Of a stretch of 64,000 nucleotides of DNA, positions 1 to 64,000 are shown piece by piece. The stretch's first letter is position 1; the number at the start of each line of letters is the position of its first letter. Source of the stretch: Rufibacter sp. LB8 (GTDB lineage Bacteria > Bacteroidota > Bacteroidia > Cytophagales > Hymenobacteraceae); NCBI RefSeq assembly GCF_014876185.1, contig NZ_JADALJ010000001.1, forward strand, positions 2,275,501-2,339,500, written 5' to 3'. A model generated the notes under the pieces. The model worked only from the letters and a program-made list of their open reading frames with translations. It was not told where the DNA came from and ran no database searches. The position numbers and the translations under genes are program-made.

Positions 1-1
1 C

Positions 2-262
2 AGACGTGCCAACTGTAAAATCAAATGTGCTTACGCCAACAACCACTATTTAATAGGTAGCGCCTGCCCTGTTCCTCCAGAACATAGGCAGGCCTTTTTA
101 GACGAGCATAACATCTCCTGGTGCAACTGGTCAGTAGCCGATAAAGAGGAAACCGCCTCTGCCCTTAAACCAGGCGCCAGCAAGACCGGCAACTGGCCCG
201 AAGACCAAATCACCCCCTCGGGCAAACTGGTACGGTCTGAACTTCTTCGGAAAGCCAAACCG
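2..262 (+). CDS. C-terminal fragment of a GH5-like endoglucanase (partial, possibly decayed)
   Basis: The open frame enters from the left edge and stops with TGA at 260-262. Its last 50 residues contain EHNISWCNWSVADKEE, then ALKPGASKTG and TPSGKLVRSELL. This is the usual end of glycoside hydrolase family 5 cellulases: the last barrel strand with a tryptophan and Asn-Trp, then a PGAS-x-G-W loop. The first 30 residues do not resemble GH5. A short peptide in another frame at 3-50 (starting DVPTVKSN) could match the segment after the TWSQDV region of these enzymes. The gene may therefore carry an internal deletion and frameshift around 50-95, where a small inverted repeat (GCCTGCC/GGCAGGC) sits. 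Enzyme class from family knowledge; decay is inference. Confidence 0.5.
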
Positions 263-332
263 TGATAGCGCAAATGGTCTATACACTTCTAAAAGCCAAG
301 ACGCCAACAACCGTTCTGCGCCAGAATTTAAA

Positions 333-373
333 CCCGTTTTCGGGCTCATTTCTGGAAATGGAGCCAAAAACGG
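333..373. repeat. Family A palindrome (diverged copy)
   Basis: Left arm CCGTTTTCGGGCTCATTT is intact; the right arm carries GGAGCC and AAAAACGG, so several pairs are lost. Confidence 0.7.
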
Positions 374-463
374 ACGCTCCAAGATTTTTACGCGGTGCTT
401 TCTACAGGTCTCTGTCTGGAAATAGCAGCGTCACAATTGTCAATGAAGGCTTGACCGAAGAAG

Positions 464-488
464 GTAGAGACGCAATACTTTGCGTCTT
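464..488 (+). repeat. Family B REP (GTAG foot, GACGCAA stem, diverged)
   Basis: GTAG followed by AGACGCAA-tact-TTGCGTCT; the TACC loop of the consensus is changed to TACT. Confidence 0.65.
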
Positions 489-704
489 GGCGCCATGCAA
501 CATCTAGGCTGCCTTCCATGAAAGCTGCCTTAGGTGGGAATTTGCGCCCTTGTCGTGTTTTCACCAACAAGGCACCCTTGGGTTTGTTGGTGATAACACC
601 AACAAAGGCGGCTATGCGTTTCCTGCAGGCTATTACAGTTTGCTACCAAGATCCTTCCAGGATGACAAAAGCGGTGAGTCAAAATCTAACCGTGGGGACA
701 ATTT

Positions 705-750
705 TTCCTGTTTTTGGGCTCATTTTCATAAATGAGCCCGAAAACAGGAA
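705..750. repeat. Family A palindrome
   Basis: Arms TTCCTGTTTTTGGGCTCATTT and its near complement, with outer pairs CCTG/CAGG instead of CCG/CGG. Both arms changed together. Confidence 0.8.
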
Positions 751-793
751 ATAGTGATAGCCGAGAAATTGAATTATCAGAAAGAGTAGCAAT

Positions 794-825
794 GCGTGGG
801 AGACGCAAGGTATTGCGTCTCTACA
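794..825 (-). repeat. Family B REP
   Basis: Read on the minus strand: GTAGAGACGCAATACC then TTGCGTCTC and CACGC, the full consensus. Confidence 0.75.
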
Positions 826-875
826 GAAATGCGGCAGCTTTGCACGAATTTCAACGGATACAAAACCACCTGAAA

Positions 876-910
876 AGAAAAAGCCCCTCAGATTTCTCTA
901 AGGGGCTTTC
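876..910 (-). terminator. Rho-independent terminator of tRNA-Gln
   Basis: On the minus strand AAGCCCCT and AGGGGCTT pair, followed by TTTTCTTTT, starting 5 bases after the tRNA 3' end. Confidence 0.8.
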
Positions 911-914
911 CAGG

Positions 915-987
915 TTGTCCGACCAGGTTTCGAACCTGGACTCTTCTGAACCAAAATCAGACGTGTTGCCAGTTACACCATCGGACA
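915..987 (-). tRNA. tRNA-Gln (anticodon TTG)
   Basis: A complete 73-base cloverleaf reads on the minus strand. The acceptor arms are TGTCCGA and TCGGACA. The anticodon stem TCTGA/TCAGA encloses the loop TTTTGGT, giving anticodon TTG for CAA (Gln). The T arm is CCAGG-TTCGAAA-CCTGG. The 3' CCA is not encoded, so it must be added enzymatically. A TTG, 19 bases, TACCTTTG promoter lies just upstream (1026-1055) and a terminator follows. Confidence 0.95.
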
Positions 988-1025
988 ATCTCTCACGACA
1001 AACAGGTTGTCGTCGTTTGGTGATG

Positions 1026-1055
1026 CAAAGGTAGGAAAGAATTTATTCAGCGCAA
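1026..1055 (-). promoter_or_regulatory. Bacteroidota-type promoter of tRNA-Gln
   Basis: Minus strand: TTG at 1055-1053, 19-base spacer, TACCTTTG at 1033-1026, a full match to the TTG/TAnnTTTG pattern. The mature tRNA begins about 39 bases downstream. Confidence 0.7.
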
Positions 1056-1083
1056 TAGCACCGGGTAAAAAATTTCAGAAAAA

Positions 1084-3306
1084 TTATTCCATAATCCGCT
1101 CCAGCGCGGTGTCATAGCTGTTTTTGATAGTAGCCAGGGCATGGAAGTTCTCGCCGTCCACCACACAGTTCTGGCCGGTCACGGCGCCAAGTTTCGTGAG
1201 GGTCAGGTTATTAGCGGATACCAATTTTTCAAAAGCTTCCTGTTGTGCGGCAGAAATGCTCACTACCACACGGCCCTGGCTTTCGCCAAACAAGTACGCG
1301 TCTTTCCGGAAATTTTTATCGGTGACCACCTCAAAACCGAGGTCGTTCGGCATGGCAGATTCCAGCAGCGTGATGTAGAGACCACCATCGGCGCAGTCAT
1401 GGGCAGATTGAATTAGGCCTTCAGCAATCAAGCTAGCCACGGTTTTCTGCAGCAACAGCTCTTTGTCCATGTCAAACATGGGGGCCGGCGACAATTTCAC
1501 ACCGTGGTAGGAATACAGGTACTCACTAGATGCGATGCAGTTGGCTGGGTCACCTAATAAATAGATGGCATCGCCTTCCTGCTGGAACGCCAGGGTCATG
1601 GTCTTGGTTTTGTCTTCCACAATGCCCAGCATACCAATGGTTGGCGTAGGGAACACAGGGCCTTCGTCTGAAGACTGGTTGTAGAAACTTACGTTACCGC
1701 CGGTCACGGGCGTCCCGAAGGCGGTGCAGGCTTTGCCCATGCCTTTGATAGCGCCCACAAACTGCCAGTAGACTTCCGGCACGTACGGGTTCCCGAAGTT
1801 CAAACAGTTGGTGATGGCCACAGGCTCGCCGCCGGCGCAGACAATGTTACGGGCGGCTTCGGCCACGGCAATGGCGGTGCCTTCCTCGGGGTCGGCATTT
1901 ACGTAGCGGCTGTTGCAATCCACGGTGATGGCAATGGCTTTATCAGACCCTTTCACCTTCACTAGGGCCGCATCTGCCGGGCGATTGGTGGTCAAGGTGG
2001 CCGTGCCAATCATGGAGTCATACTGCTTGTACACCCAGCGCTTGGAGGCAATGTTGGGGTGCGTGGCCAGAAACTCGGCTATCTCTTTATAATTGGCAGG
2101 CTCTTTAATAGAGTCGATGGTGAATTTCTTGGATTCTGCGTAATAGGCGGGCTCTTTGTATTCTCTGTGGTACACCGGTGCGCCGCCGCCTAGCACCAGG
2201 TCATCAGCGGGAACATCAGCCACCAATTCGCCTTTCACATAATAGCGTAGGCGTTTAGTATCGGTTACTACACCAATCTGCTCGCAGGTCATGTCCCATT
2301 TGTCGCAGATTTGGAGAATCAGGTCTTCAGAGCCTTTCTCCATGACTACCAGCATACGCTCCTGGCTTTCAGAAAGCAGAATCTCGAAGGGTTGCATGTT
2401 GGCTTGGCGCGTGGGCACTTTGTCCAGCCAGATTTCCATGCCGCTTTCGCCTTTGGCGCTCATTTCAGAAGTAGAGCAGGTAATGCCAGCCGCGCCCATG
2501 TCCTGCATGCCTACCACTTTTCCGGTAGCCAGCACTTCCAAAGTAGCTTCTAATAAGAGTTTTTCCTGGAACGGGTCACCTACCTGTACAGACGGCAAGT
2601 CGTTCACAGAATCTTCGGTGATGTCTTTACTGGCGAAGGCTGCGCCATGGATTCCGTCTTTGCCGGTGGCGGAACCGATGATGAACACCGGATTGCCCAC
2701 GCCGTGCGAGGTAGCGCTGGCCGTTTTGCCCACTTCCACAATACCTGCAGAGAACGCATTCACCAGCGGGTTAATGTTGTAGCACTCGTCAAAGAATAGC
2801 TCGCCGCCCACCGTCGGGATTCCGAAGGCGTTGCCGTAATCACCGATTCCTTTGACCACACCTCTTAAAAGACCTTTGGTTTTTTCTGATTTGATATTCC
2901 CGAAGCGCAATGAATTGAGCTGCGCAATAGGCCGGGCACCCATGGTAAAGATATCTCTATTAATACCGCCCACGCCCGTGGCCGCGCCTTGGTACGGCTC
3001 CAATGCTGATGGGTGGTTGTGTGATTCTATTTTAAAGGAACAAGCCAAGCCGCCGCCAATATCTACCAGACCCGCGTTTTCCTCACCCGCTTTGGCCAGC
3101 ATGCGCGGCGAGTCTTTGGGCAAGGTCTTCAGCCACACAATGGAGTTTTTATACGAGCAGTGCTCAGACCACATCACCGAGAAGATGCTCAGCTCGGTGA
3201 AGTTGGGCGTGCGGCCCAGGATTTCTTTGATGCGGTCGAATTCTTCGGGGAGGAGACCCAGTTTCTGGGCGGTGTCAACGGTGGTAAGCGTGGTCTGGGT
3301 TTCCAA
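1084..3306 (-). CDS. purL: Phosphoribosylformylglycinamidine synthase subunit PurL
   Basis: At 740 residues this is the small, stand-alone PurL type, not the 1,200-1,300-residue fused enzyme. It makes FGAM from FGAR, ATP and ammonia in step 4 of purine synthesis, with the glutaminase supplied by separate PurQ and PurS proteins (not in this window). WSEHCSYK (47-54), ESHNHPS (94-100) and [16 protein letters not shown] (111-126) are the conserved ATP/FGAR site segments. The second AIR-synthase-like half shows CAGGEPVA and [17 protein letters not shown] element (3335-3342) lies 29 bases before the ATG and supports this start. It is transcribed toward, but separated from, the tRNA-Gln gene. Confidence 0.97.
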
Positions 3307-3434
3307 GACGGATATGGATTTGGTAAGACGAAGGCAAAAATAAAGATTTCTTTGACACGCGCGGGGTTAAAGTTCGGCTCAAACCAGTATGCTGATTTTT
3401 CTTTTAAAGCGATAGCCGTTATTTATTGAAAAAT

Positions 3435-3463
3435 GTAGCGTCGTCCCGCGGAAAGACGTGGTT
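3435..3463 (+). repeat. Family C palindrome (GTAG-CGTCGT stem)
   Basis: GTAGCGTCGTCCCGCGGAAAG then ACG: a GTAG foot before a CGTCGT..ACG hairpin with CCGCGG centre; one arm is diverged. Confidence 0.6.
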
Positions 3464-3527
3464 CTTCACAGCTAACCAGCTAATCTCACCAAAAGACTGT
3501 TTTCGCAGCTTTTCAAAGCTCTTTCGG

Positions 3528-3680
3528 ATTTATCAATCCGGAAGTAGTCTGTCCGGGATTTATCAATCTTCGTGTTCCCGCTTTTACATTGGCTCAAAAC
3601 GGGGATTAGGAAATCCCCGACAGAGTGGTTCGGGATTAGAAATCCCGAACAGCAGATTTACCAATCCCGAATAGCATATT
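3528..3680. repeat. Cluster of GGATTTATCAATCC-type small palindromes
   Basis: Successive units CGGATTTATCAATCCG, GGGATTTATCAATC, GGGGATTAGGAAATCCCC and CGGGATTAGAAATCCCG. The same family recurs at 36540-36610 and 36770-36855. Stem bases differ between units but pairing is kept. Confidence 0.6.
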
Positions 3681-3786
3681 AATGAATCATCATTTGTCAC
3701 AAAAACCTTCCTTTGCAATAATTCTTACAATTGTTCCGCCTTGGTGTAAGGTCTGTTTAAAATGGAGACATTTCAGTTGCATAGAG

Positions 3787-3815
3787 ACACGTCGTTTCGC
3801 GGAACGACGCTACAT
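3787..3815 (-). repeat. Family C palindrome
   Basis: Minus strand: GTAGCGTCGTTCCGCG then AAACGACG, near-perfect stem. Confidence 0.65.
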
Positions 3816-3816
3816 T

Positions 3817-3857
3817 TTCCGTTTTTGGGCTCTAAACTGAAAATGGAGCCTAAAATG
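3817..3857. repeat. Family A palindrome (decayed)
   Basis: CCGTTTTTGGGCTC and GGAGCCTAAAA remain recognisable; the centre is lost. Confidence 0.45.
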
Positions 3858-3988
3858 AACAGATTGTTACGCCAACATTACAGCACGGTAACCAACAGAT
3901 TATGATTAAGTTAAGCCTGACCCCGGCACTGGATTGATTGAAGAAGACGCCGTAGTATTACACAGGTTCTACATAAAACCGTACCACT

Positions 3989-4402
3989 ATGCGCGTAACC
4001 ACAGACAAGAAAGACATAATACTGGTAGTCTATTACAACTCGTTCCAACCCATTGCTACTTTACCGCTACAGGAAGACGATGACTACATAGCCTGGCTGG
4101 TGGACAGCACCAACGCCATTCCCTGCGGAAATTATTATTGCCTACGCCTCACCACAGCCCAGGAACTACGGCAGGTGCGCCGCATTTTCCCGGCTATTGG
4201 CCGCGTGAACCGGCACCTGCGCTACCGCGGCGTACTCCGGAAAAAAGCCCAGAAACGCATGACCACCGCCGTGCCCACCGCCAACCAATTCCAAGAAACC
4301 TATACGTTTCAGCCGGCCATCTCGTCACGCGCGGCGGCTATTTTGGGGTTTAAGTGGGGTTGGGTGAAATCGTTTTTCCAGCTTTCCTTGAACAATGGCT
4401 AA
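3989..4402 (+). CDS. Uncharacterised 137-residue protein
   Basis: I do not recognise a family. The ATG gives MRVTTDKKDI with a predicted beta-strand start, an acidic patch (QEDDDY), a basic middle (RVNRHLRYRG, RKKAQKR) and a C-terminal tail FKWGWVKSFF. There is no signal peptide or clear membrane helix. Its stop overlaps the next gene's start in ATGGCTAA (8 bases), which implies translational coupling of the pair. Codon use looks like that of the neighbours. The pair sits between repeat-rich spacer and atpD, with no shared function apparent. Confidence 0.55.
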   Translation: MRVTTDKKDIILVVYYNSFQPIATLPLQEDDDYIAWLVDSTNAIPCGNYYCLRLTTAQELRQVRRIFPAIGRVNRHLRYRGVLRKKAQKRMTTAVPTANQFQETYTFQPAISSRAAAILGFKWGWVKSFFQLSLNNG

Positions 4403-4634
4403 CATGCAAGCGGCTAGCACTACCCTCTGGTTTTATTTGAAATCTGCCTCCCCGGTGTTCACCTGCACTTTGCCTGCCCAAGACCAACGGCTGGCTCCTC
4501 TGCTGGAAGATGTGCGCATGGTGCGGCACGGGAATACCATTTTTATTCACCTGCGCAGCCAGTTTGAGTGGGAACGGGCGCACTACTTCCTGCAAGACCT
4601 GGCACCTGCCCGCAAGGTTTCGTCAGCGGCCTAA
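4395..4634 (+). CDS. Uncharacterised 79-residue protein coupled to the gene before it
   Basis: The ATG lies inside the last codons of the preceding gene (ATGGCTAA overlap). The product is short and soluble-looking, alternating hydrophobic and charged residues (TTLWFYLKSASPVF, then RHGNTIFIHLRSQFEWERAHYF). No family is recognised. The conserved-looking overlap and lack of a separate start site favour a real two-gene unit, possibly subunits of one small complex. A family A palindrome starts about 30 bases after the stop. Confidence 0.5.
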   Translation: MANMQAASTTLWFYLKSASPVFTCTLPAQDQRLAPLLEDVRMVRHGNTIFIHLRSQFEWERAHYFLQDLAPARKVSSAA

Positions 4635-4666
4635 CAGGTTTACTTTCTTCTGGTTACGCTTCTTTT

Positions 4667-4724
4667 GCGCCCGCGCCGTTTTTGGCTTCATTTCTGAAAA
4701 TGAGCCCGAAAACGGCACGGGCGC
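4667..4724. repeat. Family A palindrome with extended arms
   Basis: Besides the core, outer bases GCGCCCG and CGGGCGC pair around it, giving a longer imperfect stem after the 79-residue gene. Confidence 0.8.
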
Positions 4725-4797
4725 TTCGGTAAATTTGGTTGGGCCGTATTCGCTAAAACTTTTTTGGTACTTCTATGGAAATCAGAGGAGAATGCCG

Positions 4798-4805
4798 TAG
4801 TTTTG
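4798..4805 (+). promoter_or_regulatory. Likely -7 element of atpDC
   Basis: TAGTTTTG matches TAnnTTTG, 48 bases before the atpD ATG. I see no TTG at the usual distance upstream. Confidence 0.45.
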
Positions 4806-4844
4806 CACCCTGAAAGAAGTGAGTATCTTTATAAATAATTATAA

Positions 4845-6359
<1,515 letters not shown>

Positions 6360-6364
6360 ATTTT

Positions 6365-6408
6365 AATGTGCTAATGTGCTGATGGTTTAATTAGCACACT
6401 AGCACATT
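6365..6408. repeat. Inverted repeat in the atpD-atpC spacer
   Basis: AATGTGCTAATGTGCT pairs with AGCACACTAGCACATT (one mismatch, 12-base loop). A further AGCACATTA follows at 6417-6425. The same ATGTGCTAAT words recur at 38069-38090 and 42702-42728. Confidence 0.65.
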
Positions 6409-6429
6409 AGCCAATTAGCACATTAATAG

Positions 6430-6678
6430 ATGTATCTAGAAATCATTACCCCAGATAAAAGAGTGTACGAAGGCGATATCACGTCGGCGCAGTTCCCTGG
6501 CATTAACGGTGGGTTTGAGGTTCTCAACAACCACGCCCCTTTGATTAGTGCCTTAGGAAACGGCCCGGTGCGGGTAACACCCACTTCTGGCACTCCACTG
6601 GTGTTTCAGATTGACGGTGGCGTGGTGGAAGTGGTAGACAATAAAATCATTGTCCTCGCTGAAGCCGTAACCGCCTAA
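6430..6678 (+). CDS. atpC: F1-ATP synthase epsilon subunit (short form)
   Basis: The 82 residues cover only the N-terminal beta-sandwich of epsilon: MYLEIITPDKRVYEG, FPGINGGFEVLNNHAPL, and VDGGVVEV-like IDGGVVEVVDNKIIVLAEA. The C-terminal helical hairpin of the roughly 135-residue enterobacterial protein is absent. Short epsilon subunits are usual in Bacteroidota. The subunit links F1 to the central stalk. It is cotranscribed with atpD, but a hairpin lies between them and may lower its expression relative to beta (3:1 in the complex). Confidence 0.93.
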   Translation: MYLEIITPDKRVYEGDITSAQFPGINGGFEVLNNHAPLISALGNGPVRVTPTSGTPLVFQIDGGVVEVVDNKIIVLAEAVTA

Positions 6679-6700
6679 GTACTTTCCTGTTTTTCATTCT

Positions 6701-6735
6701 GAAAGCCCGTTCTTCTGCAAAGAAGGCGGGCTTTC
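6701..6735 (+). terminator. Terminator-like hairpin after atpC
   Basis: GAAAGCCCG-ttcttctgcaaagaagg-CGGGCTTTC, 22 bases after the stop; followed at once by a family A palindrome, with only a weak T run. Confidence 0.65.
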
Positions 6736-6736
6736 T

Positions 6737-6776
6737 CCGTTTTCGGGCTCATTTCCGGAAACGAGCCCGAAAACGG
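6737..6776. repeat. Family A palindrome
   Basis: CCGTTTTCGGGCTCATTT-ccgg-AAACGAGCCCGAAAACGG; one A/C mismatch in the stem. Confidence 0.85.
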
Positions 6777-6831
6777 AATTTTAGTTACCTTGACCTGGAG
6801 AAGCAGTCAGATTTCAATTACCGCCTGATTT

Positions 6832-7392
6832 ATGAAAGAGAAGTCCTCCCTAAAAATCTGGCTTACCGGCCTGCTGGCCACAGGCAGCGTAGCCTTGGTG
6901 TGCTTCGGAGTGGCCAAATTCCTGGGCTACCATAGTTTCGCCTTCGCCTGGACGCTTAATTTTTTGCTGATGGCATGGTTTACTTCTCTGGTTAGTGCCA
7001 TATTACCTAAATTGGACGCGTCTTATTTCCTCCCGAAACCTTTTGAGAAAGACGGCAAGATTTACAAATACGCAGGCGTTCTGGCTTACCGGAAACTATT
7101 GGCCTTGCTACGTTGGGACAAGATGATGCCCAAAGGAGTTACCGTACAACCAAATGCCGCCGCACTGCAACAACTGGAATACAACACCAGAGTCTCAGAA
7201 ACGGGCCACACGCTTATTTTTCTGCTAGTGCTGGTGGTCACCGTTGTGATGACAGATTCTTTGAAACAGGCAAAGTGGCTCTGGTTCACGAATATTCTAC
7301 TCAATGTGTATCCCGTGCTGCTGCAACGATACAACCGCCCCCGGTACCTTCGGCTGCTGCAGCGCTTCAACGTAGCAGAGCGCCCTAAATAA
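6832..7392 (+). CDS. Small integral membrane protein, CrtO-acyltransferase-like
   Basis: The 186-residue protein has about four hydrophobic helices: near 10-30, 38-60, 125-142 and 150-165. The C-terminal segment NILLNVYPVLLQRYNRPRY strongly recalls the LYPVLLQRYNR signature of glycosyl-4,4'-diaponeurosporenoate acyltransferase (CrtO) family proteins, which acylate a carotenoid sugar in staphylococci. No carotenoid genes are nearby, so the substrate is open. The assignment rests on that signature and the membrane layout. It stands alone between atpC and a PLP enzyme. Confidence 0.6.
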   Translation: MKEKSSLKIWLTGLLATGSVALVCFGVAKFLGYHSFAFAWTLNFLLMAWFTSLVSAILPKLDASYFLPKPFEKDGKIYKYAGVLAYRKLLALLRWDKMMPKGVTVQPNAAALQQLEYNTRVSETGHTLIFLLVLVVTVVMTDSLKQAKWLWFTNILLNVYPVLLQRYNRPRYLRLLQRFNVAERPK

Positions 7393-7497
7393 AAATTGAG
7401 CGCCTAAACCTGTGGCAGTTCCTTTGGTTTGTTATCTTAGATGTTGCAAGCAGATTTTGTTTCTAATTCCTAATTCCCAATTCTTAATTCTCCTCCC

Positions 7498-8625
7498 TTG
7501 TCTATATCGCCTAAAACCACGCCCATTTACCAGACTTCGGTGTTCACGTTTGACGACCTGAACGCGCTGGAAAACTACTTCGCCGAGCCAGGCCCGCAAT
7601 ATATGTACACGCGCTACGGCAACCCCAACACCGATGAACTGGCCCAGGAAATTAACCAACTGGAAAAAGGCGCAGGCGCGGTGGTCACGTCCTCGGGCAT
7701 GTCGGCGATTTTGACGGCGGTTTTGGTGTATGCACAGGCTGGTGACCATGTGCTGTGCGCCGAGGAAATCTACGGCGGTTCTTCGTCTCTGCTTAGCCAG
7801 GAACTCACGCGGGTAGGCATTTCGGTGACGTACGTGCCTACCGTAGACATATACTCCCTGGAAGGTTACGTGCAGGAAAACACCAAACTCCTGCTAGCCG
7901 AAACCATCAGCAACCCCATGATGATGGTGATGGATTTGCAGCGCTTAGCCCAGACCTGCCAGCAGAAAAACATCAAACTTGTCATCGACAACACCTTCGC
8001 CTCTCCGGTGATCACGCGGCCCCTGGGTTTGGGTGCCGATGTGGTGATCCATAGCGTGACCAAATACCTCTCGGGCCACAGTGACGTGACCGCCGGCGTG
8101 GTGGTCACCAAAGAAGCCGAAACCGCTACCCGCGCTGCCCAGATTATGCGCACCTGGGGCCTGAACCTGAGTCCGTTTGAAGGCTGGTTGGCCGCACGCG
8201 GTCTCAAAACCCTGAAACTGCGCATGCGCGAGCACAGCGCCAACGCCCTGGCCCTGGCCCAGTGGCTCCAGCAGCAACCACAAATTCAGGCCGTCTTCTA
8301 CCCCGGCCTCCCCGACCACCCGCAGCACGAACTCGCCAAATCCCAAGGCAACGGTCTCTATGGAGGCATGCTGTCGTTTAGGCTGGCAGATGAGGCGGAG
8401 GCCGTGAACCGGTTCATGCGTGCGCTCACGCATATTCCCTTCGCGCCGTCATTGGCCGGCGTGACTACTTCTATCTCCTACCCTGCCGGCACCTCGCACC
8501 GCGGACTTACCGCTGAGCAGCGCGAGAATTTAGGCATTACCGTGGGCTTGATACGGTTGTCTGTGGGTATTGAGGAAGTAAAGGGATTGAAGGTTGATTT
8601 GGGGAAAGCGTTGGCAGCGGTTTAA
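7498..8625 (+). CDS. Cystathionine gamma-synthase/lyase family PLP enzyme
   Basis: A fold-type I, PLP-dependent enzyme of Cys/Met metabolism. SVTKYLSGHSDVTAG holds the Schiff-base lysine (about K189); DNTFASP (D164) binds the pyridine nitrogen, and SSGMSA (65-70) and YTRYGNPN are substrate/cofactor loops. Length (375) fits the family. Members perform gamma-synthesis, beta- or gamma-elimination, and sequence alone does not decide which. No ATG fits; TTG at 7498 is the most upstream in-frame start, so the start is tentative. Other sulfur genes (metX, metZ, cysHDN) lie 30 kb away. Confidence 0.85.
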   Translation: MSISPKTTPIYQTSVFTFDDLNALENYFAEPGPQYMYTRYGNPNTDELAQEINQLEKGAGAVVTSSGMSAILTAVLVYAQAGDHVLCAEEIYGGSSSLLSQELTRVGISVTYVPTVDIYSLEGYVQENTKLLLAETISNPMMMVMDLQRLAQTCQQKNIKLVIDNTFASPVITRPLGLGADVVIHSVTKYLSGHSDVTAGVVVTKEAETATRAAQIMRTWGLNLSPFEGWLAARGLKTLKLRMREHSANALALAQWLQQQPQIQAVFYPGLPDHPQHELAKSQGNGLYGGMLSFRLADEAEAVNRFMRALTHIPFAPSLAGVTTSISYPAGTSHRGLTAEQRENLGITVGLIRLSVGIEEVKGLKVDLGKALAAV

Positions 8626-8727
8626 ATATACTGGCAATAAAAAGGCTGAACGCATGTGGCTAGGCTAACCTTTGGCCCACAAGGAGACCAATTAAATAAG
8701 AACTACTAAAACAATAACCATTAATTT

Positions 8728-8787
8728 TTTAAAGAAAAATACTACTGCTTTCTACAGCTGTAGAAAGCAGTAGTATTTTTCTTTAAA
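8728..8787. terminator. 60-bp perfect palindrome between convergent genes
   Basis: Two 30-base arms meet with no spacer (centre 8757/8758, CTACAG|CTGTAG). Outer ends TTTAAAGAAAAA/TTTTTCTTTAAA give a T run on both strands. It lies between the PLP enzyme (ends 8625) and the convergent secreted-protein gene (ends 8850), so a bidirectional terminator is likely. Confidence 0.75.
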
Positions 8788-8849
8788 TGGAGAATCCTAG
8801 GTTTGGTGCAGCTACTGAAGGCAGTAATGTACACATCTGTACCAAGACC

Positions 8850-10232
8850 TTACCTTACAATTACCCGTCGGTTAAAGGTTTTGCCTTTGGTACTAACCAA
8901 AACACTGTACACCCCAGGTGTTAATCCCTCCAAGTTGAGATGTAATTCTTTTTTGCCCCCTTTACGGCTTAGTACTTTTACCCCCAAATTATTAATCAAG
9001 GAAACAGACTCTATAGTTTCTTGAGCTTGGATCCGAAGATTATGAGTGGCGGGGTTGGGGGATAAAACAATGCCGTTGGCTGCATCCTCCTCTCTAAGGC
9101 TAGTGACCGTGGAAGGTAGACCATAGCGCATCACAGTAATCCTACCCAGTTCGGTTTCATCACTATAAGCAATGTAAGGTTCCCCTGTTAAAGGATTAAG
9201 TGCTAAATAGGTATAAATAGCCTCGCCCGCGGAGAAAGCAGGGGTCCCTACAGTTTCCCAGCGGGTGCCGCTAAACCGCATTACAGAAGTTTTCCTTTGT
9301 AAATTCTCATCGGCGAAGCCTATCACTAGTTTGCCGGTAAAGTCTAGGGCTAAAGAAAGGAATCGGGCCGCGCCTGCTGTGAATGCCCTTTGTCCAAAGT
9401 ACTCCCACCCTGTTCCATTAAATTTCATGACCGACGCCTTTCCATCTCTATCACCATCCCTGAAAGCAACAAAGGGTATACCAGCATCCGTAATTACTAA
9501 CTGAGGGGCATAGGTAAAAGCCCCGAAAGGACCCGGCCCCACGTTTACCCATTCAGTGCCGTTGAATCTCATTACAGTCGTCCAGTTGTCAGTCCTGCCA
9601 TCCCTGAAAGCGATATAAGGCGTATTTTGCGGCCCGATAACTATGTTAGTTTCAAATGCCTGTCCAGGTGAGAAAGCTTCCTTCCCCACTACTTCCCAGG
9701 ATGTGCCGTTGAACTTCATGACTGAGGCCCTATATCCCAAAGTATTGTCCTGAAAGGCTATATAGGGGACTTCGTTTGAATCAAAGGCCAAGGATATATG
9801 ATTAACGGCACCGGCCGAAATTCTTTCACCCCCTACATTAACCCATTCGGAGCCATTGAACTTCATGACTGAAGCGCCGAAACGGCCCCTAAAACTAACA
9901 TATGGGGTGCCTGAGGGGCTTAGCACTATTTTAAAGCCATATGACGGTCCGACCATAAACCCTCTTGTACCCACCAAGACCCAGTTACTACCGTTGAATT
10001 TCATTACCGTCGCATCGTTCGAAAGGTTAATGTTGTCTATGAAAGCCACATAAGGCGTACCATCCCGCCCTATAGCCATGGAAACATCTTCACCTATCGG
10101 ACGATTAGAAAAACCCGGCTGTCCTACTGTTCGCCAAGCATTGGTTGTTTGCCCTGTAGCAAGATTGGGCAAGAATCCAGTTTGGAATATTAGAATTAAT
10201 AGCAGAATTAAATTATTTGTAGATTTTCTCAT
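8850..10232 (-). CDS. Secreted repeat protein with type IX secretion sorting domain
   Basis: The 460-residue product starts with a signal peptide (LILLLILIFQTGFLPNLATGQ). It then carries about seven copies of a roughly 50-residue unit containing PYVAF-x-D and VMKFNG-x-x-W-x-x-VG, as expected for a beta-propeller. The C-terminus (about 385-460: LSPNPATHNLRI, NNLGVKVLS, LEGLTPGVYSVLV, ending RRVIVR) is a Por/T9SS type A sorting domain, which sends proteins across the outer membrane and onto the surface. Ligand and function of the propeller are unknown. It is monocistronic, convergent with the gene at 7498. Confidence 0.85.
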   Translation of the reverse strand: MRKSTNNLILLLILIFQTGFLPNLATGQTTNAWRTVGQPGFSNRPIGEDVSMAIGRDGTPYVAFIDNINLSNDATVMKFNGSNWVLVGTRGFMVGPSYGFKIVLSPSGTPYVSFRGRFGASVMKFNGSEWVNVGGERISAGAVNHISLAFDSNEVPYIAFQDNTLGYRASVMKFNGTSWEVVGKEAFSPGQAFETNIVIGPQNTPYIAFRDGRTDNWTTVMRFNGTEWVNVGPGPFGAFTYAPQLVITDAGIPFVAFRDGDRDGKASVMKFNGTGWEYFGQRAFTAGAARFLSLALDFTGKLVIGFADENLQRKTSVMRFSGTRWETVGTPAFSAGEAIYTYLALNPLTGEPYIAYSDETELGRITVMRYGLPSTVTSLREEDAANGIVLSPNPATHNLRIQAQETIESVSLINNLGVKVLSRKGGKKELHLNLEGLTPGVYSVLVSTKGKTFNRRVIVR

Positions 10233-10553
10233 TAGATCTTATTAAATACAGGCTGCTGAAATATTTGAAAATTATACTTGATACTGAAAAACAAATTGCT
10301 CCCCCTGAACAAAACCCTATTATGAAAGGTGCATTATTCTTTCGTAACAACTTAAAATTAGATACTTTCCTGAGAATAAAAAAAATCCTACCTCTGGTGC
10401 TGCCATGGTATTCAGTTACCTACTCATTGGGTCCAATCACTCCAAATCCTAAAAGTCACCAGAAAATACTTCCTTAAAATTAGTGCTTTCTGGCTCTAAA
10501 GACATTATATAAAAAGGAAACAGCAATCAACAAGTAGCAATCAACAATTCCCC
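10233..10553. other. Divergent spacer without a recognisable gene
   Basis: AT-rich region between the divergent secreted-protein gene and pth. A 70-codon open frame at 10265-10477 has no family likeness and no start-site support. The pth -7 element lies at its right end. Confidence 0.5.
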
Positions 10554-10561
10554 TACCTTTG
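10554..10561 (+). promoter_or_regulatory. -7 element of pth
   Basis: TACCTTTG matches TAnnTTTG. It ends only 4 bases before an upstream in-frame ATG (10566), so transcription would begin at or past that ATG, favouring a later start codon. Confidence 0.6.
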
Positions 10562-10637
10562 CCCCATGTTCAAACGTTTAATGAGCTTCTTCACCGGCAA
10601 CAAGGAAACGGTACCGGTAGAGGACACTTCTCTTGAT

Positions 10638-11198
10638 ATGAAATATTTACTGGTGGGCCTGGGCAACATTGGGCCGGAATATGCGGAGACGCGGCACAAC
10701 ATAGGCTTTATGGTGCTGGATTACCTGGCCAAAAAGCACGAGGTTTCCTTTGACACCGGGCGCCATTCCTTCGTTACAGAATTTAAGCACAAAGGCAAGC
10801 ACTTCACGCTGGTAAAACCCACCACCTTCATGAATCTGAGCGGCAAGGCCGTGGCGCACTGGCTGAGCTCCCTCAAGATTCCGGCGGAGCAGATGCTGGT
10901 GATTACTGATGACCTGGCTTTGCCTTACGGAAAACTCAGGATGCGGGCGAAGGGCAGCGCGGGCGGGCACAACGGCCTCAAACACATTGAACAGACGCTG
11001 GGCAACAATGAATACCCAAGGCTTCGGTTTGGCGTGGACTCACAATTTTCTAAGGGCCGACAAGTAGATTATGTTTTGAGTCCGTTCTCAGAAGACGAAA
11101 AAATTGACCTGAGCACGCACATTGAGAAAGCCGCCGAAATGTGCCTTTCGTTTGGGGCTAATGGCCTGGAGCGCACCATGAACTTCTTCAACAAATAA
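10638..11198 (+). CDS. pth: Peptidyl-tRNA hydrolase
   Basis: Cleaves peptidyl-tRNA released by stalled ribosomes, freeing tRNA for reuse. Starting at ATG 10638 (MKYLLVGLGN) gives 186 residues, the normal length. It places N10, H20 (TRHNIGF) and the GHNGL asparagine (about N112) at the positions known from E. coli Pth; the acidic pair ITDD is near 91-92. The frame stays open to ATG 10566, adding 24 residues unlike the family, but the promoter -7 element abuts that codon. An intermediate ATG at 10581 cannot be excluded. The stop is followed by a diverged family A palindrome. Confidence 0.93.
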   Translation: MKYLLVGLGNIGPEYAETRHNIGFMVLDYLAKKHEVSFDTGRHSFVTEFKHKGKHFTLVKPTTFMNLSGKAVAHWLSSLKIPAEQMLVITDDLALPYGKLRMRAKGSAGGHNGLKHIEQTLGNNEYPRLRFGVDSQFSKGRQVDYVLSPFSEDEKIDLSTHIEKAAEMCLSFGANGLERTMNFFNK

Positions 11199-11202
11199 CC
11201 AA

Positions 11203-11243
11203 GGCTGTTTTAGGCTCCGTTTAGCATTTAGAGCCCGAAAACG
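11203..11243. repeat. Family A palindrome (diverged) after pth
   Basis: GGCTGTTTTAGGCTC and GAGCCCGAAAACGC; 4 bases after the pth stop. Confidence 0.55.
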
Positions 11244-11308
11244 CTTTTCGCCCGCCTATTCTCCACCAAAGGTCAGAATCGGGTCGCCGTCGCTTTTCCC
11301 TTCGCAGC

Positions 11309-12523
11309 ATGAACAAGATCTTCAAGTTGTACGCCAATGCGTTTGGCGGCCTCTCGGTAGAGGCTTGGTTGCTGGCGGGCGTCATGTTCATCAATAGAAG
11401 CGGGGCCATGGTGGTGCCGTTCCTGAGCGTGTACCTCACTGAGTCCATGGGCTTCAGCCTGAAACAGGCGGGTCTGCTCCTGAGCATCTTTGGGGCAGGC
11501 TCTGTGTGCGGCACGTTTCTGGGCGGCTGGCTCACCGACAAGATTGGGCATTTCAAGGTGCAGTTCTTCAGTCTGGTGCTGGGCGGAAGTTGGTTTTTTG
11601 TGATGGTGCAGCTGCAGCAGTTCCATTGGTTTGCGGCCGGCATTTTCGTGCTCAGTCTGCTCACTGAAAGCCTTCGGCCCGCCAACGCAGCCTCTGTGAG
11701 TTCCTACGCCCGGCCGGAGAACGTGACGCGCGCCTTCTCACTGAACAGACTGGCCATTAACCTGGGTTTTTCCATTGGGCCGGCCTTGGGCGGCGTGCTG
11801 GCCACGGTGTCTTACCAATGGCTTTTCATGGCAGACGGTTTCACTTGCCTAGCTGCCGGGGCCATTTTCTACTTCTATTTCCGGCACCGGCAGGGTCACC
11901 AACCCGTCTCGGTAGCCGCCATTTCTGCCCCAGAAAACCAGGCGCAAGGCCCGGCCCTTCGTTCCCCCTACCGCGATGTGCTTTTTCTGGTGTTCACGGT
12001 GCTGTGCTGTTTTTTTGCCGTGGCTTTTTTCCAGTTTTTCTCCACCATGCCACTCTACTACAGAAAGGTGTACCAACTCTCTGAACTGCAGATTGGCGGT
12101 TTGCTGGCCTTTAACGGGCTGCTGGTGTTTCTGCTGGAGATGATCATTGTGTACTTGATCGCTGACAAATTTGCGGTCTGGAAGATGATTGTGGCCGGCT
12201 TGCTCTTGCTGGCGGCTGGTTTCGCCATTCTTAACCTGTTCCACGGGTTCGGCATTCTGCTGCTGTCGGTGCTCTTGATGAGTTTGTCTGAGATGCTGGC
12301 CATGCCGTTCATGAGCACGCTCACCGTGCAGCGCTCCGGCCCGCAGAACCGCGGGGCGTACATGGGGCTGTACAGTCTGTCTTACTCGGTGGCGCACATT
12401 CTGGGTCCGTTCCTGGGCACCACCACTATTGCTGCGTTGGGGTTTGGTGCCCTGTGGTGGGGCGGTGCCGCGCTCTGCCTGGTGACGGCGCTGGGCTTTT
12501 ACCTGGTGGTGCGTCGGTTTTGA
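11309..12523 (+). CDS. MFS transporter (multidrug/sugar-type permease)
   Basis: The 404-residue protein has about 12 hydrophobic helices in two halves joined by a polar loop near 195-215 (RHRQGHQPVS..ENQAQGP). The loop between helices 2 and 3 reads GGWLTDKIGHFK, the MFS motif A (G-x-L-x-D-x-x-G-x-x). The fold and FLSVYLTESMGFSLKQAG start resemble drug-efflux or YdjE/MdtH-like permeases. Substrate cannot be told. A family A palindrome begins 4 bases after the stop, and the RAYT gene follows, so no operon is suggested. Confidence 0.85.
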   Translation: MNKIFKLYANAFGGLSVEAWLLAGVMFINRSGAMVVPFLSVYLTESMGFSLKQAGLLLSIFGAGSVCGTFLGGWLTDKIGHFKVQFFSLVLGGSWFFVMVQLQQFHWFAAGIFVLSLLTESLRPANAASVSSYARPENVTRAFSLNRLAINLGFSIGPALGGVLATVSYQWLFMADGFTCLAAGAIFYFYFRHRQGHQPVSVAAISAPENQAQGPALRSPYRDVLFLVFTVLCCFFAVAFFQFFSTMPLYYRKVYQLSELQIGGLLAFNGLLVFLLEMIIVYLIADKFAVWKMIVAGLLLLAAGFAILNLFHGFGILLLSVLLMSLSEMLAMPFMSTLTVQRSGPQNRGAYMGLYSLSYSVAHILGPFLGTTTIAALGFGALWWGGAALCLVTALGFYLVVRRF

Positions 12524-12527
12524 TTTT

Positions 12528-12567
12528 CCGTTTTCGGGCTCGTTTTCAGAAATGAGGCCGAAAACGG
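12528..12567. repeat. Family A palindrome after the MFS gene
   Basis: CCGTTTTCGGGCTCGTTT-tcag-AAATGAGGCCGAAAACGG, two stem mismatches. Confidence 0.85.
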
Positions 12568-12576
12568 GACTGATTC

Positions 12577-12606
12577 TGTAGAGACGCAATACCTTGCGTC
12601 TCACGC
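12577..12606 (+). repeat. Family B REP, upstream outer copy
   Basis: GTAGAGACGCAATACC then TTGCGTCTCACGC; direct orientation, paired with the inverted copy at 12662-12691. Confidence 0.85.
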
Positions 12607-12661
12607 GTTGCTGAAAATTTTCTAATTTCTTTCGTTTGCTGAAATACGTATAATCTGGCAT

Positions 12662-12691
12662 GCGTGAGACGCAAGGTATTGCGTCTCTACA
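12662..12691 (-). repeat. Family B REP, upstream inner inverted copy
   Basis: Perfect inverse of 12577-12606; an upstream GTG-started reading of the transposase would be encoded by this REP. Confidence 0.85.
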
Positions 12692-12705
12692 AGAGAAATG
12701 ATGGC

Positions 12706-13272
12706 ATGGACAAATTCAGGGATACCTACAAAATACCCTCAGCGCGTCTCCAGCAATGGGACTATGGCTCTCCCGGTCTTTATTTCATTACTATCTGCAC
12801 CCAAAACCGGGAACACTTCTTTGGCGAGGTAATCGTGCCTTCCCCAGATAGCAGCGCTTTATCCCTTGATCTACCTGCTGCTCAGTTTATGAAATACACG
12901 CCCATCGGCGAATTAGTGCACCGCTATTGGCAGCAGATTCCTCAATTTTCGCCTTATGTGGAAGTAGATGCGTTCATTATCATGCCCAACCACCTTCATG
13001 GTATTCTGTTTTTGAACAAACCTAATTACCAGCAATGGCAGCCTAACACTTTTGGTCCGCAATCACAGAATTTGGCGTCTGTGATTAGAGGATTTAAAGC
13101 CGCTGTGAAAAAATATGCCACTACCTATCAAATTCCTTTTGCCTGGCAAAGCAGATTTTATGACCGTGTCATTCGTTCAGAAAAGGAATTACAACACATA
13201 AGAGCCTATATTTACGACAACCCTCTAAAATGGGAAGCAGAGAAAAATAATCCAGAAAACCTGTGGATGTGA
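12706..13272 (+). CDS. REP-associated tyrosine transposase (RAYT)
   Basis: IS200/IS605-related Y1 single-strand transposase of the chromosomal RAYT type. YFITICTQNREHFFGE is the first strand of the Y1 fold. PNHLHGILF carries the HUH metal site (H-L-H). RFYDRVIRSEKELQHIRAYIYDNPLKW is the C-terminal helix with the candidate catalytic tyrosine in RAYIYDNP. The frame is open from GTG 12664, but those 14 codons come from the REP hairpin, so ATG 12706 is preferred (189 residues). Two inverted REP pairs flank it, a BIME-like arrangement. RAYTs act on hairpins with a GTAG/GGAG foot, and the flanking REPs have GTAG. Confidence 0.9.
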   Translation: MDKFRDTYKIPSARLQQWDYGSPGLYFITICTQNREHFFGEVIVPSPDSSALSLDLPAAQFMKYTPIGELVHRYWQQIPQFSPYVEVDAFIIMPNHLHGILFLNKPNYQQWQPNTFGPQSQNLASVIRGFKAAVKKYATTYQIPFAWQSRFYDRVIRSEKELQHIRAYIYDNPLKWEAEKNNPENLWM

Positions 13273-13281
13273 TTTTCCCTT

Positions 13282-13311
13282 TGTAGAGACGCAATACCTT
13301 GCGTCTCACGC
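13282..13311 (+). repeat. Family B REP, downstream copy
   Basis: GTAGAGACGCAATACC then TTGCGTCTCACGC, about 10 bases after the transposase stop. Confidence 0.85.
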
Positions 13312-13324
13312 ATTGCTGGTTTTT

Positions 13325-13380
13325 ATCTGCACGAATTGGAATTTCTGGATCTGCACGAATGGGAATTTCTGGATCTGCAC
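13325..13380 (+). repeat. 24-bp tandem repeat (2.3 units)
   Basis: ATCTGCACGAAT-(T/G)-GGAATTTCTGG twice with one difference, then ATCTGCAC; sits between the two downstream REPs. Confidence 0.8.
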
Positions 13381-13410
13381 GCGTGAGACGCAAGGTATTG
13401 CGTCTCTACA
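13381..13410 (-). repeat. Family B REP, downstream inverted copy
   Basis: Inverse of 13282-13311, closing the second inverted pair around the RAYT gene. Confidence 0.85.
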
Positions 13411-13447
13411 TTTCTGATACTTGCCGCTTTTTAGATAAAAATAACTT

Positions 13448-14611
13448 ATGAAACACTTCCTCCTAATTTTGTTTTGCCTAACCCTGGCTAGCTGTACATC
13501 CGTTAAACAGGGCATAATGAAAAACGAGATGCTAGTGTACGTGGGCACTTACGCCAAAGCAGACGCCGAAAGTATTTTTGCCTACCACCTGAATGAGGAA
13601 ACCGGCCAGTTGACCAAGGCCTTCGGGGTGAAGGGCGGGGAGAACCCTTCTTTTCTGGCCCTTTCTGAGGACCGGAAGCACCTCTATGCCGTGAATGAAA
13701 CCACCGAGTTCCAGGGCCAGAAAACCGGCGCGGTGCGTGTGTTCTCTATTGACCAGAAAACCGGCAACCTCACCTTCCTGAACCAACAGCTCAGCCTGGG
13801 TGGCGCTCCGTGTTACATCAGTCTAGATTCAAGAAACAACTTGGCGTTGGTGGCCAATTATGTAGGCGGCAACGTGACGGCTTATCCGGTGAATGGCGGT
13901 GAGCTAGCCAATTCACTAGGTGCTCAGCAGCACAAAGGCTCCGGTCCTAAAAAACAGCAAGAAGGTCCGCACGCGCACTGCATTATTCCAGACCCGGCCC
14001 ACAAGTTTGCGCTGGCCGTGGATTTGGGCATTGACCAGGTGGTGGCCTATGAAATTCTTCCGGAAATGGGCGAATTGCGGCGCCAGCCCACCCCTGCCTT
14101 TGAGACGCCCAAAGGCGCCGGGCCCCGGCATTTGACCTTTCACCCCAACGGAAAACTGGCCTTCCTGATCAATGAACTGAACTCCACGCTGGTTTCGCTT
14201 TCTTATAACCCTACCAAAGGCACCTTCACAGAAAACCAAACCGTCTCTACATTGCCTTCAGATTTTAAAGGAGAAAGCTTCTGCGCCGATGTGCATGTCT
14301 CCAAAGACGGGCGTTTTGTGTACGGCTCCAACCGCGGCCACAACAGCCTGGTGGTGTTCAAAATAGACGAGGCCACCGGAAAAATGACCTTGGTGCAGCA
14401 TGTGTCTGTGGAAGGCAACTGGCCGAGGAACTTCGGGTTTAGCCCCAGCGGCAAAGCGCTGTTGGTAGCCAACCAACGTTCCGGTACCATCACCACGTTC
14501 AAGGTAGACACCAAAACCGGTAAGCTGACTTACACTGGCAACTCCCTGGAAGTGCCCTCGCCGGTGTTTGTGCAGGTGGTGCCCGCCTTCCCAGAAACAC
14601 CTAAGTTATAA
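13448..14611 (+). CDS. Lactonase-family seven-bladed propeller lipoprotein
   Basis: The 387-residue protein begins MKHFLLILFCLTLASC, a lipoprotein signal with lipobox LASC, so it is probably anchored in the envelope. The rest matches the 6-phosphogluconolactonase/YkgB-like lactonase family: MLVYVGTYAKADAESIFAYHLNEETG at the start, NPSFLALSEDRKHLYAVNE, GSGPKKQQEGPHAHCIIPDP with the conserved H-x-H, GAGPRHLTFHPNG, and WPRNFGFSPSGKALLVANQ. Such proteins hydrolyse lactones, but an exported form in Bacteroidota has no settled substrate. A family A palindrome starts 1 base after the stop. Confidence 0.87.
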   Translation: MKHFLLILFCLTLASCTSVKQGIMKNEMLVYVGTYAKADAESIFAYHLNEETGQLTKAFGVKGGENPSFLALSEDRKHLYAVNETTEFQGQKTGAVRVFSIDQKTGNLTFLNQQLSLGGAPCYISLDSRNNLALVANYVGGNVTAYPVNGGELANSLGAQQHKGSGPKKQQEGPHAHCIIPDPAHKFALAVDLGIDQVVAYEILPEMGELRRQPTPAFETPKGAGPRHLTFHPNGKLAFLINELNSTLVSLSYNPTKGTFTENQTVSTLPSDFKGESFCADVHVSKDGRFVYGSNRGHNSLVVFKIDEATGKMTLVQHVSVEGNWPRNFGFSPSGKALLVANQRSGTITTFKVDTKTGKLTYTGNSLEVPSPVFVQVVPAFPETPKL

Positions 14612-14612
14612 G

Positions 14613-14652
14613 TGCGTTTTCGGGCTCAAATTTGGAAATGAAGGCGAAAACA
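14613..14652. repeat. Family A palindrome (diverged) after the lactonase
   Basis: GTGCGTTTTCGGGCTCAAAT and GAAGGCGAAAACAGG, directly at the stop codon. Confidence 0.6.
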
Positions 14653-14697
14653 GGAGCTAAACTTCAGGCGAAAAGGAAAAAAACTCAGCATGAGTCA

Positions 14698-14728
14698 TCA
14701 TCCCCCTCCCCCCTTCAAAGGGGGACGA
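14698..14728. repeat. CCCCCTTCAAAGGGGG repeat
   Basis: TCATCCCCCTCCCCCC then TTCAAAGGGGGACG. Related copies are at 19766-19797, 19998-20028 and 40211-40240. Confidence 0.6.
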
Positions 14729-14746
14729 AATGCGTAGTAATCAATT

Positions 14747-14787
14747 CCCGTTTTCGACTCCATTTTTGGAAATGAGCCCGAAAACGG
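14747..14787. repeat. Family A palindrome before the PhyH-like gene
   Basis: CCCGTTTTCGACTCCATTT and GAAATGAGCCCGAAAACGG, some mismatches. Confidence 0.75.
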
Positions 14788-14824
14788 CAAAAAGTAGCTA
14801 ACTTAGTTCTTCTACTTTTACCAC

Positions 14825-15829
14825 ATGAAGTTTTTCCAGAAATATACCGGCCTGCTGCGCACGTTCAAAGCGGTGTACGTGCTCAACAACCTGCTGCACC
14901 TCAAACAACTCAAACACAATCGCCCGCTGTATAAGAAATTCGGGCTGAAGAAACCGGTGTATGCTTCTGTGTCCAGCGTTGACTTTGAGAAACTTCCGCC
15001 GCAGCCAGGGCCATGGTTAGATGCGCCAGACGCAACTTTTAAACTGCAGAAAACTCAAGAATTAGACACATTTCCAGCCGAAATAAAAGAGCAGATTTTA
15101 CAGTGGCCCACCAACGGCTACCTCATTCTGGATAAGTTTTTTGACCATAAAACCGTTGATTTGGTGAACCAGGAAATTGATTTGCTGCTGGAGCAGAAAC
15201 AGGTGGATTTCAACTACACCAACCGCAAAATCATGTTCGCGTTCAGGCAGTCTGCGGCCATAAAACAGGTGGTGTACACGCCGCAATTGCTGCAGATCCT
15301 CAACTTTCTCATGGGCAAAAAGGTGGTGCCGTTCCAGACCATCAACTTTCTCAAAGGCAGCGAGCAGAAGGCGCACTCAGATTCCATTCACATGACCACC
15401 TATCCGCTGGGCTATCTGGTGGCCGTCTGGATTGCCCTGGAAGACATCACCCCACAGAACGGACCGCTCTTTTATTACCCCGGCAGCCACCAACTTCCCT
15501 ACGTGCTCAACCCTAATTTTGACCACGGCGGCACCGCCCACCGCATCGGCGACAACGCCTACGCCGGCTATGAGAAACGTGTGCAGGAAGTGGTGAATGA
15601 AAACAATCTGGAGCAACAGATTTTCTACGCTAAGAAAGGCGATGTCTTTGTCTGGCATGCCAACCTGCTGCACGGCGGCCTGCCCATTCTCAACCCGCAG
15701 GCCACCCGCAAAAGCATGGTGATCCATTACTTCTGCCAAGACGTGGTCTGTTACCATGAAATCACCCAGCGCCTCGCCCTACTTCCCGAAGAACTACAGC
15801 ACAGTTTCAGTTTGCGCGATGATGATTAA
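14825..15829 (+). CDS. Phytanoyl-CoA dioxygenase (PhyH) family protein
   Basis: An Fe(II)/2-oxoglutarate-dependent oxygenase-like protein of 334 residues. The iron facial triad is visible as HSDSIHM (H-x-D, about 179-181) and a distal histidine in WHANLLHGG (about 279-285). The conserved GPLFYYPGSHQLPY loop lies between and RKSMVIHYF carries the Arg for 2-oxoglutarate. Residues 100-130 (WPTNGYLILDKFFD) match the start of the fold. Substrates vary widely in this family and none is suggested here. It is a single-gene unit, with a terminator 60 bases after the stop. Confidence 0.85.
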   Translation: MKFFQKYTGLLRTFKAVYVLNNLLHLKQLKHNRPLYKKFGLKKPVYASVSSVDFEKLPPQPGPWLDAPDATFKLQKTQELDTFPAEIKEQILQWPTNGYLILDKFFDHKTVDLVNQEIDLLLEQKQVDFNYTNRKIMFAFRQSAAIKQVVYTPQLLQILNFLMGKKVVPFQTINFLKGSEQKAHSDSIHMTTYPLGYLVAVWIALEDITPQNGPLFYYPGSHQLPYVLNPNFDHGGTAHRIGDNAYAGYEKRVQEVVNENNLEQQIFYAKKGDVFVWHANLLHGGLPILNPQATRKSMVIHYFCQDVVCYHEITQRLALLPEELQHSFSLRDDD

Positions 15830-15888
15830 GGTGGTTGATTTTAGTGATTAGTATTTAGGCTGAAAGTTCTTTCTTGACAGAAAGCAGA

Positions 15889-15926
15889 AATGCCTCGCAG
15901 ATAATCTCTGTGAGGCATTTTGTTTT
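15889..15926 (+). terminator. Rho-independent terminator after the PhyH-like gene
   Basis: AATGCCTCGCAGA and TCTGTGAGGCATT pair, followed by TTGTTTTT. Confidence 0.75.
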
Positions 15927-15970
15927 TCCGTTTTCGGGCTCAATTATAGAAATGAGCCCGAAAACGGAAA
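15926..15970. repeat. Family A palindrome
   Basis: TTTCCGTTTTCGGGCTCA and TGAGCCCGAAAACGGAAA, fully paired outer arms; between convergent genes. Confidence 0.85.
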
Positions 15971-15997
15971 CTTCTCTTCCCTACTTGAGAATTTATT

Positions 15998-17125
15998 CTA
16001 TCTGGACAATGGCTGTTTGGGCAGGAAAACACTGTTCGCCCACGTTAACATTCTTCTTTCCACCAGCACATGAAAAAACCAGCCAACTAAGACAGAAAGC
16101 AGGGTGGCCAGTAGCACAAACCAATCTAAAAAGGGCAGTTCAAATTTGTTCCAAAAAACCGTTAAGGCTTTGATAGGAAACGTGTGCATGAGGTAAATTG
16201 AAAATGAGGCGTCACCTAGGGCAAGCAGGAATCTGGGTACGGTGATTACCTGGCTGGTTTCCAGGAACACACAACCTGCTACCACAAAAGCACTGGGTAA
16301 GCCCCAGAGCAAAGCCCGCATAAAAGCGCCTTCGCCAGAGAGCGTGGCTGCCAGAAAGCCCATGTGTTCATACCCAACCAGTAAAGTGGCCAGAAAGCCC
16401 ACCGCGCCCACCAGCACCAGTCTTTTTGGAAATAACCCAGATGTAAAGCCTTTTTGCTGGCTTGTTTTAAGGTACAACAACCCAATCACGGTGCCATACA
16501 CAAACTCGTACAACATGGGGTTAGTGGCAAAAACCAACCAGGATTCTGGGGAGGGAAACCACCATCCGGCGCTAATGGCAAGCAGCAGGAGCAGAATAAC
16601 CCACAGCATGTAATGGCGCGATTTTGAAAAAAGCAGTAAGGCGGTCAGTAAATAGAAAAGAAGTTCGAACGAAAGCGTCCAGCCCACGGCCAACACCGGC
16701 ATAATGAACCGCTCTTCATCAAAGAAAGGGAAAAACAACAGGCTCTTCCAGACTTCTACCCCGGCCACCGGTTGCTTCAAGGCCCATTGTGATACCAGCA
16801 CCAGACCCGTGACCAACCAATACAGCGGCACAATCCTAAGCAATCGTTTCAAAAAGAATTCCCCGCCGGCTCCCCGCTGCAAATACCGCCTGGAGGTGTA
16901 GACAATGATGAACCCACTGATCACAAAGAACAGGTCAACCCCCACGGCCCCGAAGGTTTTCAAATGCACAAAACCCTCTTGCCAAGAGTGGTTGGAAGAG
17001 TCTAGGTACAGCGTTTGTGCCTCTATGGCATGGAAATGAACCACCAGTACCACGGCAACGCCCCGCAATACCTGAAGAAGCAAGAATTTAACCGCCGGGA
17101 CCTGCTCAGAAATAGTCTGGTTCAT
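15998..17125 (-). CDS. Acyltransferase 3 family (OafA/YrhL-like) membrane protein
   Basis: An integral membrane O-acyltransferase of 375 residues that moves acyl groups, usually acetyl, onto sugars or other envelope molecules. The N-terminus LQVLRGVAVVLVVHFHAIE holds the conserved R-G and the catalytic histidine (VVHFHA). GVDLFFVISGFIIVY is the family's second signature and LLRIVPLYW the third. About ten hydrophobic helices follow. ATG 17125 (MNQTIS) is chosen because the 52 upstream codons read through repeat sequence. Upstream lies a family A palindrome (17175-17220). Target molecule unknown. Confidence 0.87.
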   Translation of the reverse strand: MNQTISEQVPAVKFLLLQVLRGVAVVLVVHFHAIEAQTLYLDSSNHSWQEGFVHLKTFGAVGVDLFFVISGFIIVYTSRRYLQRGAGGEFFLKRLLRIVPLYWLVTGLVLVSQWALKQPVAGVEVWKSLLFFPFFDEERFIMPVLAVGWTLSFELLFYLLTALLLFSKSRHYMLWVILLLLLAISAGWWFPSPESWLVFATNPMLYEFVYGTVIGLLYLKTSQQKGFTSGLFPKRLVLVGAVGFLATLLVGYEHMGFLAATLSGEGAFMRALLWGLPSAFVVAGCVFLETSQVITVPRFLLALGDASFSIYLMHTFPIKALTVFWNKFELPFLDWFVLLATLLSVLVGWFFHVLVERRMLTWANSVFLPKQPLSR

Positions 17126-17174
17126 ACAATCGGCTGGCTTTTCTCTTTTATGGATTGCTTTCTTGAATTGAAAA

Positions 17175-17220
17175 TTCCTGTTTTGGGGCTCATTTCTGAA
17201 AACGAGCCCCAAAACAGGAA
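17175..17220. repeat. Family A palindrome, GGGG variant
   Basis: TTCCTGTTTTGGGGCTC and GAGCCCCAAAACAGGAA: both the core (CGGG to GGGG) and outer arm (CCG to CCTG) changed with matching changes opposite. Confidence 0.85.
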
Positions 17221-17253
17221 AGCCTGGATTACTAATTCGAACTCCACACACTT

Positions 17254-17344
17254 TGTCATCCTGAAAGGATCTTGTGGGCAAGCTGTCATAGCGTTTACTA
17301 CTATGCCTTTCTAGCTCGCCAACAAGATCCTTTCAGGATGACAA
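17254..17344. repeat. Inverted pair of the AAGATCCTTTCAGGATGACA repeat
   Basis: TGTCATCCTGAAAGGATCTT at the left and its complement at the right, 45-50 bases apart. A second pair is at 36620-36732 and half copies are at 645-672 and 42855-42900. Confidence 0.75.
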
Positions 17345-17461
17345 AAGAGAGAAAATTGACAAAAGCAGGAAAAATCCTTCCAGCTTACCAATAAGAAACA
17401 GGAAAAATTTCAGAAAAATCCCACTTTGTCCAATTCTTAATTCCTAATTCTCAATTCCTAA

Positions 17462-19507
17462 TTAACTCACGCCTCCCCCGTTCACCACGGGCTTGGACGG
17501 TTGCATAAACGCCAAACTTCCATCTGCGTTCTCGGCCATCAACAACATGCCCTGGCTAACAATGCCTTTGATTTCGCGCGGGGCAAGGTTCACTAAGACA
17601 GACACTTGCTGCCCGATGATTTCCTCAGGGTTGAAGTGCTCGGCGATGCCGCTCACGATGGTGCGTTGGTCCAAGCCGGTATCTACTTTCAGCTTCAGAA
17701 GTTTCTTGGTTTTGGCCACTTTTTCGGCTTCCAGAATGGTCCCAATGCGGATGTCAATCTTGGAAAAATCTTCAAACGAGATGTCTTCTTTGGCGGGCGC
17801 GGCCACGGCGTTGGCCAGTTCGTTTTCCTTTTTGGTATCCAGTAGTTTCTGCACCTGGGCTTCAATCACAGCGTCTTCAATCTTCTCAAATAACAGCGCG
17901 GCTTCACCGATGGTGTGTTCGGCTGGAAGCAAATCCGGTGAACCGGCAACGTCCCATTTTCCGGCGGTGTAATTCAACATAGCTGCCAATTTAGCCGAAG
18001 TCTCCGGCAGGAACGGTTCTGACAGAATAGCCAGGCTCGCCGAAATCTGCAAGGAGATGTTCATAATGGTTTCCACGCGCGCGGCATCGGTCTTGATCAA
18101 TTTCCAGGGCTCAGTATCGGCCAGGTATTTGTTGCCTAGGCGGGCCAGGTTCATTAATTCGCCCAAGGCTTCCTTGAAACGGTACAGTTCCAGCGAGGCG
18201 GCAATTTTCTCCGGGAAACCGGCCAGCTGCGCCAGCACTTCCTGGTCAAACTGGGTCAGTTCGCCGCGTTTCGGAACGGCGCCCTGGTAATATTTATGCG
18301 TGAGCACCACCGCGCGGTTGATGAAATTCCCGAAGATGGCGAGCAGTTCATTGTTGTTTCTGGCCTGAAAATCTTTCCAGGTGAAGTCATTGTCTTTGGT
18401 CTCTGGCGCATTGGCGCAGAGCACGTAGCGGAGCACATCGGCTTTACCGGGAAGCGCCTCTAAATATTCATGCAACCACACGGCCCAGTTGCGCGAGGTG
18501 GAGATTTTGTTGCCTTCCAGGTTCAGGAATTCGTTGGCGGGCACGTTGTCGGGCAGCACATAATCGCCGTGGGCCTTGAGCATAGCCGGGAAAATAATGC
18601 AGTGGAAGACAATATTATCCTTTCCGATAAAGTGGACCAACTTGGTGCCTTGGTCTTTCCAGTACAGTTCCCAATCCGGAGTCAAATCTTTGGTGGCCGA
18701 GATGTAACCGATGGGTGCGTCAAACCAGACGTAGAGCACTTTTCCTTCGGCACCAGCTACGGGCACGGGCACGCCCCAGTCCAAGTCACGGGTCACGGCG
18801 CGGGGCTGCAGGCCTTGGTCAATCCAGCTTTTGCACTGGCCGTACACGTTGGTTTTCCAGTCTTGCTTGTGGCCGTCTACAATCCACTCACGCAGCCAGG
18901 CCTCGTATTGGTCCAGCGGCAAATACCAGTGCTTGGTTTCGCGCATGACGGGCTGCTCACCGCTGAGCGTACTTTTGGGATTAATCAGGTCAGTGGCGCT
19001 CAGGGAGGTGCCGCAGCTTTCGCATTGGTCGCCATAGGCGCCGTCATTTCCGCACTTGGGGCAGGTGCCTACAATGTAGCGGTCGGCCAGAAATTGCTGC
19101 GCTTTCTCGTCAAAATACTGCTGGGTGGTCTGCTCTATGAACTTGCCTTCATTGTAGAGTTTCAGGAAAAACCCGGAGGAAACCTCGGCGTGCGTCTTGG
19201 ACGAGGTGCGCGAATAAATATCGAAGGAGATATTGAAATCAGCGAAGCTCTGCTTGATGAGCTCGTGGTACTTGTCAACGGCCTGCTGCGGCGTAATGCC
19301 TTCTTTCTTGGCCCTGATGGTGATGGGCACGCCATGCTCATCTGAGCCGCAGACAAACTTGACATCGCGCCCGCGCGAACGCAAATACCGCGCGTAAATG
19401 TCTGCCGGAATGTACACGCCGGCCAAATGCCCGATGTGCACAGGGCCGTTGGCGTAAGGAAGCGCGGCGGTAAGGGTATATCTTTGAGGGTAGGTGGAAT
19501 CTGCCAT
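17462..19507 (-). CDS. metG: Methionyl-tRNA synthetase with C-terminal tRNA-binding domain
   Basis: Charges tRNA-Met with methionine for initiation and elongation. [14 protein letters not shown] holds the HIGH signature. [18 protein letters not shown] is the zinc knuckle of the CP domain, and the KMSKS-type loop reads NKISTSRNW. The last 110 residues ([18 protein letters not shown], then [13 protein letters not shown]) form the EMAP/Trbp111-like OB domain. The frame opens at 19528, but a TATATTTG -7 element (19526-19533) overlaps that ATG. ATG 19507 (MADSTYPQ, 681 residues) is therefore the better start. Confidence 0.97.
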
Positions 19508-19525
19508 GGAAAACGGGTTGTGCTG

Positions 19526-19533
19526 CAAATATA
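19526..19533 (-). promoter_or_regulatory. -7 element of metG
   Basis: TATATTTG on the minus strand, 18 bases before ATG 19507; it decides the start codon. Confidence 0.6.
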
Positions 19534-19571
19534 GTAAAATAGTAGGCTACGCTTTCAGGAAGTAAAGGGCT

Positions 19572-19612
19572 GCCGTTTTAGGGCTTGTTTTTGGAAATGA
19601 GGCCGAAAACGG
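19572..19612. repeat. Family A palindrome
   Basis: GCCGTTTTAGGGCTTGTTT and GAAATGAGGCCGAAAACGG, imperfect. Confidence 0.7.
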
Positions 19613-19625
19613 ATAAGAAGCAGAA

Positions 19626-19659
19626 AGACCTCACAGTTTTTAAAAACCTGTGAGGTCTG
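19626..19659. repeat. AGACCTCACAG palindrome
   Basis: AGACCTCACAGTTTTTAAAA then ACCTGTGAGGTCT, a near-perfect 15-bp stem; second copy at 20060-20095. Confidence 0.65.
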
Positions 19660-19686
19660 AAGTGATATGTGAATTTTTACGGTTTA

Positions 19687-19726
19687 CTGTTTTTGACTTC
19701 GTTTCTGAAAATGAGCCCGGAAACGG
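19687..19726. repeat. Family A palindrome (diverged)
   Basis: CTGTTTTTGACTTCGTTT and GAAAATGAGCCCGGAAACGG. Confidence 0.55.
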
Positions 19727-19825
19727 AAATTTCTATTTCTTGAATCATGGAGCAACCACGCATTTCGTCCCCCTTTGAAGGGGGTTGGGGGATGATGGCT
19801 TGAGTAGATTATTCATTTGTGATTT

Positions 19826-19949
19826 CTACCGCAAGTTTAGCGACTGCGTAACTTGTGGGAATACACTTGGTCAGTTTATCAACTGACGTGAGTTGCTAAA
19901 CTCACTATGTAGGTAACCACAAGTTACGCTTACGCTAAACTTGCGGTAG
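19826..19949. repeat. 124-bp element with two hairpins nested in 33-bp arms
   Basis: The outer arms 19826-19858 (CTACCGCAAGTTTAGCG..) and 19917-19949 pair except for a 3-base bubble. Between them two adjoining perfect hairpins occur: GTCAGTT-tatc-AACTGAC (19870-19887) and GTGAGTT-gcta-AACTCAC (19888-19905). Eleven unpaired bases on each side complete a three-way-junction layout. Function unknown. Confidence 0.75.
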
Positions 19950-20059
19950 CTATAGTTTCATTGCTTTGGCTGGGAGTGCTTCCTCCTGGCTTTATCATCC
20001 CCCTACCCCCTTCAAAGGGGGACGGAATACGCGCAAAACAGAAAAGGTTAAGAAACGGA

Positions 20060-20095
20060 AAGACCTAACAGGTTTTAAAAACCTGTGAGGTCTGC
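20060..20095. repeat. AGACCTAACAGG palindrome
   Basis: AGACCTAACAGGTTTTAAAA then ACCTGTGAGGTCT; second copy of the element at 19626. Confidence 0.65.
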
Positions 20096-20112
20096 AATGC
20101 TTTGTCGCAATC

Positions 20113-20158
20113 ATCCTATTTTCGGCTTCATTTCCAAAAATGAGCCTGAAAACAGGAT
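20113..20158. repeat. Family A palindrome after the small lipoprotein gene
   Basis: ATCCTATTTTCGGCTTCATTT and AAATGAGCCTGAAAACAGGAT; ends 6 bases from the stop of the minus-strand gene. Confidence 0.75.
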
Positions 20159-20164
20159 TTTATG

Positions 20165-20524
20165 TTATTGCTTTTTCCGGTGCGTGGTGTCACGGCGGGC
20201 ACGAGTGCTGGTTGTATCTACCACCACGGGCTGGCGGCCGGGCAAGACGCGCTGGGAACGGACCTCGGGCGGCTGGTTGGCGGGGTCATTGGGGCGTTCC
20301 TCAATGTTGACCTTGCGGTTGGTGGTGCTGGACTGGTTGTTCATGTCCCGGGACGTGGGCGTTGGCCGATAGGAGCGCTGCGGCTCAGTGGTCTCCAGGG
20401 CTGGGCTGTCTCTTGATGAGGTGCAACTTACCGCTAACCCCATGGTGATGATAATTGAAAGCGTTGCAAACGTTCTTCGCCTCGCTCCTGCTCCACTTTC
20501 CCAAAACGTTTGCATCGTTTTCAT
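20165..20524 (-). CDS. Small predicted lipoprotein of unknown function
   Basis: The product has a signal segment RTFATLSIIITMGLAVSC with lipobox LAVSC. After the cysteine come about 80 low-complexity, hydrophilic residues rich in Thr, Ser, Arg and Pro (TSSRDSPALETTEPQRSYRP, ending RARRDTTHRKKQ). No family is recognised. Start is either ATG 20536, which overlaps the stop of the preceding gene (ATGAACAATAA, 11 bases), or ATG 20524. The overlap suggests cotranscription with the 103-codon gene upstream. Confidence 0.6.
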   Translation of the reverse strand: MKTMQTFWESGAGARRRTFATLSIIITMGLAVSCTSSRDSPALETTEPQRSYRPTPTSRDMNNQSSTTNRKVNIEERPNDPANQPPEVRSQRVLPGRQPVVVDTTSTRARRDTTHRKKQ

Positions 20525-20525
20525 C

Positions 20526-20837
20526 TTATTGTTCATAGACGTTGCTTTGACTCAGGTCTTGGCCGTCTAATTCCTGCACGGCTTTGTAGCCCACGGGGGT
20601 CAGGCGCAAGCCGGCGGGGTCTGGGGTGGCGTAGCCTTGGTTTCTTAAATGTTCCTCGGCGCGCTGCTGCACGTCTTTGTAGTGGTATTTCTCGTCTTCC
20701 TGGTGCAGGAACGGGTAAATCTCGGTCCAGGCCAACACTTCTTCGGCTTGGGTGCCTTTTTCTTTGAAGGCTTTGAGAATGAGAAGGCCGGTGTTCTCTA
20801 TGTTGGCGCTGTTGGAGCTCAGGTTTTCCAAATCCAT
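20526..20837 (-). CDS. Uncharacterised 103-residue protein
   Basis: Read from MDLENLSSNSANIENTG, the product looks like a small helical, soluble protein. It has a winged-helix flavour (ILKAFKEKGTQAEEVLAWTEIYPFL, then HYKDVQQRAEEHLRNQGYATPD, GLRLTPVGYKAVQEL), which recalls small transcription-factor-like or effector domains, but I cannot name a family. An alternative start 13 codons upstream exists. Its end overlaps the lipoprotein gene's upstream ATG, so the two probably share a transcript. Confidence 0.6.
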   Translation of the reverse strand: MDLENLSSNSANIENTGLLILKAFKEKGTQAEEVLAWTEIYPFLHQEDEKYHYKDVQQRAEEHLRNQGYATPDPAGLRLTPVGYKAVQELDGQDLSQSNVYEQ

Positions 20838-20900
20838 AGTCTTGTAGGTTAAGTTCGTGGCTTTGGTGTACGGCAAGACTAAGGCAAAAGATTTGCCCGG

Positions 20901-21683
20901 CTAGCGGTGCTGCAGGTTGGCCAGAATGCCGTCCCAGAGGTGCAGGCGCTGGCGGTAGCAGGCAATGGCTTCCTCACGGCACTCGTCCCATTTCTGGTCA
21001 TCATTTCCGCAAAGCACAGACACCATGTGCATGGCCAGCGGCGAATGCACTTCTTCGTCTAAATGAATGTGGCGTTCAATATAGTATTGGTAGGTGTCAA
21101 GGGTGCCGGGGTAACGCTGGCTGATGTCTGAAATGAGGCACCGGAACATGCCGGGGATGACGTCTTCGCGCCCGAAGGTGAAGGCGGCGGCAATGCGGTG
21201 CGGCTGCCCGCTGTTAATGGTCTGGAAGGTATGTTTCACGAAGTCCTGCACCTTGCCCGGCACCGGCAGATCTTCTAGCATGGTGTAGACCGCCTTCCCG
21301 TTTTGCAGGCCCGCTATAAACTCCTTTATGAGGACGGTGTCGGCGCCGCATTCTTCCATGGCCCGCACGTACAGCTCAAAATGGCTGATGGGCTCGCCGT
21401 TCACGTCAACGTCTGTCTCTTCCTCCAGCACAATGGCGTTGATGAGGCGGCGGTTGGCGGGGTGGCCGTGCGGAGTCCAGGGAACGTCTACGCAGGTGAG
21501 GTGGCGCTGCAGGCTCTTGAGCAAACTCATAAAGTCCCAGACGGCAAACACATGGTGCTCCATGAACACGCGCAAATCTGCCAGCGCAGCCACGTTCTGG
21601 TACAGCGCGTGCTGCATGAGGGCCTGGCGGTGGGGCCGCAGTTCTTGCTGCAACCAGTCAATTTTTTCAACACAGATAGGCAT
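20901..21683 (-). CDS. DUF3050 family protein (haem-oxygenase-like fold)
   Basis: 260 residues with the DUF3050 pattern: RVFMEHHVFAVWDFMSLLKSLQRHLTCVDVPW (39-70), then NAIVLEEETDVD, GQPHRIAAAFTFGREDVIPGMF and YYIERHIHLDEEVHSPLA. The histidines and acidic residues in HHVFAVWDF, EEETD and ERHIHLDEEVH are arranged as in haem-oxygenase-like/TenA-like helical bundles and could bind a diiron or other cofactor. The reaction is not known. A TATCTTTA element at 21746-21753 may be its -7 box. It stands apart from msrB upstream. Confidence 0.85.
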   Translation of the reverse strand: MPICVEKIDWLQQELRPHRQALMQHALYQNVAALADLRVFMEHHVFAVWDFMSLLKSLQRHLTCVDVPWTPHGHPANRRLINAIVLEEETDVDVNGEPISHFELYVRAMEECGADTVLIKEFIAGLQNGKAVYTMLEDLPVPGKVQDFVKHTFQTINSGQPHRIAAAFTFGREDVIPGMFRCLISDISQRYPGTLDTYQYYIERHIHLDEEVHSPLAMHMVSVLCGNDDQKWDECREEAIACYRQRLHLWDGILANLQHR

Positions 21684-21856
21684 GGCGGTAGGGCTCTGGG
21701 ACCAAGCCTCTCAAGGGCAGAGTGCCGGTCTTGGGTTGTGTACTCTAAAGATACACAGAAAGCCGGAGATTTCACTTCTACCAGCCGGTGTGCACCTCCC
21801 CGCGGTCACTGGATAGCAGCGGCCGCCGGGAAGATACCATACGCCAAAAGCCGGTT

Positions 21857-21898
21857 TCCGTTTTTAGCCTCATTTCTGGAAACGGAGCCGAAAACAGG
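21857..21898. repeat. Family A palindrome abutting the msrB stop
   Basis: CCGTTTTTAGCCTCATTT and AAACGGAGCCGAAAACAGG; adjacent to the stop at 21899. Confidence 0.75.
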
Positions 21899-22441
21899 TT
21901 ATTGGTTTTTCACGAAATTAAGCGCCACGGAGTTGAGGCAATAGCGCAGGCCGGTGGGCTTGGGACCGTCATCAAACACATGGCCCAGGTGGCCGCCGCA
22001 CTTAATGCAGAGCACCTCGGTGCGCAGCATGCCGTCGCTGTCATCGGGCACTTCCTGCACGGCGGTGGAGTTGAGAGGTTGCCAGAAACTGGGCCAGCCG
22101 GTGCCGCTCTCAAACTTGGTCTGCGAACTGAACAGCGGGTGCCCGCAGGCGGCGCAGGTGTAGGTGCCTTTCTCCTTGTGTTTGTTGTACTGGCCAGAGC
22201 CGGCGCGCTCGGTTCCTTTTTCGCGGAGCACATAGTATTGCTCAGACGTCAGGATTTTCTTCCACTCGGCATCGGTTTTCACCAAAGTATCTCCAAAAGT
22301 GGTGCGGTTGAGCGCGCGGGTGCGGGCCGCCGACAAAGCGCTGTCGCCGGTGGCGGCGGTGGTGCCGGCATCTTTCTGGGCGCAGGCCGAAACCAGCCAT
22401 AAACTCAGGAACAGACCGGCCACTACGTTTATTTTTTTCAT
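21899..22441 (-). CDS. msrB: Exported peptide-methionine (R)-S-oxide reductase
   Basis: Repairs methionine-R-sulfoxide in proteins. Starting at [20 protein letters not shown], it carries a lipoprotein signal (lipobox VSAC), so it would act in the envelope on oxidised exported proteins. The catalytic domain shows [60 protein letters not shown] and [11 protein letters not shown]. The two CxxC pairs bind zinc and the cysteine in RYCLNS is the catalytic one. Alternative ATG 22462 adds 7 residues; the longer open frame upstream is not needed. Confidence 0.93.
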
Positions 22442-22633
22442 GGATTGCTCATCTATTTTCATTGGGAACACATACGCAGAAAACGCCTTGGGCGGATGTA
22501 CGCCCCCGCCCCAAGGCCTCTGCAGGAACTTCCTGGGCACCAAAGCTGTTGCCACTCTAACAACACCAGGTCTGTAACTGTTTGGGCAGAAGGCTATTTT
22601 AAATTAAAACTTAAAAAAGTCTAAGAAAACCTT

Positions 22634-22641
22634 TACCTTTG
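22634..22641 (+). promoter_or_regulatory. -7 element of typA
   Basis: TACCTTTG, 21 bases before the typA ATG. Confidence 0.6.
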
Positions 22642-22662
22642 CGGGCTGAAAACAACCTCTGA

Positions 22663-24468
22663 ATGCAAAGTATCCGCAACATCGCGATTATTGCCCACGT
22701 GGACCACGGTAAGACCACGCTGGTAGACAAAATCATCCACGCCTCAAAAATTTTTGACGCCCACCAACAGTTCGACGACTTAATCCTGGACAACAATGAC
22801 CTGGAGCGGGAACGCGGCATCACTATCGTTTCCAAGAACGTATCGGTTCGTTACAACGGTGTTAAAATTAACATCATTGACACGCCTGGTCACGCCGACT
22901 TTGGAGGAGAAGTGGAGCGCGTGCTCAAAATGGCCGACGGTGTTCTTCTGTTGGTAGATGCCTTTGAAGGCCCCATGCCCCAGACCCGTTTTGTGCTAGG
23001 CAAAGCTATCCAGTTAGGCTTGAAGCCAATTGTGGTGGTGAACAAGGTAGACAAAGAAAACTGCCGCCCAGACGAAGTACATGAAATGGTATTTGACCTC
23101 ATGTTCAACTTAGATGCCACCGAAGACCAACTGGACTTTGTGACCATCTATGGTTCCAGCAAGCACGGCTGGATGAGCACCGACTGGCAGAAACCCACTG
23201 ACAATATCATTCCTTTATTGGATGCTATCATTGACGTAATTCCTCCGGCTCCTTCTGAAGAAGGCACGCCGCAGATGCAAATCACGTCTTTGGACTACTC
23301 TTCTTTTGTGGGTCGTATTGCTATTGGTCGCGTGAAACGCGGAACCTTGCAGGAAGGCGCCAACATGAGCCTTTGCAAGCGTGACGGCTCTATCAAGAAA
23401 GTGAAAATCAAAGAATTACAGGTGTTTGAAGGCCTGGGCCGCGTAAAGGTAGAATCTGTTTCTGCCGGCGAAATCTGTGCCGTAACCGGTATTGAAGGCT
23501 TCGAGATTGGCGACACGCTTGCTGATTTTGAAAACCCAGAGCCGTTGGAGCGCATCTCTATTGATGAGCCAACCATGAACATGCTGTTCACCATCAACAA
23601 CTCTCCTTTCTTCGGAAAAGAGGGCAAATTTGTGACATCGCGCCACTTACGTGACCGTCTGTTCAAGGAGATGGAGAAAAACCTGGCCCTTAGAGTTGAC
23701 GAAACTGACAAAGAAGATACGTTCCTGGTGTACGGCCGTGGTATTCTCCATTTGTCTGTACTCATTGAAACCATGCGCCGCGAAGGCTACGAATTACAGG
23801 TAGGCCAGCCGCAGGTTATCTTCAAAGAAATTGACGGCCAGAAGCATGAGCCAATGGAGCACTTAGTGGTAGACGTTCCTGAGGAATCTGCCGGTAAAGT
23901 GATTGAATTGGTAACCCAGCGTAAAGGTGACCTGACCATTATGGAGCCCAAAGGCGATCTTCAGCATTTGGAGTTCAACATTCCGGCCCGTGGTTTGATT
24001 GGTCTGCGTAACAATGTCTTGACGGCCACCGCCGGTGAAGCCATCATGAACCACCGTTTCATCAGCTACGAGCCTTTCAAAGGCGCTATCCCAGGCCGTA
24101 TCAACGGTTCGTTGATCGCTATGGAAACTGGTCCGGGAACGGCTTATTCTATTGACAAACTGCAAGACAGAGGCGTGTTCTTTGTTGATCCGGGCGAAGA
24201 TGTGTACATGGGTATGGTAATTGGGGAGCACTCTCGCCAGAATGACCTGACCGTGAACATCCAGAAAGGAAAGCAGTTGACCAACATGCGTGCCTCTGGT
24301 TCTGACAACAACGTGAAGATTGTTCCTAAGAAACAGTTCTCTCTGGAAGAAGCCATGGAATACATCCAGAAGGATGAATTGCTGGAGATCACGCCTAAGA
24401 GCATTAGAATGCGTAAGATTTACCTGGACGAGAACGAGCGCAAGCGCTTCGGCAACTCCCAAGGTTAA
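22663..24468 (+). CDS. typA: Translational GTPase TypA/BipA
   Basis: A 601-residue elongation-factor-like GTPase that binds 70S ribosomes and assists late 50S assembly under stress or cold. G1 AHVDHGKTT (11-19), G2 RERGITI, G3 DTPGHADFGG and G4 VNKVDKENC are intact. Domains II-V follow, with the TypA-specific C-terminus (NQKGKQLTN-like NIQKGKQLTNMRASGSD, then LEEAMEYIQKDELLEITP and RKIYLDENERKRF). Length is standard. It is monocistronic, with promoter -7 element upstream and a strong terminator downstream. Confidence 0.97.
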   Translation: MQSIRNIAIIAHVDHGKTTLVDKIIHASKIFDAHQQFDDLILDNNDLERERGITIVSKNVSVRYNGVKINIIDTPGHADFGGEVERVLKMADGVLLLVDAFEGPMPQTRFVLGKAIQLGLKPIVVVNKVDKENCRPDEVHEMVFDLMFNLDATEDQLDFVTIYGSSKHGWMSTDWQKPTDNIIPLLDAIIDVIPPAPSEEGTPQMQITSLDYSSFVGRIAIGRVKRGTLQEGANMSLCKRDGSIKKVKIKELQVFEGLGRVKVESVSAGEICAVTGIEGFEIGDTLADFENPEPLERISIDEPTMNMLFTINNSPFFGKEGKFVTSRHLRDRLFKEMEKNLALRVDETDKEDTFLVYGRGILHLSVLIETMRREGYELQVGQPQVIFKEIDGQKHEPMEHLVVDVPEESAGKVIELVTQRKGDLTIMEPKGDLQHLEFNIPARGLIGLRNNVLTATAGEAIMNHRFISYEPFKGAIPGRINGSLIAMETGPGTAYSIDKLQDRGVFFVDPGEDVYMGMVIGEHSRQNDLTVNIQKGKQLTNMRASGSDNNVKIVPKKQFSLEEAMEYIQKDELLEITPKSIRMRKIYLDENERKRFGNSQG

Positions 24469-24486
24469 TTGAAACAATACATTTAC

Positions 24487-24518
24487 AAAAAAGCCCGGCC
24501 AATTGGTCGGGCTTTTTT
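24487..24518 (+). terminator. Rho-independent terminator of typA
   Basis: AAAAAAGCCCGGCC and GGTCGGGCTTTTTT, nearly symmetric, so active in both directions. Confidence 0.85.
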
Positions 24519-24524
24519 GTTGGC

Positions 24525-24568
24525 TTCCGTTTTCGGGCTCATTTCCGGAAATGAAGCTAAAAACGGGA
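24525..24568. repeat. Family A palindrome after the typA terminator
   Basis: TTCCGTTTTCGGGCTCATTT intact on the left; right arm GAAGCTAAAAACGGGA diverged. Confidence 0.7.
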
Positions 24569-24654
24569 AAGCGCAATTCCTTCTCCCTCTGGGATAGAGG
24601 TTTTAGATGAGGGTCTGAATTTATTTGGATTTGATGCTTCAGCACCGGCATTGG

Positions 24655-24715
24655 GCACAGACACTCGTAGGAGCTGCGCACGCTACGAGGTCTTTTGAGC
24701 GAGCGCCTGGTGCGT
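24655..24715. repeat. CGTAGGAGCTGCGC..GCTACGAGGTC repeat
   Basis: CTCGTAGGAGCTGCGCACGC then TACGAGGTCTTTTGAGCG; further copies at 38290-38350 and, partial, 57663-57703. Confidence 0.6.
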
Positions 24716-24726
24716 TTCTGAACCCG

Positions 24727-24765
24727 TTGAGACCAGGCAGTGCCTGGTCTCAACACGCAATGCTG
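24727..24765 (+). repeat. Family B REP, ACCAGGCA stem variant
   Basis: TGAGACCAGGCA then TGCCTGGTCTCA; the tail ACACGCAATGCTG matches the consensus flank of other copies. Confidence 0.65.
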
Positions 24766-24766
24766 A

Positions 24767-24814
24767 TTTTCCGTTTTCGGGCTCATTTTCAGAAATGAGC
24801 CCGAAAACGGAAAA
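24767..24814. repeat. Family A palindrome, full consensus
   Basis: TTTTCCGTTTTCGGGCTC and GAGCCCGAAAACGGAAAA, loop TCAG inside ATTT/AAAT; 3 bases from the stop of the MG2 gene. Confidence 0.9.
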
Positions 24815-24817
24815 CAC

Positions 24818-27226
24818 CTATAAGTCTGGTTGCTTTACTTCAAATGCGTGGGTGGCGCTGCCGGCTTTTCCGTCTGGGGCGAGGCCTTGGATAACCACTT
24901 GGTATCTGCCTTTCTGGTCTGCCGTGAAGAACTGAAGCTGCGCCTTGCCCTGGCTATCTGTTTGCACGGTGGGGTTCCAGTAAAGCAGGTTGCGGAGGTC
25001 GGGCAGGCGGCTGGTCTGCAACTCTGAGGTGCCGTACTGCGGGCTGTGGAATTCGCGCTGGATCTGCAGGCCGTCATACTCCACCAGCAAAGCCCTGGGA
25101 TCTACCTGAAAGCCTTTCAGGTTGCCGGCGTACGTGGTGAAGCTCACAATGCCTGGGAACTCTGTGGCGCCCATGTAAAATTTACGGGCCGTTACGTCCA
25201 GCTGGCGTACGTTCTTGGGGTCATAGGCCATGATGGAATCTGTGGTGAACACGGGCACGCCGTCTAACAACACCAAAGGTTCATCTTTGAAAGACTCTTT
25301 CCTAAACTGGTCTACTACCGCAAACTGGAACCGTTTTCCTCGCTTGCGCACCAACACCGGCGGCACGTATTCGCGGAGCACATCTTCCATGAGCGGGAAT
25401 CGGGTGAAGTCATCCAGCAGATACTGGCGGTCTGGTTTCCCGTAAAAAGCGGTGCTGTCTACCCTGGGGAAATTATAGATGTACGTGGAATCTGGCGCAT
25501 GGAAACGCTGCACCTGCAGATGCAGACTAGCAGCCTCTAAGCGCGGCAACAGATTGGAAGTTACCGTTAATGGGTGCGGTTTGCGCGTTGCCGATTCAGT
25601 AGAAAATGGATCCAGAATCTCAAACTGGTAGGTGCTGTCGCGGCGCGTGTCTGTTTGCAGGACCACGTCGCGGGTGCCGTACAAATTTGGCATCTGGAAC
25701 AGCAGTCTCCCGTTCTGGTCACTTTTAACCAAAGCAAGGCCCACTTTTAAAGACGGTGCCGCCAAGTAGGTCATCACCCCCGGGGCCGGGGCACCCGTTC
25801 TGCGGTCGGTGATTTTCCCGTTCACCAAATGGCCGTTGACCTCGGGTATGTAGGTCAGGGGCTTCTCCGGATTTTGCAGCACATCGGCCCACGTGAAGCG
25901 GCTCCAGCCGTGGGTCAGCATGAGGTTGTCGGCGGCAATCTCGCCTTCACGGCCCATGTCCAGGAAATAATAACCCGGGTCTTCCACGGCACCTTTCAGG
26001 TCTGAGCTCAGGTAGAACCAGGAAAGAATATCCTCGGTCTCTGGCGCCTGCAAGGAATCAAGCCTGTACACCGCCACCGACAGTTGAGCGGCCTGGCCCG
26101 CGTTGAGAAAACTTTGCGCAGTCACCTGCAAGTTTACCTCGCTGCGAGATGTGTATTCCCGGCGGTCAGTATCTGCTTTTATATTCAGGACCTGGGCCTG
26201 GGGCCGCTTGAAGTACAACCGCTCGCTTACAGGTTGATTGGCGGCATTGAACAACGTGAGGTGCGAGATACCTTCGGCCAATTTCGATTTAGGCAGTAGA
26301 AAGGTTGCGGTTCCTTGCTGGTCCACGCTTTGGGTCTGCACCCATTGCACCATTTGGCGCGTGTGCACCAACAGCGAGTACGAGGCCTTGTTCACGCCTG
26401 CCGTGGTCACCGCCACTGACACATGGTCTGGATGCGTGTCTGTGAGTTGCAAGACTACCCCGCTTCCCTGGGCTTCTGGCAAAGGCCTGGTCATCAGCTG
26501 GCCTTGATTGCCTTTGAACACGGCACGGTACTGCTGCCCAACCTCTGGCGTGAGTTGAAAGGTGCCAATCCCGAACTTATGGGTGTAAAAACGGGCTACC
26601 GTGTCATTTTTGCTGTTGACCACTGCGCCTACAAAACTGCCGCCTTTGCCCTGCGCATCTACCGCCTGAAACGCCACTTTGCTCTGCAAGCCGTTCACCA
26701 AGTGTCCGCCTTCCGGGAAAAACCGCACCATGTAATCCACAGACACCTCTGGTTCTTTTTGAGCGAGAGGCTTAAACGTGTTGACCACTGTGATTGACTT
26801 CTCAAAAAAGTAGGCGGCGTCAAAATTCTTCATCCAGTTGGTGTAAGCCCGCAAGACGTACTTTCCCGCTGCCATGGAAGACGGCAAGGCCAGGGACCCG
26901 CCCCCGCCCTGGTCCATGGCCACCTTGGCCTGAACCACAGGCACGTTTTCAGAATCCAGCACTTCCACGCAGGCTACCTTGCTGAGGCTAAAGGGTTGGT
27001 GGGTGATGCCGTCTACCTGGTAGATTTTAAACCAAAGCGTTTCACCGGCCAAATAGTAATTACGGTCTGTGTGTACAAACAGCTTTTCTGGCGTGGCGTG
27101 GCTAGCGGCAGCATGCAGTTTTTGCCCAATATCTGAGAGAAGTACATTTTGGGCCCAACCCTTGATGCTGAACAAAAGACAGAAAGCTGTCAGAACAAAC
27201 GACTTGTGAAGATGAGGTCTAGTCAT
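24818..27226 (-). CDS. MG2-domain protein with carboxypeptidase-like and plug-like segments
   Basis: About 802 residues from ATG 27226 (MTRPHLHKSF) with signal peptide (FVLTAFCLLFSIKGWAQ). EKLFVHTDRNYYLAGETLWFKIYQVDG is the Bacteroidota MG2/alpha-2-macroglobulin-like start. VNGHLVNGKITDRRTGAPAPGVMTYLAAP is a carboxypeptidase-regulatory-like beta-sandwich, and DEPLVLLDGVPVFTTDSIMAYDPKNVRQLDV is a receptor plug-like strand set. Such proteins are thought to be periplasmic or outer-membrane helpers of TonB systems; the exact role is unknown. It starts 8 bases after the DUF4249 gene stop and closes the operon. A TTG at 27241 is an alternative start overlapping that gene. Confidence 0.83.
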   Translation of the reverse strand: MTRPHLHKSFVLTAFCLLFSIKGWAQNVLLSDIGQKLHAAASHATPEKLFVHTDRNYYLAGETLWFKIYQVDGITHQPFSLSKVACVEVLDSENVPVVQAKVAMDQGGGGSLALPSSMAAGKYVLRAYTNWMKNFDAAYFFEKSITVVNTFKPLAQKEPEVSVDYMVRFFPEGGHLVNGLQSKVAFQAVDAQGKGGSFVGAVVNSKNDTVARFYTHKFGIGTFQLTPEVGQQYRAVFKGNQGQLMTRPLPEAQGSGVVLQLTDTHPDHVSVAVTTAGVNKASYSLLVHTRQMVQWVQTQSVDQQGTATFLLPKSKLAEGISHLTLFNAANQPVSERLYFKRPQAQVLNIKADTDRREYTSRSEVNLQVTAQSFLNAGQAAQLSVAVYRLDSLQAPETEDILSWFYLSSDLKGAVEDPGYYFLDMGREGEIAADNLMLTHGWSRFTWADVLQNPEKPLTYIPEVNGHLVNGKITDRRTGAPAPGVMTYLAAPSLKVGLALVKSDQNGRLLFQMPNLYGTRDVVLQTDTRRDSTYQFEILDPFSTESATRKPHPLTVTSNLLPRLEAASLHLQVQRFHAPDSTYIYNFPRVDSTAFYGKPDRQYLLDDFTRFPLMEDVLREYVPPVLVRKRGKRFQFAVVDQFRKESFKDEPLVLLDGVPVFTTDSIMAYDPKNVRQLDVTARKFYMGATEFPGIVSFTTYAGNLKGFQVDPRALLVEYDGLQIQREFHSPQYGTSELQTSRLPDLRNLLYWNPTVQTDSQGKAQLQFFTADQKGRYQVVIQGLAPDGKAGSATHAFEVKQPDL

Positions 27227-27234
27227 GGGCACGG

Positions 27235-28428
27235 TTACCAAAAATCAGGTTTCTTGCCACTTCCGCCGTTGTCCCGGCATTCGGCGCAGCTAAACTTCAA
27301 CATCCAGGGCGGCCCACTGTCACCATCTGCACTAGGGCTGGGTGGCGGGAAGTCTATTTCATCTAATGGGTCCACCAGTACATATCGCATTTTGACAAAA
27401 TCATTGATAAAATTAGGATCTGGCCCCACCCCTGGAATAATGGGAACCGGCACAAATGTGCAAGTTCTTGTATACTGAAACTCCCAGGGGTTCAATTGAG
27501 CCCTCTCCAGGAAAAACCGCTTGGTTGCCAAAGAACGCGCGCTGAAATATCCCAACACCGGTTCATTGACATCTCTGATGTTGGTCACGTTTCCTCTAAT
27601 CTGGGAAGGCTGGGCATCAAACAAAGAGCCTACTTCCTCGGTGTTCTTCCGCAGGATTTCCCAGAAGTCATGCTCCTCGCGGCTGATGGCATACTGCTTG
27701 ACCAAGATGCTGTAGCGCATGCTCAATTTCTCTGAATTCCCGTTAATGGCGGCAATCCGGAATCCGTTGACCACATCATTTGCCAGCCTGGTGGTAGCGC
27801 CCACCAAGATATTGGTGGAAGCCCCGTATTTCCAGCAGTTCTGGTAGGTGCTGTCTTCGGGGGTTCTGAGGCGCATTTTGCCGTCTTTGTCTAAAATGCG
27901 TCTGGTGTAGTAGGGGGCGGTGTATTCAAAGGTCTCGTCATAGGTCCAGCGGTAGTACTTGGTGCTGTTGGCAGGGTCACTGGTGTTGACGCGTATGTTC
28001 ACGTTGCTGCCTTCCACGTCCCAGGTGATGGACTCAATGGGCGGTGTTTTGCCCGTGCTCACGGCGGTGGACGTGTATTCCCGGTTGTTTTTGGTCTTAA
28101 TTCGAAGTTTATATTCTACCCCATAATCTACTGCCAGACCGGTGGCTGAGTAGGTACCCGCAGGTTTTTCTGCCAACGTGATTTTGGTGCCGTTGCCGTA
28201 TTCCAGCCAGACGGTGGCGCCGGTCTCTGGTTTAGCGGCGGCTTTGTTGGCCAGGCTCTGCGTGCGGGTCAACCGGACAGACGCCTTGCGCGCCTCTATT
28301 TCCACAGCTCCGTCAACCACCAGCAAACCTTCGCCGGCGGCGGTCTCCGGCAAGAGGTATTCCTCCACGCAACTGGCCAACACCAGGCAAAAGAGACCCA
28401 ACCAAAGAAACTTAAAAGATGATTTCAT
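27235..28428 (-). CDS. DUF4249 family lipoprotein
   Basis: 397 residues with lipoprotein signal (FKFLWLGLFCLVLASC). LLVVDGAVEIEARKASVRLTRTQSL, then the GATVWLEYGNGTKITLAEKPAGTYS beta-sandwich and CAECRDNGGSGKKPDFW at the end are the hallmarks of DUF4249. These lipoproteins occur next to TonB-dependent receptors and may serve as surface ligand-binding partners. Its ATG overlaps the receptor's stop by one base (TGATG), so translation is coupled. Ligand unknown. Confidence 0.9.
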   Translation of the reverse strand: MKSSFKFLWLGLFCLVLASCVEEYLLPETAAGEGLLVVDGAVEIEARKASVRLTRTQSLANKAAAKPETGATVWLEYGNGTKITLAEKPAGTYSATGLAVDYGVEYKLRIKTKNNREYTSTAVSTGKTPPIESITWDVEGSNVNIRVNTSDPANSTKYYRWTYDETFEYTAPYYTRRILDKDGKMRLRTPEDSTYQNCWKYGASTNILVGATTRLANDVVNGFRIAAINGNSEKLSMRYSILVKQYAISREEHDFWEILRKNTEEVGSLFDAQPSQIRGNVTNIRDVNEPVLGYFSARSLATKRFFLERAQLNPWEFQYTRTCTFVPVPIIPGVGPDPNFINDFVKMRYVLVDPLDEIDFPPPSPSADGDSGPPWMLKFSCAECRDNGGSGKKPDFW

Positions 28429-31199
28429 CAGAATTTAAAGTTATAGGTCACGGTAGGAATCGGGCGACCGAAGACGGACAGTTTGTAGCCTTTGATCATG
28501 CCTTCCTCAGACTTGAAGTAAATGGAATATGGGTTCTTGCGGCCCGTGAGGTTGTAAACCGCCAGGGTCCAGGAGCTATGCGCCAGCTTTTTGATTTTGT
28601 GGCTGCCTTCCAGGTTCAAAGAAAAATCCACGCGGTAATAATCTGGCACCCTGAACTGGTTTCTTTCTGAGTAGTAAATGCGCTTGGAACCGCCAATTTC
28701 AAAAATGGAAAGCGGCAAGGTGATAGGCCTACCGGTACTGTAAGTGAAGTTAAGCGAAGTGTTGATGCGGCGGCTGAAGCGGTAATTGCCCACCAAGGTC
28801 ACATCATGCGGTTTGTCAAAGTTGCTGGCGTAGAATTTCCCCAGGTTGATCTTCTCCACAAACTCCTCGTCATCTGACTGAATCAAGGACCGTGACCAGG
28901 TGTAGCTGAGCCAGCCGTTGAGTTTGCCTTCGGTTTTGCGCACCATCAGTTCCACGCCGTAGGCTTTACCCCTGGAGTTGATCACATCGGTTTCAATCTG
29001 GTGGTTGAGCAGTAGTTTGGCGCCACTTTTATAGTCCAGTACGTTCTGCATGGTTTTGTAGTAGACCTCCGCCGATGTCTCAATGGTGTTGCTCTTGAAG
29101 TTCTTGAAAAGCCCCAGGGAAATCTGGTCACCTAGCTGCGGTTTGATGTGGCTGTCACTCAGTTTCCAGATGTCTGTGGGGGAAATCATGGCCGAGTTGG
29201 TGAGCATGTGCAGGTACTGGCGCATGCGGTTATAGCCCGCCTTCACAGAAAAACTCTCCGTGAAACTGAAGCGCAAAGCTGCCCGGTACTCTGGCCCATG
29301 GTAGGTTTTAATGACCTCGTTGCTGCCGTACTGGGTTTTATCAATCACAGTGCTTTCATTCTTGGCCACACCCGGTGCGTACGTGAACACTTCTTTGCTG
29401 CCCATGTAATTGAAAAAGGAATACCGAAGCCCCACTGACACCATTAACCGCGGCGTAATTTCATACTGGTCAGAAAGGTAGATGGCACTTTCCAGGCCCT
29501 GCTCCTGCGCCACTTTGTCTGGTACCACCAGGGAGGTTTCGCCCAGGGGCTGGTAGTTGCCCGGGTTCATTTTGTAGAAGGTGCTGCTGGCGCCAAAGTC
29601 CAGGGTGTGTTTCTGCCCAAGGTTATAGGTAAGGTCTACCTTGGCATTCACCTGCTCCTGGTTGTACGACAGGCCATAGGCGTTGACTTCGTTTTTCTCA
29701 CTGGTGACGTTGTAGTTGTAGCCGCTGTAAGACGTAGTGAATGTCCCGAACAGATTTTCCTTGAACGAATGGCCCCACTTGAAAATCAGGTTCCGGTTCT
29801 GGTATTGGTACAGCGTGTCACTGCCCAGCTTGAAATTATCATTGCTGAAATAGCCCGTCAGGCTAAGCGCGTTGTTGGCGTTAATGGTGTGGTGCACGGT
29901 GGCGTTGAGATCAAAGAACCCGGCTTTGCTGTTGTTCAGGGTTTCATTGGGCAATTGTTTCAAAAGCCAGTCTGAGTAGGACGTTCTGCCGCCTACTAAA
30001 AACGAGGTCTTATCTTTGATGATAGGCCCTTCCAACGACAACCGACCGGCAATCAACCCAATACCACCTGCACCCGCAAATTTCTGCTTGTTCCCTTCCC
30101 GCGTGGTAATGTCCAGCACTGAGGCCAGTCTGCCGCCGTACTTGGCCGGAATGCTGTTCTTGTACAATTCCACGCCTTTGACCACGTCTGGGTTAAACGC
30201 CGAAAAGAAACCGAACAAGTGCGACGGATTGTAAATGGTCGCATCATTGAAAAGAATCAGGTTTTGGTCGGTGGCTCCGCCGCGCACGTTCAGGCCCGTG
30301 GAACTCTCGCCCACGCTTTTCACACCCGGCAAGGTCAAGACCACTTTCAAAACATCGGCCTCACCAAAGGCAGTGGGCACCTGCCGAATGGTTCTGATGT
30401 CCAGTTTCTCCACGCCCATGCCCGCTGAGGTCACGTTTTTATCGCGGTTGCCGCGCACCAGCACTTCATTCAGAGACACCGTGCTGCTTTGAAGTTCCAC
30501 ACCCAGGCGGCCGTCTGAGTAGAGCATGATCTGGCGCTTGGTTTCGCGCATGCCAATGCTCCTGATTTTCAAGGTGTGACGACCTTTGGGCAAAGACAAG
30601 GCGTAGTTGCCGTTCTCATCGGTGTTCACGGCGGTCATGGGGTTTTCAATCAGTACAATGGCTCCCACCACCGGCTCACCCGTTTTTCCGTCTACAACCG
30701 TGCCCCGTATGGTAGCGTTGCCGGGTGTGATTTTGTTCGTTTTGATGCCAATTTCATAGAGTTTGGTTTCTGAGCCGGCGGTTTGCTTTCGGGCATCACG
30801 CTGCGCGAGCACGCTGGGCACGCTGGCTTCAGAATCTTGGGAGCCGTTGAGAAAATCTGCGGGAAGTGAGGCTTGCAAGCTGGCTCCTTTCACCACAAAC
30901 ACCCTGTTCTCTGAGTCTATGGCAAACGTCACATCAGACCCTTTGAATAACTGCTCCAAGACCACGGCAATGGGCTGCTGATTGACCTGAGGCAACTGTA
31001 CCCGCAGGCTGTCTAGCTGCCGTGGATCAAAGAAAAACCTATAAGGCGTCTGGGCTTCTACCTGCTTGACAAACTGCTCAAACGTAAGCCCCGCAAAAGT
31101 ACCTGAAACCGTCACAGGCAGCTTGTTCTGGGCAGAAACTGAACTCAACGTACTGATGAACAGAGCCGTAATTAGCCCCAAAATAAAACGGATGCTCAT
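28428..31199 (-). CDS. TonB-dependent receptor with N-terminal STN domain
   Basis: 923 residues: signal peptide (ILGLITALFISTLSSVSAQ), STN/secretin-like domain (about 30-110: FEQFVKQVEAQTPYRFFFDP, NRVFVVKG), a carboxypeptidase-like domain (GTVVDGKTGEPVVGAIVLIEN), the plug (AFGEADVLKVVLTLPGVKSVGE, GLNVRGGATDQNLILFNDA) and a 22-strand barrel ending VTYNFKF. The STN domain is the part that in FecA-type receptors signals to an anti-sigma factor, yet no sigma/anti-sigma pair is in the window. It takes up an unknown ligand using TonB energy. Start overlaps the preceding gene (ATGA). Confidence 0.93.
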   Translation of the reverse strand: MSIRFILGLITALFISTLSSVSAQNKLPVTVSGTFAGLTFEQFVKQVEAQTPYRFFFDPRQLDSLRVQLPQVNQQPIAVVLEQLFKGSDVTFAIDSENRVFVVKGASLQASLPADFLNGSQDSEASVPSVLAQRDARKQTAGSETKLYEIGIKTNKITPGNATIRGTVVDGKTGEPVVGAIVLIENPMTAVNTDENGNYALSLPKGRHTLKIRSIGMRETKRQIMLYSDGRLGVELQSSTVSLNEVLVRGNRDKNVTSAGMGVEKLDIRTIRQVPTAFGEADVLKVVLTLPGVKSVGESSTGLNVRGGATDQNLILFNDATIYNPSHLFGFFSAFNPDVVKGVELYKNSIPAKYGGRLASVLDITTREGNKQKFAGAGGIGLIAGRLSLEGPIIKDKTSFLVGGRTSYSDWLLKQLPNETLNNSKAGFFDLNATVHHTINANNALSLTGYFSNDNFKLGSDTLYQYQNRNLIFKWGHSFKENLFGTFTTSYSGYNYNVTSEKNEVNAYGLSYNQEQVNAKVDLTYNLGQKHTLDFGASSTFYKMNPGNYQPLGETSLVVPDKVAQEQGLESAIYLSDQYEITPRLMVSVGLRYSFFNYMGSKEVFTYAPGVAKNESTVIDKTQYGSNEVIKTYHGPEYRAALRFSFTESFSVKAGYNRMRQYLHMLTNSAMISPTDIWKLSDSHIKPQLGDQISLGLFKNFKSNTIETSAEVYYKTMQNVLDYKSGAKLLLNHQIETDVINSRGKAYGVELMVRKTEGKLNGWLSYTWSRSLIQSDDEEFVEKINLGKFYASNFDKPHDVTLVGNYRFSRRINTSLNFTYSTGRPITLPLSIFEIGGSKRIYYSERNQFRVPDYYRVDFSLNLEGSHKIKKLAHSSWTLAVYNLTGRKNPYSIYFKSEEGMIKGYKLSVFGRPIPTVTYNFKF

Positions 31200-31936
31200 G
31201 GCCGGGACGTTAATTGGTCATACGCCTTCGCTAACCGCACCATGGCCGCCTCCGGGTTTTGAGCGAAATCCACGCCCTGTTCTTTCATGAATTTCTGGAG
31301 GTCGGCTTTTTTATCTGCGAACACCTTGAGCACGGAGCCCTTGCTTTTCACGGGATAATATTGTCCGTTTTTGTGGATGAAATAAGTGTCTTTCTGATTG
31401 AAAGTAAGGCCGGTAGACTGCTTGAGGGTGGTCTTGGTCCGTTTGGCCAGAACTTGCACCTGACCCAGGTACAACTGGTCATAAAAACCACCCGGCATGT
31501 CTTGTATGGTAGAATCTAATCTGGTGAATGAATGGCCCTTGGTGCTGAAATTTTGGACGTTCTCTACCGCTATCTGAATTTTATGCAGCGTTCCCTGTTC
31601 GCCGGGCTGCACCACCACTACCAAATCATTGGCAATATCATAGAGCAAGGGGACTGCCGCGTAGGTGATGCCGTCAAAGGTGAGCGTGCCATCTTCCCAA
31701 AGGTCTGAGCCATAAAACGGATGGCCTTTTAATTTGCCTGCGAAGCCCGTGTATTCCGGCCCCACAAAGACAGGCATTTGTATCCGTAGCGCTGTATGGT
31801 ACAGTTTCAAAGCCCCGGCTCCCGGTTCCAGGGCAGAAGGCTGAGCATTGGCAGAAGTTGGGTTCTGGGAAAAGGCTGCCGGGTTTGTGCCGAAGACACA
31901 AATAAGCAGAAAGATGCAGGCTGCGCTTCGGGACAT
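31196..31936 (-). CDS. Secreted protein of unknown function, first gene of the TonB operon
   Basis: From ATG 31936, 246 residues beginning with a signal peptide (MSRSAACIFLLICVFGTNPA). The body has no family I recognise: YTGFAGKLKGHPFYGSDLWEDGTLTFDGITY, then VVVVQPGEQGTLHKIQIAVE and LTFNQKDTYFIHKNGQYYPVKSKG, all strand-rich and likely periplasmic or surface. Homologous-looking genes upstream of DUF4249 operons are common in Bacteroidota (family knowledge, unspecific). Its stop overlaps the receptor ATG in ATGA. Confidence 0.7.
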   Translation of the reverse strand: MSRSAACIFLLICVFGTNPAAFSQNPTSANAQPSALEPGAGALKLYHTALRIQMPVFVGPEYTGFAGKLKGHPFYGSDLWEDGTLTFDGITYAAVPLLYDIANDLVVVVQPGEQGTLHKIQIAVENVQNFSTKGHSFTRLDSTIQDMPGGFYDQLYLGQVQVLAKRTKTTLKQSTGLTFNQKDTYFIHKNGQYYPVKSKGSVLKVFADKKADLQKFMKEQGVDFAQNPEAAMVRLAKAYDQLTSRP

Positions 31937-32138
31937 GGGGAAGGGAGTTACTATTTTACTGCAATTTCTCAGAATATTTCCAAGAAGCAACCTTTGCCAG
32001 CCCACTTTGTAAAATAAATTCAGAAGTTAAAACAGAAGGGTTGTAATACGCTGGCATTCAGCTTCGCCAAGGCAGTTCCTAATTCTACTTCGGCCTATGT
32101 TCGCTACATAAAAAGGGTGCCATCTGAGTGAAAAGTTT

Positions 32139-32181
32139 TTCCGTTTTCGGGCTCATTTCTGGAAATGAGCCCGAAGACGGG
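32139..32181. repeat. Family A palindrome after the oxidoreductase gene
   Basis: TTCCGTTTTCGGGCTCATTT and AAATGAGCCCGAAGACGGGA; one stem change. Confidence 0.85.
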
Positions 32182-32204
32182 AAGAAACAATTCTACCAGA
32201 AATG

Positions 32205-33266
32205 TTAAAACGAAACGCGCCGTTTCTCATCACTGCTCTGCTTAATGCGTTCAATGACCGTAATCACATCCCGGGCCTGTTCTGGGGTAACGACTAACGG
32301 CGCCTGGCCGGTAATGGCCTGGTACACGTTTTCATAGAACCCGCGGTAATGGCCTACTTCGCTTTCTACGGTGCCTTTGAGTTTCAGGCCCTGGTGCTCG
32401 GTGTGCAGGTGGCCCCAAATAGAGGCAGGCTCCACGCCCCAGTTGGCAGATTGGTGCGGCAACAGGCCGTCATTGAGCGCTTTCTCCTGCACATCCAGGC
32501 CATATTTCAGGAAAGAGCCCTGGTCGCCGTGGAGCGTGTAGCGGGGACTGAGTTCCTTTACCAGCAAGCCCGCCGACAGCGTGACGGTGCAGTTTTCATA
32601 ATACAAGGTGGCCTCAAATTTATCTATGATCCGGCTGTGTTTTCGTTGCACGCGCATGTCCCCAAAAATTTCTATAGGCCGCCCGAACAACACCAGCGCC
32701 TGGTCAATTAAGTGAGAACCCAGGTCAAAGACAATGCCCGCGCCGGGCGCGACTTCTTCTTTCCAGGTATTCTCGCGCACAGCCGGCCGGAACCGGTCAA
32801 AATGTGCTTTGTATTCCACCACATTGCCCAGCACGCCACTGGCCACTACTTTCTGCACCGTTTTAAAGTCACTGTCCCAGCGGCGGTTGTGGTAGACGGT
32901 GAGCAGCTTGCCCTGGGCTTGGGCCAGTTCAATCAATTGGGTGGCTTGCTCAGAGGTGGGCGTGAATGGTTTCTCCACCACCACGTGCTTGCCGGCCAGG
33001 AGCGCTTTCTGGGCCAGTTCAAAGTGCGACGCGTTGGGCGTGGCAATCACCACCAGGTCAATGGCAGCGTCTGCAAAAATATCTTCTACGTTGGCGGTGA
33101 TGGCGGCTTTGGGGTAGCGATCCTGCGCAATCTGGATGTTGGGTGCCTTAGACTCCCGTATTCTGGTGAGTTCCAACCCCGGCACGGCGTGAATGAACGG
33201 CCCATGGAAAATTCTGCCGGCCATGCCAAACCCAATAAGCCCTACGCGTATGTTGTCTTTAGTCAT
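32205..33266 (-). CDS. Gfo/Idh/MocA family NAD(P)-dependent oxidoreductase
   Basis: 353 residues from ATG 33266 (MTKDNIRVGLIGFGMAG); the 13 codons upstream lack support. GFGMAG (12-17) is the Rossmann nucleotide loop, DLVVIATPNASH and HVVVEKPFTPT carry the E-K-P signature with the catalytic lysine. GAGIVFDLGSHLIDQAL holds the D-x-x-x-H used in sugar oxidoreductases. Members oxidise or reduce sugars and cyclitols; substrate not evident. Divergent from the cold-shock gene with 350 bases between. Confidence 0.92.
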   Translation of the reverse strand: MTKDNIRVGLIGFGMAGRIFHGPFIHAVPGLELTRIRESKAPNIQIAQDRYPKAAITANVEDIFADAAIDLVVIATPNASHFELAQKALLAGKHVVVEKPFTPTSEQATQLIELAQAQGKLLTVYHNRRWDSDFKTVQKVVASGVLGNVVEYKAHFDRFRPAVRENTWKEEVAPGAGIVFDLGSHLIDQALVLFGRPIEIFGDMRVQRKHSRIIDKFEATLYYENCTVTLSAGLLVKELSPRYTLHGDQGSFLKYGLDVQEKALNDGLLPHQSANWGVEPASIWGHLHTEHQGLKLKGTVESEVGHYRGFYENVYQAITGQAPLVVTPEQARDVITVIERIKQSSDEKRRVSF

Positions 33267-33588
33267 AATGCTGCTGTTTTCTGCTGGTAAGCCCGGCTGT
33301 GGCAAAATAGCCAGTTCTTCCCTTATTTTTAGTTTCTACTTGTACGTCACTGGCTTTTGAAAAGTAACCTGGCTGGCTTTGGGTCTGCAAAAAAGAATTC
33401 GTCTTTTGGTTTTGGGGTGTAAAACCCGGCCAGCTTGGCCGTAGGGCTATCAGTCTGAACCAGTTTTCATCACCAGTAAAACTGCGTAAAAAGTGCCTCT
33501 ATTATCTGCACGGCAACCTTCTGGCGTTTTGCTTTTTAAGGCTGTCATCTTTTTTTAGCACAAACGCACCTAGTCAAAAATATTCTCG
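33267..33588. other. Divergent spacer without gene
   Basis: Between the oxidoreductase and cold-shock genes. A TATTTTG-like element for the minus-strand gene lies near 33303-33309. No repeats of the families above and no gene. Confidence 0.5.
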
Positions 33589-33596
33589 TATATTTG
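33589..33596 (+). promoter_or_regulatory. -7 element of the cold-shock gene
   Basis: TATATTTG, 21 bases before the ATG. Confidence 0.6.
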
Positions 33597-33617
33597 AGTA
33601 TCAATTAATATCACAAA

Positions 33618-33809
33618 ATGAAAAACGGTAAAGTAAAATTCTTCAATGACTCCAAAGGATTTGGTTTCATTAAGGACTCAGAATCAAATGAGGAGTATTT
33701 CGTACACGTGTCTAACCTAGTGGACGAAATCAGAGAAAACGATGAAGTAACTTTTGACCTGAAAGAAGGTAACAAAGGTTTGAACGCTGTAAATGTGAAA
33801 CTTGCTTAA
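33618..33809 (+). CDS. Cold-shock domain protein (CspA family)
   Basis: 63 residues forming one cold-shock domain that binds single-stranded nucleic acid and melts RNA structure. GKVKFFNDSKGFGFIKD (4-20) contains RNP1 (KGFGFI) and EEYFVHVSNL holds RNP2 (YFVHVS in place of VFVHFS). The acidic tail and NDEVTFDLKEGNKGLNAVNV strands complete the barrel. The 5' untranslated stretch from the -7 element is short, so a long cold-shock leader is not evident. A strong terminator follows. Confidence 0.95.
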   Translation: MKNGKVKFFNDSKGFGFIKDSESNEEYFVHVSNLVDEIRENDEVTFDLKEGNKGLNAVNVKLA

Positions 33810-33835
33810 GTTTTAATATAAATCAGTTCTCAGGA

Positions 33836-33868
33836 AAGGGCCTCGTAGTATTACGAGGCCCTTTTTCT
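33836..33868 (+). terminator. Rho-independent terminator of the cold-shock gene
   Basis: AAGGGCCTCGTAG and TTACGAGGCCCTTTTTCTT. Confidence 0.85.
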
Positions 33869-33881
33869 TGTCCCCACTTTT

Positions 33882-33943
33882 AAGACCGAAGTGCGTTTTG
33901 GGGCTCATTTTCAGAAATGAGCCCCAAAACGCACTTCGGTCTT
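33882..33943. repeat. Family A palindrome with 29-bp perfect arms
   Basis: Core GGGGCTCATTT/AAATGAGCCCC plus outer AAGACCGAAGTGCG and its exact complement, 4-base loop TCAG. The longest arms of all copies. Confidence 0.9.
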
Positions 33944-34021
33944 TCTTTTTTGAGTAGCTTAGAACACTGAACGCATGTGCCCAGTGATGGGAATGCGGAT
34001 TCGGGCTTTTTAACCCTTTTC

Positions 34022-34939
34022 ATGTTGTCTATGTCTTTCAAATCTTGGGCTGGTGCGCTGTGCGCGGCCATTCTTTGCTTACAGATAAGTGGCTGCTCCT
34101 CTGCAGCTGAAACCAAATCAGAAACCGCACCAGTTGCCGCCACCGCCACTGTGGCAGGGGCAGCTTCCCCAGCCGCAACCACCCCGGAAACGACGCCAAC
34201 TCCTGCCCCAGCCACCACTTCAGAATCTACCGCACCCGCCACCGCTGAGACCGTTTTGGCCAGAAAACAGGTGCCCATTTTGTGCTACCACCAAATACGC
34301 GAGTGGACCGCCAAAGACGGGAAAGTGGGCAAAGACTACATTGTAAAGCCCAATGACTTCAAAGCCCAGATAAAAATGCTGGCCGACAGCGGCTACCACA
34401 CCATTCTGCCCGACCAACTGCAGGCCTATCTCACCAAAGGCACGCCACTGCCCAGCAAACCCATCATGCTCACCTTTGATGACACCAAGCTGGACCAATA
34501 CACCGTGGCCAAACCCACGCTTGACAAATACGGTTTCAAGGGCGTGTTTTTCATCATGACCGTGTCTATTGGTCGGCCCAATTACATGACCAAAGAGCAG
34601 ATCAAGCAGCTTTCAGACGAAGGCCACGTGATTGGCTCGCACACTTATGACCACGGCAACGTGAAGAAATATGAAGCCGCCGACTGGGTGCGCCAGATTG
34701 AAAAACCCACCAAACAGTTGGAAGCCATCACCGGCAAACCTATTGAGTATTTCGCGTATCCGTTCGGGTTGTGGCGGCCAGAGGCCATTCCGGAACTGCA
34801 GAAACGCGGATTCAAGGCGGCTTATATTCTGGCTACCAAACGTGACCCAAATGACCCCTTGTTTACCATTCGGCGCATTATTGCCAGCGGTTACTGGAGC
34901 ACCAAGGGCTTGTACAACAGCATTCAGAACAGTTTCTAA
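34022..34939 (+). CDS. Polysaccharide deacetylase (CE4/NodB) lipoprotein
   Basis: A lipoprotein signal (SFKSWAGALCAAILCLQISGC) is followed by a 60-residue Ala/Thr/Pro linker, then the NodB domain. VPILCYHQI opens the domain; LTFDDTKLDQY is motif 1 with the catalytic and metal aspartates (the usual TFDDG has T as fifth residue); SHTYDHG is the H-x-x-x-H metal motif; YFAYPFGLW is motif 3. It probably removes acetyl groups from an envelope or extracellular glycan. Start is ATG 34022 or 34031. The metallophosphoesterase gene follows after 18 bases, suggesting cotranscription. Confidence 0.9.
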   Translation: MLSMSFKSWAGALCAAILCLQISGCSSAAETKSETAPVAATATVAGAASPAATTPETTPTPAPATTSESTAPATAETVLARKQVPILCYHQIREWTAKDGKVGKDYIVKPNDFKAQIKMLADSGYHTILPDQLQAYLTKGTPLPSKPIMLTFDDTKLDQYTVAKPTLDKYGFKGVFFIMTVSIGRPNYMTKEQIKQLSDEGHVIGSHTYDHGNVKKYEAADWVRQIEKPTKQLEAITGKPIEYFAYPFGLWRPEAIPELQKRGFKAAYILATKRDPNDPLFTIRRIIASGYWSTKGLYNSIQNSF

Positions 34940-34957
34940 GGCCTCGCGTTTTACCGC

Positions 34958-35800
34958 ATGAACAGACGTAATTTTCTGAACCACGCGCTGCTGGGAACGC
35001 TGGGCCTGGGCGCCGTGGGCAGTTGGTACACCCTGCAGATGGAGCCTTTCTGGCTGGAGTTTGTCCGGAAGAAAATGCCCATCAAACACCTTCCCAGCCA
35101 CTTAGTGGGCAAAACGGTGATGCAAATCAGCGACCTGCACGTGGGCAACCGGTTTGACTACCATTATCTGATTAAGGCTTTTAAAGACGCCCAGAACTGG
35201 GAACCGGATTTTGTGGTCTACACCGGCGATTTTGTGAGCTATGAAGATGAAACCCAGTTTCAGCAATTAGACGAAGTTTTGCGGCACGCCGTGAAAGGAA
35301 AGCTGGCCACCGTGGGCATTCTGGGAAACCATGACTACGGCAAAAACTGGGCAGAGCAACCCGTAGCCGACCAGATTACCTCGCAGCTGGAGCAAGCCGG
35401 TATTACCGTCTTGAGCAACCGGCAAGCAGATTTCGCAGGTCTCAACATTATTGGGCTAGACGATTATTGGGCCCTGAACTTCGCGCCAGCACAGGTCATG
35501 CAGCAGTATGACGCCTCCAAAGCCAACCTGCTGCTCTGCCATAACCCCGATGTCTGCGATTTGGACGTCTGGAACGGTTACCAAGGCTGGATTCTGGCCG
35601 GGCACACCCACGGCGGCCAATGCAAGCCTCCCTTTCTGCCCGCACCCATCCTGCCCGTCAAAAACAAAAAATACGCCCAGGGCGAAATAGATTTACAGGA
35701 CGGCCGAACGCTTTACATCAACCGGGCTATTGGGCATTCCTTCCAGGTCAGGTTTAACGTGCGGCCGGAGATCACTATTTTTGAGCTGGCCCAAGGGTGA
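34958..35800 (+). CDS. Calcineurin-like metallophosphoesterase
   Basis: 280 residues with an N-terminal NRRNFLNHALLGTLGLGAVG segment, a possible Tat-like or uncleaved anchor. The dimetal motifs are in order: SDLHVG (D-x-H), YTGDF (G-D), GNHDYG (G-N-H-D), LLCHNPD and GHTHGGQ (G-H-x-H). The layout resembles YkuE/LpxH-like phosphodiesterases acting at the membrane, such as UDP-diacylglucosamine hydrolases, but the substrate is not settled. It probably shares a transcript with the deacetylase. A family A copy begins 3 bases after the stop. Confidence 0.92.
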   Translation: MNRRNFLNHALLGTLGLGAVGSWYTLQMEPFWLEFVRKKMPIKHLPSHLVGKTVMQISDLHVGNRFDYHYLIKAFKDAQNWEPDFVVYTGDFVSYEDETQFQQLDEVLRHAVKGKLATVGILGNHDYGKNWAEQPVADQITSQLEQAGITVLSNRQADFAGLNIIGLDDYWALNFAPAQVMQQYDASKANLLLCHNPDVCDLDVWNGYQGWILAGHTHGGQCKPPFLPAPILPVKNKKYAQGEIDLQDGRTLYINRAIGHSFQVRFNVRPEITIFELAQG

Positions 35801-35803
35801 ATT

Positions 35804-35847
35804 TTTCCGTTTTCCTGCCCTATTCCAGAAACGGGGCCGAAAACAGA
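35804..35847. repeat. Family A palindrome (diverged)
   Basis: TTCCGTTTTCCTGCCC and GGGGCCGAAAACAGAA, 3 bases after the stop. Confidence 0.6.
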
Positions 35848-35918
35848 ATTAACGCCTCGCCAAATCCATTTGCCGGTAAAACCAGTACATCTAGGTTCAC
35901 CTAGAACTTTACCAGAAC

Positions 35919-36458
35919 ATGGATAGCATCAACCAAAACCAACCCGAAGACAACCACCAGGATTTACAGGGCCAGGAAGCAGCCAAGAAAATGAAAGAGC
36001 TGGCAGAGAACGCCGAAAGCTGTTTTTTCTGCACCAACATCCAGGCTGGCCAGCCCATCACCTCGCGCCCCATGGCCGTGCTCAAAGCCGATGATACTGG
36101 TAGTTTCTGGTTCCTGACCTCAGATGATTCGCACAAGGTAGAGGAGTTGGAGAAAGACCCTTTTGTGCAGTTATTCTTCCAGGGCTCCAAATACTCAGAC
36201 TTCCTCACGGTGCACGGCAACGCGCGCCTCAGCAAAGACAAAGAAAAAATCAAGGAACTCTGGAATCCCATGCTCAAAACCTGGTTCACCGAAGGCATTG
36301 ACGACCCGCGCATCACCGTTTTGCAGGTGGTGCCCACCGGCGGCTATTACTGGGACAACAAACACGGCAACGCCATCGCGTTCATGAAACAGGCCGTAGG
36401 CGCCACCATTGGCGTAACCCTGGATGATTCCATTGAAGGAAACTTGAACGTGAAATAG
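35919..36458 (+). CDS. PNPOx-like general stress protein 26 family
   Basis: 179 residues of the split-barrel flavin-binding fold. ELAENAESCFFCTNIQAGQPITSRPMAVLKADDTGSFWFLTS covers the first strands and the SRPM turn; DPFVQLFFQGSKYSDFLTVHGNARLS and PRITVLQVVPTGGYYWDNKHG complete the barrel. Such proteins bind FMN or FAD; Bacillus GS26 relatives are stress-induced. The enzymatic role is unknown. The preceding gene is separated by a palindrome, so it appears monocistronic. Confidence 0.88.
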   Translation: MDSINQNQPEDNHQDLQGQEAAKKMKELAENAESCFFCTNIQAGQPITSRPMAVLKADDTGSFWFLTSDDSHKVEELEKDPFVQLFFQGSKYSDFLTVHGNARLSKDKEKIKELWNPMLKTWFTEGIDDPRITVLQVVPTGGYYWDNKHGNAIAFMKQAVGATIGVTLDDSIEGNLNVK

Positions 36459-36475
36459 ACTTCTTTACCGTTCAT

Positions 36476-36526
36476 AAAAAGGCGTTTTCGGCTTCATTTA
36501 CAGAAATGAGCCCGAAAACGCTTTTT
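36476..36526. repeat. Family A palindrome with AAAAAG/CTTTTT ends
   Basis: AAAAAGGCGTTTTCGGCTTC then GAGCCCGAAAACGCTTTTT; the terminal T run makes it a plausible terminator, 17 bases after the stop. Confidence 0.85.
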
Positions 36527-36539
36527 GTTTTAATCCAGA

Positions 36540-36610
36540 TGACGCAAAATGCTCATCCGGATTTATCAATCCGGCTGTATTCTGTTGGGGAATTATAAAT
36601 CCCCGGAAAT
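36540..36610. repeat. CGGATTTATCAATCCGG / GGGGATTTATAAATCCCC palindromes
   Basis: Two units of the family seen at 3528-3680. Confidence 0.6.
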
Positions 36611-36619
36611 GCAATAAGA

Positions 36620-36732
36620 CCATCTCTCTTTTGTCATCTTGGAAAGATCTTGTGGGCAAGTTAGAAAAGCGTTTGGTAAAAGCCTGTCTAGTTGGCCACC
36701 AAGATCCTTTCAGGATGACAAAAGAGAGATGG
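36620..36732. repeat. Inverted pair of the AAGATCCTTTCAGGATGACA repeat
   Basis: CATCTCTCTTTTGTCATC at the left and GATGACAAAAGAGAGATGG at the right, enclosing about 60 bases. Confidence 0.75.
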
Positions 36733-36769
36733 TTGATTGAAACAGTTTTTTGATAGTTACCGCTCTTTC

Positions 36770-36855
36770 GGATTTATCAATCCGAAAGTAGTCTGTCGGG
36801 GATTTATAAATCCCCTGAGGAGTAAGTCCGGATTGATAAATCCGGACCAGCAATA
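36770..36855. repeat. CGGATTTATCAATCCG-type palindrome cluster
   Basis: Three units, including GGGGATTTATAAATCCCC. Confidence 0.6.
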
Positions 36856-36896
36856 ACGAATCACTAACCACTGAAAACGAAAAACCACTAATTACC

Positions 36897-38066
36897 TCAG
36901 CACTTCTCCAGCGCCTGCAGAATATCATTCAGAATATCATCGGCGTACTCCAAGCCCACGGAAATTCTGATTAAACCCGGCGTAATGCCCACAGCCTGGC
37001 GCTCGGCTTCAGTGAGTTTGGCGTGGGTGGTGCTAGCGGGGTGCGAGGCGATGCTGCGGGTATCTCCCAAATTGGCGGTGAGCGACATCAATTGCAGGCT
37101 GTCCAGGAACTTGCGGCCGCTGTCCAGCCCGCCTTTCAGTTCAAAACAGAACAAGCCGCCACCGTTTTTCATTTGTTTCTTGGCGATTTCCACCTGCGGA
37201 TGGCTGGGCAGAAACGGATATTTCACCCAGTTGAGTTTTTCATGTCCTTCCAGTTTAGTGGCGATGGCCAAGGCATTATTGGCGTGGCGTTCCATGCGCA
37301 CATCCAGCGTCTCCAGGCTCTTGCTCAGCACCCAGGCATTGAACGGCGACAAAGCGGGGCCCGAGCTTCGGCAGAAAAGAAAAATCTCTTTCACCAGTTC
37401 TTTCTTGCCCACTACCACACCACCCAACACGCGGCCCTGTCCGTCAATCCATTTGGTAGCCGAATGCACCACCAAATCAGCCCCAAACTCAATGGGCCGC
37501 TGGTTCACGGGCGTCGCGAAGCAGTTGTCCACGTTGTAAATGATGTTGTGCTTTTTACAGAGTTTGCCGGCGGCCTCCAGGTCCAGAATGTCCAGCCCCG
37601 GGTTAGTAGGCGACTCCAGGTACAGCATTTTGGTATTCGGCCTGATGGCGGCTTCCCATTCCTCGGGATTGTCTGCGGGCACGTAACTGTACTCAATGCC
37701 GTACTTGGGCAAATATTTGGTAATGATGGTGTGCGTGCTCCCGAAGATGGAATTGCAGGCCAGCAGATGGTCTCCGGCTTTGAGCAAGGCCATGAACGAG
37801 GCGAACACCGCGCTCATGCCAGAGGCAGTGGCGTGCCCTGCTTCGGCTCCTTCCAGGGCGCACATTTTGTCGGTGAATTCCTGCACGCTGGGGTTAGAAA
37901 ACCGACTGTAAATGTTGTCATCGGTTTCATCGGCAAAGGCGGCGCGCATGTCCTCGGCGTTGTCAAACATGAAGCTGCTGGTCAGGAAAAGAGGCGTGGA
38001 ATGCTCCATTTCCTGGGTGCGCTCAGTCTGTATTCTTATGGCTTGGGTCAGCGGATGGTAGTCCAT
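36897..38066 (-). CDS. metZ: O-succinyl/O-acetylhomoserine sulfhydrylase
   Basis: 389 residues, PLP fold-type I. HSATKWIDGQGRVLGG contains the PLP lysine (about K205) and the W-I-D-G-Q-G-R signature typical of O-succinylhomoserine sulfhydrylase rather than cystathionine synthase. NVDNCFATP (D180) and ATASGMSAVFAS are cofactor loops. The reaction adds sulfide to activated homoserine to give homocysteine. metX, 1 kb away, makes O-acetylhomoserine, so the acetyl ester is the likely substrate here (inference). Gene name by family; substrate specificity cannot be read from sequence. Confidence 0.9.
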   Translation of the reverse strand: MDYHPLTQAIRIQTERTQEMEHSTPLFLTSSFMFDNAEDMRAAFADETDDNIYSRFSNPSVQEFTDKMCALEGAEAGHATASGMSAVFASFMALLKAGDHLLACNSIFGSTHTIITKYLPKYGIEYSYVPADNPEEWEAAIRPNTKMLYLESPTNPGLDILDLEAAGKLCKKHNIIYNVDNCFATPVNQRPIEFGADLVVHSATKWIDGQGRVLGGVVVGKKELVKEIFLFCRSSGPALSPFNAWVLSKSLETLDVRMERHANNALAIATKLEGHEKLNWVKYPFLPSHPQVEIAKKQMKNGGGLFCFELKGGLDSGRKFLDSLQLMSLTANLGDTRSIASHPASTTHAKLTEAERQAVGITPGLIRISVGLEYADDILNDILQALEKC

Positions 38067-38289
38067 TATTTAATGTGCTAATTTTTGAATGTGCAAGTTG
38101 GTATCAGGAAGCAGGTATCAAGTAGCAAGACACGTGATGTTAATTTGTACAAGTTCGGCTAAGAAAAACGCGTGCTGCTTAGAAACATGCGTTCTGCGAA
38201 GAAATGCGTTCTACATAGAAATACGCTCTGCGAAGAGTTAGCAACGCGCTCTTCGCAGTAACGGGCAACCAATCTCCAGATTGGCGAAA

Positions 38290-38350
38290 CGTTCATGGCA
38301 CAGACGCTCGTAGGAGCTGCGCGCACTACGAGGTCTTTTGAGCAAGCGCT
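38290..38350. repeat. CGTAGGAGCTGCGC..CTACGAGGTC repeat
   Basis: Second good copy of the element at 24655. Confidence 0.6.
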
Positions 38351-38414
38351 GAAGCGGTCCCTACACTGAGTTGCATGCACCCCTACCCCTCCCAGAAAAG
38401 GAATTATCTGGAAT

Positions 38415-38449
38415 GCGTGGGAGACAAGGCAGTGCCTGGTCTCTACAGG
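38415..38449 (-). repeat. Family B REP variant
   Basis: Minus strand: CTGTAGAGACCAGGCACTGC then CTTGTCTCCCACGC. Confidence 0.7.
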
Positions 38450-38455
38450 TTCAAG

Positions 38456-38496
38456 TCCTGTTTTCGGCTCCATTTCCAGAAATGAGTCCCAAAATG
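38456..38496. repeat. Family A palindrome (diverged)
   Basis: CCTGTTTTCGGCTCCATTT and GAAATGAGTCCCAAAATG. Confidence 0.55.
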
Positions 38497-38583
38497 CTAG
38501 CCAGTATATTCCCCTCCTCGGAGGGGTTAGGGGTGGGTTTACATTTCCCAACTCAGGACTCAGAACTAGAGACTCAGAACTGG

Positions 38584-39009
38584 TTACGCCGTAACCCGCA
38601 CTTCCCAGGTAATCTCCGCGCCTGCCCTTCTCAGCGTTTCGGCCACGGAGCAGTATTTGTCCATGGAGAGTTGGCAAGCTTGTTCGGCTTTGGCTTGGTC
38701 TAGGTTGTGGCCTTGCAAGTCGAAAATCACGTGCACGGTTTTCCAGAGACTGGGTTCCCTGCCGGCTTCGCGCTCCCCGGAAATATCCATTCTGAATCCG
38801 GTGAGTTCCTGGCGCTTCTTCTTCAGAATCATGGCCACGTCAATGCCGCTGCAGCCGCCCAAAGCCATCAAGAGCATTTGCATAGGGCGCACGCCGGCGT
38901 TGGTGCCGCCGCCTTCGGGGCTGGTGTCGGTGGTTAACGAGTGGCCATTGGCATCTTTGGCCTCAAAACCGTAGTCGCCGGCCACTCTGTTCATCTCAAT
39001 TCTTATCAT
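38584..39009 (-). CDS. OsmC family peroxiredoxin-like protein
   Basis: 141 residues from ATG 39009 (MIRIEMNRVAGDYGFEA). NAGVRPMQMLLMALGGCSGIDVAMILKKKRQ holds the first catalytic cysteine (GGCSGID) and CQLSMDKYCSVAETLRRAG the second (KYCSVA). OsmC/YhfA-type proteins reduce organic hydroperoxides with these two cysteines; the YhfA-like subgroup has unknown partners. It is divergent from metX with only 56 bases between start codons, so both promoters share that spacer. Linkage to sulfur metabolism is suggestive only. Confidence 0.9.
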   Translation of the reverse strand: MIRIEMNRVAGDYGFEAKDANGHSLTTDTSPEGGGTNAGVRPMQMLLMALGGCSGIDVAMILKKKRQELTGFRMDISGEREAGREPSLWKTVHVIFDLQGHNLDQAKAEQACQLSMDKYCSVAETLRRAGAEITWEVRVTA

Positions 39010-39065
39010 ATTTATGTCGGTTTTACGCCTGCAGGCCTTTACTTTGCAAAAGATAACGGTGCTGC

Positions 39066-40076
39066 ATGAATTATTTTCAAAACGCCCAGCCTTTTGCGTT
39101 AGAAGGCGGGCAAACACTTCCAGAAATCACGGTGGGCTACCACACGTTTGGTCAGCTGAACGCAAAGAAAAGCAATGTGGTCTGGATTTGCCATGCTTTG
39201 ACCGCTAATTCCAACGCCATGGACTGGTGGGATGGCCTGGTGGGCGAAAATAAAGTCATAGACCCGGCCAAGCACTTCATTGTCTGCGCCAACATTCTGG
39301 GTTCCTGCTACGGCACCACCGGCCCGCTCAGCGTGAACCCTCAAACCCAGGAACCTTATTACGCATCATTCCCGGCCATGACCATCAGAGACATGGTGAA
39401 GGCGCACATTTTGCTCCGCGAACACCTGGGGCTGGAGAAAATACAGATTCTGGCGGGCGGCAGCATGGGCGGTTTCCAGGTCTTGGAATGGGCGCTGGCC
39501 GAGCCGGAAGTAGTGGAAAACCTGTTCCTGTTGGCCACCTCGGCCGCCGAAAGTACATGGAGCATTGGCATTCACACCACCCAACGCTTAATGCTGGAAG
39601 CCGATGGTACCTGGGGCGAACCCTCTCCTACCGCTGGCGCGAAAGGTCTCAAAGCCGCTCGCGCGTTAGGCACGCTCACCTACCGCAACTACCAGATTCT
39701 GGCCCAAAACCAAACCGACCCCGACCCTGAGAAACTGGACAATTACCGCGTGTCATCGTATTTGAATTACCAAGGCGATAAACTGGTCAACCGCTTCAAT
39801 GCCTACAGTTACTGGGTGTTGACCAAAGCCCTGGACAGCCACCACCTGGGCCGTGGCCGTGGCGGAAAATTAGAGCCCGTCTTGCAGAAAATAAATCAAA
39901 GAACGCTTATTATTGGTATCAGCAGTGATATTCTCTGCCCGGTGCAGGAACAACAATTCCTGGCCCAGCACTTGCCCCACGCCACCTACGTGGAGATTGA
40001 CTCCAACTACGGCCATGATGGGTTTATCATTGAAGGCGAGAAAATTTCCCGGCATTTCACAGAATGGTTAGATTAG
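39066..40076 (+). CDS. metX: Homoserine O-acetyltransferase
   Basis: 336 residues, alpha/beta-hydrolase fold. The nucleophile elbow AGGSMGGFQ carries Ser, SSDILCPVQEQ the Asp and SNYGHDGFII the His. HALTANSNAMDWWDGLVG and SVNPQTQEPY are family loops. It acetylates homoserine, the first committed step of methionine synthesis, feeding metZ. Members with this fold can prefer succinyl-CoA; key residues for that cannot be judged without alignment. Start ATG 39066 lies 56 bases from the divergent osmC start. Confidence 0.93.
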   Translation: MNYFQNAQPFALEGGQTLPEITVGYHTFGQLNAKKSNVVWICHALTANSNAMDWWDGLVGENKVIDPAKHFIVCANILGSCYGTTGPLSVNPQTQEPYYASFPAMTIRDMVKAHILLREHLGLEKIQILAGGSMGGFQVLEWALAEPEVVENLFLLATSAAESTWSIGIHTTQRLMLEADGTWGEPSPTAGAKGLKAARALGTLTYRNYQILAQNQTDPDPEKLDNYRVSSYLNYQGDKLVNRFNAYSYWVLTKALDSHHLGRGRGGKLEPVLQKINQRTLIIGISSDILCPVQEQQFLAQHLPHATYVEIDSNYGHDGFIIEGEKISRHFTEWLD

Positions 40077-40210
40077 ATTTAGAAAGCAAAACCAGTTTCA
40101 GGCACAATGCCGTCTGGGTAGGAATAAGTCGCGACCTGTCCTAAACGCTGGCTAAAAGTTAACCGGTTTCCAATAAAGAATACCTCAACATTGCGTTCCC
40201 TCCAGTGTAA

Positions 40211-40240
40211 ACATCCCCCTACCCCCTTCCAAGGGGGAAT
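40211..40240. repeat. CCCCCTTCCAAGGGGG repeat
   Basis: CATCCCCCTACCCCCTTCCA then AGGGGGAAT. Confidence 0.6.
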
Positions 40241-40271
40241 CTGCGAACAGTAAACTTGCCTCTGCCAATTT

Positions 40272-40311
40272 CCGTTTTTGGCTTCGTTTCTGAAAATGAA
40301 GCCAAAAACGC
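40272..40311. repeat. Family A palindrome, AAGCC variant
   Basis: CGTTTTTGGCTTCGTTT and AAAATGAAGCCAAAAACG: core changed on both sides (GGCTTC/GAAGCC). Confidence 0.8.
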
Positions 40312-40319
40312 TTTACCGC

Positions 40320-40360
40320 AAAGCTCCCCTCTCCGTGGGAGAGGGGCCGGGGGTGAGGTC
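40320..40360. repeat. CTCCCCTCTC..GAGAGGGG-GGGGGTGAGG element at a stop codon
   Basis: Hairpin CCCCTCTC-cgtggg-AGAGGGG followed by CCGGGGGTGAGG; runs directly up to the stop of the TSUP gene. Related to 38505-38545, 53887-53925, 57503-57536 and 57810-57850. Confidence 0.65.
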
Positions 40361-41250
40361 TACAACGTCTTCAGCAGAATTCTAAGGCTCCAGAGAATCA
40401 CCAGTGAGCCTACGGCGATGAACATGGTTTTCATGGGCAGTTTTCCGGCCAGGTGGGCGGCGATGGGCGCGGCAATCAGCCCGCCAATCACCAGGCCCAA
40501 AATGATGTGCAAGTGACTCAGGCCCAGCATGGCGAAGAACGTGAGCGAACTGGCCAGCGCCACAAACAACTCAGTGATGCTCACCGAACCAATCACAAAG
40601 CGGGGCGCGCGGCCCTTTGCAATCAAGGTGCTGGTTACCAGAGGCCCCCATCCGCCCCCGCCAAACGAGTCCAGGAAACCGCCGGCCCCGGCCAACAGAC
40701 CAGCCTTCTTAATCTTCTGTTTGGCTGCTTTTTTCTTCCGGAAGGCGTTGTACATAATACGGGAACCCAGAATCAAAGTATAAAACGCCAGCACCGGACG
40801 CACATAATCGCCGTACTCTTCGCCCACCACGCTTAACAGATACGCGCCCGCAATGGCCCCAAGCACGCCCGGTATGAGCAGCACCTTGAACAGCTTCTTG
40901 TTCACGTTCCCGAACTTGTAATGACTGTAGCCCGAGGCCCCGCTGGAAAACACCTCGGCGGTGTGAATGCTTCCGCTGATGGCTGGCAAATTCACGCCTA
41001 ATGACATGAGAATGGTGGTACAGGTAACGCCGTAGCCCATGCCCAAGGCACCGTCTACCATCTGCGCGGCAAACCCGGCCAGAATCATCCAGTAGAACAG
41101 GGGCTCAACATTCAGCAACAGGTTTTGGGTGCGCGCCGCCGCCTCGGCCAGCGGAAAAAAGAAAGAAACGCCGTAACCCAGCACCATCAAAAACAACGCT
41201 GCCGCGCCGCCCAGCGACATCTTTTTCCGGTGCTCGGTTTTTAAATTCAT
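40360..41250 (-). CDS. TauE/SafE (TSUP) family sulfite/sulfate-type permease
   Basis: 296 residues from ATG 41250 (MNLKTEHRKK), about eight helices. GFAAQMVDGALGMGYGVTCTTILMSLGV and GAGGFLDSFGGGGWGPLVTSTLI are the two pseudo-symmetric TSUP signatures. TSUP proteins move sulfite, sulfoacetate, thiosulfate or sulfate. Lying just downstream of cysHDN in the same direction, it is likely to handle an inorganic sulfur oxyanion (inference). A 169-base spacer with a family A palindrome separates it from cysN, so it may have its own promoter. Confidence 0.9.
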   Translation of the reverse strand: MNLKTEHRKKMSLGGAAALFLMVLGYGVSFFFPLAEAAARTQNLLLNVEPLFYWMILAGFAAQMVDGALGMGYGVTCTTILMSLGVNLPAISGSIHTAEVFSSGASGYSHYKFGNVNKKLFKVLLIPGVLGAIAGAYLLSVVGEEYGDYVRPVLAFYTLILGSRIMYNAFRKKKAAKQKIKKAGLLAGAGGFLDSFGGGGWGPLVTSTLIAKGRAPRFVIGSVSITELFVALASSLTFFAMLGLSHLHIILGLVIGGLIAAPIAAHLAGKLPMKTMFIAVGSLVILWSLRILLKTL

Positions 41251-41350
41251 AGGCCGGTGACGGTCAAGTGGCACGGGTAGCACGTTGGTATTGTCCTTTG
41301 GCTGCGCATTTTAGTTTTGCCCGAATGGTAGAGTTTGAAGGACTGAATTC

Positions 41351-41397
41351 ATTCCCGTTTTAGGGCTCAATTCCAGAAATGAGCCCTAAAACGGGGA
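41351..41397. repeat. Family A palindrome, TAGGG variant
   Basis: TTCCCGTTTTAGGGCTCA and TGAGCCCTAAAACGGGGA: the CGGG core changed to AGGG with the matching CCCT opposite. Confidence 0.85.
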
Positions 41398-41419
41398 TTC
41401 CTAAAATCAGAAAATGATT

Positions 41420-42697
41420 TTAACTAAATGCCCAGAATTCTTCCTGTTTGGCTTCGGTGGAAATCATGCAGGCGCCTACGGTCACGTTGCTGGTTTCGTC
41501 AATCAAGATGGCGCCGCCATTGGCGCGTAGTTTCTTGTAGGAGTCAAACGCGATGGGCGAGGCAGTTTTAATCACGGCTTTCACCACGTCATTCAGGCCC
41601 GCCGAGACCGGCGACAGTTCTTTCTCCAGGGTGTTCACGTTGAGTTTGTAGTGCAGTTCTTTCACCACGGCGCGCACGGTGCGGCTGTTGATTTGGAGCA
41701 GATATTTGTTGCGCGGCAAGAGCGGCGTGTTACCCATCCAGCACAACACCACCTCAAATTCCTGGGCCACCTGCACGGGCGCGTCTTGCTTCACTATCAC
41801 ATCGCCGCGGCTAATGTCCACGTCATCTGCCAGGTGCAAGACTACGCTCTGCGGCGCGAAGGCTTCTTCCACTTCTTCGCCGCCTATTTCCACCGCCGAG
41901 ATGGTGCTTTCCACGCCCGAGGGCTGCACCACCACTTTGTCGCCTTTCTTATAGATGCCGCTGATGATTTTTCCGGCATAGCCGCGGTAATCTGGCAGTT
42001 CCTCGGTCTGCGGACGAATGACGTACTGCACCGGGAAACGGCCTTCAGAGAGGTTGATGTCTTCGTGCACTTCCACGGTTTCCAGCACGCGCAGCAAAGA
42101 CTCGCCCTCGTACCACGGCATTGCCGCAGATTTATCCACGATGTTGTCGCCGTTCAAAGCGCTGATGGGGATGAAGGTCACGTTTTTCAGGCCCAAAGAT
42201 TTGGCCACCTGCGCGTAATCAATCACGATGTCATTGTACTTGTCTTCAGAGAAGTTCACCAAATCCATCTTGTTCACGGCCACCACCACATGCGGCAGAT
42301 TGAGCAATGATACAATGATAGAATGCCTTCTGGTTTGCTCCACCACGCCGTGGCGCGCGTCAATCAAAATAATGGCCAAATCAGAGTTAGACGCGCCGGT
42401 GACCATATTGCGGGTGTACTGAATGTGCCCCGGCGTGTCTGCGATGATGAATTTGCGCTTGGGCGTAGAGAAGTATTTGTAGGCCACGTCAATGGTGATG
42501 CCCTGCTCCCGCTCAGCCCGGAGCCCGTCGGTGAGCAACGCCAAATCTACTTCGCCGGCGGCGCGGTTCTTGGTGCTGCGCTCCATGGCTTCCAACTGGT
42601 CTACCATGATGGATTTGCTGTCATATAACAGGCGGCCAATCAACGTGCTTTTGCCATCGTCTACGCTTCCGGCGGTTAAGAATCTTAGAATATCCAT
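41420..42697 (-). CDS. cysN: Sulfate adenylyltransferase subunit 1 (GTPase)
   Basis: 425 residues. Regulatory GTPase subunit of ATP sulfurylase; with CysD it makes APS from sulfate and ATP. G1 GSVDDGKST (about 11-19), switch region REQGITIDVAYKYF, DTPGH and VNKMDL are present, followed by EF-Tu-like beta-barrels. No C-terminal APS kinase domain is fused, unlike some CysNC proteins. It is the last gene of the cysH-cysD-cysN series, separated from cysD by a 331-base repeat-laden spacer. Confidence 0.95.
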   Translation of the reverse strand: MDILRFLTAGSVDDGKSTLIGRLLYDSKSIMVDQLEAMERSTKNRAAGEVDLALLTDGLRAEREQGITIDVAYKYFSTPKRKFIIADTPGHIQYTRNMVTGASNSDLAIILIDARHGVVEQTRRHSIIVSLLNLPHVVVAVNKMDLVNFSEDKYNDIVIDYAQVAKSLGLKNVTFIPISALNGDNIVDKSAAMPWYEGESLLRVLETVEVHEDINLSEGRFPVQYVIRPQTEELPDYRGYAGKIISGIYKKGDKVVVQPSGVESTISAVEIGGEEVEEAFAPQSVVLHLADDVDISRGDVIVKQDAPVQVAQEFEVVLCWMGNTPLLPRNKYLLQINSRTVRAVVKELHYKLNVNTLEKELSPVSAGLNDVVKAVIKTASPIAFDSYKKLRANGGAILIDETSNVTVGACMISTEAKQEEFWAFS

Positions 42698-42736
42698 TTT
42701 GAAATGTGCTAATGAAGCAATGTGCTTATGTACTAT

Positions 42737-42776
42737 CCGTTTTCGGCCTCTTTTTCAGAATTGAGCCCGAAAACGG
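42737..42776. repeat. Family A palindrome between cysD and cysN
   Basis: CCGTTTTCGGCCTC and GAGCCCGAAAACGG with diverged centre. Confidence 0.75.
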
Positions 42777-42985
42777 AAATACTACTCACCTTTTTGATTT
42801 CTATTTTCCACATCGGCTGTGCCGAAAAACTTTATTTCTGCGTGGCAACTGCTTTTCTAGCTCGCCCACAAGATCCTTTCAGGATGACAAAGAGGGAGAA
42901 AGCAAAATGACATAGAGGAAGAAAGTCAGAATGACAAATAGCAAGAAGTTTAGTCACTACATCCGGTTTACAGTGAAAGAAAAAA

Positions 42986-43013
42986 TCACTCACTCACTCA
43001 CTCACTCACTCAC
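42986..43013. repeat. (TCAC)7 microsatellite next to cysD stop
   Basis: Seven exact TCAC units, then CATCCTTCACTCAT up to the cysD stop at 43029-43031. On the coding strand it reads GTGA repeated. Confidence 0.9.
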
Positions 43014-43028
43014 TCCATCCTTCACTCA

Positions 43029-43937
43029 TTAGAAATACCCGTTCTTCTTTCTATCCTCCATAGCGGCTTCAGAGGCGCGGTCGTCAATGCGGGTCTGGCC
43101 GCGCTCGCTGGTGTTGGTCGCGATGATTTCATTGATGATATCATCTAGGGTTGAGGCGCTGGACTCTACGGCGGCGGTGCAGGTCATGTCACCCACGGTG
43201 CGGTAACGGACTACTTTGCGGCTCACCACGTCGGTTCCGTTGAGGGTAATGAATTGGTTGGTGGCAACCAGGCGTCCTTCAAACTCCAGTACCTCGCGCT
43301 CGTGGGCGAAGTAAATGTTGGGCAGCTCAATGTTCTCGCGACGGATGTAGTTCCAGATGTCCAGTTCAGTCCAGTTGCTGATGGGGAACACGCGCACGTT
43401 TTCGCCTTTGTTGATTTTGCCATTGTAGATGTTCCAGAGCTCGGGGCGTTGCAGCTTGGGGTCCCAGGTGCCAAACTCGTCACGGACGGAGAAAATGCGT
43501 TCTTTGGCGCGGGCTTTCTCCTCGTCGCGGCGGGCACCGCCAATGCAGGCGTCAAAGGCAAACTCCTCAATGGTGTCCAGCAAGGTGTAGGTCTGCAGGC
43601 CGTTGCGGCTGGGCAGTTTGCCTTTCTGCTCGGTGAGGCCTTTGGCTTTGATGGTGTCTTCCACGTGGCGCACAATCAGTTTTTCGCCAATCTTATCTGC
43701 CAAGTAATCTCTGAAATCTAATGCTTCCTGAAAGTTATGGCCGGTGTCAACGTGCACCAGCGGGAACGGGAACTTGCCGGGCCGGAACGCTTTCAGGGCC
43801 AGGTGCACCAGCACGATAGAATCTTTTCCGCCCGAAAACAGCAGGGCCGGACGCTCAAACTGACCCGCCACTTCCCTGAAAATATGAATCGCTTCTGACT
43901 CCAGCTGATCCAGGTAATCTAATGTATAGGAACCCAT
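43029..43937 (-). CDS. cysD: Sulfate adenylyltransferase subunit 2
   Basis: 302 residues, catalytic subunit of ATP sulfurylase. PALLFSGGKDSIVLVHLALKA (SGGKDS P-loop-like PP-motif) binds ATP. PLVHVDTGHNFQEAL, GARRDEEKARAKERIFS and RVFPISNWTELDIWNYI are conserved CysD segments, and the C-terminus ends in the usual AMEDRKKNGYF. Its ATG lies 15 bases after the cysH stop, so cysH and cysD share a transcript. Confidence 0.97.
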   Translation of the reverse strand: MGSYTLDYLDQLESEAIHIFREVAGQFERPALLFSGGKDSIVLVHLALKAFRPGKFPFPLVHVDTGHNFQEALDFRDYLADKIGEKLIVRHVEDTIKAKGLTEQKGKLPSRNGLQTYTLLDTIEEFAFDACIGGARRDEEKARAKERIFSVRDEFGTWDPKLQRPELWNIYNGKINKGENVRVFPISNWTELDIWNYIRRENIELPNIYFAHEREVLEFEGRLVATNQFITLNGTDVVSRKVVRYRTVGDMTCTAAVESSASTLDDIINEIIATNTSERGQTRIDDRASEAAMEDRKKNGYF

Positions 43938-43952
43938 AATCGGTACTTCTGT

Positions 43953-44705
43953 CTAATCAATCTTCGCTAATGAATTGGCCACGCCTGGCTTTTCCGTTAC
44001 GTGCAACCCACATTCTTTCTTGCTGCTGTCTTCCCACCACCAGCGGCCGGCCCTGAAATCTTCGCCCGGCTGAATGGCCCGCGTGCACGGCGCGCACCCA
44101 ATGCTGATGAAGCCTTTGTCATGCAGCGAGTTGTAAGGAATGTTGTTTTGTTTGATGAAGGCCATCACCTCGTCGGTAGACCAATGCAGGAGCGGGTGGA
44201 ACTTGATGAGTTGGTTTCCTTCGTCCCACTCAAACTGGGGCAAATCTCCCCGGCCTGGCGAATGCTCGGCGCGTAAACCCGTGACCCAGATAGAATTCCC
44301 GGCCAGTGCGCGTCTCAACGGCTCTACTTTTCTGATGTGGCAGCAGTCTTTCCGGTTCTGGGTAGATTCATAGAAGGAGTTGGGGCCAGTGGCCTGCACA
44401 AATTCCTCCAGGCTCTCATGATTGGGGTAATAGGCCTTGATGCGCGTGTGGTAGGCCGCATTGGTTTTGCTCCAAACGCTGTAGGTTTCGGGGAAAAGGC
44501 GGCCGGTGTCTAGCGTGAAAATAGAGATGGGCAGCTGGTTTTCCAGAATCTGGTGCGAGATGACCTGGTCCTCAAAACTGAAACTAGAGGAAAACGTCAC
44601 CGCGCCCGGGAACCGACCAGCCAGCAAGGCAAGGGTTTGGTCTATGGGTAAGCCTGCTGTTTCCTGAATAAGGAGAGACACCAGCTTTTGGGTAGAAGAG
44701 GCCAT
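43953..44705 (-). CDS. cysH: APS/PAPS reductase (thioredoxin-dependent, iron-sulfur type)
   Basis: 250 residues. VTFSSSFSFEDQVISH is the PAPS-reductase PP-loop. KDCCHIRKVEPLRRAL and SIGCAPCTRAIQPGEDFRAGRWWWE supply the Cys-Cys and Cys-x-x-Cys that hold a [4Fe-4S] cluster in the APS-reducing branch. The C-terminal KKECGLH carries the catalytic cysteine. No APS kinase gene is seen nearby, fitting direct APS reduction to sulfite. It is the first gene of the operon, preceded by a leader with a poly-cysteine ORF 73 bases upstream. Confidence 0.95.
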   Translation of the reverse strand: MASSTQKLVSLLIQETAGLPIDQTLALLAGRFPGAVTFSSSFSFEDQVISHQILENQLPISIFTLDTGRLFPETYSVWSKTNAAYHTRIKAYYPNHESLEEFVQATGPNSFYESTQNRKDCCHIRKVEPLRRALAGNSIWVTGLRAEHSPGRGDLPQFEWDEGNQLIKFHPLLHWSTDEVMAFIKQNNIPYNSLHDKGFISIGCAPCTRAIQPGEDFRAGRWWWEDSSKKECGLHVTEKPGVANSLAKID

Positions 44706-44778
44706 TGCAAGAAAATACTGGTAAAGAAATTAAAATTGGGTTGCCGCCTGGGCAAAGGGACTTTGTTGAAGCCGAGGG

Positions 44779-44847
44779 TTAGCAACAACAGCAGCCAGAG
44801 CTGCAACAACAGAAGCGCATTCGCTTTGTGTGAGAAGAGTAGACCAT
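44779..44847 (-). CDS. Poly-cysteine leader peptide of the cysHDN operon (candidate attenuator)
   Basis: A 22-codon ORF in the leader of cysH. It begins MVYSSHTKR and continues MRFCCCSSGCCCC before TAA, so 7 of the last 10 codons are Cys (TGT TGT TGC, then TGC TGT TGT TGC, separated by Ser-Ser-Gly). An internal ATG at 44820 would give the 13-residue form alone; it sits in the loop of an AAGCG/CGCTT hairpin. The Cys run can form GCAGC-tctg-GCTGC. Alternatively its TCTGGCTG can pair with CAGCCAGA 40-50 bases upstream, and TGTTG with CAACA just downstream. Ribosome stalling at Cys codons when Cys-tRNA is scarce would switch these pairings. Position, codons and promoter are seen; regulation is inferred. 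Confidence 0.75.
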   Translation of the reverse strand: MVYSSHTKRMRFCCCSSGCCCC

Positions 44848-44880
44848 GTAGTCTTGTTCTGGCTGTTAAGATAAGATGAC

Positions 44881-44911
44881 GCAAATATAGAAACCGAATT
44901 TTATAAATCAA
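44881..44911 (-). promoter_or_regulatory. Promoter of the cysHDN leader transcript
   Basis: Minus strand: TTG at 44911-44909, 19-base spacer, TATATTTG ending at 44882, with C next. Spacing is identical to the tRNA-Gln promoter. Transcription would start near 44875, about 28 bases before the leader ORF and 170 bases before cysH. Confidence 0.75.
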
Positions 44912-45029
44912 GTTTTCCTATCAATTTAGTAGAGTTTTGTTTATGAAAATTAAATAACCCAAACATTATTTATGTGTATAAATTTTAACAATAGCATTGC
45001 AAGGTTAACGTATTTTCAATAGCTGTGTT

Positions 45030-45072
45030 TTCGTTTTCAGGCTCGTTTTTCAAAATAGGCTTTAAAATAGAT
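45030..45072. repeat. Family A palindrome (decayed)
   Basis: TTTTCGTTTTCAGGCTCG and AGGCTTTAAAATAG. Confidence 0.4.
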
Positions 45073-45090
45073 TTTTACTGTACCAGAAAT

Positions 45091-45125
45091 GTAGCGTCGT
45101 TACACTGTAACGGCGTGGTTCCATG
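45091..45125 (+). repeat. Family C palindrome, TTACACTGTAA centre
   Basis: GTAGCGTCGTTACA and TGTAACGGCG pair; GTAG foot. Confidence 0.7.
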
Positions 45126-45220
45126 AACGAGAACAGTTCTATATGCAACAGGCCCAACTCCAGGGCAAAGCTGCGAAGCACGGGTCCTAGTTTGTCTGAA
45201 GCAGTTTGGCTGCGTAGCTC

Positions 45221-45240
45221 TACTGTGTAACGACGCTACA
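45221..45240 (-). repeat. Family C half element
   Basis: Minus strand TGTAGCGTCGTTACACAGTA. Confidence 0.55.
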
Positions 45241-45281
45241 TTCCGTTTTTGGCTTCGTTTCCGGAAATTTGCCAAAAATAA
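45241..45281. repeat. Family A palindrome (decayed)
   Basis: CCGTTTTTGGCTTCGTTT intact left arm; right arm reduced to AAATTTGCCAAAAATA. Confidence 0.5.
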
Positions 45282-45945
45282 AAAAGTAACCATTGCCTAG
45301 AAGGGGTAGACTTTTCCAACTTCACTTCACTATCTCATGCAATTTCGAAAAAAATATGGAGCAAAAGAGTATTCACATGGACCGTAGCCAAGTTTTAAAA
45401 AATATGAACATATTATCAAATTTTGATGCATAAATATAAAAATGTTGATTTCTATATAAAATTTCATTAAAAAACTTGCAAAGTCAATAAATCGAAAGGG
45501 TCAATCTAAACTTGAATAATTAATTTCTGGTTCATTACTTAAGTAAAGCCTGTGCAAAATCATTTTTAGGATTCTATAAAGTCAGATGTTACCAAATGAG
45601 GAAAATAGCTGTTTTTTTTAATTCAAATACCGCAGTTAAGCGTTATTTGAATTAATTTATAGATATAATTATAATTTTTATTTAAATGATTAAGATTATC
45701 AAAAAGAGCAATGTTTCCTATTTTTAGAAAACCCACTTGCATACTTTTAATATAGTTACCAAGGACACCCTTGTTCTGAGTGTTTGCATTACTGAATGAT
45801 AGATTATGCACTTAGAGGTACTAGTTTCTATATGAACAGAACAATGGAGATTTTGCCTGTAGGTTTTCTATTGATAACAGAAGTACTACTTATGAAAAAC
45901 AAGTTAACCTTCTACTTTAACTAGAATAATAAAAAAGGAGTGCTG

Positions 45946-45990
45946 ATGCCTTTACCAAGTAGGCAATTATTAAATTCATTAATTTTATGA
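45946..45990 (+). CDS. Possible 14-codon leader ORF with a strong Shine-Dalgarno
   Basis: AAAAAAGGAG lies 5 bases before ATG 45946; the peptide MPLPSRQLLNSLIL ends in TGA overlapping the next ATG (ATGA). A clear AAGGAG is uncommon before Bacteroidota genes. It may simply bring ribosomes to the following gene. Confidence 0.3.
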   Translation: MPLPSRQLLNSLIL

Positions 45991-46226
45991 GAAAAAAATT
46001 ATTATCAGCAGTAGTAGTATGTTTATGCTTTTCACTAACATCTGCTAAATCTTCAGAAACTGAGCAAGTTTTTGACAGACAGTGTTGTTCAAAAACTGTT
46101 CCTTTAGAGGATGGAAATTCCATCACCATAACTGCATGCGCAGGTTGGTTCCTATCAAATGACGCTGCGGCTTATGCTAGAGCATGTGAAAAAACCAGAG
46201 AGGCAATTGAAGCTTATTCAAACTAA
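45987..46226 (+). CDS. Small secreted four-cysteine protein 1
   Basis: 79 residues with a clear signal peptide (KKLLSAVVVCLCFSLTSAKS). The mature part of about 59 residues carries cysteines at about 33, 34, 51 and 67 (RQCCSK, TACAGWF, ARACEK), enough for two disulfides, and a helical C-terminus (AAAYARACEKTREAIEAY). No family recognised. It shares cysteine number and the AG-x-F..A-x-x-A-C pattern with the next gene, so the two look like distant paralogues. DNA is far more AT-rich than the surrounding chromosome. Confidence 0.6.
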   Translation: MRKKLLSAVVVCLCFSLTSAKSSETEQVFDRQCCSKTVPLEDGNSITITACAGWFLSNDAAAYARACEKTREAIEAYSN

Positions 46227-46244
46227 TAATAATAATAATAATAA
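46224..46244. repeat. (TAA)7 microsatellite starting at a stop codon
   Basis: Seven TAA units; the first is the stop of the preceding gene, the last ends 2 bases before the next ATG (46247). Confidence 0.9.
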
Positions 46245-46246
46245 AT

Positions 46247-46501
46247 ATGAAACGTATATTTCCTGTCATTTTAGTATTTTGTTTTTTTATTAATTCAAAT
46301 GTAAAATCTTACCCAAAGGCAAACAATCCATTTTGCAGAGTCACTTGCACAATTAATGTTCCTGACGGCTTTGGAGGATCTTATGGGTTTTCTGGAACAG
46401 CAGGCAACATCTTTACAAGTTGTGAAACTGCAATGGAGAAGGCTTGTAAAGAAGCAACCCGAAATGCATTTGAAATTATGATGGATTTAATGGAATTTTA
46501 A
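46247..46501 (+). CDS. Small secreted four-cysteine protein 2
   Basis: 84 residues with signal peptide (KRIFPVILVFCFFINSNVKS). Mature cysteines lie at about 30, 34, 59 and 67 (FCRVTC, FTSCETAMEKACKEA). A Gly-rich middle (GFGGSYGFSGTAGN) is followed by a helical tail. Likely paralogue of the gene upstream and probably cotranscribed with it. It is followed by a 19-bp-arm hairpin. No known family; toxin, immunity, adhesin or peptide-precursor roles are all possible. Confidence 0.6.
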   Translation: MKRIFPVILVFCFFINSNVKSYPKANNPFCRVTCTINVPDGFGGSYGFSGTAGNIFTSCETAMEKACKEATRNAFEIMMDLMEF

Positions 46502-46531
46502 CGGTTACATTTAGAGTATAAATCAAAAAAC

Positions 46532-46578
46532 AATAGTGTTATTTATATATTAATCTCAAATATATAAATAACACTATT
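46532..46578. terminator. AT-rich hairpin between the small genes and the GLPGLI gene
   Basis: AATAGTGTTATTTATATAT pairs perfectly with 46560-46578 across a 9-base loop. It may be a terminator or an RNA-stability element for the two small genes. Confidence 0.6.
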
Positions 46579-46613
46579 TAATACTGTAATTATCAATAAA
46601 ATACTATAATAAT

Positions 46614-47327
46614 ATGAGACTATTATTAACACTATTAACAATCTACTTTTATTCATTTCTCACAAATGCACAGCAATACGAAATAGAATATAATCATACT
46701 ATTACATTCGATGACTTGGTCACTAGGGCTGTTTATAAACTCACTGCAACACATGAGGCTAGCTACTACATTAAGCTTAAAAGTGAGCAAGAAGCTAGAA
46801 ACGGTACTGAATTAATAAATGCTAATACGGGGGCTATACCTTTTGTTTACAAAGACTATCTCCAAAAACAAACTCGGTACAACCAACCCATGATTAACAA
46901 AGTATTTTTTATTAAAGATGAACTTCCATTGCAAACATGGAAACTAGCCAGTGAAACTAAACAGATAAAATCCTTTAAGTGCAAAAAGGCTACTACTACT
47001 TTCAGAGGCCGTAAGTATACTGCTTGGTATTCCACAGATATTTCATTAATGGGCGGCCCTTGGAAATTTGATGGCTTGCCTGGTCTCATCTTGGCAGTAG
47101 CCTCAGATGACGGTGTACTATCTATTGAGGCCACAAAAATTGAGAAAAAGCCACTGAAACCATTACCTGTCTCTACTTTTAAAGCCGACGAGGCCATCAC
47201 TTGGGATGCTTATAGTCTACAATACAAGAAGGCTATGAGCCGAATCAAGAAATCAATGCAGGCAAATGCAGAGCCAGATGTAGAACTCACTATAAAACCC
47301 AATTTGGTAGAAATAATACCTTTGTAA
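46614..47327 (+). CDS. GLPGLI family protein
   Basis: 237 residues with signal peptide (LLLTLLTIYFYSFLTNAQ). The signature GGPWKFDGLPGLILAV lies at about 158-173, and WYSTDISLMGGPWKF precedes it as in the family. Function of GLPGLI proteins is unknown; they are often next to outer-membrane receptor-like proteins and to genes for small exported peptides in Bacteroidota. Here the next gene, 27 bases on, is such a barrel protein. AT-rich like the two genes before it. Confidence 0.9.
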   Translation: MRLLLTLLTIYFYSFLTNAQQYEIEYNHTITFDDLVTRAVYKLTATHEASYYIKLKSEQEARNGTELINANTGAIPFVYKDYLQKQTRYNQPMINKVFFIKDELPLQTWKLASETKQIKSFKCKKATTTFRGRKYTAWYSTDISLMGGPWKFDGLPGLILAVASDDGVLSIEATKIEKKPLKPLPVSTFKADEAITWDAYSLQYKKAMSRIKKSMQANAEPDVELTIKPNLVEIIPL

Positions 47328-47354
47328 ACCTATGCGTACAGCAGATACTAGGCT

Positions 47355-49973
47355 ATGTTTTTCCGTCTTATTTCTCTTGGCATTTTCTTCTTTTTCACGC
47401 AACTCACCACATATTCTCAACGCATAACTGGCACTGTTACCACCCAAAGTGGCAAACCCGCCACTTCTTGCTATATCTTGGTAGAAAAGTACACCACGCA
47501 AGAAGTGGTGGATTATGTGGTGCCCAACCTCCAAGGCAAATATGACCTTCTCCTTAAAGCTAAAGATACCCTAACATTGCTTATAAGAGTGCAAGGGCTT
47601 GCTTATTATCCGCAGGCAAAGAAATTACACTTAGTACCCAGTAAAGAGTTCTATACCCTTGATTTTGTGGTGGAAGAAAATCCGCAACTGATGAAGGAGG
47701 TGGTGGTGCTGGGGGAACGTCAGAACATAGCGGTCACAGAAGATACCGTCACCTACACGGTAGATAAATTCAAAAGCTCCGAGGATCGAAAACTTGCTGA
47801 CGTGCTCAAGAAAATGCCCGGCATGGAAGTTAATGACCAAACGGGACTTATAAAATATAAGGGAAAATCAATTGAAACTATTCTCCTGGACGGCGATGAC
47901 CTATTTGGCAAAAGTTATTCAGTGGGAACCCGCAGTATTTCAGCAGACATTGTGGACCAAGTGGAGGCCATTGAAGACTATCAAGAAAACACTCTGAAAA
48001 AAGGGCTGCAGAAATCTGAGAAAGTAGTTCTTAACCTCAAACTCAAAAGAAATGTGGCTAAGGTTTCTGGTGATGCCTCAGCGGGGGCTGGAGTTGGCAA
48101 TTACTTGGCTAATGTAAACAGCATCCTGTTATCAGAAAAGGTAAAGGCCTTGGGGGTGGCGCACGCCAATAACATTTCACTTAACCAAACGCCTTACCTA
48201 AAAGAAACTTACCGCTCAGAGAACTCCCTGGAAATGGAGAATTACGGCGTTGACCTATTACGTGAGGGCAGCGTGGCGCAAGCACCCGCCATGGCCAGAA
48301 GCTACGCCAACAGACTCAAGTTTGGGGCATTGAGTCTATTGTACAAACCCCATAAAAAGGTGACACTTACAAATCAGTTCTCGCTGTTCAGTGATGTCAG
48401 TACGTTTGAGTATGATTCCCGCTCCTCTTTTCTGCTAGGAGAAAATTCTGTGGAAATCTCCAACCAGACTTCAAACCGGGCACTGCCTACGTACGCTGCC
48501 TTGACTTCCAAACTCAGTTACAAACCATCTGTTTCTTCTTCTCTGGAGATCAACAACAGGTACGCGTATCAAGCAGATACCTATTACCAAAACAATCTAC
48601 AGAACAACGCCCAATTATTTAACACTGCGCTTACAGGAAGAAAAAGGTATTACCACCAACACATCAGTTATTCCAACAAATTGTCTCCTACCCAATTGCT
48701 AGAGTTCACGGCATACAACGCTTTAGACCAGACTAACAGAACCTTCCTGCTAGACAGCCCCCAGCCAATTCTTGTGGAAGGAAAAGAAGTCAATTTGCAA
48801 AATCTAACCAGTGAAAGAAGCAATCGAACTTTGGAGGCTGCCTACCTAGTGAAAATAAATAAGGTGGACACCCAATTGAAATTGACACAAGCACTAGACC
48901 AAGAAAACATAGTGATGGCCGCCGCGTCCCCCTTACACAAGTTCCAACTTAGAAATAGCATCACTGCCCTGCACACAAGGGTGGGCTTTAATCCAAAACC
49001 TACTGTTATTCTCTCTGGACTCATCACTCTGAGCTACGCCAAACGTGCAGCAGCCACCGCACAGGAACCAGATAGATTACAGCAAAACGACTTTTACATA
49101 AACAGTGAGGTAAAGCTTAGATACAAAATCAATGAAAGCAACAGCATAACCTTAAAGGCCGGGAAAGAGAGCAAACCTGTAGAAAACCGCTACTTAATCG
49201 CCACCCCGTTGTTACTGGATTCCCGTACCGTTCTAAACAACATACCCTCCCTAGACTTGGAGGATACTTGGATTTCCTCAGCAAGCTATTCACACTTCAA
49301 CCTTTTTGAGCAGCGCAACTTCACCTTATTTGCCAGTTACCAAGAAACCCGTAATACGTGGCTTGCCCAGCAAACCATCACGGAAGGCCTCAGTCTGATA
49401 ACCTACTTCCAAACCCCACTCACCAGAAAAGACCTGAACCTCTCAGCCTCAGCAGGCTACTTGATAGATGCTATCAGCCACAAGGTGAATCTTATGGCCA
49501 ATACCAATATCAACCAATTCTACAACGCCCTCAACGGCACCTCTGCCCAGAGAACCTGGCTACAGGTGCATACTTCCACCGTAGAACTGAACAGTGCATT
49601 CTCTGGCAAATTCAATTACAAGAGCTCATGGGGCATAACGCATATCATTGGCGAACAGGAAAACACTACCCCTATCACCACTACCAACCTTACTGGCCGC
49701 TTGGAATCTATCTTGAAACTCTCCAGCAAGACATATTGCAAGGTAGGGAAGGAATTATTGCTCCCTGGCAACGCAACACTTGACATAAACCAGGTTTTTC
49801 TTGATTTTTCATTCCATCACTTCACTAAGAAGATAGAGTATTTCGTGCTTGCCAAAAATCTATTGAATAGACCCGCGTTCACACAGGTTTACTCAACAGA
49901 ATTCTCTACCAGTGTTTTCTCTAATTCCCTTTTCAGGAGGTACGTGGTGGGAGGCCTGAATTATACTTTTTGA
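47355..49973 (+). CDS. Outer-membrane beta-barrel protein with carboxypeptidase-like domain (TonB-receptor-like)
   Basis: 872 residues. Signal peptide (RLISLGIFFFFTQLTTYS), a carboxypeptidase-regulatory-like sandwich (QRITGTVTTQSGKPATSCYI), then a plug-type region (VVVLGERQNIAVTEDTVTYTVDKFKSSEDRKLADVLKKMPGMEV, LDGDDLFGKSYSVGTRSI) and a long barrel ending RRYVVGGLNYTF. The type commonly follows a GLPGLI gene. No obvious TonB box or STN domain. It likely exports or imports a molecule linked to the small secreted proteins (inference). Confidence 0.87.
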   Translation: MFFRLISLGIFFFFTQLTTYSQRITGTVTTQSGKPATSCYILVEKYTTQEVVDYVVPNLQGKYDLLLKAKDTLTLLIRVQGLAYYPQAKKLHLVPSKEFYTLDFVVEENPQLMKEVVVLGERQNIAVTEDTVTYTVDKFKSSEDRKLADVLKKMPGMEVNDQTGLIKYKGKSIETILLDGDDLFGKSYSVGTRSISADIVDQVEAIEDYQENTLKKGLQKSEKVVLNLKLKRNVAKVSGDASAGAGVGNYLANVNSILLSEKVKALGVAHANNISLNQTPYLKETYRSENSLEMENYGVDLLREGSVAQAPAMARSYANRLKFGALSLLYKPHKKVTLTNQFSLFSDVSTFEYDSRSSFLLGENSVEISNQTSNRALPTYAALTSKLSYKPSVSSSLEINNRYAYQADTYYQNNLQNNAQLFNTALTGRKRYYHQHISYSNKLSPTQLLEFTAYNALDQTNRTFLLDSPQPILVEGKEVNLQNLTSERSNRTLEAAYLVKINKVDTQLKLTQALDQENIVMAAASPLHKFQLRNSITALHTRVGFNPKPTVILSGLITLSYAKRAAATAQEPDRLQQNDFYINSEVKLRYKINESNSITLKAGKESKPVENRYLIATPLLLDSRTVLNNIPSLDLEDTWISSASYSHFNLFEQRNFTLFASYQETRNTWLAQQTITEGLSLITYFQTPLTRKDLNLSASAGYLIDAISHKVNLMANTNINQFYNALNGTSAQRTWLQVHTSTVELNSAFSGKFNYKSSWGITHIIGEQENTTPITTTNLTGRLESILKLSSKTYCKVGKELLLPGNATLDINQVFLDFSFHHFTKKIEYFVLAKNLLNRPAFTQVYSTEFSTSVFSNSLFRRYVVGGLNYTF

Positions 49974-50049
49974 GGCAGTGTGTTTCTTATAACGAAAGGA
50001 TGGTGGTATGCCTTATCATGTGTAATAACTCATATCAGTTCCTTCACCA

Positions 50050-50088
50050 GTTTTAACCTCATTTTTAGAATCTGAGCCTACAACAGAG
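50050..50088. repeat. Family A palindrome (decayed)
   Basis: CAGTTTTAACCTCATTTT and GAGCCTACAACAG. Confidence 0.4.
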
Positions 50089-50104
50089 TTTATCCTTATC
50101 AAAA

Positions 50105-50140
50105 TGCAGCATCATTACATCGTAACGACGTGTCTCCATG
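50105..50140. repeat. Family C palindrome (diverged)
   Basis: GCAGCATCATTACATCGTAA then CGACGTGTCTCCATG. Confidence 0.55.
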
Positions 50141-50230
50141 CAACGGGAATGTCTCTGCCGCAATAAGCCCAACTTCAAGGGGAAGCTGCGAAGACAGATT
50201 TATGGATAAGTGTACCGGCATTGCTACGTA

Positions 50231-50263
50231 GAACCACGTCGTGTCAGTGCCACAACGCTACAT
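50231..50263 (-). repeat. Family C palindrome (diverged)
   Basis: Minus strand: TGTAGCGTTGTGGCACTGAC then ACGACGTGGTTC. Confidence 0.55.
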
Positions 50264-50264
50264 T

Positions 50265-50305
50265 TCCGTTTTCGGGCTCGTTTTCAGAAATGAAGCCAAA
50301 AACGG
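50265..50305. repeat. Family A palindrome before the LRR-kinase gene
   Basis: CCGTTTTCGGGCTCGTTT and GAAATGAAGCCAAAAACGG. Confidence 0.75.
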
Positions 50306-50315
50306 CCAAACGCAT

Positions 50316-50323
50316 TACCTTTG
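50316..50323 (+). promoter_or_regulatory. -7 element of the LRR-kinase gene
   Basis: TACCTTTG, 17 bases before ATG 50341; it excludes the longer frame starting at 50221. Confidence 0.6.
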
Positions 50324-50340
50324 CGGTTCAACCCAAGCCC

Positions 50341-51657
50341 ATGCACACGCTTCCGCAACTCACTTCCGGCGAACTCAAAGGCACTAAAAGCCTCAAACTT
50401 TCGGGCGGTCTCACCCAGTTCCCGCTGGAGATTCTGGACTTAGCAGACACTCTGGAAATTCTGGATTTGTCTGGCAACCAACTCACCCATTTGCCAGAGG
50501 AATTCGCGCAGCTGCAGCACCTGAAAATCGCGTTCTTCTCAGAGAATCCCTTTACTGAGTTTCCGGCGGTGTTGGCGCAATGCCCAAAGTTGGAGATGAT
50601 CGGGTTCAAGGCGTGTCGGCTGCAAACGGTTCCAGAAAATGCTATTCCCAAAACCACGCGCTGGCTTATTCTCACCGACAACCAGATTACCCAATTGCCG
50701 ACTTCTATTAGCCTTTGCACCAACATGCAGAAACTGATGTTGGCGGGCAATAGATTGACAGAACTACCGCCGGAAATGGCCGCGCTGCAAAACCTGGAAT
50801 TGCTACGGATCTCCGCCAATAATTTGACAGAATTACCCGAATGGCTGTTCAGGTTGCCGCGTCTTTCCTGGTTGGCCTTCTCAGGAAATCCTTGCCAGGC
50901 GAAGCGGCTAACCCAACCGCAGTTACAGGAAATTCCGTGGGCAGAGTTGGAAGTACGTTCTGTTCTGGGCGAAGGCGCCTCGGGGTTGATTTCTTTGGCC
51001 ACCTGGCGCAGAAACGGGCAAGCGCCGGAGCAAGTGGCCGTGAAAGTGTTCAAAGGCGCCGTAACCAGCGACGGGTTGCCGCAAGACGAAATGGAGGCGA
51101 GCGTGGCCGCCGGACAGCATTCAAATCTGGTGCAAGTGCTGGGCAAAATCACAGGGCATCCAGCGCAGAAACAAGGCTTGGTGCTGGCGTTGATTCCGGC
51201 TGGTTACAAAATTTTGGGAAACCCGCCCACCTTTGAAACCTGCACGCGTGATACGTTTCCGGCTGCAACGTCCTTCAGTTTGAAGGAAATTATCCAGATA
51301 GTCACTGGCATTGCCTCTGTGGCCGCACATTTGCACCAACGTGGCCTTCTGCACGGCGATTTGTACGCCCACAACACCTTGATCAATGAATCGGCACACC
51401 CGTTGCTAAGTGATTTCGGCGCAGCCACCGTGTATGGCACAGCAGAAACCTACGCCGCGGCGCTGGAGAAACTGGAAGTGCGGGCGTTTGGCTGTCTGCT
51501 GGAAGATGTATTAAATCACGGTTCATCAGCGCCAGCAGAAACCTTGGCTTGGCAGCAGTTGCAGGCGTTGATGCAAGATTGCCTGCAACCAGAAGTTCAC
51601 CAGCGGCCTACGTTTGATTCCGTGGTAAATAGGGTTCAGAAATTAGCGCAAAATTGA
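50341..51657 (+). CDS. Leucine-rich-repeat protein with C-terminal kinase-like domain
   Basis: 438 residues from ATG 50341 (MHTLPQLTSG); 40 upstream codons are repeat DNA. Six to seven LRRs occupy about 20-185 (LEILDLSGNQLTHLPEEF, MQKLMLAGNRLTELPPEM, LELLRISANNLTELPEWL). A kinase-like domain follows: glycine loop LGEGASGLI, VAVKVFKG with the lysine, catalytic loop LLHGDLYAHNTLI (HGDLxxxN in place of HRDLKxxN) and DFG in LLSDFGAATV. The lysine of the catalytic loop is absent but the Asp and Asn remain, so activity is plausible. Cytoplasmic (no signal peptide). Targets unknown. Confidence 0.85.
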   Translation: MHTLPQLTSGELKGTKSLKLSGGLTQFPLEILDLADTLEILDLSGNQLTHLPEEFAQLQHLKIAFFSENPFTEFPAVLAQCPKLEMIGFKACRLQTVPENAIPKTTRWLILTDNQITQLPTSISLCTNMQKLMLAGNRLTELPPEMAALQNLELLRISANNLTELPEWLFRLPRLSWLAFSGNPCQAKRLTQPQLQEIPWAELEVRSVLGEGASGLISLATWRRNGQAPEQVAVKVFKGAVTSDGLPQDEMEASVAAGQHSNLVQVLGKITGHPAQKQGLVLALIPAGYKILGNPPTFETCTRDTFPAATSFSLKEIIQIVTGIASVAAHLHQRGLLHGDLYAHNTLINESAHPLLSDFGAATVYGTAETYAAALEKLEVRAFGCLLEDVLNHGSSAPAETLAWQQLQALMQDCLQPEVHQRPTFDSVVNRVQKLAQN

Positions 51658-51793
51658 AAATCTAAGAGACTGATACAGCGTGGGTGGCCAGGGAAATTGG
51701 CATCATCTGTCAATAACTCCTGACGCTTTGCGCACCATTCGCGCCAGCGCAAGATTCTCTGCCGGTTCAAAGACATGCGGGCAATTTACCAAC

Positions 51794-51833
51794 TCCGTTT
51801 TCGGCTTCATTTTCAGAATTGAGGCCAAAAACG
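51794..51833. repeat. Family A palindrome upstream of the GH15 gene
   Basis: CCGTTTTCGGCTTCATTT and AATTGAGGCCAAAAACGG. Confidence 0.75.
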
Positions 51834-51941
51834 GAACCTCCTGCGCGGCGCTGTCTTAAAAATCAGGAAACCTCAGTCCGTCTAAAACGGTACATGTAAA
51901 TCCAGCGCCGGCAGGTACCCCCGGCGCCAGACCCTAACCGT

Positions 51942-53723
51942 ATGGCGAAGCACACCTATGACCTGGGCTTGATTGGCAACTGCGCCTACCTGGCCCTGAT
52001 TCACAAAGACACCAACGTTGAATGGCTCTGCTGGCCCCGTTTTGACAGCAGCTTTATCTTCGGCCCCTTAATGGACCGCCAGAAAGGCGGCGAGTTCTCC
52101 CTCAAACCAGACGCCGAGGACTTCACCTCGCACCAGTATTACGAGGAAAATACCAACATTCTGGTCACGGAGATTACCTGCCAGGAGGGCACCTACCGCG
52201 TCACTGATTTCGCGCCGCGTTTCAAGCAGCACCAGCGCTATTACAAGCCTTTAATGTTCATCAGAAAGGTGGAGCCCATCAGCGGGTCGCCGCGCATTAA
52301 GGCCACGTGCCGGCCGGTGGGCAAATACGGGCAGCTGGAGCTTGGTAGGAGACGCAGCAGCAACCACATCGCGTTTTTAGGCCTTGACGAAGAAGTGCGC
52401 CTGACTACCAATGCCTCGTTGAGCTATATTCTGGAGGACCAATATTTTGTCTTGAACGAGACCCTGTACTTTGTCTTGACCTACGGCGCGCCGCTGGAAG
52501 CCAACATTGAAAGCACCGTGGAGTCGTTCATCAGCCAGACCCGCCGCTACTGGCGCAACTGGGTCAAGAACACCAGCATCAGCAATTTCTTCCAGGAACA
52601 AGTCATCAGGAGCGCCTTGGCCCTCAAAATCCATCAGTACGAAGACACGGGCGCCATCATTGCCTCGCCTACCACCAGTTTACCGGAACACCCGGGCAGC
52701 GGGCGTAACTGGGATTACCGTTTCTGCTGGATGCGCGACACCTATTACATTCTCAATGCGTTCAACAACATTGGGCATTTTGAGGAGATGGAGCGGTATT
52801 TCCACTTCATCGCCAACATTACGGCCAAAGACACGCCCCGCTACCAACCGCTGTACTCCATTAGTGGCCAAAGCAAACTCACCGAGATTGAGCTGGAACT
52901 GGACGGGTACCTGGGCAACAAACCGGTTAGAATTGGCAACGATGCATACACCCACATTCAGAACGATGTCTACGGCCAGATTCTGGTCGCGCTGCTGCCC
53001 TTATATGTTGACCGCCGGTTCAATGACGCCGAGCGCATTGAATCGCAGAAACTGATTTACAAAACGCTGTACAAGATTCGCGACACCATGAACGAGCCCG
53101 ATGCCGGTCTGTGGGAGTTCCGGGATTTTGCGCAGTACCATTGCTACACCTACCTGTTCCATTGGGCCGGGGCCGCCGCCGCCCGCAGCGCCGCCCGCTA
53201 CATGGGCGATGAACAATTGGGTGCCTTGGCCAATGACTTAATGCAACAGGCAGCCGTCAAGATTGAGGAATGCTTTGACCCCGCGCAGGGCGTGTACACG
53301 CAGGCCATCGGCAAAAACCACATGGACGCCAGCACGCTCCAGCTCATCATGATGCATTACCTGGACCCCGCCTCTGAGCGCGCCAAACTGCACCTGGAAG
53401 CCATGGAGCGCGAGCTTAAAACCCCCGAAGGCTTATTCTACCGCTACAAACACGCCGATGATTTTGGCGTGCCGCAAAGCACGTTCCTGATCTGCGCCTT
53501 CTGGTACATTGAGGCCCTGGCCTGCGTGGGTCGTGTAGATGACGCCATTAGAGAGTTTGAGAGCATTCTGCAGTACACTAACCACCTGGGCTTGCTCAGC
53601 GAAGACGTGGACTCCAAAGACGGAAGCCAATGGGGTAACTTCCCGCAGGCCTACAGCCACGTGGGCTTGCTGAATGCCGCCTATAGAATCTCTAAACGGT
53701 TAGACCGGCCTTCGTTCTTGTAG
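51942..53723 (+). CDS. Glycoside hydrolase family 15 protein (glucoamylase/trehalase-like)
   Basis: 593 residues, cytoplasmic. The N-terminal beta domain reads IGNCAYLALIHKDTNVEWLCWPRFDS, the usual start of bacterial GH15. The (alpha/alpha)6 barrel shows GSGRNWDYRFCWMRDTYY and the catalytic-acid region EPDAGLWEFRD; the second acidic residue would lie near DVDSKDGSQWGNFPQAYSHVGLL. Bacterial GH15 enzymes hydrolyse alpha-1,4-glucans or trehalose. The convergent otsAB gene next door makes trehalose activity a reasonable guess, not shown by sequence. Confidence 0.92.
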   Translation: MAKHTYDLGLIGNCAYLALIHKDTNVEWLCWPRFDSSFIFGPLMDRQKGGEFSLKPDAEDFTSHQYYEENTNILVTEITCQEGTYRVTDFAPRFKQHQRYYKPLMFIRKVEPISGSPRIKATCRPVGKYGQLELGRRRSSNHIAFLGLDEEVRLTTNASLSYILEDQYFVLNETLYFVLTYGAPLEANIESTVESFISQTRRYWRNWVKNTSISNFFQEQVIRSALALKIHQYEDTGAIIASPTTSLPEHPGSGRNWDYRFCWMRDTYYILNAFNNIGHFEEMERYFHFIANITAKDTPRYQPLYSISGQSKLTEIELELDGYLGNKPVRIGNDAYTHIQNDVYGQILVALLPLYVDRRFNDAERIESQKLIYKTLYKIRDTMNEPDAGLWEFRDFAQYHCYTYLFHWAGAAAARSAARYMGDEQLGALANDLMQQAAVKIEECFDPAQGVYTQAIGKNHMDASTLQLIMMHYLDPASERAKLHLEAMERELKTPEGLFYRYKHADDFGVPQSTFLICAFWYIEALACVGRVDDAIREFESILQYTNHLGLLSEDVDSKDGSQWGNFPQAYSHVGLLNAAYRISKRLDRPSFL

Positions 53724-53748
53724 GATTTAGACTTTCGTTTTCTAAAAC

Positions 53749-53780
53749 AGAAAAGCCCACTGGTAACGGTGGGCTTTTCT
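53749..53780 (+). terminator. Terminator of the GH15 gene
   Basis: AGAAAAGCCCAC and GTGGGCTTTTCT pair across TGGTAACG; T-rich on both strands. Confidence 0.8.
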
Positions 53781-53783
53781 GTT

Positions 53784-53827
53784 TTCCGTTTTCGGGCTCG
53801 TTTATGGAAATGAGCCCGAAAACGGAA
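53784..53827. repeat. Family A palindrome after the GH15 terminator
   Basis: TTCCGTTTTCGGGCTCGTTT and AAATGAGCCCGAAAACGGAA; only one mismatch. Confidence 0.85.
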
Positions 53828-53834
53828 TTTAAAC

Positions 53835-53866
53835 CTGTAGAGACAAGGCAATGCCTTGTCTCTAGG
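53835..53866 (+). repeat. Family B REP, ACAAGGCA stem variant
   Basis: CTGTAGAGACAAGGCA and TGCCTTGTCTCTAGG; GTAG foot with a changed but fully paired stem. Confidence 0.75.
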
Positions 53867-53886
53867 TATTGCTCTCGCATTCCCAA

Positions 53887-53925
53887 ACTCCCCTCCTGTC
53901 CTAGGAGGGGCTAGGGGTGGTCAAC
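53887..53925. repeat. CTCCCCTCCTGTCC..GGAGGGGCTAGGGGTGG element
   Basis: CTCCCCTCCTGTCCTAGGAG then GGGCTAGGGGTGGTC. Confidence 0.65.
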
Positions 53926-53946
53926 GAATTCCCAATAAATACCAGC

Positions 53947-53989
53947 TTCCGTTTTCGGGCTCATTTCTGGAAATGAGCCCGAAAACGAA
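53947..53989. repeat. Family A palindrome after otsAB, full consensus
   Basis: TTCCGTTTTCGGGCTCATTT and AAATGAGCCCGAAAACGAA, loop CTGG. Confidence 0.9.
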
Positions 53990-54019
53990 ATTTAAACACT
54001 TGCTCCTGAAACGAGCTTC

Positions 54020-56194
54020 TTAACACAGAGACTTCAGCAACTTTCTGACTTGCGGCGAATTCTCCAGGTTGAAGCGGGCGCGGGAGCGTTCATGGCCTAC
54101 TTTGATGGTGAAGGCTTCTTCGGGCATGGCCCCGAACATGTCTTCGTCGGTGCGGTCATCGCCAATGCAGAGAATGAAATCCTGAGGGTTGGTTTCTAGC
54201 CAGCGGGCGGTGGCCACGCCTTTGTTTACTTCAATGTTCTTGATCTCCACCACTTTATCGCCCTCCATGACTTGTAGGTTAATGTTGGCGGCAATGAACA
54301 GGAGGTAATTGCTGAGTTCGCGGGCCCGGAGTTCGGCCAGGGTGGGGTCTACTTTGCGGTAATGCCAGACCAGCGAGAAATCTTTTTCCTCAATGAAGGA
54401 GCCCGGCGTGCGGCTCACGTGCAGTTCCAGAATGGGCCGAACCTCTTCTTTCCAGGTGCCGCTCAGGTTCTGCAGCATCTCCCAGTCATGGCCGCGCATT
54501 CTGGACCAGACGCCGTGTTCGGCAATAATATCAAGGGGCAGATGGCCCAGCCAGTTCTGTAGCGTGTGGCGGTCGCGGCCGCTCACAATCACTACCTGGT
54601 TTTTGGGTTCCTGGGTGAGACAGGTGAGGGTTTCCAGCAGTTCCTGGTCTGGGAAAGCCTGCTGCGGCTCGCGGTGGAACGGACTCAGCGTGCCGTCATA
54701 ATCCAGGAACAGAAGGCGTTGCTGGGCTTGGTTGAAACGCTCCTGGAGCAGCTGGCTTTCTTCTCTGGAGAGCGTTTTGGTGGCCATGGCCTGTTGTTTG
54801 GTTTTGATGTAGTCTAATCTGTTCATGAAAATCTTGACCCAGTGGTGAATGTTGTAGCGCCGCACCAAATCTTGCAAATGCGTCATTCTGGTGATCTGCT
54901 CTTTTTCTGGCATGGTGAGCGCCTCTTTGAGTGACCGCACCATCTGCCCCAGGTCATTGGGGTTCACCATGAGGGCATCGGCTAACTCACGGGACGCGCC
55001 CGCCATTTCGCTGAGCACCAGCACGCCTTTCTGGTCTATTTTACTGGCTATGAATTCTTTGCAGACCAGATTCATGCCGTCGCGCATAGGCGTGACCATG
55101 GCAATATCAGCTATGCAGTAGAGCGCCGACAGTTCTTCAATGGGGAAAGACCGGTAGAAATACTGAATGGGGTTCCAGGAGATGGTGCGATAGGCGCTGT
55201 TGATGCGGCCCACCAATTCATCAATGGTTTCCTTGAGCTGGCGGTACTGGTCCACCTGGTCGCGGGAGGGCACCACCACCATGGAGAGCGTCACACTTCC
55301 GTGGAATTCTGGGTTCTCCTTCAGAAACAACTCAAACGCCAGCAGCCGCTGCGGAATACCTTTGGAATAGTCCAGCCGGTCAATGGCCAGTATTATTTTC
55401 TGCTGAGGCAGGGCTTTACGGTACTCGGCTATTTTCTCCTGGGTTTGGGGCAGCGTGGCCAGTTGTTCATACTTGTCATAGTCAATGCCCATGGGGAACG
55501 CGTCTACCATAATATTGCGGTCGCCGTTGTCAATTAAGCCCTGGGCGGTGTTGAAACCTATAATTCTACTTACCGAACTCAGGAAGTGGCGCGCGTCATC
55601 ATAGGTATGGAACCCGATTAAATCGGCGCCCAGCATGCCGTGCAGCAATTGCTGGCGCCAGGGCAACAACCGGAACACTTCATAAGACGGGAACGGAATG
55701 TGTTGGAAAAACCCGATGGTGCTGCCCGGCATCTGTTCCCTGATTAGGGCCGGCAAGAGCAGCAACTGGTAGTCATGCACCCAAATGGTGTCTTCAGGCT
55801 CAGCGTTTTGGAGCACGGCCTGGCAGAATTTCTGGTTCACACTTTGGTAGGCATCCCAGAAAGCATCTTCATAGACCGCGTATTGGCTGAAGTAATGGAA
55901 CGTAGGCCACAGGGTCTCATTGCTGAAGCCTTCATAGAAATCCCTGATTTCGCTTTCCGTGAGAAAAACCGGGAACATGCTCTGCGCCGCCAGGTCTTGG
56001 GTGACCTGCTGTTGCTGTGCCTCGTCGTCAAAGTACATGCCGGGCCAGCCTATCCAGAGGTTGTCGCCTTCTTTGTAGATGGAGCCCAGGCCGGTGGCCA
56101 GGCCGCCTTCGCTGGTTTCATAGGTGATGGTGCCGTCTGGCTGCTGCTGTACTTTGATGGGCAGCCGGTTAGAGATAATAATGGTTTTGGGCAT
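54020..56194 (-). CDS. otsAB: Bifunctional trehalose-6-phosphate synthase/phosphatase
   Basis: 724 residues from ATG 56194 ([15 protein letters not shown]). The GT20 synthase part (about 1-465) has [25 protein letters not shown], the GIPQRL-type loop in [13 protein letters not shown] and [10 protein letters not shown]. The HAD phosphatase part (about 490-724) has [13 protein letters not shown] (D-x-D), VVIVSGRD and [12 protein letters not shown]. It makes trehalose from UDP-glucose and glucose-6-phosphate in two steps, for osmo- and desiccation protection. The upstream 17 codons lack support. Convergent with GH15; divergent from mscS. Confidence 0.95.
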
Positions 56195-56397
56195 AGTTGA
56201 ATTAGTCAATCTGGGGCACTGGTGCCTGGCTTGCCGCCGCCGCAAGCGTATAGTAGGTGTACTTTGTTTGCGGCGCTTAGGTTAAGTTTCCCTTGAATGG
56301 TTATAAAACCAGGTGCTGCGGTTTGGCGGCGAAAGCGCTCCGTTTATAACCTTTCCTGGCCAAATGGGGTACGCATGAACTTGTCAACGCTTCCCCA

Positions 56398-57522
56398 ATG
56401 GGTGCCATGTTCCAAAACCTTTCACATGTAGTCAGAGATCATTTTCCGCAGTTCCTGCAAGGCCTGGGCCTGGTGGCCGGCGGATTGATGCTTGGTTTTC
56501 TGCTGAAATGGCTGTTGTTCCGGTTTGCGGCGGCATATCACGCACGGTCGCCCAAGTCGTGGCTGGGAGGCGTGTTGAAGTATCTGCCTAGACCGTTGGG
56601 ATATTTTCTGCCCTTGCTGGCCTTGTCTTTGGTCTTGCCCCTGGTGCCGCTGGCGCCCCGTCCGTTTGAGGTGCTCCGGAGAATGGTGGAGATTGCCCTC
56701 ACTTGCGCCTTTGCCTGGGTTTTGATTGGTTGGGTCTATGTGGTGCAGTACAGAATCAGGCAGAAGTACCAGTTAGACAAATCTGACAACATCAAAGAGC
56801 GGAAGCTTTTCACGCAGCTGCAGTTCATCAAGAAAATCGTCATTATCCTGATTGTCTTTTTCACGGCTTCGCTCATCTTGATGAGTTTCCCCACGGTACG
56901 CAAGATTGGCACGGGCTTGATTACCTCGGCGGGGATTTTGGGCGTGATTCTGGGTTTTGCCGCGCAACGGTCCCTGGCCAACTTGCTGGCGGGTTTTCAG
57001 ATTGCGTTCACCCAACCCATCAGGATTGACGATGTGCTGGTGGTGGAAAACGAATGGGGCCGCGTGGAGGAAATCACGCTCACTTATGTGGTGCTCCGCA
57101 TCTGGGACCAGCGCCGGCTCATTCTGCCGCTCAATTATTTCATTGAGAAACCTTTCCAGAACTGGACCCGCAGCACCGCCGAACTGCTGGGCGCCGTTTA
57201 TTTACATTTAGATTACACCGCGCCCCTGGACGAACTCCGCACCGAACTCAACCGCATCTTGCCCGAAAACCATCTCTGGGATGGCCGCGTAGCCGTGCTC
57301 CAGGTCACCGAGGCCAAGGAACGCACCCTGGAAATCAGGATTCTAGTCAGTGCCGCTGATTCTGCGAGCGCGTTTGACTTACGTTGCTGGGTACGGGAGA
57401 AATTGATAACGTTTGTGCGCGAGCATTACCCAGAAAGCCTGCCGGTGACTAGAAACACGGTGCCAGGCGCTGGTAGTGGGAAGATGCCGTTTGAAGGTTT
57501 TACCACCCCCAGCCCCTCCTAA
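56398..57522 (+). CDS. MscS-family mechanosensitive channel
   Basis: 374 residues with about five hydrophobic helices. The pore helix GILGVILGFAAQRSLANLLAGFQIAFTQPIRIDDVL (about 175-210) is the MscS TM3 signature, followed by the beta domain (ENEWGRVEEITLTYVVLRIWDQRRLILPLNYF). It would release solutes on osmotic downshock, which suits the trehalose genes beside it. The final residues FTTPSPS and the stop are encoded by a GGGGTGG-family repeat (57503-57536), so the original C-terminus may have been altered. ATG 56404 is an alternative start. Confidence 0.9.
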   Translation: MGAMFQNLSHVVRDHFPQFLQGLGLVAGGLMLGFLLKWLLFRFAAAYHARSPKSWLGGVLKYLPRPLGYFLPLLALSLVLPLVPLAPRPFEVLRRMVEIALTCAFAWVLIGWVYVVQYRIRQKYQLDKSDNIKERKLFTQLQFIKKIVIILIVFFTASLILMSFPTVRKIGTGLITSAGILGVILGFAAQRSLANLLAGFQIAFTQPIRIDDVLVVENEWGRVEEITLTYVVLRIWDQRRLILPLNYFIEKPFQNWTRSTAELLGAVYLHLDYTAPLDELRTELNRILPENHLWDGRVAVLQVTEAKERTLEIRILVSAADSASAFDLRCWVREKLITFVREHYPESLPVTRNTVPGAGSGKMPFEGFTTPSPS

Positions 57523-57536
57523 AACAGGAGGGGAGC
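57503..57536. repeat. GGGGTGG-family repeat overlapping the mscS stop
   Basis: CCACCCCCAGCCCCTCCTAA then AACAGGAGGGG; the TAA of mscS lies in the hairpin. Confidence 0.75.
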
Positions 57537-57571
57537 TATCTGGAATGCGTAGTAGCAAAAGAAGTGAATTT

Positions 57572-57603
57572 GGTAGAGACAAGGCAGTGCCTGGGCTCTA
57601 CCA
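57572..57603. repeat. Family B REP variant
   Basis: GGTAGAGACAAGGCAG and TGCCTGGGCTCTACC; GTAG foot on both sides. Confidence 0.65.
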
Positions 57604-57618
57604 CCTGCAAACGATTTC

Positions 57619-57657
57619 TAGTTTCGCCTCCATTTCTGAAATAGAGCCCTAAAACGC
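57619..57657. repeat. Family A palindrome (diverged)
   Basis: TAGTTTCGCCTCCATTT and AATAGAGCCCTAAAACGC. Confidence 0.5.
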
Positions 57658-57662
57658 AATTG

Positions 57663-57703
57663 GCATGGACACTGCGCGCACTACGAGGTCTTTTGAGCAG
57701 GCG
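57663..57703. repeat. CTACGAGGTCTTTTGAGC element (partial)
   Basis: CTGCGCGCACTACGAGGTCT then TTTGAGCAGGCG; third copy of the element at 24655. Confidence 0.5.
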
Positions 57704-57720
57704 TCTGCCGGGACCTCAAC

Positions 57721-57762
57721 CGTAGAGACCAGGCAGTGCCTGGTCTCTACCACGCATTGCCC
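57721..57762 (+). repeat. Family B REP, ACCAGGCA variant
   Basis: CGTAGAGACCAGGCA and TGCCTGGTCTCTACC, tail ACGCATTGCC. Confidence 0.7.
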
Positions 57763-57800
57763 AGTTTCGCCTCCATTTCCAAAACAGAGCCCGAAAACGC
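57763..57800. repeat. Family A palindrome (diverged)
   Basis: AGTTTCGCCTCCATTT and AGAGCCCGAAAACGC. Confidence 0.5.
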
Positions 57801-57809
57801 AAAAAGCCA

Positions 57810-57850
57810 AAAAGCTCCCCTCCTGTTTTAGGAGGGGCCGGGGGTGGTCA
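57810..57850. repeat. GGGGTGG-family repeat abutting the rtcB stop
   Basis: CTCCCCTCCTGTTTTAGGAG then GGGCCGGGGGTGGTC; ends 3 bases from the stop of rtcB. Inverse of the copy at the mscS end. Confidence 0.75.
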
Positions 57851-57852
57851 AT

Positions 57853-59076
57853 TTATTCCTTGTACGGGTCATACACATCTTCCCCGGCCATGGCCACGCC
57901 CAGCGGTCTGAGTGTGTGCAGAATCTTGATGGTATTTCCCTGGTACTTGAGCACGTCTTCCAGTTTCTTGTAGGCCTCTGGGGCTTCATCGGCTCCGGCG
58001 CCGCGGAGTTCAATGCGATTTTCTTTCATGCGCTGCTGCACGGCTTCAAAATCAATCAGGCCAGGTTTGACAACCGTTTTTCGTTTGACGCCTTTGGCAT
58101 CTCGTATCCATTTGGTTTTGCCGGCGGCAGCTCTTCTACTCAAAACGCGGCCCGCGCCGTGCACCGTGGAGTACAAGCCGCGTACCGCCAATTCGCTTTC
58201 CACGCCTTCAATAATCACGGAGTTATCAGACATATTGGCGCCAATAAAGCCTTTCTGACCAGGGAAGGCGGGCGTGCAGCCTTTGCGCACCACCCAGTAA
58301 TCTTCGCCCTGGTGGCGCTCAAACCACGCGAAATTATGGTGGTTGTGAATGGATTCGGTGGCCTGTGCGCCTAAGATGTCCAGCACGGTGTCTACCACAA
58401 TATCACGGCCGGCGTAGGCGTATTCCCCGGCCAGGGCCATGGCGGCAATATAGTCCTGGCCAATTCCGGAGTTGATATCGAACAAGATGGGCGAACCATC
58501 CATGGCGCTTTCGCGGGCTTTGTCGGTGAAGCTGCCGCCTTGAGAAAGAGCGATGAACCCGGAGGCGGTGCGGTGCCCGAAGCCCCGGGAACCGAAGTGC
58601 ACGCCAATCCAGAGAAAGCCTTTTTCGTCCTCAAACAAGTCAATAAAATGATTGCCGCTGCCCACGGTGCCCAGTTGTTCGGCGGCCAGTTTGCAAAGTT
58701 CGCGCTGCGGTTTAAAGTCGGCTTTGGCAATGTGGTCGATGACCGGATGGTCCACTTTTTTGGGATTGGGCCGTCCCACCCCGAAGCCGATGTTCTTCAC
58801 AATCATATCCATGGCGCGGGCAATTTTCACGTCTTGGGCCAAAATGTTGGTGCGCACCGCTTTGTTTCCGCAACCAATGTCAAACCCCACACCCGACAAG
58901 GACACCTGGTTTTTATAGGCCACCGCGCCGCCAATGGGGTGGTTGTAGCCGTAATGGGCATCAGCAGTGAGCACGCCCAAATCTTCTGGGCCCACGCAGC
59001 GCTTGATTTGGTCAATGGCGCTTTGGTCAATAATCTCTTCGCCGAAAATGGTGAGGTTGTTCTCTATTCTGGCCAT
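57853..59076 (-). CDS. rtcB: RtcB-family RNA ligase
   Basis: 407 residues. Joins 2',3'-cyclic-phosphate (3'-phosphate) and 5'-OH RNA ends using GTP and Mn(II), in RNA repair. GVGFDIGCGNKAVR (62-75), GSGNHFIDL (139-147), GVHFGSRGFGH (158-168) and ESIHNHHNFAWFERH hold the metal ligands. LYSTVHGAGRVLSR (301-314) carries the guanylated histidine (about H306). At about 407 residues it belongs to the shorter RtcB branch, whose substrates are less studied. No RtcA or archease gene nearby. Its 3' end abuts a repeat. Confidence 0.93.
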   Translation of the reverse strand: MARIENNLTIFGEEIIDQSAIDQIKRCVGPEDLGVLTADAHYGYNHPIGGAVAYKNQVSLSGVGFDIGCGNKAVRTNILAQDVKIARAMDMIVKNIGFGVGRPNPKKVDHPVIDHIAKADFKPQRELCKLAAEQLGTVGSGNHFIDLFEDEKGFLWIGVHFGSRGFGHRTASGFIALSQGGSFTDKARESAMDGSPILFDINSGIGQDYIAAMALAGEYAYAGRDIVVDTVLDILGAQATESIHNHHNFAWFERHQGEDYWVVRKGCTPAFPGQKGFIGANMSDNSVIIEGVESELAVRGLYSTVHGAGRVLSRRAAAGKTKWIRDAKGVKRKTVVKPGLIDFEAVQQRMKENRIELRGAGADEAPEAYKKLEDVLKYQGNTIKILHTLRPLGVAMAGEDVYDPYKE

Positions 59077-59120
59077 GGCTGCAAAACTTGGTCTGACTGG
59101 GCTATACGCAAAAACTGCGG

Positions 59121-59160
59121 TGCGTTTTCGGGCTCATTTCTGGAAATGGGGCTAAAAACA
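59121..59160. repeat. Family A palindrome (right arm diverged)
   Basis: TGCGTTTTCGGGCTCATTT and GAAATGGGGCTAAAAACA. Confidence 0.7.
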
Positions 59161-59210
59161 GAAAAGGGAAGCCGTTTGGCCTCCCTCTCCTTTCAATACG
59201 CTGGGTCAGA

Positions 59211-59537
59211 TTATAATCCGCCGCCGTTGCGTGAGCCACCGGTTTTTTCGCCTTCGTGGCCTTTCACTTTTACAATTTTATTGTACAAGCCCAACAGCAG
59301 GAACGGCGCTGGCCACTGACCTACAAACAGGGCTTCCTCGTCTTTCTTCATGATTTTCAAGGTAGCCGACACGGCCATGGAGCCCAAAGCTGCCCATAAG
59401 AACAGGTCAGACGGCAATTTGGCGGTATATTCCTCAATGGTTCTAGCTACCGGTCCTTCTCTGTGTTCTGGGTTGTAGTTGTCTGCGGCGTTTTTCAAAT
59501 CTTGTGCGCCGTTCTTTAAGTCTTGTGCAGTTGCCAT
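59211..59537 (-). CDS. Small membrane-associated protein of unknown function
   Basis: 108 residues. The N-terminus has two near-repeats of AQDLKNGAQDLKNAADN, a helical, LEA-like stretch. Two hydrophobic segments follow (about 42-60, LFLWAALGSMAVSATLKIM, and 73-88, WPAPFLLLGLYNKIV), then a Gly-rich basic tail (EGEKTGGSRNGGG). Family not recognised with confidence; small proteins of this layout are often stress-induced in Bacteroidota. Single gene. Confidence 0.7.
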   Translation of the reverse strand: MATAQDLKNGAQDLKNAADNYNPEHREGPVARTIEEYTAKLPSDLFLWAALGSMAVSATLKIMKKDEEALFVGQWPAPFLLLGLYNKIVKVKGHEGEKTGGSRNGGGL

Positions 59538-59677
59538 AGTTTTATATCAGTTTAGGTAATGAAATATCCTATGAAAACGTAGAACACGGGCGAGGGTTTA
59601 CCTAAATTTTAATTTTGCTACCAGGTGGCTTCCAGAGATTTGGTTTGCGGCGGCGTTAAAACTTTTTAGTAAGATGT

Positions 59678-59717
59678 CTGTTTTAGGGCTCATTTCTGGA
59701 AACGGAGCCGAAAACGA
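59678..59717. repeat. Family A palindrome next to a stop codon
   Basis: CTGTTTTAGGGCTCATTT and AAACGGAGCCGAAAACG; 8 bases from the stop at 59726. Confidence 0.7.
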
Positions 59718-59725
59718 AAATTATT

Positions 59726-60205
59726 TTAATGTATGGTAAAGAAGTAATCACGCTCTTTCTTTAAATGATAAGTTTGGTTTATTACTACCGAATCTCTTCC
59801 CTTAACTAAATATCCTTCCACACGGATAGTTAAATTTTTGATTTTCTTGATATTGGGTTCAGTAAAATCGTAACTGTAATGTAACGTTTGTTTTATTTTT
59901 TCTGGATGCAGCGTTACAGAATCCTCGTTTTTCTTCCAAGAAATAGTAAGATTTGACAACTTGAATCTATCTAAAGTATCTTTATCTGCTTGCCGGATGT
60001 TAACCTCCAAAAAATCATTTCTATAATAAGGAGCGTAACACTCTAAAGTGTAACCTTTCCCTTTAATTACATCTTCAGATTTGCTTTTTGCATCCAAAGG
60101 AATAAATAAGTGATTAGAAACTAAACAGCTTGAAAAGACACAAGCAATACCCACGCAGAGAATTAAGTGCAGGGTTTTAAATAATGACATTTGCTTAAAT
60201 TTCAT
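59726..60205 (-). CDS. Predicted lipoprotein of unknown function
   Basis: About 159 residues from ATG 60205 (MKFKQMSLF; ATG 60190 also possible). The signal TLHLILCVGIACVFSSC ends in lipobox FSSC. The rest alternates strands, with LECYAPYYRNDFLEVNIRQADKD and FTEPNIKKIKNLTIRVEGYLVKGRDSVVINQTYHLKKERDY. No family recognised. AT-richer than its neighbours, which may point to acquisition. Not linked to the protease gene upstream, which has its own terminator. Confidence 0.65.
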   Translation of the reverse strand: MKFKQMSLFKTLHLILCVGIACVFSSCLVSNHLFIPLDAKSKSEDVIKGKGYTLECYAPYYRNDFLEVNIRQADKDTLDRFKLSNLTISWKKNEDSVTLHPEKIKQTLHYSYDFTEPNIKKIKNLTIRVEGYLVKGRDSVVINQTYHLKKERDYFFTIH

Positions 60206-60254
60206 ATTTATCAATGCTGTTTGTGGCTTTATCAGCAACCTACATAAAAAACAA

Positions 60255-60287
60255 AAGAAGCCCCACCAAATCTGGCAGGGCTTCTTG
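60255..60287 (-). terminator. Terminator of the tricorn-like protease gene
   Basis: Minus strand: AAGAAGCCCTGCC and GGTGGGGCTTCTT, then TTGTTTTTT. Confidence 0.8.
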
Positions 60288-60307
60288 TCTTTACATCGAA
60301 ATAAAAC

Positions 60308-63300
60308 CTACTTCTTAGGCAGCTCCTGCAACAAAACCTCCACGGCTTTCTCCAGTTGTTGGTCGCGGCCTTGGGCGGCGAGGGCCGGTTCATTGGCTAC
60401 CAGGTAATCTGGTTCCAGTTGGGTATTCTCCAGAAATTTTCCGCCGCCCAACGTACGGTAGCCAATCTGCGGAATCCCGAAGACCATGGTGGGGTCAATC
60501 AGGGTTTCCCACCACACAAAGGTACCGGTGCCGGCCACGGGCATGCCCACGGTTTTGCCAATGCCCAATTCTTTGTAGAGTACCGGGAAGATGTGCGCGT
60601 CTGAGTAGTTGCTCTCGTTCATGACCACAATAGACGGCTTCGTCCATTTGTTGCGGGGCTCGTCTGAGAGGTGCTGGTTGCGGGGGATGAACTCGGCGTA
60701 GCGCTTTGTGTTCAAAAAGCTAATCAAGTCATCATGCAGGTTGCCGCCGCCGTTGGAACGGGTGTCCACAATCAGGGCTTCTTTGCCGGCGTTTTTGCCG
60801 AGGGCGTCTTCGTACACGGTGCGGTAGCTGGCGTCGTTCATGCCGCGTATATGCACATAACCCAATCGGCCGCCCGATAAACGGTCAACTTCTTTTCTCC
60901 GGTTTTCTACCCAGCGCTGGTACAGTAGTTCGTTTAATTCGCCGCCGTTGATGGGTTTCACGGTTTCTTCCCAGCGCTGTTTGGTGCTTTCATTGTACAG
61001 AGAAACCAAGGTGTACTTGCCGGCCTTTCGGTTGAGGAGTTGGTCCAAATCTGTGTTTTCTTCCAACGGCTGGCCGTCAAGCATTTCAATCACAATGCCC
61101 GGCTTTACTTTGGAACTGGCGCGGTCAAACGGGCTCATGTTCACCACTTCCTTCACCTTTAACCCTTTGCCGGTGTAGTTTTCGTCATAAAACAAACCAA
61201 GCGAAGCGGTGGCATCTGGATTGGTGGAGCGGGGACTGTAACGGCCGCCGGTGTGCGAGGCGTTCAGTTCACCCAGCAACTCGCTCAGCACATCTGCAAA
61301 ATCGTAATTATTAGCGATGTGCGGCAAGAACTGACGGTAATTCTCAGTATTGGCTTTCCAGTCTACGCCGTGCAGATCCGTTACGTAAAACTTCTGCTCC
61401 AGCTCTCTGATGACGTGGTCATACATGTAGGTGCGCTCGGCGGAGGCGTTCAAATTCATCTCGCCGTTCACGCGCAGCGTTTCCTGCTTGCCGTTGTCGG
61501 TGTCCAGTTTCAGGATTTTGCCTTCGGTGAGCACGAACAGGTTTTTGCCGTCTTTGCTCATGACCATTTTGCCCCCGCGGGCACCTAATTTGGCCAGTAA
61601 TTTGGTGTCATTGTCGCGTAGGTTGGTCACCCACAGGTCATAGCCTTTCTCAAACCGGGACAGGTAAAACATACGGTCGCCTTTGTCTGTGACCACAAAA
61701 TCTGCCAGGTCTGAGGACGTGCCCGTGAGGCGGGCCTTGCGGTAAGCCAAGTTGTCCAGTTCCAAAGCCAGGGCGGCGGGCGCTACTTTTACCACTTCGT
61801 TTTTCTTGTTTTTGCCTTTGGGTGCGGCTTTCTCGGCCTGCGCTCTGGCTTCGGCTTCACGCTTCTCCAGTTCCTCCATCAGGCTGTAATCTTCCTTGCT
61901 CAGCTTAAAGCGGTCAAAGCCGTCTTGCGTGGTGAACAGCGCGAACACATCACCCGTGCCCCAGTTGTTGCCGTTGCCGCGCAGGCCTTCGCGGTTAGAA
62001 TAATAGGCGATCATTTTGCCGCCCATCATCCACTTGGGGTCGCCTTCATTGTAGCCGCTCTGGGTCAGGTTTCTGATTGCCCCGTTGCCGCTGGCAGATA
62101 CCAAGCCGACCTCGCTGATCCATTGCTTGGGCTGGTTGAAATCCACCAAAAACCATTTTCCGTCCGGCGACCAGGAATAGTACTGGTCACCGTCTGAATA
62201 AGAATAGTTGTTGGCGTTCACCATAATGTCACGCACCTGCTTGGTGGCTTTGTTCACCACCCGCAACTTCACTCGGTCTTCCAGAAACGCCACCTCTTTC
62301 CCGTCTGGTGAATATGCCGGTTGAAATTCCTCTACCTTCGGGTTGGCTATCACCACGTCTTCCTTGAGAATAGTGGATGCGTAAAAATAAGGTTCGGCGC
62401 TGCGTGCGATGCTGGTTTCATACACGTTCCAGCTGCCGTTGCGCTCACCGGCGTACAGAATCTTGCGCCCGTCCGGAGAGAAGCTCACGCTCCGCTCCTG
62501 CTCCGGCGTGTTGGTGATGCGCTTAGTAATGCCACCTTCCACTGAGGACACGAACACCTCGCCGCGATTCACGAACACTACTTCTTTACCGTTCGGCGAT
62601 ACTTCCATCTCGGTCATGCCGCCTGAGATGGGCAACACGGTTTCCTGGTTCGCTCTTATGTCTGAGTACAGCTGAATGGCTACTTTCTGCGGCTGCGCGC
62701 CCGGTTTCTGGGTGTAGATTTCGCCGTTGTAGGTAAAGGAAAGCGTACCGTCTTTCGCGCCGCTCAAATGCCGAACCGGGTGCTTGGTGAAGTTGGTGAC
62801 CGCGGTGCTCTGTTTCGGGTTTTGCAGGTTCATTTTGCGCACATTGAACGTGCCGTTGGGCTGCTCGCTCAAGTAATATACCTCTTGGCCGTTGGCCGAA
62901 AACAGGGGTTGACGGTCTTCGCCGGGGTTGTCAGTGAGTTTAGTGTGCTGCTTGGTTTTGGCGTTGTAAGCCCAAATATCCCGCGTGATGGACGAGACAT
63001 GGTGCTTGCGCAGCGCATTCTCGGGTCCTTTGCGGTCCTGGTACACCACCATGTCACCGGCGGAGTTGTAGCGGGCAGCTTCGGCGGGCGTGGTCAGGAC
63101 CATGCTGTTTTTGCCGCCGTTCACCGGCACGCTGTACAATTCCGGGAACGCCCCCGAGGGGAACATGGAATTACTGGCCGCATCTAGTCTGGCCGCCGTA
63201 AAGAGCACACTCTTGCCATCCGCAGAAAAATCTGACGGCAAATCTCCGCTGGAATTAAAGGTCAACCGCTTGCTTTCACCACCTTGCGCCGGCATCACAA

Positions 63301-63580
63301 ACACGTCAAAGTTACCGTGGCGGTCTGAGGCGTAGGCCAGCTGTTTTCCGTCCGGAGACCAAACCGGCATGTATTCATAGCCCTCGTGCATGGTGAGCGG
63401 CGTAGCATTTCCGCCAGCTGCGGGTACTCTATATAAATCGCCTTTGTAGCTGAAGACAATGGTCTGGCCATCGGGTGAAATGGCTGGCGTGGTCATCCAG
63501 AGCGGTGTTTGGGTTTGCGCGCTGGCGCCTAGACTGCTGGCGCAGCAGAGAGCCAAAGCGGCGAAGAACCTCTTTTTCAT
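60308..63580 (-). CDS. Tricorn-like S41 family peptidase
   Basis: 1090 residues with signal peptide (KKRFFAALALCCASSLGASAQ), so periplasmic or exported. Two N-terminal propellers are built of PD40 repeats (PAISPDGQTIVFSYKGDLY, PVWSPDGKQLAYASDRHG, SFSPDGRKILYAGERNG). A charged insert near 570-600 (EKREAEARAQAEKAAPKGKNKK) precedes the second propeller. A PDZ domain (FDRASSKVKPGIVIEMLDG) is followed by the S41 core: VDTRSNGGGNLHDDLI, then NESNYSDAHIFP with the likely serine nucleophile and GIGKTVGMPVAGTGTFV. It would degrade peptides in the envelope. TACATTTA at 63612-63619 is a possible -7 box. Confidence 0.93.
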   Translation of the reverse strand: MKKRFFAALALCCASSLGASAQTQTPLWMTTPAISPDGQTIVFSYKGDLYRVPAAGGNATPLTMHEGYEYMPVWSPDGKQLAYASDRHGNFDVFVMPAQGGESKRLTFNSSGDLPSDFSADGKSVLFTAARLDAASNSMFPSGAFPELYSVPVNGGKNSMVLTTPAEAARYNSAGDMVVYQDRKGPENALRKHHVSSITRDIWAYNAKTKQHTKLTDNPGEDRQPLFSANGQEVYYLSEQPNGTFNVRKMNLQNPKQSTAVTNFTKHPVRHLSGAKDGTLSFTYNGEIYTQKPGAQPQKVAIQLYSDIRANQETVLPISGGMTEMEVSPNGKEVVFVNRGEVFVSSVEGGITKRITNTPEQERSVSFSPDGRKILYAGERNGSWNVYETSIARSAEPYFYASTILKEDVVIANPKVEEFQPAYSPDGKEVAFLEDRVKLRVVNKATKQVRDIMVNANNYSYSDGDQYYSWSPDGKWFLVDFNQPKQWISEVGLVSASGNGAIRNLTQSGYNEGDPKWMMGGKMIAYYSNREGLRGNGNNWGTGDVFALFTTQDGFDRFKLSKEDYSLMEELEKREAEARAQAEKAAPKGKNKKNEVVKVAPAALALELDNLAYRKARLTGTSSDLADFVVTDKGDRMFYLSRFEKGYDLWVTNLRDNDTKLLAKLGARGGKMVMSKDGKNLFVLTEGKILKLDTDNGKQETLRVNGEMNLNASAERTYMYDHVIRELEQKFYVTDLHGVDWKANTENYRQFLPHIANNYDFADVLSELLGELNASHTGGRYSPRSTNPDATASLGLFYDENYTGKGLKVKEVVNMSPFDRASSKVKPGIVIEMLDGQPLEENTDLDQLLNRKAGKYTLVSLYNESTKQRWEETVKPINGGELNELLYQRWVENRRKEVDRLSGGRLGYVHIRGMNDASYRTVYEDALGKNAGKEALIVDTRSNGGGNLHDDLISFLNTKRYAEFIPRNQHLSDEPRNKWTKPSIVVMNESNYSDAHIFPVLYKELGIGKTVGMPVAGTGTFVWWETLIDPTMVFGIPQIGYRTLGGGKFLENTQLEPDYLVANEPALAAQGRDQQLEKAVEVLLQELPKK

Positions 63581-63644
63581 GGGTAGTTTATTGTTTGGTA
63601 GAATGGTAGATTAAATGTAGCGAAAACCCGGCGGAATGCAACTT

Positions 63645-63685
63645 TGCGTTTTCGGGCTCATTTCTGGAAACGGAGCCGAAAACGA
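63645..63685. repeat. Family A palindrome
   Basis: TGCGTTTTCGGGCTCATTT and AAACGGAGCCGAAAACG. Confidence 0.75.
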
Positions 63686-63750
63686 AAGTCGGTAAGTATA
63701 TTTGATTCTATAGGGACAGGGCTGGACCTGTTCTCCACGCCATTCTGGGT

Positions 63751-63773
63751 GTAGGGGCGTATCGCATACGCCC
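63751..63773 (+). repeat. Family D palindrome (GTAG-GGGCGTATC)
   Basis: GTAG followed by GGGCGTAT-cgc-ATACGCCC. Confidence 0.75.
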
Positions 63774-63850
63774 TTTGCCGTAGCCAACGCAGAAAAGCGA
63801 ATTCCGAGGCATTTTTCCAATGGTTGACGGCCAGAAAAAGCCACCGTCTA

Positions 63851-63873
63851 GGGCGTATGCGATACGCCCCTAC
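63851..63873 (-). repeat. Family D palindrome, inverted partner
   Basis: Exact inverse of 63751-63773, 77 bases away, as in a REP pair. Confidence 0.75.
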
Positions 63874-64000
63874 AAGCAGGAATGAATATTCAGACAGTTG
63901 CAATCCTTTCAACTAAGAGCATGTTTAAATTTTGGAAAGGGATAAAAAAAGCGAGTCAGCCCGTAAGCATTAAGTGACCAAACTTCGGTGCTTATGGAAT

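Follow-up and report, generated by a model that had tools for sequence, protein, structure and literature searches.

A poly-cysteine leader ORF ahead of cysHDN in Rufibacter sp. LB8: a probable cysteine-sensing leader peptide, with similar leaders before other sulfur and cysteine genes of Bacteroidota

Little is known, as far as we are aware, about how Bacteroidota control sulfate assimilation, and the locus described here raises the question of what a very short, cysteine-ended open reading frame (ORF) does directly ahead of the cysHDN genes. If it is a regulatory leader, it gives a rule for cultured species. The window, that is, the whole stretch of 64,000 nucleotides of Rufibacter sp. LB8 DNA that was analysed, carries the following features at this place:

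40360..41283, minus strand: TauE/SafE-type permease (PF01925, 121 bits)
41420..42697, minus strand: cysN, sulfate adenylyltransferase large subunit (TIGR02034, above cut-off)
43029..43937, minus strand: cysD, sulfate adenylyltransferase small subunit (TIGR02039, above cut-off)
43953..44705, minus strand: cysH, APS/PAPS reductase (TIGR02055, 242 bits, and PRK02090, 257 bits, both above cut-off)
44779..44847, minus strand: leader ORF MVYSSHTKRMRFCCCSSGCCCC, followed by its stop (direct reading; kept in the 14/14 genus genomes that bear cysH)
44882..44911, minus strand: promoter of the Bacteroidota type, TTG-N19-TATATTTG (direct reading, about 180 nt 5' of cysH)

Strand and gene order make the permease a possible last gene of the operon. 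The CysH protein (43953-44705) shares 71% identity with that of locus L114, from another family (f5), and just 57-61% with six CysH from other genera of its own family; being nearer to the former than to its own family, it suggests horizontal transfer of the gene. Elsewhere in the window (50221-51657), a protein gives matches, each below the model's cut-off, to models of leucine-rich repeats and, at the end of the protein, of kinases.

The original prediction had placed before cysH a 22-codon ORF whose final ten codons read CCC-SSG-CCCC, its stop 73 nt from the cysH ATG (44705), and this is confirmed, with the minus strand as the coding one (44847..44779). Seven Cys codons stand just before the stop, most genus relatives having eight. 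The ORF matched no family of Pfam or NCBIfam at E values up to 10, and the sole Rfam match at gathering thresholds in the whole window is a tRNA (915-987). With Cys as frequent as it is in five genes of the window (0.57%), at least seven Cys in ten codons would have a probability of about 2e-14, by a crude model applied to an ORF chosen post hoc; conservation is the better evidence for the leader ORF. The promoter claimed for this place was found as well (44911-44882), called by what we take to be the consensus of the phylum, and its -7 element, TAnnTTTG, is present in 14/14 genus rows. The leader start codon (44847) is 35 nt past the -7 element (44882) of this predicted promoter, and the ORF is for that reason probably not leaderless. 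The mycobacterial Cys leader ORF (Canestrari 2020) is said, going by the title of that work, to be leaderless and experimentally tested, whereas the window leader is known from sequence alone.

Within Rufibacter, cysH occurs in 14 of the 16 genomes searched, and every one of these 14 has the leader, with start, frame and stop kept. The genus form is MV[YF][STP]S[HY][IT][KEM]RMRFCCCS[STP][CG]CCCC, best conserved from RMRF through the Cys run, and third codon positions are nearly invariant (14 rows). The 13 other leaders end in CCCS[STP]CCCC[CFLR], the last residue being counted in or after the run, and in the window leader, which ends CCCSSGCCCC, Gly stands where the second run of the others has its first Cys; that of R. 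ruber is identical to the leader of genome G011. The pattern ATGMGNTTYTGYTGYTG, sought in 120 family genomes, matched 26, with cysH leaders in only the 14 genus genomes; its remaining matches look like chance.

Across the family, 50 cysH upstream regions were read of 83 cysH places (14 of the genus, 36 of other genera), taking as a leader any ORF of up to 70 aa with at least 4 Cys among the last 20 residues. A Cys-rich end of this kind was found in 28/36 upstream regions of the other genera, or 42/50 including Rufibacter, as compared with 81/2000 (4%) in a Markov null and 1/50 on the reverse strand. Conservation of the Cys codons in relatives, on which the original prediction had staked itself, was thus borne out in the genus and in the family sample. 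Different genera share little except the Cys-rich end (MQTYNITSATRMASSGTATASVAFVPTSALLQQNCCCCCCMC in genus g3, MRCSTNLRFTTTSLAALQHGCCCMCCPCRMCTGAMRSC, MNLTATPRATSAAPQPSLFGSNSLCCCCMPMRRACC), and many family leaders also have Met codons near it. In 11 g3 leaders, 49 TGT and 33 TGC codons are mixed inside alignment columns, which argues for selection on the amino acid. The gap between leader stop and cysH measures at least 73 nt in Rufibacter and roughly 100-290 nt in other family genera. Among the misses, L065 has a leader within an ORF made overlong by an upstream start, L080 has 3 Cys, and the frame of L071 is shifted relative to L057; L076, L086 and L089 are without a SAM-I riboswitch, another gene seeming to precede cysH, and L090 and L091 have a divergent CysH. 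Both g4 loci with divergent cysH (2/2) are among these misses.

The minimum number of Cys varied among scans: 4 within the final 12 residues for the named loci and the phylum sample, 5 in the last 20 for a strict scan, 4 in the last 20 for family cysH and for metY and cysS with a null, 3 in all for the desulfurase and 3 in the last 20-22 for the SAM-I spacing scan and additional metY loci; the nulls quoted cover the named-locus cysH, family cysH, and first metY and cysS scans. Among 80 named loci, 79 of them long enough, a leader-like ORF lies up to 900 nt from cysH in 9/79 (null 41/3950; reverse strand 0/79): that of R. ruber, seven at up to 210 nt, and one, probably due to chance, at 800 nt. 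Six of those seven are titled Chitinophagales, Chitinophagaceae or Sediminibacterium, and one "Bacteroidetes bacterium". Most of the 79, including Flavobacterium, Pedobacter, Mucilaginibacter, Chryseobacterium and Algoriphagus, have no leader directly 5' of cysH. The strict scan, on the cysH strand outside long ORFs of the 80 loci (up to 8.7 kb each), matched 8 loci, and in 7 the match lies 5' of cysH; it recovered a Hymenobacter leader (L241) missed at 4 Cys in the last 12, and Hymenobacter nivis (L237) was missed by both scans.

Wider sampling of the phylum covered 296 genomes, 120 with cysH, of which 70 upstream regions were scanned, with no null (the 30 best-scoring and 40 hand-chosen). 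Ten matched, six clearly (L114, L133, L134, L140, L144, L157) and two possibly (L092, L093), while L111 and L161 were judged chance. The pattern (TGY)5TAR matched 62 of 395 class genomes, its reversed control giving about 33 by hand count; 30 loci were read, five of them preceding cysH, cysS (two), metY or a desulfurase and one a dioxygenase-like gene, and the remainder mostly look like chance. Two further poly-Cys ORFs were seen. In L192 (Mucilaginibacter), one ending SFRYCCCCCCC lies 3157 nt past the start of the cysH match and 62 nt before the next gene; the genes behind it look porin-like and then binding-protein-like, and may serve sulfate uptake. In L265 (genus g6), one ending VPTASCCCCC stands 249 nt 5' of a RimK-like ATP-grasp ligase (TIGR00768, below cut-off).

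In the relatives the leader is mostly joined to a riboswitch. SAM-I (S-box, RF00162) lies upstream in 31/36 non-Rufibacter cysH loci of the family, and at 0/14 Rufibacter cysH loci (the window and 13 more). In 30/31 of them, 5-12 nt (mostly 9) separate the last base of the aptamer from the start of the leader, the 31st being the frame-shifted L071; since this gap leaves no space for a terminator, the aptamer would act on leader translation. Outside the family, SAM-I was found at 3/7 leader-bearing cysH loci tested. By eye, a hairpin and U-run lie between aptamer and leader in two of the three, L114 and L176, so that the SAM-I and leader controls of these two look serial, and the Hymenobacter leader of L241 has no SAM-I match. 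The riboswitch was also found at 16/16 metY loci given to Rfam, and at 0/4 such cysS leader loci.

The same kind of leader recurs before other genes. At metY, where 50/56 places were read, it was found in 23/30 (null 23/600, reverse 0/30) and, at the looser 3-Cys cut and with no null, in 20/20 additional loci of Rufibacter and g3. The genome of the window is itself an example (L366, G000:C1:555859-556500), with SAM-I, a Cys-ended leader MENTHTPTSDKYKSLPRVAQHGYTLSFCATLETRMPMTGICCCCR 9 nt behind it, and then metY. In several metY leaders (L336, L337, L339-L341, L353, L356) the Cys run is directly preceded by a Met/Arg stretch, RMR[ML] or the like, comparable to the RMRF of the window leader and the MRM of genus g17; such a stretch is a possible extra signal. 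At cysS of family f5 (30/57 places read), leaders mostly with four to seven Cys precede 9/30 genes, L329 being doubtful (null 8/600, reverse 0/30), and 21/30 loci have none. Also in the genome of the window (L266/L276, G000:C1 about 2832564-2832602, minus strand), a poly-Cys ORF MTRFCFTCCCCC ends 4 nt 5' of a NifS/IscS-like cysteine desulfurase, whose best model scores 392 bits, below its cut-off. Of 45 desulfurase places, 30 were read: a Cys-rich ORF precedes the gene in 9/9 Rufibacter genomes, the gap ranging from 4 nt in the genome of the window to about 13 nt; 8/9 g3 loci have an MCCC-type ORF with three or more early Cys, and a strong hairpin and U-run follow in 9/9; and a leader was seen in 0/12 loci of g2, g4 and g5. 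In several g3 rows the MCCC-type ORF seems to share bases with the stop codon of the gene before it (TAATG); the g3 loci concerned are L285, L287-L289, L291-L294 and L296. The g3 hairpin may be a true terminator with cysteine-dependent read-through. A desulfurase uses cysteine up, and its leader may regulate in the opposite sense. Finally, 6/51 genomes of g17 carry the dioxygenase-like gene, which has no NCBIfam match; MRMCCCCCC-type leaders precede it in 3/6, the Cys run being within a longer ORF in the other 3. We take this gene to be PhyH-like, and g17, at a guess, to be Flavobacterium; g3 and g6 might, likewise at a guess, be Pontibacter and Hymenobacter.

As to how translation of such an ORF could be read by the transcript, the original prediction had proposed that the Cys codons pair in three ways and that a hairpin precedes cysH. 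The segments involved are these:

44858..44867, minus strand: 5' leader segment AACAGCCAGA, pairing with Cys-codon sequence (conserved; one row has GACAG)
44764..44768, minus strand: CAACA, within the 3' arm of a hairpin that includes the final Cys codons and the stop (consensus fold)
44741..44756, minus strand: weak hairpin TTTGCCCAGGCGGCAA before cysH (TTGCC-GGCAA; GCC/GGC; 87.5% of cells paired)

In the window, CAGCCAGA (44865-44858) faces TCTGGCTG inside the ORF, GCAGC faces GCTGC, and CAACA is present downstream; the Gly codon further allows the alternative pairing CAGCCAGA/UCUGGCUG. The genus consensus fold, with 97.1% of cells paired overall, consists of helix 1 (AACAGnCAGA and the first Cys codons), helix 2 (GCAGC and GCUGC, between both Cys runs) and helix 3 (the last Cys codons and stop with AGCAnUCAACA); the helix between the AACAGCCAGA segment and the first Cys codons has 100% of its cells paired across 14 sequences, and 6/9 of its pairs are invariant. 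As modelled, the three helices would hold the Cys codons of the Rufibacter leader RNA and would have to be disrupted by a ribosome. Covariation in this fold is thin because most pairs are invariant. One column pair has both sides changed in three rows (last codon Phe, Phe and Leu) with pairing kept, which 367/500 shuffles also reach and several slid structures exceed; the covariation score is matched by 15/500 shuffles and the percentage paired by 5/500. Pairing of the Cys codons with downstream sequence has a mean z of -1.6 in Rufibacter cysH (the window's own is equalled by 23/100 shuffles), of -0.5 to -0.8 in cysS, cysH outside the family and g1 metY, and is at chance (0.2 to -0.2) in g3 and g6 cysH and g3 and g4 metY. 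No RNA structure common to the whole family emerged when leaders of several genera were compared. The proposed pairing thus stands as far as segments conserved in Rufibacter go, and weakens in its covariation and in other genera.

The hairpin near cysH exists, but is not supported as a terminator: it is weak, no U run lies directly 3' of it, and in a scan of the last 75 nt before cysH 0/14 Rufibacter leaders pass as intrinsic terminators (shuffled 0/70). The same scan passed 1/20 metY (shuffled 2/100), 0/9 cysS and 0/7 cysH leaders outside the family; at the g3 desulfurase it found 3/9 terminators (shuffled 3/45), perhaps owing to its window steps, against the 9/9 of the alignment. A looser rule, with no shuffled control, finds terminator-like hairpins at varying places in 8/19 cysH leaders of other genera. 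The sequence 3' of the Rufibacter leader has a (C-G)/(C+G) skew of 0.45 with 11% G, and this C-rich, G-poor stretch is compatible with Rho action without proving it. Beyond Rufibacter the Rho-like skew is weak (0.12 to 0.22), g3 cysH having 0.12, barely above the 0.10 further upstream.

Because the Cys codons are conserved, and recur across many genera ahead of several genes for sulfur or cysteine metabolism, a cysteine-sensing leader is by far the best reading, as had been proposed. At the level of sequence comparison, the data show that Cys identity is under selection and that the association with sulfur and cysteine genes is repeated, and the combined evidence strongly supports a putative cis-acting sensor of cysteine codons. 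The window ORF is very probably a cis-acting regulatory leader peptide that senses Cys-tRNA for cysHDN, not a functional small protein. Ribosomes on the leader would pass seven Cys codons right before the stop, so that their progress would report the supply of Cys-tRNA and set the expression of the cysHDN transcript that follows. At low Cys-tRNA the ribosome would pause at the Cys codons and cysHDN would go up; with enough cysteine it would terminate, and either the roughly 75 nt before cysH, rich in C and poor in G, would let Rho terminate transcription or cysH would be left poorly translated. Rho-dependent or translational control is preferred here over an intrinsic terminator, because the Rufibacter leaders show no terminator and the family no common structure.

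The question of output bears directly on a classical trp-type attenuator, in which a ribosome paused on the Cys codons would tip the RNA towards an antiterminator and away from an intrinsic terminator ahead of cysH. The alternative pairings of Rufibacter, the uncontrolled loose-rule hairpins of other genera and the MCCC-type ORF with its hairpin and U-run at the g3 desulfurase speak for such a device, but the scan counts at cysH, metY and cysS speak against it, and we consider it improbable at the window. Translational coupling, by which the leader alters ribosome access to the next gene without any transcription step, is rather unlikely but a more substantial candidate: it would suit the Rufibacter desulfurase, with its few nucleotides between leader and gene, and the cysH gap, in Rufibacter and even more so in other genera, is too far for simple reinitiation.

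Two further explanations take the ORF out of regulation by codon sensing altogether. Seven or eight Cys per 22 residues could bind Cu or Zn, and the peptide could then act in trans, as a metal-binding or thiol microprotein, for which the RMRF kept before the Cys run could also be adduced. Nonetheless, the genera share little past the Cys-rich end, the ORFs precede cysteine and sulfur genes far above shuffled controls, the last Cys is replaced by F or L in three rows with RNA pairing retained, and protein family searches gave nothing, all of which leaves an active peptide very improbable. The nearly invariant third codon positions, from RMRF through the Cys run, would also be expected of a chance ORF within sequence constrained for some other RNA structure; set against the family-wide Cys enrichment, the mixing of TGC and TGT and the presence of the same device at other genes, this is scarcely credible.

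Returning to the cysteine-sensing leader, its joining to SAM-I suggests a broader reading that we hold tentatively, at slightly below an even chance. A wide Bacteroidota regulon based on Cys (and Met) codons would have, as its commonest form in this family, a leader ORF serving as the expression platform of SAM-I, the operon being on only if both SAM and cysteine are scarce; Rufibacter cysH would be a derived form that lost the aptamer and kept the cysteine input. The 3' strand of the aptamer's P1 helix, rich in A and U, would lie 5-12 nt before the leader start, so that SAM would set whether the leader is translated, and Cys-tRNA would then set how far its translation goes. If true, a riboswitch can work via translation of a regulatory peptide, coupling a metabolite sensor to a sensor of tRNA charging.

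Known systems resemble this arrangement in parts. As in trp/his-type attenuators, a short Cys-rich ORF with predicted translation lies 5' of biosynthetic genes and is conserved before cysH; an intrinsic terminator set against an antiterminator was found in 0/14 leaders, and conserved alternative pairing in the genus only. Cys leaders have been predicted in Actinobacteria, at cys and cbs operons (Seliverstov 2005; PMC1262725, excerpt): there, as in the window, a short ORF ahead of a cys operon carries a run of Cys codons close to its stop, with no obvious terminator in the excerpted text. Unlike these, and likened to them by description, the Bacteroidota case belongs to another phylum and is joined to SAM-I in relatives. 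Mycobacterial Cys-leader work is cited in the excerpt of PMC13236596 (Canestrari 2020). The uORFC-8-2 motif, a cysS leader of Rhodobacterales, is described in part of PMC8632094 as having a conserved tandem pair of Cys codons together with two stems, and as ending in a U-run; it shares with f5 cysS the Cys codons in the leader of a cysteine gene, but f5 leaders have more Cys and 0/9 pass the terminator scan, and the window leader has seven Cys codons and no U-run terminator. SAM-I itself is absent at the window cysH and present in relatives, where the leader ORF replaces the usual expression platform. S-boxes are noted in Bacteroidetes/Chlorobi in the excerpt of PMC2211319, and according to that of PMC7270179 the Xanthomonas SAM-I also responds to uncharged initiator tRNA, so that there too a single leader RNA reads SAM and a tRNA charging state, although the RNA senses the tRNA there and a translated Cys leader would do so here.

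Leader peptides have otherwise been described unevenly. The excerpted text of PMC2965389 (2010) states that, ermC aside, its own case in Firmicutes was the first leader-peptide system its authors knew of beyond Proteobacteria and Actinobacteria; that of PMC9723704 gives leader-peptide clues before Flavobacterium psychrophilum amino-acid operons, with cysteine not named in it, and that of PMC7366714 B. thetaiotaomicron sORFs reminiscent of leader peptides. Among the top-listed open-access papers, supplements excluded, none deals with a Cys leader in Bacteroidota or with SAM-I plus a Cys leader, in agreement with the earlier statement that no such element had been described in the phylum. With Cys leaders known in Actinobacteria and Rhodobacterales, this points to a way of cysteine sensing so far unreported in Bacteroidota. 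The recurrent leader predicts more members of a sulfur regulon, and leader-peptide control is possible where terminator searches fail.

One more element lies upstream of the predicted promoter:

44917..44932, minus strand: dyad CTACTAAATTGATAGG, candidate regulator site just upstream of the -33 TTG

In the form CTA[CT]TAA[AT][CT]TGATAG it is present upstream of the promoter in 14/14 genus cysH loci, and its type is also found in 5/6 g17 loci (L388-L392, CTAYTAAWTTGATAG-like), that is, in two distant genera; across both strands of the 3.19 Mb of locus sequence, with repeated loci counted each time, the type has 39 matches. A dyad regulon was not found in the genome of the window, which has one exact site and, at up to 2 mismatches, 10 sites vs 9 in a reversed control. 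By eye, a variant of the dyad (CTACTAAACAGGTAG) precedes the poly-Cys leader of L192.
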